Virus record (IMG/VR): IMGVR_UViG_3300027741_000150
Location: 1-35,652 of that record
Origin: a virus
DNA: 35,652 nucleotides
Strand: one strand, 5' to 3'
The notes below the pieces were generated by a model that saw only the letters and a list, made by a program, of their open reading frames with translations, searched no databases and was not told the origin of the DNA. Position 1 is the first letter of the stretch, and the number at the start of each line of letters is the position of its first letter. Positions 1-35,652 of the stretch are shown in pieces. The translations under genes and the position numbers were made by a program.

Positions 1-17
1 AATTGAATTTTACCCAT
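1..17. repeat. Terminal direct repeat, left copy
   Basis: The first 17 bases (AATTGAATTTTACCCAT) are identical to the last 17 (35636-35652). Because an open reading frame continues in phase across the join, the simplest reading is an overlap left when a circular molecule, or a circularly permuted headful-packaged genome, was linearised during assembly. The unique length is then 35635 bases. It is too short to be a typical functional terminal repeat of a T7-like phage. Confidence 0.85.
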
Positions 18-212
18 ATCGCCCAAGGCTGGCAAATCATCCTGAACAGCCAATGCCATATCAGCGCGGCACAGGTCGCCTTGTGCCTCGATTGGCTCAA
101 GACGTGCCGCTTGGTTAAAACCCCCGAACATTTGGATAGCTATGCCGACAAGCTAGGCTATACCGCCCTAGCCGCCGAGATAGCCACGAAAGGACAAACC
201 AATGACGGATGA
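1..212 (+). CDS. DUF6378-like protein, C-terminal part (gene crosses the circular junction)
   Basis: This is the 3' part of a 95-residue protein whose start codon is at 35560. Joined across the 17-base overlap, the frame is uninterrupted. The protein resembles the DUF6378 family of small phage proteins, which have a characteristic ending in which a run of helices leads to a conserved stretch of the type D-x-x-x-D-x-x-G-Y-x-A-x-x-A-E-I. Here that reads as DSYADKLGYTALAAEIA near the C terminus. Family function is unknown. It overlaps the next gene by 11 bases, so translation is probably coupled. Function is not inferred beyond family resemblance. Confidence 0.8.
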   Translation, partial: LNFTHIAQGWQIILNSQCHISAAQVALCLDWLKTCRLVKTPEHLDSYADKLGYTALAAEIATKGQTNDG

Positions 213-525
213 AATCGTTAATGACTGGCTTGTAAATGGATGGTCACAAACACAAGAGGAAAAACCAATGCCCTATGAAACATTTCCCGACGCCGAGCCA
301 CTAACGCCGGAAGAATACGCCGAATTGAACGCCGATAAGGAATGGGCGCATCTAATCACCGAGATTGACGGCAAGTTTTACAATGACGAAGACCTATACA
401 AATGCGCCGAATGTGAAGAACCGTTTGCCGAGAAGGTAAACATAAACGACGACGGCAATTGCGCCCTTTGCGCCCAAGACCTAATCGACGAGGCTGACCA
501 CCAACGCCAAGAGAGGCCCTGGTAA
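202..525 (+). CDS. Small acidic zinc-ribbon protein
   Basis: A 107-residue acidic protein with two CxxC pairs (CAEC about residue 68 and CALC about residue 88), the pattern of a small zinc ribbon or treble-clef finger. The start at 202 has AAAGGA eight bases upstream and overlaps the preceding gene by 11 bases. An alternative in-frame ATG at 269, giving a product that begins MPYETFPD, also has a well-spaced GAGG. A shorter form lacking 22 residues is therefore possible. No specific family is recognised. In the early operon such proteins often bind nucleic acid or host proteins, but that is only an inference from position. Confidence 0.7.
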   Translation: MTDEIVNDWLVNGWSQTQEEKPMPYETFPDAEPLTPEEYAELNADKEWAHLITEIDGKFYNDEDLYKCAECEEPFAEKVNINDDGNCALCAQDLIDEADHQRQERPW

Positions 526-653
526 TGCGCAAACCTAATTCATTCGTTCGCGGCTTGCTTATCGCGGCCAGGATCGGGGTCGGCCTAGGAATTGGCGGCG
601 GTTTAGCCCTGTCAATGGTTTGGCTATTCATCGAGGGCTGGCGTTATGTCTGA
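525..653 (+). CDS. 42-residue single-pass membrane microprotein
   Basis: A short frame starting at ATG 525, whose A is the last base of the previous stop (TAATG), and ending at TGA 651-653 inside the next gene. GAGAGG lies about eight bases upstream. The product begins MRKPNSFVRG, then has a glycine-rich hydrophobic segment (about residues 9-34, with GxGxGxGGG spacing) and a short polar tail ending EGWRYV. This fits one membrane helix with a positively charged N terminus. The perfect stop/start overlaps on both sides support real translation. Function unknown. Confidence 0.6.
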   Translation: MRKPNSFVRGLLIAARIGVGLGIGGGLALSMVWLFIEGWRYV

Positions 654-870
654 CGAACCCAAGACCGAATATAAATACATGCACAAAGTCCCGCGAGGCG
701 TCAAACACGGCCACGCCAAATTGAACGAGGAAAAGGTCAGGCATATCCGGGCGTCATATGTACCAGACAGCCACAGCAAGGGCTTTGCGGCATTCGCTAG
801 GCGCTATGGCGTCAATTGTAAGACCGTTCGACAAGCCTATCTAGGCGAAACCTGGAGCCACGTGAAATGA
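646..870 (+). CDS. Small HTH DNA-binding protein (homing-endonuclease-associated type)
   Basis: A 74-residue basic protein. Residues about 18-72 follow the pattern G-x-x-H-x-x-A-K-L-x-E-E-x-V-x-x-I-R, then a helix-turn-helix (FAAFARRYGVNCKTVRQAYLG) and a W-x-H-V ending. This is the layout of the HTH segments attached to HNH homing endonucleases (NUMOD/IENR-like), but no nuclease domain is present. It is probably a free-standing DNA-binding protein. It overlaps the preceding microprotein by 8 bases and the next gene by ATGA. Confidence 0.7.
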   Translation: MSDEPKTEYKYMHKVPRGVKHGHAKLNEEKVRHIRASYVPDSHSKGFAAFARRYGVNCKTVRQAYLGETWSHVK

Positions 871-1136
871 CCGACGATATGAAAACTGATCTAGCCGAAA
901 TGATGGACCACCTGAACGACATGGTCGATGAGCATGAGCGCCAGGTTTACGCGATGGCGATGGAGCACCTGATTATGACGGCGCTCAATGACGCCAAGAT
1001 TAGCCTGTTAATTAAGGCCCTGGCGACTATCCAAGAAATTACGGACGATTCAGAGGCCCATGATATCGCGGCCAGTGCAATCAACGCGGTCAAGGCCGTC
1101 CAATACGAACCGCCAGCTAAGGAGCAAATCAATTGA
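867..1136 (+). CDS. Hypothetical helical early protein
   Basis: An 89-residue, mostly helical, methionine-rich acidic protein beginning MTDDMKTDLAEMMDHLNDM. It starts in an ATGA overlap with the HTH gene, with GGAG about nine bases upstream. No family is recognised. The ordered overlap in the operon supports expression. Near its end the message carries AAGGAG, which could serve a TTG start at 1133. Confidence 0.65.
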   Translation: MTDDMKTDLAEMMDHLNDMVDEHERQVYAMAMEHLIMTALNDAKISLLIKALATIQEITDDSEAHDIAASAINAVKAVQYEPPAKEQIN

Positions 1137-1180
1137 TAGACCCAAGCGAAACCTATCAAAACCTATTGCGCCGCCTGTAA
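1133..1180 (+). CDS. Possible 15-residue peptide with a strong ribosome-binding site
   Basis: AAGGAG at 1119-1124 lies exactly eight bases upstream of a TTG codon (1133) that overlaps the previous stop (TTGA). The frame encodes 15 residues (MIDPSETYQNLLRRL if TTG is read as Met) before TAA at 1178-1180. It could be a real micropeptide or a coupling leader that keeps ribosomes on the message up to the next start at 1196. Only the ribosome-binding site and the overlap support it. Confidence 0.3.
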   Translation: MIDPSETYQNLLRRL

Positions 1181-1195
1181 ACCAAGGAACAACCA

Positions 1196-1285
1196 ATGAG
1201 CCATATCGAAAATGTGATTCTTTATTTCTGCGCCTTTGTGAACGGCATTAGCGTAGGCATCCTGATCGGACGGTGGAACAAATGA
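1196..1285 (+). CDS. 29-residue membrane microprotein
   Basis: A short frame with AAGGA seven bases before ATG 1196 and an ATGA overlap with the next gene at its 3' end. The product begins MSHIENV, is hydrophobic from about residue 6 to 25 and ends GRWNK, so it should form one membrane helix with a short basic tail. It sits in an unbroken chain of overlapping early genes. Function unknown. Small membrane peptides in early phage operons often act on host envelope proteins, but nothing here identifies a target. Confidence 0.55.
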   Translation: MSHIENVILYFCAFVNGISVGILIGRWNK

Positions 1286-1449
1286 CACGCGAAGAAGAAG
1301 ATAAACAAGAACTATACCGCCTAAAGCGCCGCTTATGGGCCATAGCCACGGGCAAGCCGTATTTAGAGGACGGCGGCGTAAGGGGCGGGCGTTCAGGCGA
1401 TGCAGCCCCGCGTGAAGCGGATACAGACAAGGAAGGGAGCAATTTCTGA
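1282..1449 (+). CDS. Hypothetical 55-residue charged early protein
   Basis: Starts in an ATGA overlap at 1282 and stops at 1447-1449 in a TGATG overlap with the next gene. The product begins MTREEEDKQELYRLKRRLW, a short charged helix, and continues into a disordered-looking G/R/D-rich tail. No family is recognised. The tail codes for the purine-rich run AAGGAAGGGAG, which serves as the ribosome-binding site of the gene at 1449. Confidence 0.55.
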   Translation: MTREEEDKQELYRLKRRLWAIATGKPYLEDGGVRGGRSGDAAPREADTDKEGSNF

Positions 1450-1637
1450 TGAGTTTCCAGACCGTTGAAGACATGCAGGAACGCTTGCATAACCTATGCG
1501 ACGAAATCGATTGCTTGAAATATGAATTGGAAAAGGCCGCATCTGATGAGCGGGCCAAAATCGTGGATTGGCTGCGAAAAGATAGCATTCTTGATTGGTT
1601 AGCCGACGAAATTGAAGCAGGAGATTACCTGAAATGA
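1449..1637 (+). CDS. Tandem micro-paralogue 1 (WLR / IEAG-LK module)
   Basis: A 62-residue protein: an N-terminal coiled-coil-like helix (about residues 1-32), then ERAKIVDWLR, a variable spacer and the ending DEIEAGDYLK. The C-terminal half is shared with the two following genes, which makes this the first of three tandem relatives. The last codons contain GGAG, and the stop overlaps the next ATG (ATGA). The module resembles a short segment seen in small alphaproteobacterial phage proteins, but I cannot name a family or function. Confidence 0.65.
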   Translation: MSFQTVEDMQERLHNLCDEIDCLKYELEKAASDERAKIVDWLRKDSILDWLADEIEAGDYLK

Positions 1638-1798
1638 GCAATTATACGCCGGAAGACAGTGTGCCGGTGGTCGCGCACAAGACAGGTGTGGCGCAGGGCA
1701 GGGCACTGGAGCGCAAGTTAATCGTGGCTTGGCTGCGAAGTGAGGCGGGGGTTGAGTGGATATGTGAAGACATAGAAGCAGGGGAGCATCTGAAATGA
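1634..1798 (+). CDS. Tandem micro-paralogue 2
   Basis: A 54-residue frame starting in an ATGA overlap at 1634. The N terminus is unrelated to that of its upstream neighbour. From about residue 26 it carries the same module: LERKLIVAWLR, spacer, EDIEAGEHLK. GGGGAG within the IEAGE codons lies eight bases before the next ATG, so the conserved peptide and the next ribosome-binding site are the same bases. GC content is clearly higher than in paralogue 3, so the copies are not recent identical duplications. Function unknown. Confidence 0.6.
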   Translation: MSNYTPEDSVPVVAHKTGVAQGRALERKLIVAWLRSEAGVEWICEDIEAGEHLK

Positions 1799-1974
1799 TG
1801 GGCGCTGTTATAACTAAAATCATTAAAAAAATAAAATTCAGTGCATTCTTTTTGGGTTTAGATGTTGGCAGGAAAGTTGAGCGAGCAAAAATTATAGCTT
1901 GGTTGCGGAATGGTAATGATTTTTATGCTCAGGCATGGGCCAGAGATATTAAAGCAGAAAGGCACCTGAAATGA
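1795..1974 (+). CDS. Tandem micro-paralogue 3, AT-rich
   Basis: A 59-residue frame from ATG 1795 (a second ATG at 1798 is equally possible), overlapping paralogue 2 by ATGA. The N-terminal half is basic and hydrophobic (TKIIKKIKFSAFFLGLD) and could associate with membrane. The C-terminal half repeats the module as VERAKIIAWLR, spacer, RDIKAERHLK. Base composition is much more AT-rich than in flanking genes, suggesting separate acquisition. AAAGG in the KAER codons lies eight bases before the next ATG at 1971. Confidence 0.6.
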   Translation: MMGAVITKIIKKIKFSAFFLGLDVGRKVERAKIIAWLRNGNDFYAQAWARDIKAERHLK

Positions 1975-2135
1975 GCGAACCAGGCACACCGGAACATTTC
2001 GCGGCCATAGGGGCCAAGGGCGGCGCTACCAAGGGCGCGACAAAGAGCCGGGGCGATAGCGCTTATTATGCCGCCCTGGTCGCCAAGCGCAAGAACAGGC
2101 GCGGCGGCAATAGCAAGCCATTGGAGACGGTATGA
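1971..2135 (+). CDS. Small basic KGG-like protein
   Basis: A 54-residue, GC-rich, basic protein, starting in an ATGA overlap and ending in an ATGA overlap with the methyltransferase-like gene. It reads PEHFAAIGAKGGATKGATK, then SAYYAALVAKRKNRRGG. The repeated aromatic-x-x-x-G-x-K-G-G or A-x-K-R pattern resembles short KGG stress-type proteins. It is probably nucleic-acid binding because of its charge, but that is inferred. Confidence 0.55.
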   Translation: MSEPGTPEHFAAIGAKGGATKGATKSRGDSAYYAALVAKRKNRRGGNSKPLETV

Positions 2136-2731
2136 GGGTGCTGGTGGCTTGCGAATATAGCGGGACCGTAAGGGACGCGTTCCGTGCAAAAGGGCACGAC
2201 GCATGGTCTTGCGACTTATTGCCGACCGACGCTGACCCTGCATGGCATTATGAGGGTGATATTTTTGATATCATTATGGATGATTGGGACCTGATGATAG
2301 CCCACCCGCCCTGCACCTATCTTTGCAATATGGGCGTTTGGTGGAATCATAAGCGGCCAGAGCGTTGGCCCTTGACTTATGAAGCCGCTGAATTTGTTCA
2401 ACGCCTGGCGGATGCGCCAATTGCCAAAATAGCCATCGAAAACCCAATAGGTTGGCTTAATAAGAATTGGCGCAAACCAAGCCAGATCATTCAGCCTTGG
2501 CAATATGGGCATGAAGCAAACAAACCAACTTGCCTATGGCTTAAAGATTTGCCTTTATTGGAGCCAACCAAAATTGTTGGAAAGGGCGAGTTTTACGTTA
2601 AGAAAAACGGCAACCGAATGAGCAAATGGTCACACATAACCAGCGGAACCAATAAAAACCGTTGGAAAATAGCCGCAACTACTTTTTCTGGTATCGCTAA
2701 CGCAATGGCGGACCAATGGGGAACCACATGA
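2132..2731 (+). CDS. Cytosine-C5-methyltransferase-like protein, short form
   Basis: A 199-residue protein with the order of motifs of C5 DNA methyltransferases. A SAM-binding start (VLVACEYSGTVRDAF, residues 3-17) is followed by SCDLLP (26-31), the motif IV PPC (59-61), the motif VI ENP (103-105) and a motif-VIII-like KPTCLWLKDLP (131-141). It is far shorter than bacterial Dcm-type enzymes (over 300 residues) and lacks an evident target-recognition domain. Activity and specificity are therefore uncertain, although stand-alone short forms are common in phages. It probably methylates phage or host DNA. It is coupled to the GcrA gene by ATGA. Confidence 0.75.
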   Translation: MRVLVACEYSGTVRDAFRAKGHDAWSCDLLPTDADPAWHYEGDIFDIIMDDWDLMIAHPPCTYLCNMGVWWNHKRPERWPLTYEAAEFVQRLADAPIAKIAIENPIGWLNKNWRKPSQIIQPWQYGHEANKPTCLWLKDLPLLEPTKIVGKGEFYVKKNGNRMSKWSHITSGTNKNRWKIAATTFSGIANAMADQWGTT

Positions 2732-3279
2732 CAGACGTTTTCTGGACGCAAGAACGCATCGACCAAATGGTTCAGCTATATTTAGATGGCAACAGCGCCA
2801 CCGAGATTGCCAGGATCATTGGTGCGCCTACTCGCAACATGATTTGCGGCAAAATTCACCGGATGAAACTGCGCGGCGTTATTGATATCGCCAAGCGGGT
2901 TTATAGACCCACCATCTCGGTACCCAAGATCAAATTATGGAAGGCACCTAAGGCCGAAGCTATCAAGCCCAAGCCTACTCTTAAAAAGGAGGTTGTTGCT
3001 ATGGTTGTTAACAATGAACCCCGCGGCCTGTTTGCCGCCACGCTAACAAGGATCAGACCCAATGGATGCAGATATATCGCCGAAGCCGTGTCCTATGGCG
3101 ATATGGATCAGGCCGTCATGTGCGGTGACACAAAAATCGAAGGGTCGTCTTATTGCGCTCACCACAAAAAACTTTGCTACAGCGACCTGACCCCGGCTGA
3201 ATACAAGCGCAAGAATCTATCGCTTAATCGCGGGGTTATGTGGAAGTTCAATCAAGGGCGAGCCACAAGGGCGGGTTAA
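2728..3279 (+). CDS. GcrA-family cell-cycle transcription regulator
   Basis: A 183-residue protein. Residues 5-48 (WTQERIDQMVQLYLDGNSA, then IIGAPTRNMICGKIHRM) match the GcrA N-terminal HTH. Residues about 112-151 (NGCRYIAEA, MCGDTKIEGSSYCAHH) match the C-terminal Cys/His-rich sigma70-interacting part. In Caulobacter GcrA binds sigma70-RNA polymerase and activates promoters carrying CcrM-methylated GANTC sites. A phage copy could redirect host transcription. The start at 2728 is preferred over 2716 because of the ATGA overlap and GGGGA six bases upstream. A C-terminal extension (about residues 152-183) is basic. The stop overlaps the convergent helicase stop. Confidence 0.88.
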   Translation: MTDVFWTQERIDQMVQLYLDGNSATEIARIIGAPTRNMICGKIHRMKLRGVIDIAKRVYRPTISVPKIKLWKAPKAEAIKPKPTLKKEVVAMVVNNEPRGLFAATLTRIRPNGCRYIAEAVSYGDMDQAVMCGDTKIEGSSYCAHHKKLCYSDLTPAEYKRKNLSLNRGVMWKFNQGRATRAG

Positions 3280-5186
3280 TCTACCCGCCCCCATACCCCT
3301 ATTCCGAAACTACGAATCATTCCGGCCCGGTGCAGTTTATCAAGGGAACGCTTGACCCCTTGATAGATTGCCCGGTCGCTTTCTTCTGAGCCTTTCCCCG
3401 CTTCCTCGCGCATATCTTTTTCTGTTACTTGGCGCTTGTCGGGCATAAGGCCAAGAATCATCGAATCATATTTGCTGGCCTTGAACGACTTAGGCCCGCC
3501 GCCAGCTTCATCATGCGCCGCGACCAATGACGATATTTCGTCCCCGTCGCTATCTTCGCCCAACACAAGCCGCGTCATGTTGAAAAACAGGTCATCCACC
3601 TTATCGCCGTCTTTCATCTTATGGACGCCCACCTTGGCCCGCGATGCCTCTGGATCGGGCTTGAACACGCCTAAAATGAAGTCCAGGTTGGCCGTGATAG
3701 CAGACGAACCACGGGGACGCTCGGCGGCGCTATGGCCTGTATGGTGAATGACAATAACCGTACAGTTAAACGCCGCTCGGATTTCGCTGTTGATCATGCG
3801 CAGATATGTCCCAATATCGCTGGACGAATTTTCGTCGCCGCTGAATGTTTGGGACAGGGTGTCGATAATCACCACGCTAGGCGGCTGAGGAAACTTGGCA
3901 ATAGCCGCTTTCAAATGCGCCATTTCATCTTGGGCCGTTAAAAGAAAAGGCGTGATGCAAATATGCATGTTATTGGTTTCGACTAACCCAAACTGATTGC
4001 GCCAGGCTTTCAAACGGCGGCTAATACCTGCCCCGCCTTCCGCAGCGATATAGGCAACCGGGCCTTGCTTGGTTCTAAGACCTGCCCAGTCCATGCCGTG
4101 CGCGATATGCAGGGCCATATCAATCGCGATAAAAGATTTATACGTCCCTGACGCACCAAAGATCATGCCCATGCTATCCTCGGGCACCAAACCCTTGACT
4201 AGCCAGCGGACATTCTTTGTCATCTCCTCCAATTGTTCTTCAGAGACAAACACGTCGCCCTGCAACGCTTCCTGACGGGCAGGAGCATATTTTTCGGCTG
4301 ATGTTACCATTCTTGATAACTCTGAGCCGTAGCGGGCTTCCCAACGAGCAAACTCCTCACTCGTTGATTCGGGTTGGATCGCTAGCATGAGGGAACGAAG
4401 GTTATTCACCACCGCGCCAGGTGCCATACCCGCTGCAACCATTGCCGCCGAAAGTTTCATGAGCGGATCGTGATACGACCGTTCGTCTAGGTTTGGGTTG
4501 ATCAGATTTCTGTACAGGTCTACTGCTGTGCCTGTTGAATTGTTTAGGTTTTGTGTTTTTGTAGGGGTCGTGTTTATGTTTTGGCGGATTTCCTCGAGGT
4601 CAAGCCCAAACGTGGCGACCGCATCCGCTAAAGTATATGTGGCGTTTGTTTTGTAATAGATGATTTTGGTTTGGAATGTGCCAGTGTCGCGCTGTTTGGT
4701 GTTGCAACCGACAGGCAAGCGCCCGTAGCGCACTACGTTATTGCCGCTAGAATCGGCATTGATGAGCTTGCTAGAGGCCATAACCTGCAAGACCGCATCT
4801 AGAAGCGGCCTATTAGCAGTGTCGGGGTCGGTTGCGTCCAGAAATATTCCGATCTGGTGATTGCCAGGCGAGGTCTCAAAAATATATGACGGGTTCCCAA
4901 AAAGATCATCTGGGCTAGCGTCATCCGCCAACAAGACGGCCATGCGTAAGAAGCAATCTTTGGACCGCCGTTTCTTGTCCGTTGTTCCCATAATGGAAAC
5001 ACAGAAGAAATTGTTATTGCTTTCCCTCCGATCAATTAGAGATCGGTGCGCCGGGGTATCCATATACGGGTTGCCAGACCAAGCGCCCGGCTCGCTCTGA
5101 TTTGGATCAGATGCAAAGCTTGTCGTCCAGCCATAGGTATCCCGCAGTCGCCCATAGGCGACGGATAGGAACTCTGAATTAAGCAT
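3276..5186 (-). CDS. RepA-type replicative helicase with N-terminal primase-like domain
   Basis: A 636-residue protein. Residues about 1-200 look like a RepB-type primase fold: DDASPDDL, then ETSPGNHQIGIFLD, then VVRYGRLPVGCNTK at 151-164. Residues about 325-510 form a RecA-like hexameric helicase of the RepA/AAA_25 class, with Walker A GASGTYKS (344-351), Walker B VVIIDTLS (438-445), HHTGH (481-485) and a PRGSSAI sensor (491-497). The C-terminal region looks like a winged-helix. It probably unwinds and primes at the origin and recruits host polymerase, since no phage DNA polymerase was seen. It lies 7 bases downstream of the repressor gene in the same operon. Confidence 0.88.
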   Translation of the reverse strand: MLNSEFLSVAYGRLRDTYGWTTSFASDPNQSEPGAWSGNPYMDTPAHRSLIDRRESNNNFFCVSIMGTTDKKRRSKDCFLRMAVLLADDASPDDLFGNPSYIFETSPGNHQIGIFLDATDPDTANRPLLDAVLQVMASSKLINADSSGNNVVRYGRLPVGCNTKQRDTGTFQTKIIYYKTNATYTLADAVATFGLDLEEIRQNINTTPTKTQNLNNSTGTAVDLYRNLINPNLDERSYHDPLMKLSAAMVAAGMAPGAVVNNLRSLMLAIQPESTSEEFARWEARYGSELSRMVTSAEKYAPARQEALQGDVFVSEEQLEEMTKNVRWLVKGLVPEDSMGMIFGASGTYKSFIAIDMALHIAHGMDWAGLRTKQGPVAYIAAEGGAGISRRLKAWRNQFGLVETNNMHICITPFLLTAQDEMAHLKAAIAKFPQPPSVVIIDTLSQTFSGDENSSSDIGTYLRMINSEIRAAFNCTVIVIHHTGHSAAERPRGSSAITANLDFILGVFKPDPEASRAKVGVHKMKDGDKVDDLFFNMTRLVLGEDSDGDEISSLVAAHDEAGGGPKSFKASKYDSMILGLMPDKRQVTEKDMREEAGKGSEESDRAIYQGVKRSLDKLHRAGMIRSFGIGVWGRVD

Positions 5187-5193
5187 TGTGGCC

Positions 5194-5442
5194 TCAGTGA
5201 TGACGGGGTTGGCCTGATAGATCGTAAACGTCGATTCTTATGTTGTGTTTTGAGGCGAATTTTAGAATATTATCCCAATATCGCTGGGGAATGCGGCCTT
5301 CCGTGCCATTGCTTGTTGCCGGGATAAGCCAGCGGCTAACGGCTGATTGCGTAATTTCTAACAGCTCGGCTGTGCGTGTAACGCCGCCAAGTCTTACTAC
5401 GATGTTATAGGCGGGTTCGCACCGCCCCTTGATGGATGCCAT
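5194..5442 (-). CDS. carph-isopro type HTH repressor-like protein
   Basis: An 82-residue DNA-binding protein: YNIVVRLGGVTRTAELLEI, then TQSAVSRWLIP, then GRIPQRYWDNILKFASKHNI. This is the arrangement of Cro/YdaS-like carph-isopro domain proteins. It has an HTH followed by the conserved G-x-I-P-x-x-x-W-x-x-I element that gives the family its name. The start at 5442 was chosen because AGGAG sits seven bases upstream, and a longer 95-residue reading would lack one. It is first in a leftward operon with the helicase and faces the rightward recombination operon, the usual place for a switch repressor. Confidence 0.82.
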   Translation of the reverse strand: MASIKGRCEPAYNIVVRLGGVTRTAELLEITQSAVSRWLIPATSNGTEGRIPQRYWDNILKFASKHNIRIDVYDLSGQPRHH

Positions 5443-5580
5443 GTGTCGTTCTCCTATTTTGAACAACCTTGGAACGTACACGCATCGAATATGTTTTCAA
5501 GCAAAATAAAAATAAAAAATCATATTGCCTTTGCCGCATGATCATGTACCTATTGCGTTGTGAGCAGAAGGAACATGCAA
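5443..5580. promoter_or_regulatory. Divergent regulatory region with a 10-bp palindrome
   Basis: A 138-base AT-rich gap separates the leftward repressor/helicase operon from the rightward recombination operon. It contains the perfect palindrome CATGATCATG at 5537-5546 and a long A/T run (about 5500-5524). Promoter matches are weak: TTGCCT (5525-5530) with a poor -10 on the plus strand, and TTGAAA followed 16 bases later by TACGTT on the minus strand. The position makes this the likely operator of the repressor, but no repeated operator could be confirmed. Confidence 0.45.
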
Positions 5581-5976
5581 ATGACAACCGACGAACAACT
5601 AGAAACTTTAACTATCGCCTGGCTTGATGCCAAGGCAGCAGAAAAAGCGGCCAACAAGAACCGCATCCTCATTGAGGAAGAAATCCTTGCCATTGTCCGA
5701 CCCAATGCAGAAGGCCGTATGAGCCTTAAGCTTGGCGGCGGGTACAAACTGACCCTTGATTCTAAGATGATCTACAAGGGCGATTGTGACGCGCTGGAGG
5801 CCATGTCTGCCGACTGGCCAGCAGAATACCAAGTGGTGCGTACCAAAAAAGACCTCAACGAAACCAAGCTTAAAGAAATCCGCATGTACAGGCCCGAAAT
5901 ATGGCGGCGCATGTCGGATATCATCACCATGAAACCAGCCAAGGTTTCAGTATCAATCGAAAGGATTGAAGAATGA
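5581..5976 (+). CDS. DUF7173-like phage recombination-cluster protein
   Basis: A 131-residue protein. The N-terminal helix (LTIAWLDAKAAEKAANKNRILIEE) and the following beta segment (GRMSLKLGGGYKLTLDSKMIYK) resemble small proteins found beside phage Sak4 and PD-(D/E)XK genes and annotated as DUF7173. Function unknown. The start at 5581 is preferred because AGAAGGA is eight bases upstream. The ATG at 5575 is too close to it, and the GTG at 5560 has no ribosome-binding site. It is the first gene of the recombination operon and overlaps the next by ATGA. Confidence 0.6.
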   Translation: MTTDEQLETLTIAWLDAKAAEKAANKNRILIEEEILAIVRPNAEGRMSLKLGGGYKLTLDSKMIYKGDCDALEAMSADWPAEYQVVRTKKDLNETKLKEIRMYRPEIWRRMSDIITMKPAKVSVSIERIEE

Positions 5977-6164
5977 CCCGGTATATTGCTGATTACAAAA
6001 TTGTTTGTAATTTTGATTTACCAAAAAATAAAGATTTTAATGAAGTAATGTCAAATTATGTGCGTTTGGGAAATTGGGAACCTTTTGGTCCTCCCGTTAT
6101 AGTTTCTCACAACCGCCATTTATACCTTGCACAAGCATTGGTTATTTTTGAAGGAGACGATTAA
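5973..6164 (+). CDS. DUF1737-like small protein
   Basis: A 63-residue protein of the form Y-x-I-V, then a helix (FNEVMSNYVRLGNWEPFGPPVI), then a short loop and LAQALVIFEGDD. The pattern of a small alpha/beta unit with GW-x-x-x-G-x-P and QAL is that of DUF1737. Function unknown. It is noticeably AT-rich relative to both neighbours, overlaps the preceding gene by ATGA and touches the next start by one base (TAATG). Confidence 0.6.
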   Translation: MTRYIADYKIVCNFDLPKNKDFNEVMSNYVRLGNWEPFGPPVIVSHNRHLYLAQALVIFEGDD

Positions 6165-6901
6165 TGGCGTTTGATCTTAAAAGCATCAAGCGAAACGCGA
6201 CAATCGCCGCCCCTCGCGTCATGGTTTATGGTGTCGAGGGGATCGGCAAGACGACGTTTGCTTCTGGTGCGCCTGATCCGATCTTCATCCTCACCGAGGA
6301 TGGCCTAGGATCATTGGACATTGCCCATTTCCCTTTGGCATCTAATGCCGAGGACGTTATGGACGCAATCGCCACGCTATACAGCGAGGAACACGCTTTC
6401 CAGACGGTGGTAGTTGATAGCCTAGATTGGCTAGAGGCTATGATCCAGAAGGAAATCGAATCCAAGTATGACGCCAAAGACCTGGCCTATGGCAAAGGCG
6501 CTATCATTGCGGCGCAGAAGTGGCGTGATGTTCTGGATGGCCTGAATGCCTTGCGTAATGATAAGGGCATGACGGTTATTCTGCTGGCCCATACCGCTAT
6601 CAAGCGTTTCGATAGCCCAGAAGTCGAGCCATACGACCGCTACCAGCCTAAGCTACAGGAGCGTTCCAGTTCCGTTGTACGCGAATGGGCGGATGCCGTA
6701 CTGTTTGCCAACTACAAAACCATCGTTAAGAAAGACGATGTGGGATTCAACAAGACGAGCAACCGGGGAATTTCCACGGGCGAAAGATTGTTGTTTACGA
6801 GCGAGCGTCCAGCCTATATGGCCAAGAACCGCTACAGCCTGCCAGACACCATACCAATGATCTGGTCAGAATTTTCAAACTCCATCAAAAAGGGAAACTA
6901 A
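6164..6901 (+). CDS. Sak4-like RecA-fold ATPase (recombinase)
   Basis: A 245-residue single-domain RecA-like ATPase with Walker A GVEGIGKTT (23-31) and Walker B VVVDS (82-86), followed by a conserved HT and a basic C-terminal part. Family AAA_24 / Sak4: in phages these pair with an SSB to anneal or exchange single strands. The immediately downstream DUF669 protein is the expected SSB-like partner. Length is normal for the family. The product probably acts in phage DNA recombination and recombination-dependent replication. Confidence 0.85.
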   Translation: MAFDLKSIKRNATIAAPRVMVYGVEGIGKTTFASGAPDPIFILTEDGLGSLDIAHFPLASNAEDVMDAIATLYSEEHAFQTVVVDSLDWLEAMIQKEIESKYDAKDLAYGKGAIIAAQKWRDVLDGLNALRNDKGMTVILLAHTAIKRFDSPEVEPYDRYQPKLQERSSSVVREWADAVLFANYKTIVKKDDVGFNKTSNRGISTGERLLFTSERPAYMAKNRYSLPDTIPMIWSEFSNSIKKGN

Positions 6902-6904
6902 ATC

Positions 6905-7360
6905 ATGGCTAAGGTCCATTTCGATATCTCCACCTATGAAGCGCCAAAGAGCGATTACGATCCATTGCCCAAGGGCGAGTACATGGCAATGGTCACAGAA
7001 AGTCAGATGAAGGTAACCAAGGCAGGTACGGGCGAATATCTCGCTCTGACCATGCAGATCATCGAAGGCAAGTATGCCGATCGCAAGATTTGGGAAAACC
7101 TCAACTTGCATAACCCTAACGAGGTTGCCGAAAACATTGCCCGCGCAAACCTTAAGGCCGTTTCCGAGGCTTGCGGTTTTGCGGAACTCGATGACACCGA
7201 CCAGCTTAACGATATTCCGTTTATTTTGGTTCTGGACATTGACCGCAAGGACCCCACCAGAAACCGCGTGATGGGCTACAAGCGTGCAGGGTCTAGTGCG
7301 GCACCATCGTCGTTTGCACAGGCTTCAGCGACCGCCGCAAAGCCTTGGGAGCGCAAGTAA
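6905..7360 (+). CDS. DUF669 SSB-like protein
   Basis: A 151-residue protein. It starts with YEAPKSDYDPLPKGEYMAMV, followed by an OB-fold-like beta region (LALTMQIIEGKYADRKIWENLNL), a helical part and a low-complexity A/S-rich tail ending KPWERK. This is the DUF669 arrangement, a family placed next to phage recombinases and proposed to bind single-stranded DNA. It lacks the acidic SSB tail, unlike the nuclease encoded immediately downstream. The gene lies 3 bases after the Sak4 gene and abuts the nuclease start. Confidence 0.85.
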   Translation: MAKVHFDISTYEAPKSDYDPLPKGEYMAMVTESQMKVTKAGTGEYLALTMQIIEGKYADRKIWENLNLHNPNEVAENIARANLKAVSEACGFAELDDTDQLNDIPFILVLDIDRKDPTRNRVMGYKRAGSSAAPSSFAQASATAAKPWERK

Positions 7361-8374
7361 ATGAGCAAGCCCGATCAAGTGACGACCGCTACCCAAATCT
7401 TTGGTTGGTATGAAGCCAAAACCGAAGATTTCCGGGAACACCTTGGTGCGTCCTTGATCGGGCACAACTGCAACCGATATTTGTGGCTCAATTTCCGCTG
7501 GGCCGTTAAGCCGAAATTTGAGGGGCGTATCTTGCGCCTCTTTAATACCGGGCATCGAGAGGAGACCCGAATCCATGAGGAACTGCGCGGCATTGGCGTA
7601 GAGCTTCATGTGGAAGAAAACGGTAAACAGATAACTTGCAGAAATGACTCTGGTCATTTTGGCGGGTCTGTCGATGGCGTAGGAAAAGGTTTTGTCGAAA
7701 ATCCTAACGTCTGGGCCGTCCTCGAATGCAAAACCATGGGAGAAAAGGCGTTTACCAAGCTATCAGCCTGGTGCGTCGAGACTGAAAAGCCACAACATTT
7801 TGCACAGATGCAGGTCTATATGGGTCTGCTGAAGCTTGACGCGGCCATGTATATCGCGATCAACAAAAATACCGACGCGATCTACACGGAGTGGATCACC
7901 GCAGATAATGCGGTGTTTAAGCAATATAATCACCGCGCCAACACAATTGTTGAGGCTAAGACTGCACCACTAAGACTAAGCGATGATCCTACATATTGGG
8001 AATGTAAGTTCTGCGATATGTATCGGCTTTGCCACCATGCAGAGCCAGCGCAAGTCAATTGCCGTACCTGCGCCCATTCAACGCCCGTTGCCGACGGTAA
8101 ATGGCGCTGCGAATTGGCCGATACGTTTTTGACGGGCGCGGATCAGCGCAAGGGTTGCGACCAGCATCTATTGATTCCAGACTTTGTACATGGCGCGGAA
8201 CCGATAGATGCTGGCGTCAACTTCATTGAGTACAAAAACAAAGAAACTGGCGAGATCTTCACCCACGGCAAGAAAGTAACAGCGCCACGGGATAGCCTTG
8301 CCAAGCGCCAGGCCGAAGGCCGCAAGCGCGGCTCCAACAATGGCCTACCCTTCAACGATGAAATTCCTTTTTAG
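7361..8374 (+). CDS. PD-(D/E)XK nuclease with Fe-S cysteines and SSB-like tail
   Basis: A 337-residue RecB/Cas4-like nuclease. Catalytic elements are D105 (GGSVDGV), E122-x-K124 (LECK) and Q149/Q151 (AQMQVYMG). C37 with C215, C218 and C224 forms the C...CxxCx5C set typical of a 4Fe-4S cluster in AddB and Cas4. A second Cys group (C234, C237, C250, C266) may bind zinc. The C terminus ends NDEIPF, like the acidic SSB tip that recruits repair proteins. It probably resects DNA ends for the Sak4/DUF669 pair. The start is immediately after the DUF669 stop. Confidence 0.85.
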   Translation: MSKPDQVTTATQIFGWYEAKTEDFREHLGASLIGHNCNRYLWLNFRWAVKPKFEGRILRLFNTGHREETRIHEELRGIGVELHVEENGKQITCRNDSGHFGGSVDGVGKGFVENPNVWAVLECKTMGEKAFTKLSAWCVETEKPQHFAQMQVYMGLLKLDAAMYIAINKNTDAIYTEWITADNAVFKQYNHRANTIVEAKTAPLRLSDDPTYWECKFCDMYRLCHHAEPAQVNCRTCAHSTPVADGKWRCELADTFLTGADQRKGCDQHLLIPDFVHGAEPIDAGVNFIEYKNKETGEIFTHGKKVTAPRDSLAKRQAEGRKRGSNNGLPFNDEIPF

Positions 8375-8384
8375 GAGAAAAAAC

Positions 8385-8789
8385 ATGGCTCAATCACTGA
8401 ATCCTACCTTTAAGAAACTGACCGCTATCGACATTGTAAATGTGTCCGATCTTTTTAAACAGTATCTTACCGTTACCGAAGACGGCGCTGTTTATGCGGA
8501 CGGTTGGGACGATGACCGCGTAGCTAAAGAGGCAATTCCTAATTACACCGGGAACGCCCGTGCAGCCGTGGGAAAGTACCGCATTACGCTTGGTTATGGC
8601 TTGCTTGCCACCACCAGCAAAAAAACCGTTTCTTCTGAATATGAAGAATTACAAGGGCAAATCTATCGCCTCGCCTTAGCTTTAGAGGACCAATATGAAG
8701 AATTTCAAAAACGAATTTTGATGTTGGAAAGGTCTCATTTTGCAATTGCTTCCGCTGAATCGCAATTAAGGCATATGAAAAATGGCTGA
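8385..8789 (+). CDS. Hypothetical protein of the recombination operon
   Basis: A 134-residue protein beginning MAQSLNPTFKKLTAIDIV. The start at 8385 is supported by GGAG ten bases upstream, just after the nuclease stop. A compact N-terminal part contains a V-Y-A-D-G-W-D-D-D-R-V-A segment, a pattern also seen in small DNA-associated phage proteins. The C-terminal third (about residues 85-130) is a predicted coiled coil. No family is recognised. It overlaps the RuvC-like gene by 8 bases, so a role in DNA processing is plausible but unproven. Confidence 0.6.
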   Translation: MAQSLNPTFKKLTAIDIVNVSDLFKQYLTVTEDGAVYADGWDDDRVAKEAIPNYTGNARAAVGKYRITLGYGLLATTSKKTVSSEYEELQGQIYRLALALEDQYEEFQKRILMLERSHFAIASAESQLRHMKNG

Positions 8790-9246
8790 TCCCATCATAG
8801 GCATTGATCCAGGTCTCTCTGGAGCCTTGGCTCTATTGACCGACGATGGATTGGAAATCTTTGATATGCCCACCTTGCAGGACGGCACCAAGCGGCGTGT
8901 AGACCATGCCCAGCTTGCGGTTATCTTGGACGTATGGGCAAAAAACCAAGGCATCAGGTGCATCATAGAAAAGGTTGCATCTATGCCGGGGAATGGTCAC
9001 GCCGGGGCGTTTACATTTGGACGCGCTGCCGGGGTGGTTATAGGTGCCGTTGCGGCTAACTTCATTCCGATTATCGAGGTAACGCCTCAAGTTTGGAAAA
9101 GGGTTACCAAGACGCCAACTGATAAGGATGGGGCGCGGCTAAGAGCATCTGAACTTATGCCGCGCCAATCTCACCAATGGCCGCTAAAAAAGCATGATGG
9201 TAGGGCAGAAGCCGCCATCATCGCTTATTATGGGACGCTTGTTTAA
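8782..9246 (+). CDS. RuvC-like Holliday junction resolvase
   Basis: A 154-residue RNase-H-fold resolvase. It has GIDPGLSG with D9, IIEKV with E63 and KKHDGRAEA with H138/D139 and E143, matching the acidic catalytic set of RuvC-type enzymes. Length fits the family. It is last in the rightward recombination operon and likely resolves recombination or replication junctions before packaging. Its 3' end overlaps the convergent endolysin gene by 29 bases, so no terminator fits between them. Confidence 0.88.
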   Translation: MADPIIGIDPGLSGALALLTDDGLEIFDMPTLQDGTKRRVDHAQLAVILDVWAKNQGIRCIIEKVASMPGNGHAGAFTFGRAAGVVIGAVAANFIPIIEVTPQVWKRVTKTPTDKDGARLRASELMPRQSHQWPLKKHDGRAEAAIIAYYGTLV

Positions 9247-9751
9247 GCATCGTCTTGGCTCGCCTTGATACTTCGTCAACGCGTCGTTCCCAGCCCTTGC
9301 CGAATGTTTTCCATGTCGGCAAGGCGCTGAGGAAATTCAGACGCGCCTCGCAGTATGTTTCAATCAGGGTTTCCTGATTCTTCTTTAAAATAGCAGCAAG
9401 GGTTTTAGGTCCAATGGCCCCGTCCGTGATAAGACCGAGGCTAGATTGAAGTACCTTAACCGCCCGCATAGGCCCCGAATTAACTGCAAAGTCGAATATC
9501 GCATAGTCAACTCCTTCAGGCAAAGCATCGCCGCTTATCTTATCCCAGTAATTGTCTCTGTAGAAGGGCGTGACGGCCCTGGGCGTCAAGGCTCGCATAT
9601 CAGCCTCATGGCATGTCTCGCCCGTGTACGCTTCCCACGCGGCCTTGGTGACGCCTAGGCAGGTCATACCGCCTGGATCAATCGGATGGTTCACGAAACC
9701 GCCTTCAGACTTGAGCAGGAGCCGTAGGGATTCGTCAAAGTTACCGATCAT
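9218..9751 (-). CDS. GH108 endolysin (muramidase)
   Basis: A 177-residue lysozyme-like enzyme of glycoside hydrolase family 108 with a C-terminal PG_binding_3-type region. The catalytic motif SEGGF has E16, followed by IDPGG and TCLGVT. The later part (FDFAVNSGPMRAVKVLQSSLG, DGAIGPKTL) is the typical substrate-binding region. No signal peptide or SAR segment is evident, so release should depend on the holin just upstream, whose stop overlaps this start by ATGA. It is the last gene of the long late operon. Confidence 0.9.
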   Translation of the reverse strand: MIGNFDESLRLLLKSEGGFVNHPIDPGGMTCLGVTKAAWEAYTGETCHEADMRALTPRAVTPFYRDNYWDKISGDALPEGVDYAIFDFAVNSGPMRAVKVLQSSLGLITDGAIGPKTLAAILKKNQETLIETYCEARLNFLSALPTWKTFGKGWERRVDEVSRRAKTMLKQASHNKR

Positions 9752-10140
9752 TTTGAAGCAACGCCTTTTAGTTTTTCAAATGTACGCAGACCGCCCATGC
9801 CTAGCATACCAAACATCAGTTCCCATAGGCTGTTATCGAGCGAGGGCGGCGTAGGAAGGGCATAATGCGCCATGCCCGCAATCCATACCGCAATGGGCGA
9901 CAAAGTGTATTGGTACATTAGGGCAATGGCACAGACCCAGCCAATGGCAGGACGCCAGCCAGCGACAAACACCGATGAGTTATTGGCTTCGGCCGCATTG
10001 ACGGTGTTTTGTTGTGCATCCCAAGCTAATAGGGATTCACGCAATGCGGCCTCGGCCTTAATTTTTTCCGCCGGATCAGGGACGAACTTATCTACAATCT
10101 TTAAACCAGCCGCAATCGCATCACTAACGCCAAAACCCAT
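9748..10140 (-). CDS. Three-transmembrane holin (GTA_holin_3TM type)
   Basis: A 130-residue protein. An amphipathic N-terminal part (VDKFVPDPAEKIKAEAALRESLLAW) precedes three hydrophobic segments at about residues 56-78, 80-97 and 105-120, with G-W-R-P-A-I-G-W in the first. This is the pattern of the 3TM holin family known from gene transfer agents and alphaproteobacterial phages. It probably forms the membrane lesion that frees the endolysin. The start at 10140 is supported by GGGAG seven bases upstream, in preference to a longer reading from 10158. Confidence 0.82.
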   Translation of the reverse strand: MGFGVSDAIAAGLKIVDKFVPDPAEKIKAEAALRESLLAWDAQQNTVNAAEANNSSVFVAGWRPAIGWVCAIALMYQYTLSPIAVWIAGMAHYALPTPPSLDNSLWELMFGMLGMGGLRTFEKLKGVASK

Positions 10141-10141
10141 A

Positions 10142-11116
10142 TTATTCTCCCGACGCATCTATAACTGCCTGGCCCCTAAAGTAAGCCACGTTATCAATAA
10201 CTTCTACCAACTCAGGCGGAAGCAACATGCCATTTCTAAACGTCAAGACCGCAAAGCCTGAGCAATGAGGGCTTGGGTTATTCTCGGCATAGTCAAATTG
10301 CGGGCCATGCGGATCAGATAGGGTGCCTGTATCGACGCCATACCTACGTCCGTTATAATCGCCCCAAGGTGTTACGATCAGCCTGTGAAGGTGCCCGGTT
10401 ACGATTGACCGACCAGATTTCATCGCATTGTTGTAAGCAGCATGAGCGCCGTTATGGTAACGGTGCTTGATCATCGTATGGTCATTGACGTTAAGCGACC
10501 ATGCAAAGTTCCAAGCATGGAAGCGTTCGTCTAGCCTTTGAACCACACCTTCAAAGCCAGGAACAGCCATACACAAAGTACGGTCCAGCCGCATATCGTG
10601 ATTGCCAACATTCCAGAATAAATCCGCCTTTGTCTTGGATGCCATAACGATTTCATGCAACCGCTCATCGCAGATTTCAAGTTCTTCTTTTACGGAAGGC
10701 AGCTTAGACCAGCCAAGGGGCGGATGGCGGCTAACGCCTGCCCCATCGAATATGTCGCCATTGGCGATAATGGTTTTGGGATTAAGTTCTTTGATCAATT
10801 CTACTAGCGCCATATTGGCTACGGTCTGGTTGTGATCAGGCCAGAAATGCGCGTCTGAAAAGACGATAATAGTACCGTTGTCGATGTTGTAGTCATTTTG
10901 CCTTGCATAAGCGCGGCCAACATCTGTACGCCAAGTCCTGTCTTGGCCTTTTGTAACTTCGTTTGGTGTTGTCGTTAAGATTATGCCCTTATTGGCCATT
11001 TTAGCTCTGCGTCTATAGACGCTGCGAATATCCATTTCAATGATACCGCTTAAGACTATTGGGCTTCCACCGCTCTTTTGCCAAGCGGCGATAAACTCGT
11101 CATCCGTATAAGACAC
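10142..11116 (-). CDS. Calcineurin-like metallophosphoesterase
   Basis: A 324-residue protein whose residues about 80-310 carry the metallophosphoesterase metal-binding motifs: SDAHF (D-x-H), ANGDIFDG (G-D), NVGNHD (G-N-H-D) and TGHLHR (G-H-x-H). The N-terminal 75 residues look like an HTH-type domain (DEFIAAWQKSGGSPIVLSG, then SVYRRRAKM). That suggests a nucleic-acid-directed phosphatase or nuclease rather than a metabolite enzyme. It starts with GTG at 11116, with AAGGA six bases upstream. Its position in the lysis end of the late operon is unusual. Substrate unknown. Confidence 0.8.
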   Translation of the reverse strand: MSYTDDEFIAAWQKSGGSPIVLSGIIEMDIRSVYRRRAKMANKGIILTTTPNEVTKGQDRTWRTDVGRAYARQNDYNIDNGTIIVFSDAHFWPDHNQTVANMALVELIKELNPKTIIANGDIFDGAGVSRHPPLGWSKLPSVKEELEICDERLHEIVMASKTKADLFWNVGNHDMRLDRTLCMAVPGFEGVVQRLDERFHAWNFAWSLNVNDHTMIKHRYHNGAHAAYNNAMKSGRSIVTGHLHRLIVTPWGDYNGRRYGVDTGTLSDPHGPQFDYAENNPSPHCSGFAVLTFRNGMLLPPELVEVIDNVAYFRGQAVIDASGE

Positions 11117-11134
11117 ATAGGTTCCTTACTTTGG

Positions 11135-11488
11135 TTATTTCAGGTTCACTAGCTTGTAATGGGTTGAGGAGTAGAGTTGCATTAGATCGTCAATTAGGTT
11201 TTCCATCATCGTATTATTTTTGGCGATCTTGCTGCGATTGGTAGCGATCCAAGCCAGTTCATCCCTGATCTTGCTGGTTATATCATCCTTTGGCATCATA
11301 AGGATACGAACTTCTCCAATCAAGCCATACCAGCCTTGATACGCCTCTACGATGGCATCGATCTTATCAATCAATTCATCATAAAACTTGCCGAGGGCCT
11401 TATGCTCGCTATAGGATTTTGTAGCCCAATGCGCCGTATGGGCGGCGTTACGCATGGCAAAAACGTGAGATACAAGTTCTTCAATCAT
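11135..11488 (-). CDS. DUF5856 (ferritin/Dps-like helical) protein
   Basis: A 117-residue all-helical protein. The segment AAHTAHWATKSYSEHKALGKFYDELIDKIDAIVEAYQG matches the DUF5856 phage family. H-W-x-T-x-S-x-x-x-H and D-x-x-x-E positions recall Dps/ferritin-like four-helix bundles. Whether metal is bound is unknown. In phages the family occurs as a structural or accessory gene. AAGGA lies eight bases before the start. It sits between two lysis-region genes. Confidence 0.65.
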   Translation of the reverse strand: MIEELVSHVFAMRNAAHTAHWATKSYSEHKALGKFYDELIDKIDAIVEAYQGWYGLIGEVRILMMPKDDITSKIRDELAWIATNRSKIAKNNTMMENLIDDLMQLYSSTHYKLVNLK

Positions 11489-11499
11489 TTCAAATATCC

Positions 11500-11721
11500 T
11501 TAATGTGCGTTAAACAGTTTGAACTTAATCGCACCAAACAAAATGCTAACCGCAACTGCAATACTGGCAAGCCATTTCATAAATGACACAACGCCATTGG
11601 CTGTTTTCCAAGCCTGAACCAAGCCCTCAATGTCGCTAGATTGCTTGGCAACGGCCTTGGTCAATGCTGCCATATCCGCTTGGAGCAAAGCAATCTGGGT
11701 TTCAACTGATTGGTCGGACAT
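11500..11721 (-). CDS. XhlA-like small membrane protein (holin accessory)
   Basis: A 73-residue protein: an N-terminal heptad-like helix (TQIALLQADMAALTKAVAKQSSDIEGL), then one C-terminal hydrophobic segment (about residues 45-66) and a short basic tail. This is the XhlA/hemolysin-type architecture, in which a soluble coiled coil is anchored by a single helix. It acts as a lysis accessory or pinholin-like protein in several phages. No strong ribosome-binding site is visible. With the 3TM holin and endolysin downstream it completes a plausible lysis cassette. No spanin was recognised. Confidence 0.55.
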   Translation of the reverse strand: MSDQSVETQIALLQADMAALTKAVAKQSSDIEGLVQAWKTANGVVSFMKWLASIAVAVSILFGAIKFKLFNAH

Positions 11722-11735
11722 TGTTTTAATCCAGA

Positions 11736-12116
11736 TTACGTTATGGTTATGGCTTTAATAGCGCCAACGGTCGTGCCAAATGGGTTTGAAGTAATAGAAC
11801 TCCAGGTCCATTGCGTGGTACCATTAAATGTTGCAGACGCCCTAGTAAAGCTAACGCCACCAATCACAAGCGTTGTCCAATTTGGAGACGCAACCGTATT
11901 GGCAACCGACAAGGTTACAACCTGCGTCATTCTCCAGAATATGCCGTTTATGGTGTTTGTGCCCCATGCAGTAGGTGCAATACTACCGCCTAAAACGCCA
12001 CTAAAACCATAGTTATCAACGCTGCCGCCCGATAGCCAATAGCCAACAGTTAGGTTGCCTGAGTACGGACCCAAGCCACCATCGCCAGCCAAAAGCATCA
12101 TGCCAACGCCGCTCAT
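11736..12116 (-). CDS. Hypothetical virion-associated protein after the fibre
   Basis: A 126-residue G/S/T-rich protein beginning MSGVGMMLLAGDGGLGPYSG. It has a beta-rich composition and repeated aromatic-x-T/S patterns (TTQWTWSS), typical of tail fibre-associated or receptor-binding subunits. It overlaps the fibre gene by one base (TAATG), so they are probably translated together. No family is recognised. A fibre tip or fibre chaperone role is inferred from position only. Confidence 0.55.
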   Translation of the reverse strand: MSGVGMMLLAGDGGLGPYSGNLTVGYWLSGGSVDNYGFSGVLGGSIAPTAWGTNTINGIFWRMTQVVTLSVANTVASPNWTTLVIGGVSFTRASATFNGTTQWTWSSITSNPFGTTVGAIKAITIT

Positions 12117-13105
12117 TAGGAGACCCCAGTGCCGCTAATGTACCACGCCGTTGCCGTAACCTTGATAATGGTCGCAACCGCGCCCACGGCCAATGTACGC
12201 GTCCCTGTGGTCGTTCCGCCAGCAAGCGTTAGGGTGTTGGTTGGTGATCCTGCGGTTATTGGAACTGTCCAGGTCACGCTTGCGCCATTGACGATGGAAA
12301 TGGTCGTGCCAATTGGAAAAGCTTGAGAGCCATTATCCGGGATCGTAACCGTTTGCGAAGCCGTCGAACCCGTCAGATAAACGTGATGGCCCGCGTCGGC
12401 CAAGACCAAGGTGTAGCTAGTAGTCTTGGACGCACCGCCGACTTGAGGGATGCCTCGATAGCCAATGCTGCGAACGGACGTAGGCGAATATGCTGCGGTA
12501 AACACGCCGTCAGCGCCCATAGTCGTAACGCCAGAAGCGCCAAGCGTTGTGAACAAACCAGCCGCCGCAGTCGTTGCACCGACCGTACCGTCAATTGCGC
12601 CAACGAAACGCGTATTGGCGGTAATAGTCGTTCCAGTAATGGTTGTCCCGGTAATGGCGGCAGCCGCCGTACCGCCAATGGCAGGAGGCGATGCAAAGTA
12701 AGCCGTGAACCCTGCGCCGCTTACCGTGCTGGATGCCGATAGGGTCGTGAACGCGCCCGTGCTAGGCGTTGTAGCGCCAATGGTGGTGCTGTTAATGGTC
12801 GTGCCGTTAATGCCGCCAGAAAGCGTTACGGTGCCTGTAATCGTAAGATCGTTAAGCGTGGCATTAAGACCATAGGCCAACGCATCGCCTGACACCGTAG
12901 CCTGGCCGACGCCCGTTAGCTTATAGCCGCCCATCTTGATGTTGTTGGTCGGGGTGGATTGCCCGTCCTTGGTCAAGGTATTAGTCAGGCCGTTGCCAAG
13001 GTCAGCCGTTAGGGCGTTGAACACGGTAGAACTAATAGTCGTGCCTGTGACAACAGGCTGACCACTAGTGTTAATATTGAATGTACCAGTGCCGTTGAAT
13101 GACAT
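12116..13105 (-). CDS. Tail fibre-like protein
   Basis: A 329-residue T/S/G-rich protein. The N-terminal segment MSFNGTGTFNINTSGQPVVTG looks like a virion attachment segment. The middle is a low-complexity beta-repeat region with many [IT]-T-G-T-T-I units. The C-terminal part (YTLVLADAGHHVYLTGST, QTVTIPDNGSQAFPIGTTISIVN) matches the common beta-sandwich ending of phage fibres. It is probably a receptor-recognition fibre. AAGGA lies seven bases upstream. The simple-sequence DNA makes this region prone to recombination. Confidence 0.7.
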   Translation of the reverse strand: MSFNGTGTFNINTSGQPVVTGTTISSTVFNALTADLGNGLTNTLTKDGQSTPTNNIKMGGYKLTGVGQATVSGDALAYGLNATLNDLTITGTVTLSGGINGTTINSTTIGATTPSTGAFTTLSASSTVSGAGFTAYFASPPAIGGTAAAAITGTTITGTTITANTRFVGAIDGTVGATTAAAGLFTTLGASGVTTMGADGVFTAAYSPTSVRSIGYRGIPQVGGASKTTSYTLVLADAGHHVYLTGSTASQTVTIPDNGSQAFPIGTTISIVNGASVTWTVPITAGSPTNTLTLAGGTTTGTRTLAVGAVATIIKVTATAWYISGTGVS

Positions 13106-13115
13106 GATTTAATCC

Positions 13116-15536
13116 TTAAAAATTTGGTTTAAAGCGATTGAAACCATAGTTGACACCTGCGGCAGTTGTAGCGGCTATGCCAGCATTTTTCAAAAGACCC
13201 ATCAGGTCCTGTCTTGCCTTTGTCGGTTTATCAAAATCAATCGCTTGATACATTCTTTTAACCTTGTCGTATTCTTCACGCGATATTTTGTTTTGCAGTC
13301 TGAGGCTTTCAAAATGGTTAAACGCCATTTTTGAAGCTTCTTTTAGATCGGGTTCCGCAGCAATATCAACCATAACCTTATCCACTCCGGCCTCGGTTAA
13401 CTTTGCCTTTGTAGAAAGTTTTGCAGCACTAGTTGCAGCCTTTGCCTTAGCTTTGGCCTTATTAGAAAATACTTTTGCGGTAACGTCTGCTTTTTCAGAA
13501 TCACCCAAGTCCATTAAGAACCTGTTGGCCTTGGCTTTTACATCTGTAAGCGCAGGATGGTTTAGCAATGGAAGATTTTTAATTTCCCTTGCAGCTTGTT
13601 CATACGTTTTACCATCAAGGGCCTTAGCCAAATAACTATTGAACGAATCAACAGCCAATTGAACATTTCCACCTACGGCCTTGACAAGTTGATCAAAATC
13701 ATCAACGCCTTTGCCCTTAAAGACAGCATCAGGTATTTTATCAACGGAAACCCTAGGAACATCTGTTCCCGTTTGTTTTCCAACAAGCGTTTTTGCTATA
13801 TTGGTTTTAAAAGCTTCTAAATTTTTCAATCCTTCTCGCCAATTTGCTTGAAGATTTGGATGGGCCTCACCAACAATTTCTTTTTGAAGATTATCAAGCA
13901 AGCCATATAAATCTCTTTTTACATCAGCAGAGATTCCCGCATATCCCTCTGGCGGAGTGTCACTAAAGACCGTTCCAAGCCATCGACGCGCATCATTAAC
14001 CGATGAAAAAGTCGGTGAAACCGTTCTAAAAATTTGATTGCCTTCTGTACTTAATTCCGAAGCTTTCCCCCTGGCCGTTAATACAGCAGCTTGCGCCGCA
14101 TCAACTTTAACTTTTTGAGGAAAAATTAAACCTGCTACATCTTTATAAACTTTTTCTACGGTTGAATCAGGCTTTCTATCACCCATTGCTTTCCAATTTA
14201 TAATTGGATCAAATTTTTCTTGAATAACTTTATAAATTGGCAATTGTTCAATTTTATTGCCTTTATCCAAAAATTCTTGATAAACATTATTTTCAATTTC
14301 TCTTAATTTTTTATCAGCTTCTGTCATAGATTTTGTAAAGCCTGTTTCGGCTTGTTCGCCAGCGGACCTGAGCGCTTGACCAATATCCAAATCTTCTTTT
14401 GGCGCACCAACAGATATGGTGGAAGGTTTTGGCTTAATTGAATTTTTTGCAACTTCAAACAATGCAGTTGCTTGGTTGCCAGCGTTTTCTGCAAAATCTC
14501 CAGCGCGGGCAGATAGGTCGGCTGCGTCTTGTGCCACGTTTCCGCCAGATTTTACCGCATATTCTTTTAGTTGCTGGGCAAGCCTGTTGGGCCTAGACAG
14601 GCTAATTGGAATTGCATCAATAGCCTTTTGACCATAACGCCCCAGAGCCACGCCTAGGGGGCTTTTAGCGGCTAACTCAAGGCCCTTCCCAAGAACCTGG
14701 CCGCCGACTTCCATAGCGCCTCCGGCTATTACGTCTTTTGCGGTGCCGCCTAGATTCTGAGCAAGGGTAGGCGTCGGGGCATTACCCGTTTGCTGCATGG
14801 CAATGTCGTATATCTTAGCAGCCGTAGCCGCGCCAACACCTGCGCCTGGAATAGAGCCTATACCGCCAGTAGGAGCGGTTAATGCGCCCCCGGCAACTGC
14901 GCCACCAGTCGCGCCTAAAGCCAAAGCCATTTCACGGCCTTGCGGGCTTTTTACATAATTTACAAACTTGTCAACATTGGAAGGGGGCTGTTCCACCTTT
15001 ACCGGGGTAAGACCCATGTCCTCTATGGATGGAGGCAGTTGATCTTTTTCAGAAATTGCAGATGGCTTTATTGGATCCCCCGCTAAGACATCTTCAATTG
15101 ATGGCGCACTTTCTGGCCCGCCTTTAGGGGGACTTGATGCCTTTGGCTTAGACGTATCGGAGGTTTTGTCTTTTGAAGGGTCCATGATGGCTGCCACATA
15201 TCCTTTAGTTTCTGCAAAGTTTGGTATTCCACCTGCTTTACGAACAGCGCCGGGGCCAGCGTTATAAGCCGCCAAGGCAAGGCTAGGGTCTCCGAAATCA
15301 TTCAATTGTTGCCTTAGATACCTAGCACCGCCACGCAAATTATCCACAGGGTCATTTGGATTGACGCCCATTTCTCGTGCAGTGTCAGGCATCAACTGGG
15401 TAAGACCAATTGCGCCCTTGCTTGATTTACGGGTTTGTGGATTGCTTCCACTTTCCTGATGTATAAGACGCAAAAAGAGAGCGGGGTCCACCCCTTCTTC
15501 TTTTGCAATTCTTGTGGCTTCCGCTGCAACGTCCAT
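13116..15536 (-). CDS. Ejected internal virion protein with lytic transglycosylase domain
   Basis: An 806-residue protein. Residues about 5-110 are an SLT-type transglycosylase: catalytic E28 in IHQESG, GLTQLMP (44-50) and AAYNAGPGAV (89-98). A proline-rich linker follows, then a long glycine/alanine-rich hydrophobic stretch (about 195-245) that could insert into membrane, and extended helical regions. This is the pattern of podovirus DNA-ejection proteins such as T7 gp16 or P22 gp16-type proteins, which open the peptidoglycan and form a conduit. The stretch coding for the middle of the protein is AT-rich compared with its N-terminal coding part. Confidence 0.8.
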   Translation of the reverse strand: MDVAAEATRIAKEEGVDPALFLRLIHQESGSNPQTRKSSKGAIGLTQLMPDTAREMGVNPNDPVDNLRGGARYLRQQLNDFGDPSLALAAYNAGPGAVRKAGGIPNFAETKGYVAAIMDPSKDKTSDTSKPKASSPPKGGPESAPSIEDVLAGDPIKPSAISEKDQLPPSIEDMGLTPVKVEQPPSNVDKFVNYVKSPQGREMALALGATGGAVAGGALTAPTGGIGSIPGAGVGAATAAKIYDIAMQQTGNAPTPTLAQNLGGTAKDVIAGGAMEVGGQVLGKGLELAAKSPLGVALGRYGQKAIDAIPISLSRPNRLAQQLKEYAVKSGGNVAQDAADLSARAGDFAENAGNQATALFEVAKNSIKPKPSTISVGAPKEDLDIGQALRSAGEQAETGFTKSMTEADKKLREIENNVYQEFLDKGNKIEQLPIYKVIQEKFDPIINWKAMGDRKPDSTVEKVYKDVAGLIFPQKVKVDAAQAAVLTARGKASELSTEGNQIFRTVSPTFSSVNDARRWLGTVFSDTPPEGYAGISADVKRDLYGLLDNLQKEIVGEAHPNLQANWREGLKNLEAFKTNIAKTLVGKQTGTDVPRVSVDKIPDAVFKGKGVDDFDQLVKAVGGNVQLAVDSFNSYLAKALDGKTYEQAAREIKNLPLLNHPALTDVKAKANRFLMDLGDSEKADVTAKVFSNKAKAKAKAATSAAKLSTKAKLTEAGVDKVMVDIAAEPDLKEASKMAFNHFESLRLQNKISREEYDKVKRMYQAIDFDKPTKARQDLMGLLKNAGIAATTAAGVNYGFNRFKPNF

Positions 15537-17224
15537 TATTCAATTACCTTATAATGCATTGCCTGTTTGTTAATGCTTCCATCAGCATTATACGGCATAA
15601 AAAATCCCCATTTTTCTCCCTTATGTGGTCCAGTCTTAACTACTGATTCAACAACAATTGGATTACCATTAAATGTAATTGTTTTATATACTGGGCTTTG
15701 AAAGATTGATCTTTGTGACCTTGGGCTTTTGGCCCATGCTTCTTCCATTTCTCTAGAATTAGGGGTACCTTTATAATTAGCATAAAAATCTTGCCTATCA
15801 GCTTCTTTTTCTTGTGTTGCAGCAATAGTTGCAAACATTAAAGCGTTAGATTGTTTTGGATTGGTAATATTACCAAATATCTTAGACAACATTTGAGCGT
15901 CATAATTGGATGGGTTTGATCCAAGTTGTTTGGCTTGCGGAATAATATTTTGACCCATCATTTGCTTAACGCTTATTGCATTATTTATAAAATCGGTTCT
16001 TTGGGCGCTAGTAAAGCCTAGGGCGTCAGCTACTCTTTCCGCAGCGAGTTTTATATCGGTAAACGCATTACTATCTAATTTAAGCACCCCTTTTAGTATT
16101 TGTTGCGCTTTAAATGATTGTTGCCTTGCTTCTCTAGAAGCATCCGGCGCAGCGATAATTAGCTTTGTACCAGCATCACTAAAAGCAGTAGCCACCGCTT
16201 GTTCTTGCGGGGTTGGGCCACGATTTGACTCGGGAGAAGGTTGAGTTGCTTGACCCGGCGCAGGGGCAGAGGGGGGCGCTGGCTGAGGCCCCAGTCGCCC
16301 GTAAAGAATATCATTGCGGACAAGTGATTTTGATCCGTCAATATTTGTGACTTCTGTAACGCCATACGGAGCCTTTGCGGCTTCTGTGGCAGCGGTGTTT
16401 GCGCCCGTCACTTCAGCAGAAGAATTTGCAAATCCGGGGATAGTTGAAACGCTGATAACATTTCCATTTGCATCAAGGGTTGGCTGCTGCCCCTTATCCA
16501 AGCCACCATAGTATTTGCCCGCGTTGGATGGATCATGCGGATCAACAACAAAACCGTTTACATTGATAAAATCTGGCTGAGTTAGTTTTGCAATTTCAAT
16601 GTAAGGCGATGGATCAATCCCATTTTGCCTAGCAAAATTTATCAATTGCACAAGGCTAGGCGCATCCATACGCATGGCCTGTTGCGGGGTAGGCATTGCC
16701 GTTTGAGCGGATTCAACAGGCGGCATGGCCGTAGGCCCAGCCATCAACGCACTTGCTATTGCAGCGCCTGGCGCGGGCTGTGACGGGGCTGCAACAGGCT
16801 GGGCCGCCATAGTTGCGGGTTGAGCGACTGAAGGCATAGCGGCGGGTTCTGGAGCGTTTACGCTAGACTCCATAGCGGCGTATTGGTTGGGCACGGGCGC
16901 AGGGGCGCGCGCAGTGGGCGTACCGCTTAATGCATTAGGATTTCCACCAAGGAAATCACCCAAGGCAGAATAAGCTTGGTTTTGCCGTTGCTCAACCCCT
17001 TTTCTCTCTTTTAAAATATCGGCTTGCTGCTTTGCACCCATATACGTTTGCAGCACTTTGGCTAAGGCCGAGAACGGCGAGATGGGGGCCTGGATACCCT
17101 TATAGGAGCCGACTTCAATAGGCTCAGCACCTTGAGCCGCAAGGGCTTCAGCAATCTTCTGACGGCGCTGAAGTTCGGCAAGTTGGGACGCGGGACTGGT
17201 AAGGGCGATGCTAGAATTTTGCAT
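15536..17224 (-). CDS. Large internal virion (ejection) protein, paralogue of the next gene upstream
   Basis: A 562-residue protein: a helical N terminus containing GAEPIEVGSYKGIQAPIS and LQTYMGAKQQADIL, then a long Ala/Pro/Gln-rich linker (about 95-180), then a helical C-terminal region. The N-terminal 60 residues are clearly related to the 151-residue protein encoded just upstream. The linker and position between the transglycosylase and the Q-rich protein fit a DNA-ejection component. It shares its final base with the next start (TAATG). Function is inferred from position and composition, not from a recognised domain. Confidence 0.65.
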   Translation of the reverse strand: MQNSSIALTSPASQLAELQRRQKIAEALAAQGAEPIEVGSYKGIQAPISPFSALAKVLQTYMGAKQQADILKERKGVEQRQNQAYSALGDFLGGNPNALSGTPTARAPAPVPNQYAAMESSVNAPEPAAMPSVAQPATMAAQPVAAPSQPAPGAAIASALMAGPTAMPPVESAQTAMPTPQQAMRMDAPSLVQLINFARQNGIDPSPYIEIAKLTQPDFINVNGFVVDPHDPSNAGKYYGGLDKGQQPTLDANGNVISVSTIPGFANSSAEVTGANTAATEAAKAPYGVTEVTNIDGSKSLVRNDILYGRLGPQPAPPSAPAPGQATQPSPESNRGPTPQEQAVATAFSDAGTKLIIAAPDASREARQQSFKAQQILKGVLKLDSNAFTDIKLAAERVADALGFTSAQRTDFINNAISVKQMMGQNIIPQAKQLGSNPSNYDAQMLSKIFGNITNPKQSNALMFATIAATQEKEADRQDFYANYKGTPNSREMEEAWAKSPRSQRSIFQSPVYKTITFNGNPIVVESVVKTGPHKGEKWGFFMPYNADGSINKQAMHYKVIE

Positions 17225-17225
17225 T

Positions 17226-17681
17226 TTACTTTTTACCCAAAAAATCGTTTTGAAGCGTGTACCGCGCTCTCATTTTATCAAAATCTACAGCATTTTGAAA
17301 TGCGCCTTTGGCAGTAGATGTTTCTGACCAATGAGGCGTATTTTCAGGTGCGTTATCTTTAGGAATGAATTTGCTAACTTGTGATCTAGTAGCAAATTCA
17401 AGTGGATTTTTTCCTATTTGATTTGTATCACCAATGGATGTTCTATTGTTTTCACCCATAATATTATTCAAAATATCATCTTTTTGTTTTGCGCCCATAT
17501 AGGACTGCAATACCTTAGCAATGGCCTCACCGCTCGACACGGGAGCTTGGATGCCCTTATAGGACTGGACCTGCATAGGCTCGGCACCAGCGTCTTGCAT
17601 AGCCTGAGCGCGAGCCATCCGGGCCTGTTCTTCGGGCGTAAGGGCAATGCCCGCAAGGTTGACGTTCTGGTTATACATCAT
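17226..17681 (-). CDS. Short paralogue of the ejection protein N terminus
   Basis: A 151-residue protein whose residues about 25-72 (AGAEPMQVQSYKGIQAPVS, then LQSYMGAKQKDDIL) align closely with the N-terminal module of the 562-residue protein encoded next. The remaining 80 residues are polar and unrelated. Similarity is visible in the DNA as well, so a tandem duplication with loss or exchange of the C-terminal part is likely. Start 17681 or 17678 (adjacent ATGs) overlaps the preceding gene by 8-11 bases, with GGAG upstream. The duplicated N terminus may be a docking element for the virion or portal. Confidence 0.65.
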   Translation of the reverse strand: MMYNQNVNLAGIALTPEEQARMARAQAMQDAGAEPMQVQSYKGIQAPVSSGEAIAKVLQSYMGAKQKDDILNNIMGENNRTSIGDTNQIGKNPLEFATRSQVSKFIPKDNAPENTPHWSETSTAKGAFQNAVDFDKMRARYTLQNDFLGKK

Positions 17682-18366
17682 AACGCTCCAGGTTCTTCAG
17701 CATGGGCATCAGAACAGACTTTAATGCACACATATTGGCGGCATACTTTTCGTAATACGCCGGATATGTTTCTTTCATCCAAGCAACACGGTCGGCAGAA
17801 TGTTCCACAAAGGCCGTGCAGTCGTAACAATCTAAACTAGTCTGTTCCATTTTGTAATGGTCTGGCAAAGACCCGCGTTGCGATTTTACAAAATCAAAAA
17901 CTTGCTTTTCGGTCCAGTTTTCGATGGGCTGAATAAACTCAATCCCGTCTATAACTGTACCATGCCTTGCTGGCGACTTATGGGGATCATCAATACGCTG
18001 ACCGCGTATCAATTGAGATACACCCAGTTCCTTAGCCGCCCGCATCAATGGCCGTGAAATGTTATCTGCACAACATTCCAGATAGCTTTGGACCTTTACG
18101 GGTTTATCACCAGAAATAACATGCCCCAGACCAGTCCAATCAATAGGAACAACATCAGAAGGGATTCCATTGGCTTCAATATAACCCTGTTGATCGGTAT
18201 TAATTTCTACAAACTTGTTAGTTTCGCGCCTAATTTCGTCAATTAACGCAAGGGCCTCTGGATAACATTTCCCGGCATTAACCCATATGACGACAGGGTT
18301 TTGGTTGCGGTACAAGTACCAACAAGCCAAAGAATCTTTGCCGCCTGAGAAAGCTAATGCCAGCAT
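17671..18366 (-). CDS. PAPS reductase / PP-loop ATP pyrophosphatase family protein
   Basis: A 231-residue enzyme with the PP-loop SGGKDS at residues 7-12. The adenine nucleotide alpha-hydrolase fold continues through VIWVNAGKCYPEAL, and there are later cysteines (YLECC, LDCYDC) of the kind seen in PAPS/APS reductase-like and DndC/TtuA-like members. The substrate is not identifiable. Candidates are sulphate assimilation in the host, thiolation of tRNA or DNA, or another adenylation reaction. The gene lies among ejection-protein genes, sharing its start with the upstream stop (TAATG), so it is expressed late as part of the structural operon. Confidence 0.8.
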   Translation of the reverse strand: MLALAFSGGKDSLACWYLYRNQNPVVIWVNAGKCYPEALALIDEIRRETNKFVEINTDQQGYIEANGIPSDVVPIDWTGLGHVISGDKPVKVQSYLECCADNISRPLMRAAKELGVSQLIRGQRIDDPHKSPARHGTVIDGIEFIQPIENWTEKQVFDFVKSQRGSLPDHYKMEQTSLDCYDCTAFVEHSADRVAWMKETYPAYYEKYAANMCALKSVLMPMLKNLERYDV

Positions 18367-19271
18367 TAAAACGCCATCGCTGCTGCGCCGCCAAGGCTTG
18401 CAAGTCCTTGCATATTAGAATTAGCTGCACCAGCTTTAATACCATACAGATCCATAGCCGCTTGGTTCTGGGCTTGAACGCCTTGGAACACGGGAGCCGC
18501 CGCAACATTAGAACCCGTATATTGTTGGAACTGCGGGTTCTGAATTTGCGAACCAGACATGAGGGCCGTAACCTCATTGATAGGTTGGTTACGCAATGCC
18601 GTCTGTTGGGCCAAAGACTGTTGCAAAGCCGTGTTGCCAAACTGGCCCGATTGTAGGGCTTGGTTATAGCCTTGGGCATTGGCAGACATATCAAGGTTAA
18701 GGCCCTTCAAAGCCGCTTGGGTCAACAGATCGTTTTGCTGATTGCCTTGGGTACGCATGGCATTATTGTATGCCTCGCTGCCAGGCGTAATGCCTTGGTT
18801 GGCAAGCTGTTGTGCCAATGCCTCTTGCTGTTGCTGAATCTGAGGTTGAAGCCTAGACATAATGGCCGCTTGACCCGTCATCCCTGCATTGACGGGCATG
18901 GCCGCAACGCCAGACGTATCAAGACCCGTTTGCAAATTAGGCAGGTTAGGATTGAACGCCTTGCTTAACGTATCCTGTGCATTTCCAATGCCAGTTTCGC
19001 CAAGATTGGCAAATTGATGTTCAACGCGCTGTTGTGCATCCAATGTAGCTTGCGCTTCAGGCGTAAGCGTTTGGGTTACGGTGGCTTGCTTAACGCCGCC
19101 TGGCGCACCCGTATCAGACCAATTTACGGTCTGATTGCCGTAAGGACTAATAATGTTTGGATTGCTGATAACCGAAGTTTGCGTTGCCGCCTTTTCGTTG
19201 GCAATGCCTTGTTCCCGTGCAGCCGCCGCATAATCGGGCGCTGCTGGTGCTTTTGGGCTATGGAAACACAT
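18366..19271 (-). CDS. Q/N-rich internal virion protein (MC-x-PKAP type)
   Basis: A 301-residue protein beginning MCFHSPKAPAAPDYAAAA, followed by SNPNIISPYGNQTVNW and a long Q/N/A-rich helical region (about residues 85-235). This N-terminal signature is shared by internal virion or ejection proteins of many podoviruses. It ends GLASLGGAAAMAF, possibly membrane-interacting. It is probably ejected with DNA or forms part of the internal core. GGGAG lies seven bases upstream of ATG. Confidence 0.7.
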   Translation of the reverse strand: MCFHSPKAPAAPDYAAAAREQGIANEKAATQTSVISNPNIISPYGNQTVNWSDTGAPGGVKQATVTQTLTPEAQATLDAQQRVEHQFANLGETGIGNAQDTLSKAFNPNLPNLQTGLDTSGVAAMPVNAGMTGQAAIMSRLQPQIQQQQEALAQQLANQGITPGSEAYNNAMRTQGNQQNDLLTQAALKGLNLDMSANAQGYNQALQSGQFGNTALQQSLAQQTALRNQPINEVTALMSGSQIQNPQFQQYTGSNVAAAPVFQGVQAQNQAAMDLYGIKAGAANSNMQGLASLGGAAAMAF

Positions 19272-19272
19272 T

Positions 19273-19716
19273 TTATTCTCCCTCGTATCTATACATGGCG
19301 CTGACCAAGCTATAACCAGCGCGATCCATTGCGGCGGGCAACTTGTTGTTTACAACAAGATGGGCCGCAAATACATCCTCTATGCCGCAAGCCTGTAAAT
19401 GCTTTGCAGCAAACCTTAACAGGTTGCTAATTTCATGCGTCCCGCGATGTTCTGGCAACACATAGAAGAATGAATCTGTTGCCGTCAAACATCCAAAGAA
19501 CGGACAATCGGTAATCCTATAGCCAACATGGCCGCATAGTTTGCCTAAATCGTCACGCATAGTGTAATAGGCAAATTGCCCGGCTTTTTCCAAGGCTTCC
19601 ACAGCCTTCCAATTGGCCCGAAACTTTTTCTTACCAAAAAGTTCTTCCCAATGCATCGTGACAAACATGGCACATTCGGTCGAGCAATCAGCAAACTTTT
19701 CATTTGCAAAAATCAT
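19273..19716 (-). CDS. GNAT-family acetyltransferase
   Basis: A 147-residue protein with the GNAT acetyl-CoA motif VLPEHRGTHEISNLL (about residues 86-100), followed by the helix and strand order of the family (IEDVFAAHLVV) and a final GYSLVSAMYRYEGE. The start at 19716 was chosen for the ATGA overlap with the tail-hub gene, although a longer reading to 19761 is open. It lies in the structural operon next to the Q-rich internal protein. The target is unknown; it may modify a virion or host protein. A single domain without fusion is typical. Confidence 0.75.
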   Translation of the reverse strand: MIFANEKFADCSTECAMFVTMHWEELFGKKKFRANWKAVEALEKAGQFAYYTMRDDLGKLCGHVGYRITDCPFFGCLTATDSFFYVLPEHRGTHEISNLLRFAAKHLQACGIEDVFAAHLVVNNKLPAAMDRAGYSLVSAMYRYEGE

Positions 19717-21281
19717 ATGCCCGCCCATCCTTGTTGGTACACTATGTCGGTCGAAGCCCATTGAACCTCAATGCCAGAACTTAGCGTCTTAAACTGGATG
19801 CCGCCGCAATAGCCTATTCCGGTAATGCCAAGCCAGACGTTTGAAACGCTATTGCCAGCACCCCAATAACTATTGTCCCATGTTGCCGTATCCCAACTTG
19901 CATACGAAGTTGGCGTAAACGCAATAGGCGCGGTCGTATCGGAAACATCAAAATCAATGTTCATGCCAAGCGAAACGCTAGGCGAACCATTGGTGTAGAG
20001 GCTAGGCCGGGCGCGGGTAAAATACTTCTTAACGCCGCGATTGCCGAAATAGTTAAACGCCTGAATGGTCTGGGTGGCGATGTTGCTGCCAGCATCCGAA
20101 TAGGTGTTGGTCCAAGCTTTGCCCACAAAGCCATCGCCGCCAAAATACGGATCGTCAAAAAAGGTTTCCCAACAAAATGCGCCCCAGCCCGTGAATCGGC
20201 ACCAAGACTTTGTGATGGTGTTCATCACATATTGTTCTTGCTGATTGTCGGCTACAGGGACGTTAATCCAAACCGCGTTGTTCTTGGCAATATAATAAAC
20301 TTGCCAGCCAACCGCAGCATGGTTGCCGCCGTATGTCGTAGTTGCTTCCGTAATAGCCCCCTGAATCTTGTCAGAGAGGGCTACACGGGGATCAAGCCTA
20401 GATGACTGCAATGACCCTGCCATAGGCATAAGGCCGTCATACGTCAAAATGAGAAGGTCACCGCCCCATTTAAGAGTGCTACGACCGCCAATAGGCGAGC
20501 CTAGTTTCCAGACACCAATAAGCGACCATGTAGACGCGCTTGCAGGGTCGGTGCCGCTATACAGGATGACTTCGCCTTCGCTCGTTACGAACGCTAAGTT
20601 ATCGTCAACGCCATAGCCCGCATCAAGCGTCCAGGTGTCAATTGCCACAATATGACCGCCGAACCGGGCGATGGATTGCAGGTTAAGCTGTTGGGCTGCG
20701 CCGCCTACAGATGACGTTGGCAAGTACCATGCTGTTAGCGTGTTGCGGTCGATAAACCAAACGCGATTCTTAAACAGGCAGATATTGCCTAGTTTTGTGG
20801 TTGTAACGCCCGTAATGTTAATTGCCCCGACACCGGAAATACGAACCCATGTCGTTCCGTCGTAAAGCAAGGGCTGATCAGGCGCGGCGATATTGACGGC
20901 ATAAAGATAATTACCGCCGGATGTAGATACGTTGATATAGTTCCATATGCCGCCAGCAAGCCCAGTAACTATTGCAGCACCTACCGCACCGCCATTACTA
21001 ACATCGTAAAGTTTGCCTGTGGATGTTACCGCAAACAGCGCTGAGGTCGTACCGCCCGAATAGGACATTAGGGTTTGAACCTGACCGTCTAGGCCAGTCG
21101 TGTATCTTTGATAGCCGCCCCGCATCGTAAGGTTTGATACGGTAGGAAACATATTGATCATGGTAACGGCGTCTGCCGGGTCCATATTTGCAAACGAATC
21201 CCGTGCGTTCCAACCGCCTATGGGTGCAGGAATCGATGCAACATTTGCAGTAGTTTGCTGGACCAGTCGGCGCGTATCCAT
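19713..21281 (-). CDS. Tail hub / packaged-DNA stabilisation protein (P22 gp10-like)
   Basis: A 522-residue beta-rich protein. It starts with PIGGWNARDSFANMDPADAVTMINMFP, the conserved N terminus of podovirus tail-hub or DNA-stabilisation proteins. Repeated blades follow (for example ALFAVTSTGKLYDVSN, DNLAFVTSEGEVILYSG, GDLLILTYDGLMPM), as expected for a beta propeller. It plugs the portal and links the head to the needle or fibres in P22-type virions. It follows the connector gene by 3 bases. Confidence 0.8.
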   Translation of the reverse strand: MDTRRLVQQTTANVASIPAPIGGWNARDSFANMDPADAVTMINMFPTVSNLTMRGGYQRYTTGLDGQVQTLMSYSGGTTSALFAVTSTGKLYDVSNGGAVGAAIVTGLAGGIWNYINVSTSGGNYLYAVNIAAPDQPLLYDGTTWVRISGVGAINITGVTTTKLGNICLFKNRVWFIDRNTLTAWYLPTSSVGGAAQQLNLQSIARFGGHIVAIDTWTLDAGYGVDDNLAFVTSEGEVILYSGTDPASASTWSLIGVWKLGSPIGGRSTLKWGGDLLILTYDGLMPMAGSLQSSRLDPRVALSDKIQGAITEATTTYGGNHAAVGWQVYYIAKNNAVWINVPVADNQQEQYVMNTITKSWCRFTGWGAFCWETFFDDPYFGGDGFVGKAWTNTYSDAGSNIATQTIQAFNYFGNRGVKKYFTRARPSLYTNGSPSVSLGMNIDFDVSDTTAPIAFTPTSYASWDTATWDNSYWGAGNSVSNVWLGITGIGYCGGIQFKTLSSGIEVQWASTDIVYQQGWAGI

Positions 21282-21284
21282 CGT

Positions 21285-22190
21285 TTAACGCCCGTAGCCG
21301 CTGTCAGGAATATTGTCGTAGCCGATAAGGATGTTGCCCGGTCTTGGCGCAAACGAAAGGTTGGCCGCACTGGTATCCTGCGCCATAGCCGTTTCAAGCT
21401 CTGTAAGATAATCTCGGTAAAGCGCCGTTGTATCAAAGCCTTTGGCTTGAAAATACTTAAGCTTGGTGCTTAAGACCATAACCCGATCTGGATAGATGCA
21501 GGTGTCGGTATCAAGCGTAAAGCTATTCTTTACGGTTCCGCCAGCAGCCCGTGCCCAACCCTTGCTACGGTATTCGTATCCAAGATATTCGTTGGTGGAA
21601 AATCCGGGCCAGATTTGAAAATAATTGCCATAGAGACGCCACCGGATACGCGGCCCGGTGCTGATATAACCGCTAAGCAGCCATTCCCATTGCTGGGCGT
21701 CCTCAGGGCCAAGCATTTCCCAATGCTTGGATTTGTCCCATTGAGTACGAGGCACAATAGAATCGTAATCATCTGGAAGATCGTATTTCACTTTTTGGAA
21801 ATAAATGGTGCCGTCGGTAGCGGCTACAGTCGAATAGGTAGAGGCCGTCACTTGCGTGGCGGAATCGACGCTTTCGATAAACGTGGCATTGGGGAAGCCG
21901 TTGCCTACAATCATGTAGGTGGTGTCAAGACCACTGGTACTTGGAATACCAGTGATCTGACGCGTTACGGTGTTATAGGTTCCTGTGGTCGTCGTATATT
22001 CCGTAAAAAAACTGTTGGGCATCGTGAGTGCCTGCCAGTCGCTTTTACGCAATAATTCGTAACCACTAGCGTTCATCAATGCGAGTATTTGGATAACATC
22101 CTGATTGGTGTTTCCCGCAACCGAAACTGGCGTTGGGATACCAAGTTCGTTAGTGACCTGCGTCACCAACTGGAGCATCGTACTCGGCAT
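21285..22190 (-). CDS. Head-to-tail connector / adaptor (P22 gp4-like)
   Basis: A 301-residue protein with an N-terminal helical part (VTQVTNELGIPTPVS, ILALMNASGYELLR) and a middle region with LPDDYDSIVPRTQWDKSKHW. A later W-R-L-Y-G-N-Y-F-Q-I-W-P motif is characteristic of the adaptor proteins encoded between capsid and gp10-like genes in P22-type phages. It probably forms the ring between the portal and the tail hub. The start at 22190 lies 41 bases inside the preceding gene, with AAGGAAG eight or more bases upstream. Confidence 0.75.
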   Translation of the reverse strand: MPSTMLQLVTQVTNELGIPTPVSVAGNTNQDVIQILALMNASGYELLRKSDWQALTMPNSFFTEYTTTTGTYNTVTRQITGIPSTSGLDTTYMIVGNGFPNATFIESVDSATQVTASTYSTVAATDGTIYFQKVKYDLPDDYDSIVPRTQWDKSKHWEMLGPEDAQQWEWLLSGYISTGPRIRWRLYGNYFQIWPGFSTNEYLGYEYRSKGWARAAGGTVKNSFTLDTDTCIYPDRVMVLSTKLKYFQAKGFDTTALYRDYLTELETAMAQDTSAANLSFAPRPGNILIGYDNIPDSGYGR

Positions 22191-22752
22191 TTGTTTCTTC
22201 CTTCTTTGGCCGTCCTGGCCTACGAGGTTCTTCTGCCTTAGCGGCTTGAGGCAATTGAGCCATAAGCAGGGCCATTTGGGACTTTAGTTCATCAAGTTCG
22301 CTGCGGGTCTTCTCAAGTTCGGAATTGCTTTCGGTCCTATTCTTGGCCGAAAGATATTGCCTAGCCCGTTCCCGCATACCAAAGCCACCCATGCCAACGC
22401 GCTGCATTTGAGCGTCAGAGGCAGTAGCAATTTGTTCCACCGTTTGGAACTTAAGAATATGCATTTCAGACATTTGCATATGGTTAAATTCTTTGGGTTG
22501 ATCTTCATTCCACTTTTCTAAAGGCGTACCGATAAAGGCGGCGCCGGAGTTTTTAGATTGGAAATGTAGCCATTGGCGGGCAAACCGAGTCTTATGATCT
22601 TCCCGCAAAGGCTGTTCTACAATGTTTGTCTTGTCGCCTGGATTCATAATCCTAACAAAAATTGACCCCGGATAATCGGTATCATAATTGTTTTCGTAAA
22701 ACTCCACCATCATGAAGGAGTCGGCGTTAGAAACATCGCTATCCAAATTCAT
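22150..22752 (-). CDS. Head-region protein with HhH-like unit, coiled coil and AT-hook-like tail
   Basis: A 200-residue protein. Residues 101-134 (FQTVEQIATASDAQMQRVG, then RERARQYL) look like a helix-hairpin-helix-type unit seen in phage connector-region proteins. A coiled coil follows (about 140-168), then RRPGRPKK (177-184), close to the AT-hook core. It could touch packaged DNA as well as the portal or connector. The gene follows the small decoration-like gene and overlaps the connector gene by 41 bases, a large overlap implying coupling. GGAG lies eight bases upstream. Confidence 0.6.
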   Translation of the reverse strand: MNLDSDVSNADSFMMVEFYENNYDTDYPGSIFVRIMNPGDKTNIVEQPLREDHKTRFARQWLHFQSKNSGAAFIGTPLEKWNEDQPKEFNHMQMSEMHILKFQTVEQIATASDAQMQRVGMGGFGMRERARQYLSAKNRTESNSELEKTRSELDELKSQMALLMAQLPQAAKAEEPRRPGRPKKEETNAEYDAPVGDAGH

Positions 22753-22755
22753 ACA

Positions 22756-23112
22756 TTACGCTCCGATAAGGGAGACCCAGGTTGTATCGCTGGTTCCCCA
22801 GAAAATGCGACGCTTAGTGGCCGCAATAGCAACAGATGCCGCACCGTCAATGGTTGATCCGGTGGGCGGATAAACTGTCAAAATGTTAGCGCCATCATTA
22901 GCAACAACCATGCAAGCGCCATTTTCAGTCTTAAGCAACTTAACGCCACTAGATGAGGCGGTAGTGCCAACGACGTTATAAGAAACAGCAAGCTGAAGCG
23001 CGGTAGCGGCAGTGGTGCCAGTGGCCGTAAGGCCAGTAGAAGCCGTTCCGCAAATGGATTGCGTGGCAAGGGGGGACGTACCTGAACCCAAGACGCGAGA
23101 AGGAATAGTCAT
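22756..23112 (-). CDS. Small beta-rich structural protein, possible decoration protein
   Basis: A 118-residue A/T/S/G-rich protein (TASTGLTATGTTAATALQLAVS, then GVKLLKTENGACMVVANDGANILTVYPPTG). It is typical of small capsid-associated beta proteins encoded after the major capsid protein. AAGGGG lies nine bases upstream of ATG, just after a strong hairpin that could reduce its expression relative to the capsid genes. A decoration or head-tail joining role is inferred from position. Confidence 0.55.
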   Translation of the reverse strand: MTIPSRVLGSGTSPLATQSICGTASTGLTATGTTAATALQLAVSYNVVGTTASSSGVKLLKTENGACMVVANDGANILTVYPPTGSTIDGAASVAIAATKRRIFWGTSDTTWVSLIGA

Positions 23113-23136
23113 GTTAAACCCCTTTCCGAGGGAGAT

Positions 23137-23171
23137 AAGAAACGGGGGGCAACCCCTAAAGACCGCCCCCC
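23137..23171 (-). terminator. Hairpin with T-rich tail after the capsid genes (minus strand)
   Basis: On the minus strand the sequence forms GGGGGGC (23171-23165), a 14-base loop, GCCCCCC (23150-23144), then GTTTCTTATC. A 7-bp all-GC stem followed by a T-rich run is terminator-like, though the T run is imperfect. It lies after the major capsid and 88-residue genes and before the next head gene, where phages often place a partial terminator to raise capsid messages relative to later genes. Confidence 0.45.
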
Positions 23172-23179
23172 ATTAATTA

Positions 23180-23446
23180 TTACAAGGGCGATGTGGTCTT
23201 ATAGACCCAACCGTATTCGCCCGTAGCAAAGGCCGTAGCGGCGGTATAGCTACCAGCCGTGTCGGTTACGTTAAAGGACGAGTCAACCGAACAGGTGCCA
23301 GTGGCAACCGCTTCCGTAGCCTTAACGTAGACCCAAGTGTCGTTTAGGTTGCCCAACATAGGCGTACCAACAGCAAAAGCAGGGGTGGTGTTGCGGTCGG
23401 TAAATGTAACGCCAATGCTAGGAGTTGCAGCAAAAGTACTAGCCAT
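23180..23446 (-). CDS. Small structural protein after the capsid gene
   Basis: An 88-residue beta-rich protein (MASTFAATPSIGVTFTDRNTTP, then LNDTWVYVKATEAVATGTCSVDS), of the size and composition of capsid decoration or cement proteins. GGGAG lies eight bases upstream. It sits between the major capsid gene (17-base gap) and a terminator-like hairpin, so it should be expressed at capsid level. No named family. Confidence 0.6.
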   Translation of the reverse strand: MASTFAATPSIGVTFTDRNTTPAFAVGTPMLGNLNDTWVYVKATEAVATGTCSVDSSFNVTDTAGSYTAATAFATGEYGWVYKTTSPL

Positions 23447-23463
23447 GATTCAAATCTCCCTAA

Positions 23464-24465
23464 TTAAGCGATCAACACGCCTTGGAACTGAGCGCCGGAG
23501 CAGGTCAAGTTACCCGCCCAACCGATCAGTTTCACAATGGCATCTTGGTTAACGGCTTGACGTTCGCCGCCGATTGGAACGAAGTTACGGTCAACGTGAG
23601 GACGGAACATCAAATACTTGGTGTTCAGGAACCACATGTGGTTCGCGGTAGCGGCAGAACCGATACCACCATCAAGTACAACGTCCGAAGCCATACCAGC
23701 ACCGTAATACTTCAGCGAAGCAAAGCCAGCGCCAGCGGCGGTCGAACCGGAGTCCGAAATACGCTGGATGGATTGCAGAGACTGAAGATACAGGCGGTAA
23801 TAGTTGCTGTCGGCCACAATCAAGTCAGGCTTATCCGTACCACGAATAAGTTGGACGGCGAGTGCGTCCATGTACTGCTGAATGTTGGAAGCCGTAACAG
23901 CCGAACCACCGTCGGTACCGCCCGAATACTTAACCGAACGCCAGAAGGAGAACGAGGCGCGGTTAATGCCGCCGTAAGTGCCGGAAGAAGGCGCGTCAGG
24001 AACAGCCGCAGCCAGACCCGTGATGTTCTTGCCGCTGTTGCCAGTCCCATCAAGATAGATGTCGCCGCCAAGACGGTTAGCCAATTGAGCTTCAGCCACG
24101 TTCATGCGACCGTCAAGCAGGTCAATAATGGCTTCCTTGCCGCTGTTTTGAATCATTTCCAGACCGGAAATGGTAACAGCCGAAGCATATTGAGTGATGC
24201 TAAATTGAGCAGCCGAGATTGGCGAATTTTGCGACACGTTCAACACTTCATAGCCGGAATAGCTGTTGGTGTTGTTGGTCGTGGAGTCGTTGTACATGAT
24301 TTCTTGCAAAATCACGTTACCACCGGAGAACGTCTTGACGTTGCCACGGTCCTTAAGACGGCGAAGCAAGGCGTTGTTGTTCGTCACGTTGTCAGCGAGT
24401 TCACCACTGCGGCTTTGGATATTAGTCGCAATGATGTCGCTGATCGAGGAATTGGCGAATGCCAT
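23464..24465 (-). CDS. Major capsid protein
   Basis: A 333-residue protein with the layout of an HK97-fold capsid protein of P22-type podoviruses. It has an N-terminal helical part (SDIIATNIQSRSGELADNV), an E-loop-like stretch (FSGGNVILQEIMYND), a conserved IDLLDGRMNVAEAQLANRLGGDIYLDGTG, and a long C-terminal domain with the spine helix (IQQYMDALAVQLIRG). No N-terminal prohead-protease delta domain is obvious. Order after the scaffold supports this. GGGAGA lies seven bases upstream. A large antisense reading frame opposite this gene is treated as chance. Confidence 0.85.
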   Translation of the reverse strand: MAFANSSISDIIATNIQSRSGELADNVTNNNALLRRLKDRGNVKTFSGGNVILQEIMYNDSTTNNTNSYSGYEVLNVSQNSPISAAQFSITQYASAVTISGLEMIQNSGKEAIIDLLDGRMNVAEAQLANRLGGDIYLDGTGNSGKNITGLAAAVPDAPSSGTYGGINRASFSFWRSVKYSGGTDGGSAVTASNIQQYMDALAVQLIRGTDKPDLIVADSNYYRLYLQSLQSIQRISDSGSTAAGAGFASLKYYGAGMASDVVLDGGIGSAATANHMWFLNTKYLMFRPHVDRNFVPIGGERQAVNQDAIVKLIGWAGNLTCSGAQFQGVLIA

Positions 24466-24485
24466 ATTAATCTCTCCCAGTTAAA

Positions 24486-25448
24486 TCAAAGACGGTCATT
24501 CATACTGTTGAACTGCTCAAACAGCATTGTCCGTCTGTCTTGCGCTTTGGTAGCCGTGGGAACTCCTGGTGTGGAACTTCTAACGCTGACCGCTGCTGCC
24601 TTAGCCGCTTTCGCAGCCCGATTGGCCGATTCCCTTCTTTCCGCTTCCAGTTTGGCTTGTTGGCTTTGCTGAATTTCAGAAAAAAGATTGTCGTCAAGGC
24701 GGATAGCCTTTTCATAGGCTTCTTCTAGAGTGTTGACAATACCGTTTTGGAGAAGCTGGATCATAGTTGGCCGCGCTTCTTCAAAATATTCTGCTTTTTG
24801 TGCAAATTGATCAATCTGCGAAAGCAAGCCTTGCGTTTCTGCTTCTTCCTGTTGTTGCTTCCAGCCGGAAACTTCACCACGGATATTGTTAAGTTCGTTT
24901 TGAAGCGCAATGACCTTTGGATCAATTGGACCCGTCTGAAGCGGTGCCGCGCCGTTTAAATCAATACCGTAATTATTGGCTAGGCTAAGCAGAAAGTTTT
25001 GCTTTTCTTGTGGATTGCCAAACCGCATAACGCGATCCGCTTCCATAAGGCCCTTAATGGCTTCAATGGGATTGGAACCATTGCCGCGAATGGTGTCCAT
25101 GTATGGCTCAAATGCTTTTTGCACTTGATCGGCATACTGGGCCTTGGTGATAAGGGGTTCAACGCCCTTACGCATTTCTTCTTCCCGCTGCCAGGCGTAT
25201 TCCTGTAGCTTAGGATCGGCAGTCTGCCAGGTTTCGTGAAACTCTTTCTTCCAACTTGAAGGAGGGCGCTTCCAAATAGGCTCCTCGGCTTTTTCTTCGG
25301 CTTCTTCTTCTATTTCTTCAGATTCAACGGCTTCAATTTCTACAGGATCGTCTTGCTGTTCAGATACCTCATCAAACTGCTGAGCAAGCAATTCCTTGCG
25401 ATCAATAGCAGAATCATCGACCTCGTGACCAGTTTCTTCGATGCTCAT
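24486..25448 (-). CDS. Capsid scaffolding protein
   Basis: A 320-residue, highly charged, mostly helical protein. It has an acidic N-terminal run (EEIEEEAEEKAEE, about residues 44-57), followed by the recognisable SSWKKEFHETWQTADPKLQEYAWQREEE segment of P22-type scaffolds. It ends in a basic, coiled-coil-rich C-terminal half (RRESANRAAKAAKAAA, residues about 267-285). This layout matches scaffolds that direct procapsid assembly and leave. The gene directly precedes the major capsid gene, as expected. AAGGA lies six bases upstream. Confidence 0.85.
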   Translation of the reverse strand: MSIEETGHEVDDSAIDRKELLAQQFDEVSEQQDDPVEIEAVESEEIEEEAEEKAEEPIWKRPPSSWKKEFHETWQTADPKLQEYAWQREEEMRKGVEPLITKAQYADQVQKAFEPYMDTIRGNGSNPIEAIKGLMEADRVMRFGNPQEKQNFLLSLANNYGIDLNGAAPLQTGPIDPKVIALQNELNNIRGEVSGWKQQQEEAETQGLLSQIDQFAQKAEYFEEARPTMIQLLQNGIVNTLEEAYEKAIRLDDNLFSEIQQSQQAKLEAERRESANRAAKAAKAAAVSVRSSTPGVPTATKAQDRRTMLFEQFNSMNDRL

Positions 25449-25456
25449 AATATTCC

Positions 25457-25810
25457 TTACTTTCTAAGTTGCGCCAGTATCTTGTTGGCCTGGCGGTCGC
25501 TCATGTCACCTAATTGACGGTGCAACGCTATACGCCGATCCATTGACGATGGTGGTGTCGGTGGACGGCTTTCCATTTTCTCGTTACCCACCTCAAAGCA
25601 ATTGTGGCGCTTAAGATGTTCACGATGATGAGATCGGCTAGTAATCATGCTGCCATCAACCATGCTTTTGTATGGTTCAATGTCCCTAATGACCTGCGGA
25701 CCTGATTCGGTTTTTTGCCCATAATCATCACGCATGAAAACAACTTCGCCGTTTTCAATTTCGTACAACAGGCCCTTTGAATCGTATATTGCCCTGTATC
25801 TATTACTCAT
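25457..25810 (-). CDS. Conserved head-region protein with SRS-H-REH motif
   Basis: A 117-residue protein with the element IEPYKSMVDGSMITSRSHH, then REHLKRHNCFEVGNE. This pattern is frequent in small proteins encoded between portal and scaffold genes of podoviruses (x-S-R-S-x-H-R-E-H-L-x-x-H-x-x-x-E-V-G-N-E). Function unknown; a HNH-like or zinc-binding reading is possible but unproven. It overlaps the preceding gene by ATGA and lies 8 bases before the scaffold gene. Confidence 0.65.
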   Translation of the reverse strand: MSNRYRAIYDSKGLLYEIENGEVVFMRDDYGQKTESGPQVIRDIEPYKSMVDGSMITSRSHHREHLKRHNCFEVGNEKMESRPPTPPSSMDRRIALHRQLGDMSDRQANKILAQLRK

Positions 25811-26193
25811 AGCAACACCAAAACATCTTCATCATCCATTTCTAAATACAAATCCCAAAGTTCTTCAACCTTGTCCAAATCTTTTAACATTTTATTGAAA
25901 TCTATTTTTTTAGATTCCAAGAAAACATTTTGATTTGTATCTGTTTGTTTTTCTGTTTGCTTTAAATTTTTAACAAACGGTTTAACAATTTCTTGAGCAG
26001 TTAATGATTTTCCTTCAACCAGATAATCATAAGCATCAATTATGTCTTGCTTCTTTTTAGAGGCTTTTCGTTTTTCTTCATCAAACTTTTTCTTATAATC
26101 ACCGTCGTGAAAATCGGTAATTATTAAAGGTAGATTGATTTGAAATGCATCTTGTTGAAATGCATTTTGTTGAAAACCGTTGTTAAAAGCCAT
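25807..26193 (-). CDS. Small AT-rich head-region protein with NxxFQQ repeats
   Basis: A 128-residue protein beginning MAFNNGFQQNAFQQDAFQ, with the short imperfect F-Q-Q-x-A repeats found in many small phage proteins. It then has a charged KK/EE helix (KKKFDEEKRKASKKKQD) and an acidic ending (YLEMDDEDVLVLL). Sampled coding sequence is about 24 percent GC (25861-25980), well below neighbours, so it may be a recent arrival. GAGGA lies about ten bases upstream. Function unknown. Confidence 0.6.
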   Translation of the reverse strand: MAFNNGFQQNAFQQDAFQINLPLIITDFHDGDYKKKFDEEKRKASKKKQDIIDAYDYLVEGKSLTAQEIVKPFVKNLKQTEKQTDTNQNVFLESKKIDFNKMLKDLDKVEELWDLYLEMDDEDVLVLL

Positions 26194-26213
26194 GATGGAT
26201 TATCCTCGCAGCT

Positions 26214-26969
26214 TTAACCTGCGACCCATGCAGTACCATTATCAAACACGGGTGTTCTTACCGCTCCACCAGCCGTCAAGGTGCCCAAGAATGTTGGTGC
26301 TAGTGCATCCGTAACATAAGCGCGACGACCTGCCGTACCCGCTGTAGGTAGGGTTGCAATTGTATAACTTTTCATTTGGATGGTGTTGTTAAGCACCACA
26401 GCTTGGTTGATAGTTGTTGTTCCCAATGCGCCCGATATAGCGGAACCAATGTTTATATTGGTGGTTGATCCCGATAAACCAGCGGTGCCAATGTTTACTG
26501 TTTTGGTAACCCCTGATGCATTGGCACCATATGCAACATTACAAACGCTTGTTGCTGTTGCTGATCCAAAACCTAAAAGAGTGTTTGAAAATGTTTTTGA
26601 GCCACTCATATTTTGAGTGCCTACATCCATTATAAAAATACCACTGGTTGCTGGAAACGAATAAGTATATGTTGTGCCAGTGTTTATGCCTGAACATTGA
26701 AATACGGCTTTTTTGGTATTATCCAAATTATCTTGAAGCGTAAACTCCGTATCGTTTATGCCATTTGCGAGCGACAGGTTTGAGCCAGAATAAGCCAAGG
26801 TTGCGCCAACGCTTATTTCTTGCGCTTCGCCCGTGCCATCAAATCCAAGAAGCGTTGATGCAGTGCCTGTTAAGTTATGCTGATCATTCCAATTAGACGG
26901 ACGAACAACGGTTGCATCTGTACCGTCGGGAATAGCAGAAACAAATTTATGGTTTAGAGAAACAGCCAT
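26214..26969 (-). CDS. Fibre-like or head-associated beta-repeat protein
   Basis: A 251-residue T/S/G/N-rich protein. The N-terminal NHKFVSAIPDGTDATVVRPSNWNDQHNL segment matches the start of phage fibre proteins, and the ending RRAYVTDALAPTFLGTLTAGGAVRTPVFDNGTAWV is a common virion fibre C terminus. The middle contains short beta repeats (INIGSAISGALGTTTIN). It shares its start with the portal stop (TAATG), an unusual place for a fibre. Its head-tail position is uncertain; a head decoration fibre is also possible. Confidence 0.6.
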   Translation of the reverse strand: MAVSLNHKFVSAIPDGTDATVVRPSNWNDQHNLTGTASTLLGFDGTGEAQEISVGATLAYSGSNLSLANGINDTEFTLQDNLDNTKKAVFQCSGINTGTTYTYSFPATSGIFIMDVGTQNMSGSKTFSNTLLGFGSATATSVCNVAYGANASGVTKTVNIGTAGLSGSTTNINIGSAISGALGTTTINQAVVLNNTIQMKSYTIATLPTAGTAGRRAYVTDALAPTFLGTLTAGGAVRTPVFDNGTAWVAG

Positions 26970-29254
26970 TATTGCACAACCTCCACGCCGATTGCCCTGC
27001 CATCCGGCCCCCTGATCAAACGCTTAGGTGCTGATAGGGATTGTACCGCCTCATGAAGCTTACCCATAGCCTCGCCATGCATATTGGCCATGTTGTTATG
27101 GACGTTAGAGATATGATCCATAGCGTTTCTAACATCATCGCCAAGTCTGCCAGAAATTACTTCTGCCGAATTTATAGAAGCATCAATTAATGGAACATCA
27201 GTGCCAGGGTTGGATGAAATTCTAGCAACCATGATTTTCGTAGCGGCATCAAGGTCGGCCTTGTAGCGTTCAATTTGTTCTTTTGCAGCGTTTTCCTGCA
27301 TTTTCAATTGACCCTCATATTGCTTCTTTTGCATTTCAATGTTGGCTGAAGATTCAGCCTTCATCTGTTCAATCTGCATATTGGTTTGAGCGCGCATTTG
27401 TTCAATCTGCATGTCAGCCTGAATTTGGGCCTGTGCGGCCTGTTGCTCGGCCTGCATCTTAATCTGTTCTGGAGATGGCTGCGGAGGCTGTTGCTTGGCT
27501 TGCAATGCACCCTGTTCAAACTGCTGCAAGGCAACGTCAATGGTGCCCTCAATGGCCGCAGCTTGCTTAAAGCCGCCAACGCCAAAGCGCATCATCTCCA
27601 TGATCATTGGCACCATTTCTGGGGCCTGTTGACCCATTGGCAATGCCTCACGCAGGAAGTTAGAGAACGCATTAAGGAAGTCCATGCGGTCCTGCTTGGT
27701 TTGCGTCTCGTCAAGCTGCACTAAGCTATCGGCAGCAACCTCAATACGGAAAGCCCGCAGCGGCGAGTTTTGCAGCAGTTGCAGGGCTTGCGGAATCATT
27801 TGTTGATCCGCCTGGCTCATTTGAGCCGCGCCCGCATATTCAAGGATGGTTTGCGGCTGGAACTTGGTGCAAATGATTTGCGCCTTCATCCGCAAGAGTT
27901 CGCTTGCAAACATGGCAACGCCGTCTTGCATGGCGCGTAGGCGAAGACCCGCGTACTGGCCTTTGATTTGTTGGGCCGTAGCAGTTTCGGACGCTGCGGT
28001 TTGGCCACGGATAATATCAGAAATACCCGTGATTTCGTAGATTTGGCCCTTGATCTGGGATTGCGCTTGGTAGCACTGGATAAGCACCGCAGCCAGCGTA
28101 TCAATGGGCAAAAGGTCAATAGCGCCTTTTAGGCCGCCCTTTTCGCTAAACGCCATCCATTTATCAACGGGAATAAGCGTATTATTGTCACCTTCGGTCA
28201 GAAGGCGCTGTAAGGCAGGTTGGCTAGCATCGTACACGCCGCGCACGCGCAGGGCCTTCACAAGGCCGTCAATGCGGTCCGTAAGAATGTCCAGTTCGTT
28301 TGCCTGATCTTGGTAAAGTACAAAGTCGGCAACGGGGATAAGCGTATCGCTAGTTGTCGTAGCGTAAAGCGGCTTAGGGCATGGAAAGAAGTTTTCCAAT
28401 TCTAGCGGATCTTCACGCTCGTCAATAATGTCTGGATAGCTTTCGGAAAGCCAATAGACCTTTTGAGTTTCCTTGTCCCAAAGTTCACAAATCCGAGCGC
28501 GGTCATTATTTTTGCTGTTTTGGCCCGACTTGCTTAGCGTTTCAGGTGAACTATCAAACGGCATCTTCTTGGCAATTTCTTCGCCAAAGCGTTCCGTAAG
28601 GGCATCCTTGGTCATATACACCCAGCGCCATACGCAAGTTACTTCTTCCCAAGTCCGCGCCGTAGAATGGCCGAAATCTTTCCAATGAACATAATCAGCA
28701 GGAGAACACTCATATTCAATCTCCTCGGGAACCTCCTGCATGGCTGCTGTTTGGTCTTGAGGATAAAGCGGTGATTGGTTAGCGCCCTCGGCGGATTCGC
28801 TTTCCTCAACGTCCTCAGTGATCTGGTAGCCATCTTCAGGAACGTCCTGCTTACGGATATGCGGATCATAACGCACCCAAGCCGTACCACGCCCGCCAAG
28901 GAACCGATCCTCGACCGCGTTCTTCATGGCCGAACGGAAATCGGAATAATGCTCAATTTCGTAATCAAGCGCTCGCTCAACTAATAGCGCCGCAACCCGG
29001 CCTACGGGATCATTGTCGCTAAAGCGCCGGGACACCGACGCCTTGGGCATACGGGCATAAACAGCAGGAACCAGCGTCTGCACATTAGACCAAAGGATAT
29101 TAAACTTGGCCGTTTCGTTGCCGGATGCGCTGCGTGTATCATCACGATAGCGCCGAATGATCTTTGTGGACCGCTCGCACCACTTCTTAAACTCGTTGTC
29201 ATATGTATGAATGACACCAAGATATTTTTGCAAAGTAGAGGTTGGAGGAAGCAT
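26969..29254 (-). CDS. Portal protein (P22-type)
   Basis: A 761-residue protein. The N-terminal clip and wing region contains KWCERSTKIIRRYRDDTRSASGNETAKFNILWSN, and a conserved segment includes DQANELDILTDRIDGLVKALRVRGVYD. The C terminus has a long helical barrel-like region (about residues 602-672) with two consecutive 11-residue repeats (MQIEQMRAQTN, MQIEQMKAESS). P22-like portals have such a C-terminal helical barrel. Size fits the P22 type rather than the shorter HK97 or SPP1 types. It forms the DNA channel and terminase docking site. AAAGGA lies nine bases upstream. Confidence 0.88.
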   Translation of the reverse strand: MLPPTSTLQKYLGVIHTYDNEFKKWCERSTKIIRRYRDDTRSASGNETAKFNILWSNVQTLVPAVYARMPKASVSRRFSDNDPVGRVAALLVERALDYEIEHYSDFRSAMKNAVEDRFLGGRGTAWVRYDPHIRKQDVPEDGYQITEDVEESESAEGANQSPLYPQDQTAAMQEVPEEIEYECSPADYVHWKDFGHSTARTWEEVTCVWRWVYMTKDALTERFGEEIAKKMPFDSSPETLSKSGQNSKNNDRARICELWDKETQKVYWLSESYPDIIDEREDPLELENFFPCPKPLYATTTSDTLIPVADFVLYQDQANELDILTDRIDGLVKALRVRGVYDASQPALQRLLTEGDNNTLIPVDKWMAFSEKGGLKGAIDLLPIDTLAAVLIQCYQAQSQIKGQIYEITGISDIIRGQTAASETATAQQIKGQYAGLRLRAMQDGVAMFASELLRMKAQIICTKFQPQTILEYAGAAQMSQADQQMIPQALQLLQNSPLRAFRIEVAADSLVQLDETQTKQDRMDFLNAFSNFLREALPMGQQAPEMVPMIMEMMRFGVGGFKQAAAIEGTIDVALQQFEQGALQAKQQPPQPSPEQIKMQAEQQAAQAQIQADMQIEQMRAQTNMQIEQMKAESSANIEMQKKQYEGQLKMQENAAKEQIERYKADLDAATKIMVARISSNPGTDVPLIDASINSAEVISGRLGDDVRNAMDHISNVHNNMANMHGEAMGKLHEAVQSLSAPKRLIRGPDGRAIGVEVVQ

Positions 29255-29266
29255 TTAACTTTTCCT

Positions 29267-29527
29267 TTAGGCCCAAACGCGCCAGGGGGTTACAGGAGAC
29301 GTTTGCAGGGCCGCTAGGGCCTCTGGTGCTTCATCTGCATAGATGAGCCTTAGATTGACAAAATAGCCACGCTCGGTGCTGTCAGCGGGCGAAGGGCCAA
29401 CCCTATCAATCAGGATGCTTGAATTAACGGGATTTAATTCACCGTCAAAATCTTTAAACAATTCAGACGCCAGCAATGCCGCGTCCATCTTGGCTTTACT
29501 GGTGGCTTTTAGATAAAGGTCGATCAT
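29267..29527 (-). CDS. Hypothetical small protein before the portal gene
   Basis: An 86-residue protein beginning MIDLYLKATSKAKMDAALLASELF and ending SPVTPWRVWA, with a central segment (FVNLRLIYADEAPEALAAL) seen in small phage proteins near terminase and portal genes. No function is recognised. It overlaps the preceding adhesin-like gene by ATGA and lies 12 bases before the portal gene, so it is probably expressed with the packaging module. Confidence 0.55.
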   Translation of the reverse strand: MIDLYLKATSKAKMDAALLASELFKDFDGELNPVNSSILIDRVGPSPADSTERGYFVNLRLIYADEAPEALAALQTSPVTPWRVWA

Positions 29528-31572
29528 GCTGTTATCGCCTGTAATAAAGTGTTCGTAAGGCGGGTGTTGTAGTAGGAAATGGATTTGATATGGTTGGATG
29601 TATAGTTTGCGGCTAGCAAACGATCATCCGCACCAATGTTTAATTGGGTAAGGCTAACCGGAACCGCGCCCAATGTGTCTGTAGCAACTGTGCCGCCATT
29701 GCGTGATGCAGCAAAGTCATTAAGCGCATAGGCTGTGGCAATTTTGTTTGTTGCGCCAACCGTACCAATAGCGCCCAAACCAAGTGCGGAGATCAATGCA
29801 GAACCAGAATAATATGCTGCCCGCATAATTCCGGTATCATTGTCAATATGTGTCGAGTTTTGCGTAATCGTGCCGTTAGATGCCGAGACGTAAGTTGCAA
29901 AGCCATTGGCCGAAGCATCAAATGCCACTGCAAGTGTTCCAGTAGTTTGGTTGTACCAATTGGAGAAGTTATTGCCGACCATTGTGGCAACGTCAGCCGA
30001 ACGGGTGACAGACGCACCTGCGGTAGGGATGTAGGACGTAGCAAAACTGCCCGCTTCAAATTGTGCATTGGACACGGTGCCTGACACCGTAAGCGTCAAG
30101 GCTCCAGCCGTGGCTGTAAAGGTAAGGCTTACACGATTTGGGAATACACCAGTTCCAACTAATGGTCCCGCTATTGACGTACCTGTAAGTGTAACTGTTC
30201 CCGTTCCATAAAACGAAAGCGTATAAGCTTGGGCTGTGGTTGTAACAATTTGCGTAGATAAGGTATCGCTATTAAGCAACAGGTTTGTCCGCGCTTCTTC
30301 GATCAGCAAGCCCAATGGCGCAAGCGTGGTAGGGCTATAATCAAACCGCGGGCCGTAATAGGCCGTAGATGTCAGGGCCGCTGCTGGGTTATAGACATAC
30401 GGGTCCAATGACGCGCTGTCGGATAGTTGAGCGCCCCAAAGATATACGCCGGATGTGCCGTCGCCAAGATAAGTTGAACTGGCTGAGGTTGTAGCAAAGC
30501 TAGTAGTTACACGAATTTGTGGCGTTGCTGATCCTGCTGTTGTTGCTGTTGATGTTATAGAACAACGATACCAACCATTACCAACTAAAGTAATTGAAGA
30601 TGTTACTCCCGATACGTTTACAGCAGTAGCTCCATTTCCTGATAAATCAAAAACACCAATAAAATTTCCAGAATAAGCCGGAGCCATAAATAAAATTTGA
30701 ATATATTGTCTTTCAGCTGCCTTTGCATATACGCTATATGTATATGGAACGCCCGCAACAAAAGAAAATGCTTGATTTACATTGTGACTTTGTGTCGTTG
30801 CTTGTTCTACAAGTTTATCTGCATTTAAATTACCATTTGGATCAGTTGTTGCATTTGCAGTTATAGTGCTGTTAAATTTTGTCCAGCCTGAAGTCGTAAC
30901 ATCAAATTCTTCGGTATAGCCAAGCAGGTTCTTAGGCGTGGTGCTGTTGTATGTGCGTGGTGCGGTTTCATATGTGACGGCACCCAATTGAGCGCCCCAA
31001 GCATAAACTGCCCCTGTTGCTTGATCTAATTGAAGACTTACTGTTGTTGCACCAACCGGGCAAACACGAACAAGAGAAAATCTTTGCCATTCAGTCGTAA
31101 CTGAACAAGATGTACTAGCAACAACTGAATTATCTGTATTAGAAACAAGTCGAATTGTAACTGGTGCATTTGCTTTAAGCCAAACTGAAACAGAGTAGTT
31201 TACGCCAACTACTGCAGATCTATTTTGATATATTCCAGATGATGCTGCTATTGTAATCTGATCAGCCGTTGTTGTTCCATCCGGTGCTATTGTTGCATTA
31301 GAGACTGTAGATACGGTTCCAAATGATACCCAACTTGTTGTCCCAAAACCATCGCTGTTAAGCAACATATTGCTGGGCGCATAGGTAAGCTGGCCTGTGC
31401 TGTCGATCATCGTAGCGTTGGTGCCGCGTGAGAATGTAATACCTGGGGACGCACCAAACGCGGCATAGCCCGTACCATTTAAAAAGTACGATTGACTAGA
31501 AAAATCCAATAGCAAGGATGGAACCCCACCCACGACATTGCGACCAGTTGAAGTGCCCCAGGTAGGTATCAT
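29524..31572 (-). CDS. Adhesin/tailspike-like multidomain carbohydrate-binding protein
   Basis: A 682-residue protein of several beta-sandwich units. Two related segments (about 66-205 and 217-395) end in GAVYAWGAQL and SGVYLWGAQL, typical of carbohydrate-binding modules. A third unit has RTNLLLNSDTL, then SYIPTAGASVTRSADV, and the C-terminal LamG-like region ends RLTNTLLQAITA. These features are common in phage adsorption and receptor-binding proteins. The position between terminase and portal is odd. The DNA is mosaic: part is about 35 percent GC, while the N-terminal part is near 52 percent. No strong ribosome-binding site is seen; it follows the preceding gene by 3 bases. Confidence 0.7.
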   Translation of the reverse strand: MIPTWGTSTGRNVVGGVPSLLLDFSSQSYFLNGTGYAAFGASPGITFSRGTNATMIDSTGQLTYAPSNMLLNSDGFGTTSWVSFGTVSTVSNATIAPDGTTTADQITIAASSGIYQNRSAVVGVNYSVSVWLKANAPVTIRLVSNTDNSVVASTSCSVTTEWQRFSLVRVCPVGATTVSLQLDQATGAVYAWGAQLGAVTYETAPRTYNSTTPKNLLGYTEEFDVTTSGWTKFNSTITANATTDPNGNLNADKLVEQATTQSHNVNQAFSFVAGVPYTYSVYAKAAERQYIQILFMAPAYSGNFIGVFDLSGNGATAVNVSGVTSSITLVGNGWYRCSITSTATTAGSATPQIRVTTSFATTSASSTYLGDGTSGVYLWGAQLSDSASLDPYVYNPAAALTSTAYYGPRFDYSPTTLAPLGLLIEEARTNLLLNSDTLSTQIVTTTAQAYTLSFYGTGTVTLTGTSIAGPLVGTGVFPNRVSLTFTATAGALTLTVSGTVSNAQFEAGSFATSYIPTAGASVTRSADVATMVGNNFSNWYNQTTGTLAVAFDASANGFATYVSASNGTITQNSTHIDNDTGIMRAAYYSGSALISALGLGAIGTVGATNKIATAYALNDFAASRNGGTVATDTLGAVPVSLTQLNIGADDRLLAANYTSNHIKSISYYNTRLTNTLLQAITA

Positions 31573-31575
31573 GGT

Positions 31576-31839
31576 TTAGGCCGACCAGAAGACAGTGCAA
31601 TCAACGGTACCGCTGATCGTGACAATAAGCGAAGTCGCAAAGCGAGCCGGAATTGGATAGAACGTGCCAGCAAGGGGCGTAAAAGTGTTGACGATGGTAC
31701 CGGAGCCATCAGAAACCTTAATGGTTGGCGTAACCGATGCCGATGCAACGAAAATGCCAAGAATTGCGCCAAAGCCCGTAAACACGGTCGTGGTAGCCGT
31801 AATATTTTTGTAATTCTGACTTTCAGAAACTGGCGTCAT
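31576..31839 (-). CDS. Small beta-rich protein upstream of the adhesin
   Basis: An 87-residue protein (TVFTGFGAILGIFVASASVTPTIKVSDGSGTIVN), beta-rich and hydrophobic, resembling small capsid decoration or fibre-trimer units. It starts in an ATGA overlap with the terminase gene and has AGGAG about nine bases upstream. Location after the terminase and before the adhesin suggests it is part of the same adhesion or decoration set. Function unknown. Confidence 0.55.
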   Translation of the reverse strand: MTPVSESQNYKNITATTTVFTGFGAILGIFVASASVTPTIKVSDGSGTIVNTFTPLAGTFYPIPARFATSLIVTISGTVDCTVFWSA

Positions 31840-33173
31840 ATTCTTGATCTCCTAGAGCGTTTATGGGAAGCCCACATATCATTCAGTGTAGCAGTATTCC
31901 CCGGACCTACAATAAGCGGCTTTTCAGAGGGCGCGGTACGCACCGTAGGTTCATCTCGCCATGCAATAGCCAACATTCTGAAGGCATCTGCCGGGTGCGA
32001 ACACCAGTTATGCTTAGGCGTTGCCCTAAATGCCTTCTTATCTTCGTCGTATTCACGCTCATACTGGCGGAGGGCCTCAATACCCTCCATGCACTTGCGT
32101 TCATCGAACCAACAACGTGATAACATTTGTCGAACGGCTTGGATACCGTCTTGAACCGACAAATCAGGCACAATTCGCAGGTTTTGTACCCCTAAATACT
32201 CGCCAAGTTGCTCAATTATCGACTTACCCTGTGCCGCAAGCGTTTTAGCACGCGCATCATGGGGCAAATAATGCGTTCCGTAATGGTAGGGCTTTTGCGT
32301 GATGACCTTAGCCAGCTCTTGTATGCCAGCACCAGACACAGCATGATAATCAATGATATGAATTTCACCAGCAATAACCTGATACCACCAAATTGCTGTG
32401 TCATCGCGGTACCCCAAGTCCCAGGCTGTATGTGTTGGAAGGCTAGGATCGTATGCAACCTCGGTAACGCGCTTTTCTTCGGTCGCGATCCGCATTTCAA
32501 TACCATAAAACGCACCAAGAATGGCCGCTTCAAAGCTGCATTCGTATTCCTGCATATATTGGTCTTCGGAAATCTGGGCCTTAACAGCGTTTATTTCGCT
32601 CATTGGCAAAATACCGCTTTCGGTGGCCGTCAGACGCAAGCAAAACCATTCTTCGGGATTCATCCTAGCAGTCTGGAAAATATCCCAGAATTGATTCTTG
32701 CCTTTTGGCGTACCACCAAAGACCGCCCAGCCTTGTTTGTCTGACAATGTCGGGCGAATGACTGAACCCCATACAGAAGGCCGGAAGTCTCCGTATTCGT
32801 CCATATAAATGCCATCGAAACCAAGCCCGCGCATAGCATCAGCATTATCTGCGCCGAAAAGCCTGATCTTGGCCCCATTGATAAGTTCAATCGTAAGTTC
32901 AGCTTCATTGGCCGACTTCATAATCGGAGCGCAAAACCGTTTAAAATAATCCCAAGCCACAGATTTAGCCTGGCTTCTAAACGGCGCGATATAGCCAAAA
33001 AGCGGATTAGGCGACTTGCACGTTACCGCCGCCCTAATAATATCATTTACCGCCGATACGGTCTTGCCAGCACGGCGATGGGCAACGAGACAAGCCCAGC
33101 GTTGGGTCCTATTGTGAAACGGCTTGAACGAATCACGGGGCGCGTAGCTGAGTTTTATTTCTCGTTGGACCAC
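31836..33173 (-). CDS. Terminase large subunit
   Basis: A 445-residue packaging motor. The ATPase has Walker A HRRAGKT (residues 32-38), Walker B GIYMDEY with a catalytic acid, and coupling motif GGTPKGKNQFWDIF. The C-terminal RNase-H-like nuclease is indicated by AWDLGYRDD, VQDGIQAVRQML and HPADAFRML. The start is GTG at 33173, overlapping the small-subunit gene by 19 bases. This is a smaller terminase than T4 type, and a headful mechanism would fit the circular map, though that cannot be decided from the sequence alone. Confidence 0.92.
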   Translation of the reverse strand: MVQREIKLSYAPRDSFKPFHNRTQRWACLVAHRRAGKTVSAVNDIIRAAVTCKSPNPLFGYIAPFRSQAKSVAWDYFKRFCAPIMKSANEAELTIELINGAKIRLFGADNADAMRGLGFDGIYMDEYGDFRPSVWGSVIRPTLSDKQGWAVFGGTPKGKNQFWDIFQTARMNPEEWFCLRLTATESGILPMSEINAVKAQISEDQYMQEYECSFEAAILGAFYGIEMRIATEEKRVTEVAYDPSLPTHTAWDLGYRDDTAIWWYQVIAGEIHIIDYHAVSGAGIQELAKVITQKPYHYGTHYLPHDARAKTLAAQGKSIIEQLGEYLGVQNLRIVPDLSVQDGIQAVRQMLSRCWFDERKCMEGIEALRQYEREYDEDKKAFRATPKHNWCSHPADAFRMLAIAWRDEPTVRTAPSEKPLIVGPGNTATLNDMWASHKRSRRSRI

Positions 33174-33475
33174 GTAATCACCAATTCAACCGGACCCTCG
33201 TCCGCGCCAGTAACTTCTGTACGCGAAAGCTTGGGCACATGATATTCAATCAAGTCCGAAAAGCATTGAAAAGCAGCGCGTGGACCGTCACGCTCATGCA
33301 CCTCATCGAGCCAGCTTTGAAGGCGGTCGGTGTTGCCTTCGATAAACAGCGCCAGGGCATTACGCGCATTTGCGGTGGCCTTGCCTACAGCGCCCTTGGG
33401 CCTACCACGGGGTACGCGGTCGCCTTCTTTGGCTTCGGCTTTGGATTTGAACGTCGTCTGATTCTTGCCGCCCAT
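33155..33475 (-). CDS. Terminase small subunit
   Basis: A 106-residue protein. The N-terminal basic region contains PRGRPKG (residues 22-28), a canonical AT-hook core, followed by a helical region (ANARNALALFIEGNTDRLQSWLDEV) and a conserved ending (DLIEYHVPKLSRTEVTG) found in small terminase subunits paired with this type of large subunit. It should bind DNA for packaging initiation. AAGGA lies eight bases before ATG, with a 1-base gap from the previous stop. Confidence 0.8.
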   Translation of the reverse strand: MGGKNQTTFKSKAEAKEGDRVPRGRPKGAVGKATANARNALALFIEGNTDRLQSWLDEVHERDGPRAAFQCFSDLIEYHVPKLSRTEVTGADEGPVELVITWSNEK

Positions 33476-33476
33476 C

Positions 33477-33662
33477 TTAATCGTCCTTGGGTTTGTCTTT
33501 GGCCTCTAGTTCGTCCATCGCTTTGGATAGCTTCTTACGGCGCGTGTCGGCCTTATTGAATTCCTTGGCGACTTCCATTGGCACGCCCGTCTTTTTGGCA
33601 AACTCTGGGCTATGGGCCGCAGCAGCCATCATACGCGCTTGTTTAGGGGATTTGCTTGGCAT
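33477..33662 (-). CDS. Conserved 61-residue protein before terminase
   Basis: A 61-residue basic protein beginning MPSKSPKQARMMAAAAHSPEFAKKTGVPMEVAKEF. The KSPKQAR-x-M-x-A-x-A-H-x-x-x-F-A pattern recurs as a small gene immediately before terminase in many phages. It probably binds DNA or terminase, but its role is not established. It is the first gene of the late operon, 18 bases after the predicted transcription start, with a weak AAGGG five bases before ATG. Confidence 0.75.
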   Translation of the reverse strand: MPSKSPKQARMMAAAAHSPEFAKKTGVPMEVAKEFNKADTRRKKLSKAMDELEAKDKPKDD

Positions 33663-33686
33663 GGTGGCCCTTTCGATGATTTTGCA

Positions 33687-33715
33687 AGAATAAGGCTTGA
33701 CACTGGCTATGTCAA
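33687..33715 (-). promoter_or_regulatory. Candidate late promoter (sigma70-like)
   Basis: On the minus strand a perfect -35 TTGACA (33715-33710), a 17-base spacer and the -10 TATTCT (33692-33687, four of six matches) lie just upstream of the late operon, predicting transcription from about 33680. The plus-strand bases 33697-33702 also read TTGACA, so the -35 and part of the spacer form a TTGACA-N7-TGTCAA palindrome that could be an operator. Confidence 0.6.
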
Positions 33716-33778
33716 CAAAAGCGGGGCCGGACGGAGATCAACTCGACGCCCAGCCCCTAGTTGAGGAGACCACCACAC

Positions 33779-33802
33779 AATTAGATATATATATATTTAT
33801 TA
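33779..33802. promoter_or_regulatory. AT-rich tract, possible unwinding element
   Basis: A 24-base A/T run (one G) containing alternating TATATATATAT within an otherwise GC-rich region. It may be a duplex unwinding element near an origin or a curved promoter-upstream element. It is supported only by composition and by proximity to the iterons. Confidence 0.35.
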
Positions 33803-34047
33803 CGGAAAAGCAAGAACCGTTTTATGCGGCCCATTTGTACGGGGGGCCTATGTACATACACCGACCCCCCCACCGGGTTCGATGCCGGGTAGGGGCGTTA
33901 CGTTATAATATAACAGGCACCATGCCCCACGCTCACGCCTGGCAGACGAGCGCGCCTAGCCATGCCCATACGCATGAGCTCACGCTCGAGCCCGTCACGC
34001 GTCACCGTGAAGCCTTGGCGATATGGCCAGCCGGGTAGTGCATGATA

Positions 34048-34078
34048 CATCGCGGGCCCCATAGTTTAGGGCGCGATG
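34048..34078. other. Strong hairpin in the control region
   Basis: CATCGC (34048-34053), a GG bulge, and GCCC (34056-34059) pair with GGGC (34069-34072) and GCGATG (34073-34078) around a 9-base loop. This makes ten base pairs with one 2-base bulge. No T-run follows on either strand, so it does not look like a terminator. A structured origin or packaging site is possible. Confidence 0.5.
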
Positions 34079-34133
34079 GGTATGCTGGGGCAGGGTCTAT
34101 ATACTCATGGAAACAAGCGGCCTCACACGCTCA

Positions 34134-34159
34134 CTCAAGGGTACTACGTACCCCTTGAG
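34134..34159. other. Near-perfect inverted repeat next to the iterons
   Basis: CTCAAGGGTAC (34134-34144) pairs with GTACCCCTTGAG (34148-34159) with one bulged C and a 3-base loop, eleven pairs in all. It directly abuts the 17-bp inverted repeat and the CGCTCAC array. On either strand it could be a cruciform or protein-binding site. It lacks a terminator T-run. Confidence 0.55.
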
Positions 34160-34220
34160 CGTAAGTGAGTATTGGGCAAATGCGCTCACATACGCTCACT
34201 TACATACTCACTTACGCTCA
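34156..34220. repeat. 17-bp perfect inverted repeat across the iteron array
   Basis: The reverse complement of 34156-34172 equals 34204-34220 (ATACTCACTTACGCTCA). The arms are separated by 31 bases that contain part of the CGCTCAC repeat array. Such an arrangement can form a large cruciform or bind a protein on both strands. The 5' arm directly follows another strong hairpin. Confidence 0.7.
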
Positions 34221-34234
34221 CTTACGCTCACATA
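34183..34234 (+). repeat. Iteron-like 10-bp tandem array (CGCTCACWTA)
   Basis: Units CGCTCACATA (34183), CGCTCACTTA (34193), a degenerate TACTCACTTA (34205, after a 2-base insertion), CGCTCACTTA (34215) and CGCTCACATA (34225). The heptamer CGCTCAC also occurs at 33930, 34128 and 34268, making seven plus-strand copies in 345 bases. Iterons are typical binding sites for origin initiators or regulators. The RepA-type helicase gene at 3276-5186 is a possible partner, though a separate initiator was not identified. Confidence 0.7.
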
Positions 34235-34380
34235 GCCTTATTTAATAAACCATGCGGCGAATGGCGACGCTCACTATGATCGTGGGTTGAGAGGCAAATC
34301 ATGATGTTTTTCGCGGCCATTTTTGCGTGAGAAACGCTAAAGAAACTGACAACCCTCTCATATTTTTTGCCATTATAAAA

Positions 34381-34394
34381 ATGACGCCCGTCAT
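34381..34394. promoter_or_regulatory. Operator-like palindrome ATGACG-CC-CGTCAT
   Basis: A perfect 6-bp inverted repeat with a 2-base centre, flanked by AT-rich sequence, about 34 bases upstream of the early -35 element. The position suits an activator or repressor site for the early promoter. It differs from the CATGATCATG palindrome in the 5443-5580 region, so a shared regulator is not shown. Confidence 0.4.
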
Positions 34395-34427
34395 AAATTT
34401 ATTTTCATCTGACCATGCATTTTGTTG

Positions 34428-34456
34428 TTGACAGCAACGCAAGCGTCCATCATAAA
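34428..34456 (+). promoter_or_regulatory. Candidate early promoter (sigma70-like)
   Basis: TTGACA (34428-34433), a 17-base spacer and CATAAA (34451-34456, four of six matches) predict transcription from about 34463, 27 bases before the ATG at 34490. The first early gene has GAGG eight bases before its start. Host RNA polymerase could therefore begin the early program without phage factors. No GANTC site lies near it. Confidence 0.55.
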
Positions 34457-34489
34457 GGTCTCAACAACAACGCAACCGAGGCAACCACA

Positions 34490-34759
34490 ATGTCATATAT
34501 GATCCAGTTTCCAGATTTTGACGATCACGCAACCCCCGCTCAATTGCTAGCTTTAGGCTTTGCAGATGCATCTTGGCATAACGATACATGCCCTAGCTTT
34601 GATCGTGACGGCTTGATCGTGTTTGTCGATTACCTAGACACCGAATTGTCCGAATTCAAAGGCAAACGCTTTAACGTCATCCAAGACGCGCCAAACGGCC
34701 AAACCATCGATCACGGTAGCTATGACAGTCTGTCAGACGTTCTTGCAGCAATCGCCTAG
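34490..34759 (+). CDS. First early gene, hypothetical 89-residue protein
   Basis: Begins MSYMIQFPDFDDHATPAQLLALGFADASWHND. It is acidic, with an ending rich in D/S (DHGSYDSLSDVLAAIA). The start at 34490 is chosen because it lies after the predicted promoter and has GAGG eight bases upstream; an earlier ATG at 34415 would precede the -35 element. No family is recognised. Its stop codon lies inside the left outer stem of the structured element that follows. Confidence 0.65.
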   Translation: MSYMIQFPDFDDHATPAQLLALGFADASWHNDTCPSFDRDGLIVFVDYLDTELSEFKGKRFNVIQDAPNGQTIDHGSYDSLSDVLAAIA

Positions 34760-34805
34760 CATCTAACCGAAGGCCTCTAACAGGAGGCTTTCCATTAGAC
34801 CCTAG
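34756..34805 (+). ncRNA. Structured intergenic element, copy 1
   Basis: A nested hairpin overlapping the stop codon of the preceding gene. The outer stem is CTAG (34756-34759) with CTAG (34802-34805). A 2x2 internal loop (CA against CC) leads to TCTAA (34762-34766) paired with TTAGA (34795-34799). A second 2x2 loop (CC against CA) leads to a 9-bp stem with one G-T wobble at its fourth pair (34769-34777 with 34784-34792) and a 6-base loop. Copy 2 at 35111 has the same plan with different stem bases. There is no T-run, so it is not an ordinary terminator. Possible roles are RNA processing, translation control or protein binding. Confidence 0.6.
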
Positions 34806-34834
34806 CAAACCAAAACCCAAACCGGAGAAACACA

Positions 34835-35107
34835 ATGATCAATCTATCGGCACAATTAATGACGCCATTTCTTAATAATAACGGAACTGCCCGTTGCGAT
34901 TTAGTCGCAAGCCGTCTTGAAGCGAAAGAGGCAATTTACGCTGCAATGAAAGCGCTTCAAGAAATTCGCCCTAATAGCCGCGATTATATTGGGAAGGAAG
35001 CCATATTTGATTTGGATGTTTCCATATATTCCGCTCGTTTTTCGGCATTAGATGCAATCCGTAATGCGCTTTACGATGAGGCAATAATTATAAATGATTG
35101 CCAATAG
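34835..35107 (+). CDS. Hypothetical 90-residue early protein
   Basis: Begins MINLSAQLMTPFLNNNGTARCDLVASRLEAKEAIYAAMKALQEI and is largely helical with an alternating hydrophobic pattern. GGAGA lies seven bases upstream. It sits between two copies of the structured intergenic element, so its message would be flanked by two similar hairpins. No family is recognised. Confidence 0.6.
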   Translation: MINLSAQLMTPFLNNNGTARCDLVASRLEAKEAIYAAMKALQEIRPNSRDYIGKEAIFDLDVSIYSARFSALDAIRNALYDEAIIINDCQ

Positions 35108-35110
35108 CGC

Positions 35111-35164
35111 CTAGCTTCTAACCATGGGCCAAGCCTCAAAGCTTGGCTCATCATTAGACCCTAG
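35111..35164 (+). ncRNA. Structured intergenic element, copy 2
   Basis: Same architecture as copy 1, starting 3 bases after a stop codon. CTAG (35111-35114) pairs with CTAG (35161-35164), a 2x2 loop follows, and TCTAA (35117-35121) pairs with TTAGA (35154-35158). After a second 2x2 loop, an 11-bp stem (35124-35134 with 35141-35151) carries the same fourth-pair G-T wobble, followed by G-C, C-G, C-G, and closes a 6-base loop. The three basal pairs differ from copy 1 but remain paired, which is compensatory change. A separate simple hairpin, GCTTGC with GCAAGC (35170-35187), follows. Confidence 0.6.
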
Positions 35165-35231
35165 AAACCGCTTGCACCAACGCAAGCCGCATGCATAATA
35201 ACAACGCAACCACAACACAGGACACAATCAC

Positions 35232-35333
35232 ATGAGCCCCCAAGACCTAGAAACAGCCAAGGGCCTGGCCCTAGTGGCAATGGCAACCATCGTCTTAGGA
35301 TTAACCTTGGCCCTGCCCTGGATCATATTCTAA
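35232..35333 (+). CDS. 33-residue membrane microprotein
   Basis: A short frame with AGGA nine bases before ATG 35232. The product starts MSPQDLETAKGLALVAMATI and is hydrophobic from about residue 11 to its end at F33, so it is probably a single-pass membrane peptide with an outside or inside N terminus that cannot be decided. It lies in the early operon between a structured element and the next small gene. Function unknown. Confidence 0.5.
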   Translation: MSPQDLETAKGLALVAMATIVLGLTLALPWIIF

Positions 35334-35356
35334 CCACCAGCCCGAAAGGCCACACA

Positions 35357-35563
35357 ATGAACACGCAATGCGCCATAAACCTTGCTCGCAAGCACGTATT
35401 CGCTAATCAGGCGCAAGATGCATCTAGCGCGTACCTATGCCTCGCCGACGCTATCGCGCAATCAAATGCGGGCGATCTTGCCAATGCCAAGGCGCGGGCG
35501 ATCAAAAGCCTGGCATATTCCGTCGGGGTATTCCATCCTGACTATAAGAGGGCCAGCGCATGA
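35357..35563 (+). CDS. Hypothetical 68-residue early protein
   Basis: A helical protein beginning MNTQCAINLARKHVFANQAQDASSAYLCLADAIAQ and ending in a basic RASA-type tail. AAAGG lies eight bases upstream. Its stop overlaps the ATG of the DUF6378-like gene by ATGA. No family is recognised. It is part of the early operon that crosses the junction. Confidence 0.6.
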   Translation: MNTQCAINLARKHVFANQAQDASSAYLCLADAIAQSNAGDLANAKARAIKSLAYSVGVFHPDYKRASA

Positions 35564-35652
35564 ACCGTGACGCAATCCTTAACCACGCCAAGCGTCTAAT
35601 CAACGGCCCCCGCGCCAATGAATACGGCGACGCCGAATTGAATTTTACCCAT
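35560..35652 (+). CDS. DUF6378-like protein, N-terminal part (crosses the circular junction)
   Basis: This is the 5' part of the same 95-residue gene listed at 1-212. ATG 35560 overlaps the previous stop (ATGA), and the frame (MNRDAILNHAKRLINGPRAN, then EYGDAELNF) runs to the last base without a stop. It then continues as IAQGWQII after base 17 of the window. The N-terminal D-x-I-L-x-x-A and E-Y-G-D segments match the start of DUF6378 proteins, which supports joining the two parts. Confidence 0.8.
   Translation, partial: MNRDAILNHAKRLINGPRANEYGDAELNFTH
35636..35652. repeat. Terminal direct repeat, right copy
   Basis: Identical to bases 1-17. Together with the gene that crosses the ends it shows that the window closes into a circle at this overlap. 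Confidence 0.85.

Follow-up and report, generated by a model that had tools for sequence, protein, structure and literature searches.

What is the role of an elaborate hairpin that recurs at the ends of early genes in a phage? The question arises from the window, i.e. the whole stretch of DNA that was analysed, a virus record of 35,652 bases, in which two such elements stand among the first early genes, downstream of a non-coding stretch and on the strand opposite to the terminase. A sequence-only reading had proposed an RNase processing site, a protein-binding RNA element or a translation switch for them.

The ends of the genome are identical over 17 bases (AATTGAATTTTACCCAT, positions 1-17 and 35636-35652), so it is circular or terminally redundant. 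It encodes a terminase, a portal, a primase/helicase, a Sak4-like AAA_24 protein, a DUF669 protein and a homologue of the cell-cycle regulator GcrA (2716-3279, PF07750, E 6e-21), the last of which suggests, as judged from sequence, an alphaproteobacterial host. For the portal, uncultured relatives are numerous and the cultured ones all distant; the terminase comes closest to those of Pelagibacter and Rhodoferax podophages (about 42% identity), and no phage isolate related by DNA to the window genome was found. In the non-coding stretch ahead of the early genes, about five 10-bp CGCTCACTTA repeats (34108-34245) form an array that also holds a perfect 17-nt inverted repeat (TGAGCGTAAGTGAGTAT, 34156-34172/34204-34220) and that looks like iterons or regulator sites.

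Two nested hairpins in the early region

The features of the locus, all on the plus strand, are as follows.

34490-34759, plus strand: upstream early gene, 89 aa from the ATG at 34490, no family
34757-34759, plus strand: UAG stop of this gene, within the basal stem of copy 1
34756-34805, plus strand: element copy 1 (class I), from folding and sequence inspection
34756-34759/34802-34805, plus strand: CTAG outer stem of copy 1
34762-34766/34795-34799, plus strand: middle stem of copy 1, TCTAA with TTAGA
34769 onwards, plus strand: upper stem of copy 1; the 2x2 loops of this copy are CA/CC and CC/CA
34806-34834, plus strand: A/C-rich, U-free leader, with a ribosome-binding-like GGAGA ahead of the ATG at 34835
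34835-35107, plus strand: 90-aa early gene between copy 1 and copy 2, no family
35105-35107, plus strand: UAG stop of the 90-aa gene, 3 bases 5' of copy 2
35111-35164, plus strand: element copy 2 (class I), on the plan of copy 1, with an 11-bp upper stem and a hexaloop
35165-35231, plus strand: 67-nt leader after copy 2, common to contig L006 and partly to L003b
35232 (ATG) to 35331-35333 (stop), plus strand: 33-aa ORF after the copy-2 leader

An alternative longer frame of the gene before copy 1 would give 114 aa from position 34415.

Sequence and folding confirmed both elements at these positions, with the nested plan that had been read from the letters. Copy 1 runs CTAG CA TCTAA CC, then the upper stem GAAGGCCTC/GAGGCTTTC, then CA TTAGA CC CTAG; copy 2 runs CTAG CT TCTAA CC, ATGGGCCAAGC/GCTTGGCTCAT and CA TTAGA CC CTAG. 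The nested fold reaches -24.1 kcal/mol in copy 1 (z = -5.9) and -27.1 kcal/mol in copy 2 (z = -5.6), both z-scores lying below -5.5, and none of 200 dinucleotide shuffles folds as stably as either copy. In parallel, the pattern TCTAACC-N15..40-TTAGA is seen twice in the window genome for 0.06 occurrences expected. Two details of the sequence-only reading had to be revised. The hexaloop that it gave to both copies holds for copy 2 but not for copy 1, which folds as a tetraloop closed by a U-G pair, and the wobble that it placed at pair four as a shared feature was dropped, since G-U occurs there in just four of 11 class I copies.

A family of hairpins in uncultured phages

A covariance-model search of related phage genomes, which had been proposed along with the two elements, and pattern scans yielded further copies. 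Twenty-five are tabulated from about 16 virus contigs, in two main sequence classes and diverged forms, and one of them sits in a seemingly unrelated phage. This RNA hairpin, not catalogued before, stands between early genes in a group of uncultured phages. In all copies, it spans two turns; the lower arms are conserved and interrupted by small internal loops, and the upper stem varies in sequence yet stays paired.

Further class I copies came from exact-pattern scans of IMG/VR, in L001 (two copies), L002, L003, L004, L005, L006 and L007. Another one was found in L038, a contig without a portal gene, where the outer stem is GGTTAA/TTAACC and the loops CA/CC and CC/CA are kept. Class II was found by covariance model and broader patterns; its consensus is CTAG-CW-TCTATAGGA-C-stem-T-TCC-CA-TTAGA-CC-CTAG and its carriers are L003, L004, L005, L249 and L250, with related forms in L002, L185, L186, L248, L166 and L238. 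Folding of every stop-codon region of whole relatives brought up elements with a TAGG/CCTA base, of which G016 has three and G017 two. The presence of three elements in G016 weakened the idea that they come in pairs around a single gene.

With the class II model, every class I copy is recovered on the sense strand at E 6e-11 to 5e-6, and the opposite strand scores lower; on this ground, class I and class II were treated as one family. The E-values are rough, the sequences are metagenomic and the copies are related. The L038 copy is picked up weakly by the class II model, on the sense strand, and scores 41.4 bits (E 1.7e-10) with a covariance model built without it. As L038 was first found via a sequence pattern, it is independent evidence only in that its outer and upper stems pair.

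Most portal relatives gave no match, so the family is either limited to part of the group or diverged beyond the models; several contigs are short, and a missing second copy there means little. That the element belongs to no described family was borne out by the Rfam 15 covariance models, none of which matched it at gathering or relaxed thresholds. A weak Rfam match, CC0196, covers the apical stem only, by chance. Among 84,980 prokaryote genomes scanned, two matches appeared, both lacking the upper stem and judged to be chance, and the many chance sites of the pattern scans were excluded by demanding an upper stem. Candidates in L019/L023 (a perfect palindrome that has no internal loop) and in L058 were judged to be something other than this element. 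Caulobacter phage GB2A, Rhodoferax P26218, Pelagibacter HTVC204P and T7 gave no element match. Finally, in an open search for hairpins with 2x2 loops, the commonest loop was CC/CA, nearly all instances coming from the known copies.

Conserved and covarying parts

The sequence-only reading had concluded from two copies that structure rather than sequence is conserved. Two copies alone were insufficient for this, and it is the wider set that establishes covariation, for the upper stem. In class I, the upper stem has 26 double-changed cells where shuffles give 9.4 +/- 2.3, pairing holds in 98.8% of cells and all seven modelled pairs show both-side changes. The covariation score is 0.414 (0.137 in shuffles) and the signal is lost when the alignment slides by one column. 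Class II follows the same pattern at a weaker level, with seven double-changed cells against 1.4. In correctly framed upper stems, G-U outnumbers A-C by 18 to 1 (counted by eye among related copies), as expected if the sense RNA folds.

In the lower part, by contrast, conservation extends to the primary sequence, internal-loop bases included. The lower stem shows no variation among the 10 close class I copies, so its pairing is supported only by L038 and by G016 and G017 with their TAGG/CCTA forms. The 5' arm measures 22-25 nt in 24 of the 25 copies, though loops and stems vary, which is about two turns of RNA helix.

Placement at stop codons

The elements had been described as starting at or near a stop codon. 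This is the case for both, since the CTAG of copy 1 contains the UAG and copy 2 begins three bases past a TAG. Across the family, the UAG of the basal stem (CTAG or equivalent) is the exact stop of the upstream gene in 22 of 25 copies, for a baseline of 26% UAG among the stops of four of these genomes, the copies being related rather than independent. Every copy (25/25) lies on the sense strand of its flanking genes, and the next ATG follows 14-67 nt downstream. The leaders after the element are rich in A (44%) and C (35%) and poor in G (12%) and T (8%).

The class I upper stem begins 12 nt after the U of UAG. Judging by ribosome footprints, this is roughly where a terminating ribosome would have its front edge, and the lower arms would then open during termination and close afterwards. 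With a stop codon in the stem base, coupling to translation termination is possible, although the translation switch put forward by the sequence-only reading found no direct support. Stop-codon readthrough was rejected: in the copies with the stop in the stem, the in-frame extensions range from 2 to 33 codons, so the product is not conserved.

Mosaic junctions

Contigs that share the gene on one side of an element mostly carry an unrelated gene on the other, and homology between contigs stops at or within the element. Twelve copy pairs have one flank at least 70% identical, and most of them lose the homology of the other flank at the element. For instance, L002a and L185a are 96% identical downstream, where gene and leader are shared, and have no upstream homology and different upper stems. 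In L004b and L005b, the upstream side is 93% identical, with the same 260-aa GP88-family gene, and the downstream genes differ with no homology left. L249 and L250 drop from 78% upstream to 27% downstream, and L002a/L003a, L002b/L003b and G016b/G017a behave in the same way. Protein comparison agrees, as related genes ending in PWNF precede three different downstream genes in L249, L250 and L001a, and a 195-aa gene stands after three different genes. In L006 and the window genome, the leader after copy 2 is common and the upstream gene is different. The exceptions are L002b/L185b, conserved on both flanks, and L004a/L005a, partly so.

The 195-aa gene sits between two elements in L002, L003 and L185. 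Its protein (L304, 7014-7598) has weak similarity to the DNA polymerase III beta clamp, and relatives 38% identical occur in Caulobacter phages.

Boundary sequences were proposed long ago for phage mosaicism, and they are not identifiable at most junctions (PMC3029335). The element resembles them as a short conserved sequence where the homology of modules ends, and differs in being a conserved RNA structure in its own right. Plausibly, its arms double as homology for early-gene exchange. A further step, which we offer tentatively as somewhat doubtful, is that this early-mRNA hairpin doubles as a dedicated junction of early-gene cassettes, i.e. a boundary sequence maintained by its RNA role in an integron-like arrangement without integrase. 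Each cassette would then end in a hairpin with its own stop, and any genes could be joined with reading and processing undisturbed.

Possible functions of the element

Of the roles proposed from the letters, an RNase processing or protein-binding RNA element is plausible and is the reading preferred here. A more specific form of it may well be right and is put forward tentatively, by analogy: a hairpin between cistrons at which the mRNA is processed or its 3' end protected, in the manner of the RNase III sites of T7. The hairpin would lie in a polycistronic early mRNA with the upstream cistron ending within its base, and the full two-turn structure would form once ribosomes have terminated and left. 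A double-strand-specific RNase, most likely host RNase III, might recognise it, or it might block 3' exonucleases. The upstream message would acquire a defined and protected 3' end, and the downstream cistron would be freed with an unstructured leader. Recurring between unrelated early genes, the conserved arms could also provide common recombination homology, which would explain why the neighbours switch at precisely this point.

For comparison, the T7 early sites R0.3, R0.5, R1, R1.1 and R1.3 were folded at the positions that we take to be theirs. As in T7, the elements occur in multiple copies between early genes, have a similar size and no U-run, and combine conserved lower arms and an internal loop with an apical stem that is variable yet paired. 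Nevertheless, R1.1 has an asymmetric 4/5 loop whereas the element has symmetric 2x2 loops at two levels, T7 sites lack the stop codon while a UAG lies in the base here, and the element models R1, R2 and R3 found no sequence or model match in T7. Position, multiplicity, missing U-run, constant helix length and the pattern of arms and stem match the T7 sites and thereby favour processing or protection. Cleavage at R1.1 drives maturation and protection of T7 mRNA (PMC8708148), R1.1 is also a substrate of an alphaproteobacterial RNase III, that of S. meliloti (PMC6121014), and hairpins are able to halt 3' exonucleases and to determine where an mRNA ends (PMC11925234). Conserved loop and lower-stem bases exceed the known needs of RNase III, which suggests a more specific partner.

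Such a partner leads to a rather unlikely alternative, in which the element is primarily the target of a specific RNA-binding protein, encoded by phage or host, that would control early cistrons through their decay, antitermination or translation and would read the stem UCUAA/UUAGA together with the loops CA/CC and CC/CA. Strict loop-base conservation leaves room for it: apart from one loop position, all 10 close class I copies have identical loop and lower-stem bases, the loop bases are kept in L038, the upper loop CC/CA persists in G016c and G017b next to different stems, and copies with a CA first loop read 5'-CA-UNNNA-CC on both strands of the middle module. However, the upper internal loop of class II is altered to UA/CAU-like forms and the recognising protein is hypothetical. 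It is also not very probable that the arms are retained mainly for cassette recombination, by Sak4-type annealing of the phage or by the host, with the RNA fold secondary. The one-flank loss of homology and the AAA_24 (Sak4-like), DUF669 and PD-(D/E)XK-like proteins of the window genome speak for it, but on its own it leaves unexplained the upper-stem covariation, the G-U preference, the constant arm length, the fixed orientation and the in-register stop codon; moreover, an equally mosaic picture would arise if hypervariable early genes lay between fixed regulatory sites of any kind.

It is improbable that the element ends or pauses transcription between early genes, whether as an intrinsic or as a Rho-dependent site. 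A stable hairpin past a stop codon would suit such a role, the C-rich, G-poor leader could suit Rho, and a hairpin at an operon junction can fix the 3' end once Rho has terminated transcription (PMC11925234). Against this, the next gene in the same direction starts within 14-67 nt, the longest T-run within 12 nt past any of the 25 copies is 2 and a terminator scan gave no terminator-like site at the elements; no copy is an intrinsic terminator, as the sequence-only reading had argued. Least expected of all is a site acting at the DNA level, such as a repressor operator, a cruciform or a single-strand recombination site of the attC kind. The palindrome, the cassette-like arrangement and RYYYAAC/GTTRRRY-like boxes in a few copies recall attC, an imperfect inverted repeat with a variable centre at the stop codon of exchangeable genes. 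The core box of attC is GTTRRRY, with the G at the exchange point. In class I, an A replaces this G (ATTAGAC), GTTAGAC being present in a few class II copies, so most copies lack the core box. The single orientation and the tolerance of G-U but not A-C favour folding of the sense RNA, and no tyrosine recombinase or integron-type integrase was found in a Pfam scan of 20 of the main ORFs. The SAS and ESAS of cluster K mycobacteriophages are likewise intergenic repeats, near gene starts and of unknown function (PMC3203893). The SAS is a 13-bp asymmetric repeat (GGGATAGGAGCCC) that adjoins a start codon and travels with its gene family, and the ESAS contains an inverted repeat with a variable spacer (PMC3203893). 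The element, in contrast, is linked to stop codons and independent of either neighbouring gene, and GGGATAGGAGCCC is absent from the element leaders listed.

If the elements are processing or protection hairpins, the analogy suggests that T7-like processing of early messages arose in a phage group that these elements do not tie to T7. The family and its working models R2 and R3 can be used to annotate early operons of uncultured phages, and a defined structured element at the junctions makes the boundary-sequence idea testable.

Other features of the genome

A row of genes at 6164-8374, comprising the Sak4-like AAA_24 ATPase, DUF669 and a weak PD-(D/E)XK match, is likely a phage recombination module, and L038 carries ORFs that by eye resemble it in type. 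A PAPS reductase-family gene (PF01507) is found among the structural genes (17671-18366). On the minus strand, a separate strong hairpin directly follows a late-region stop codon at about 23110-23180. It has a 15-bp stem with a TT/TC 2x2 internal loop and a similar copy in L149, and is possibly a late-region terminator or another processing site.
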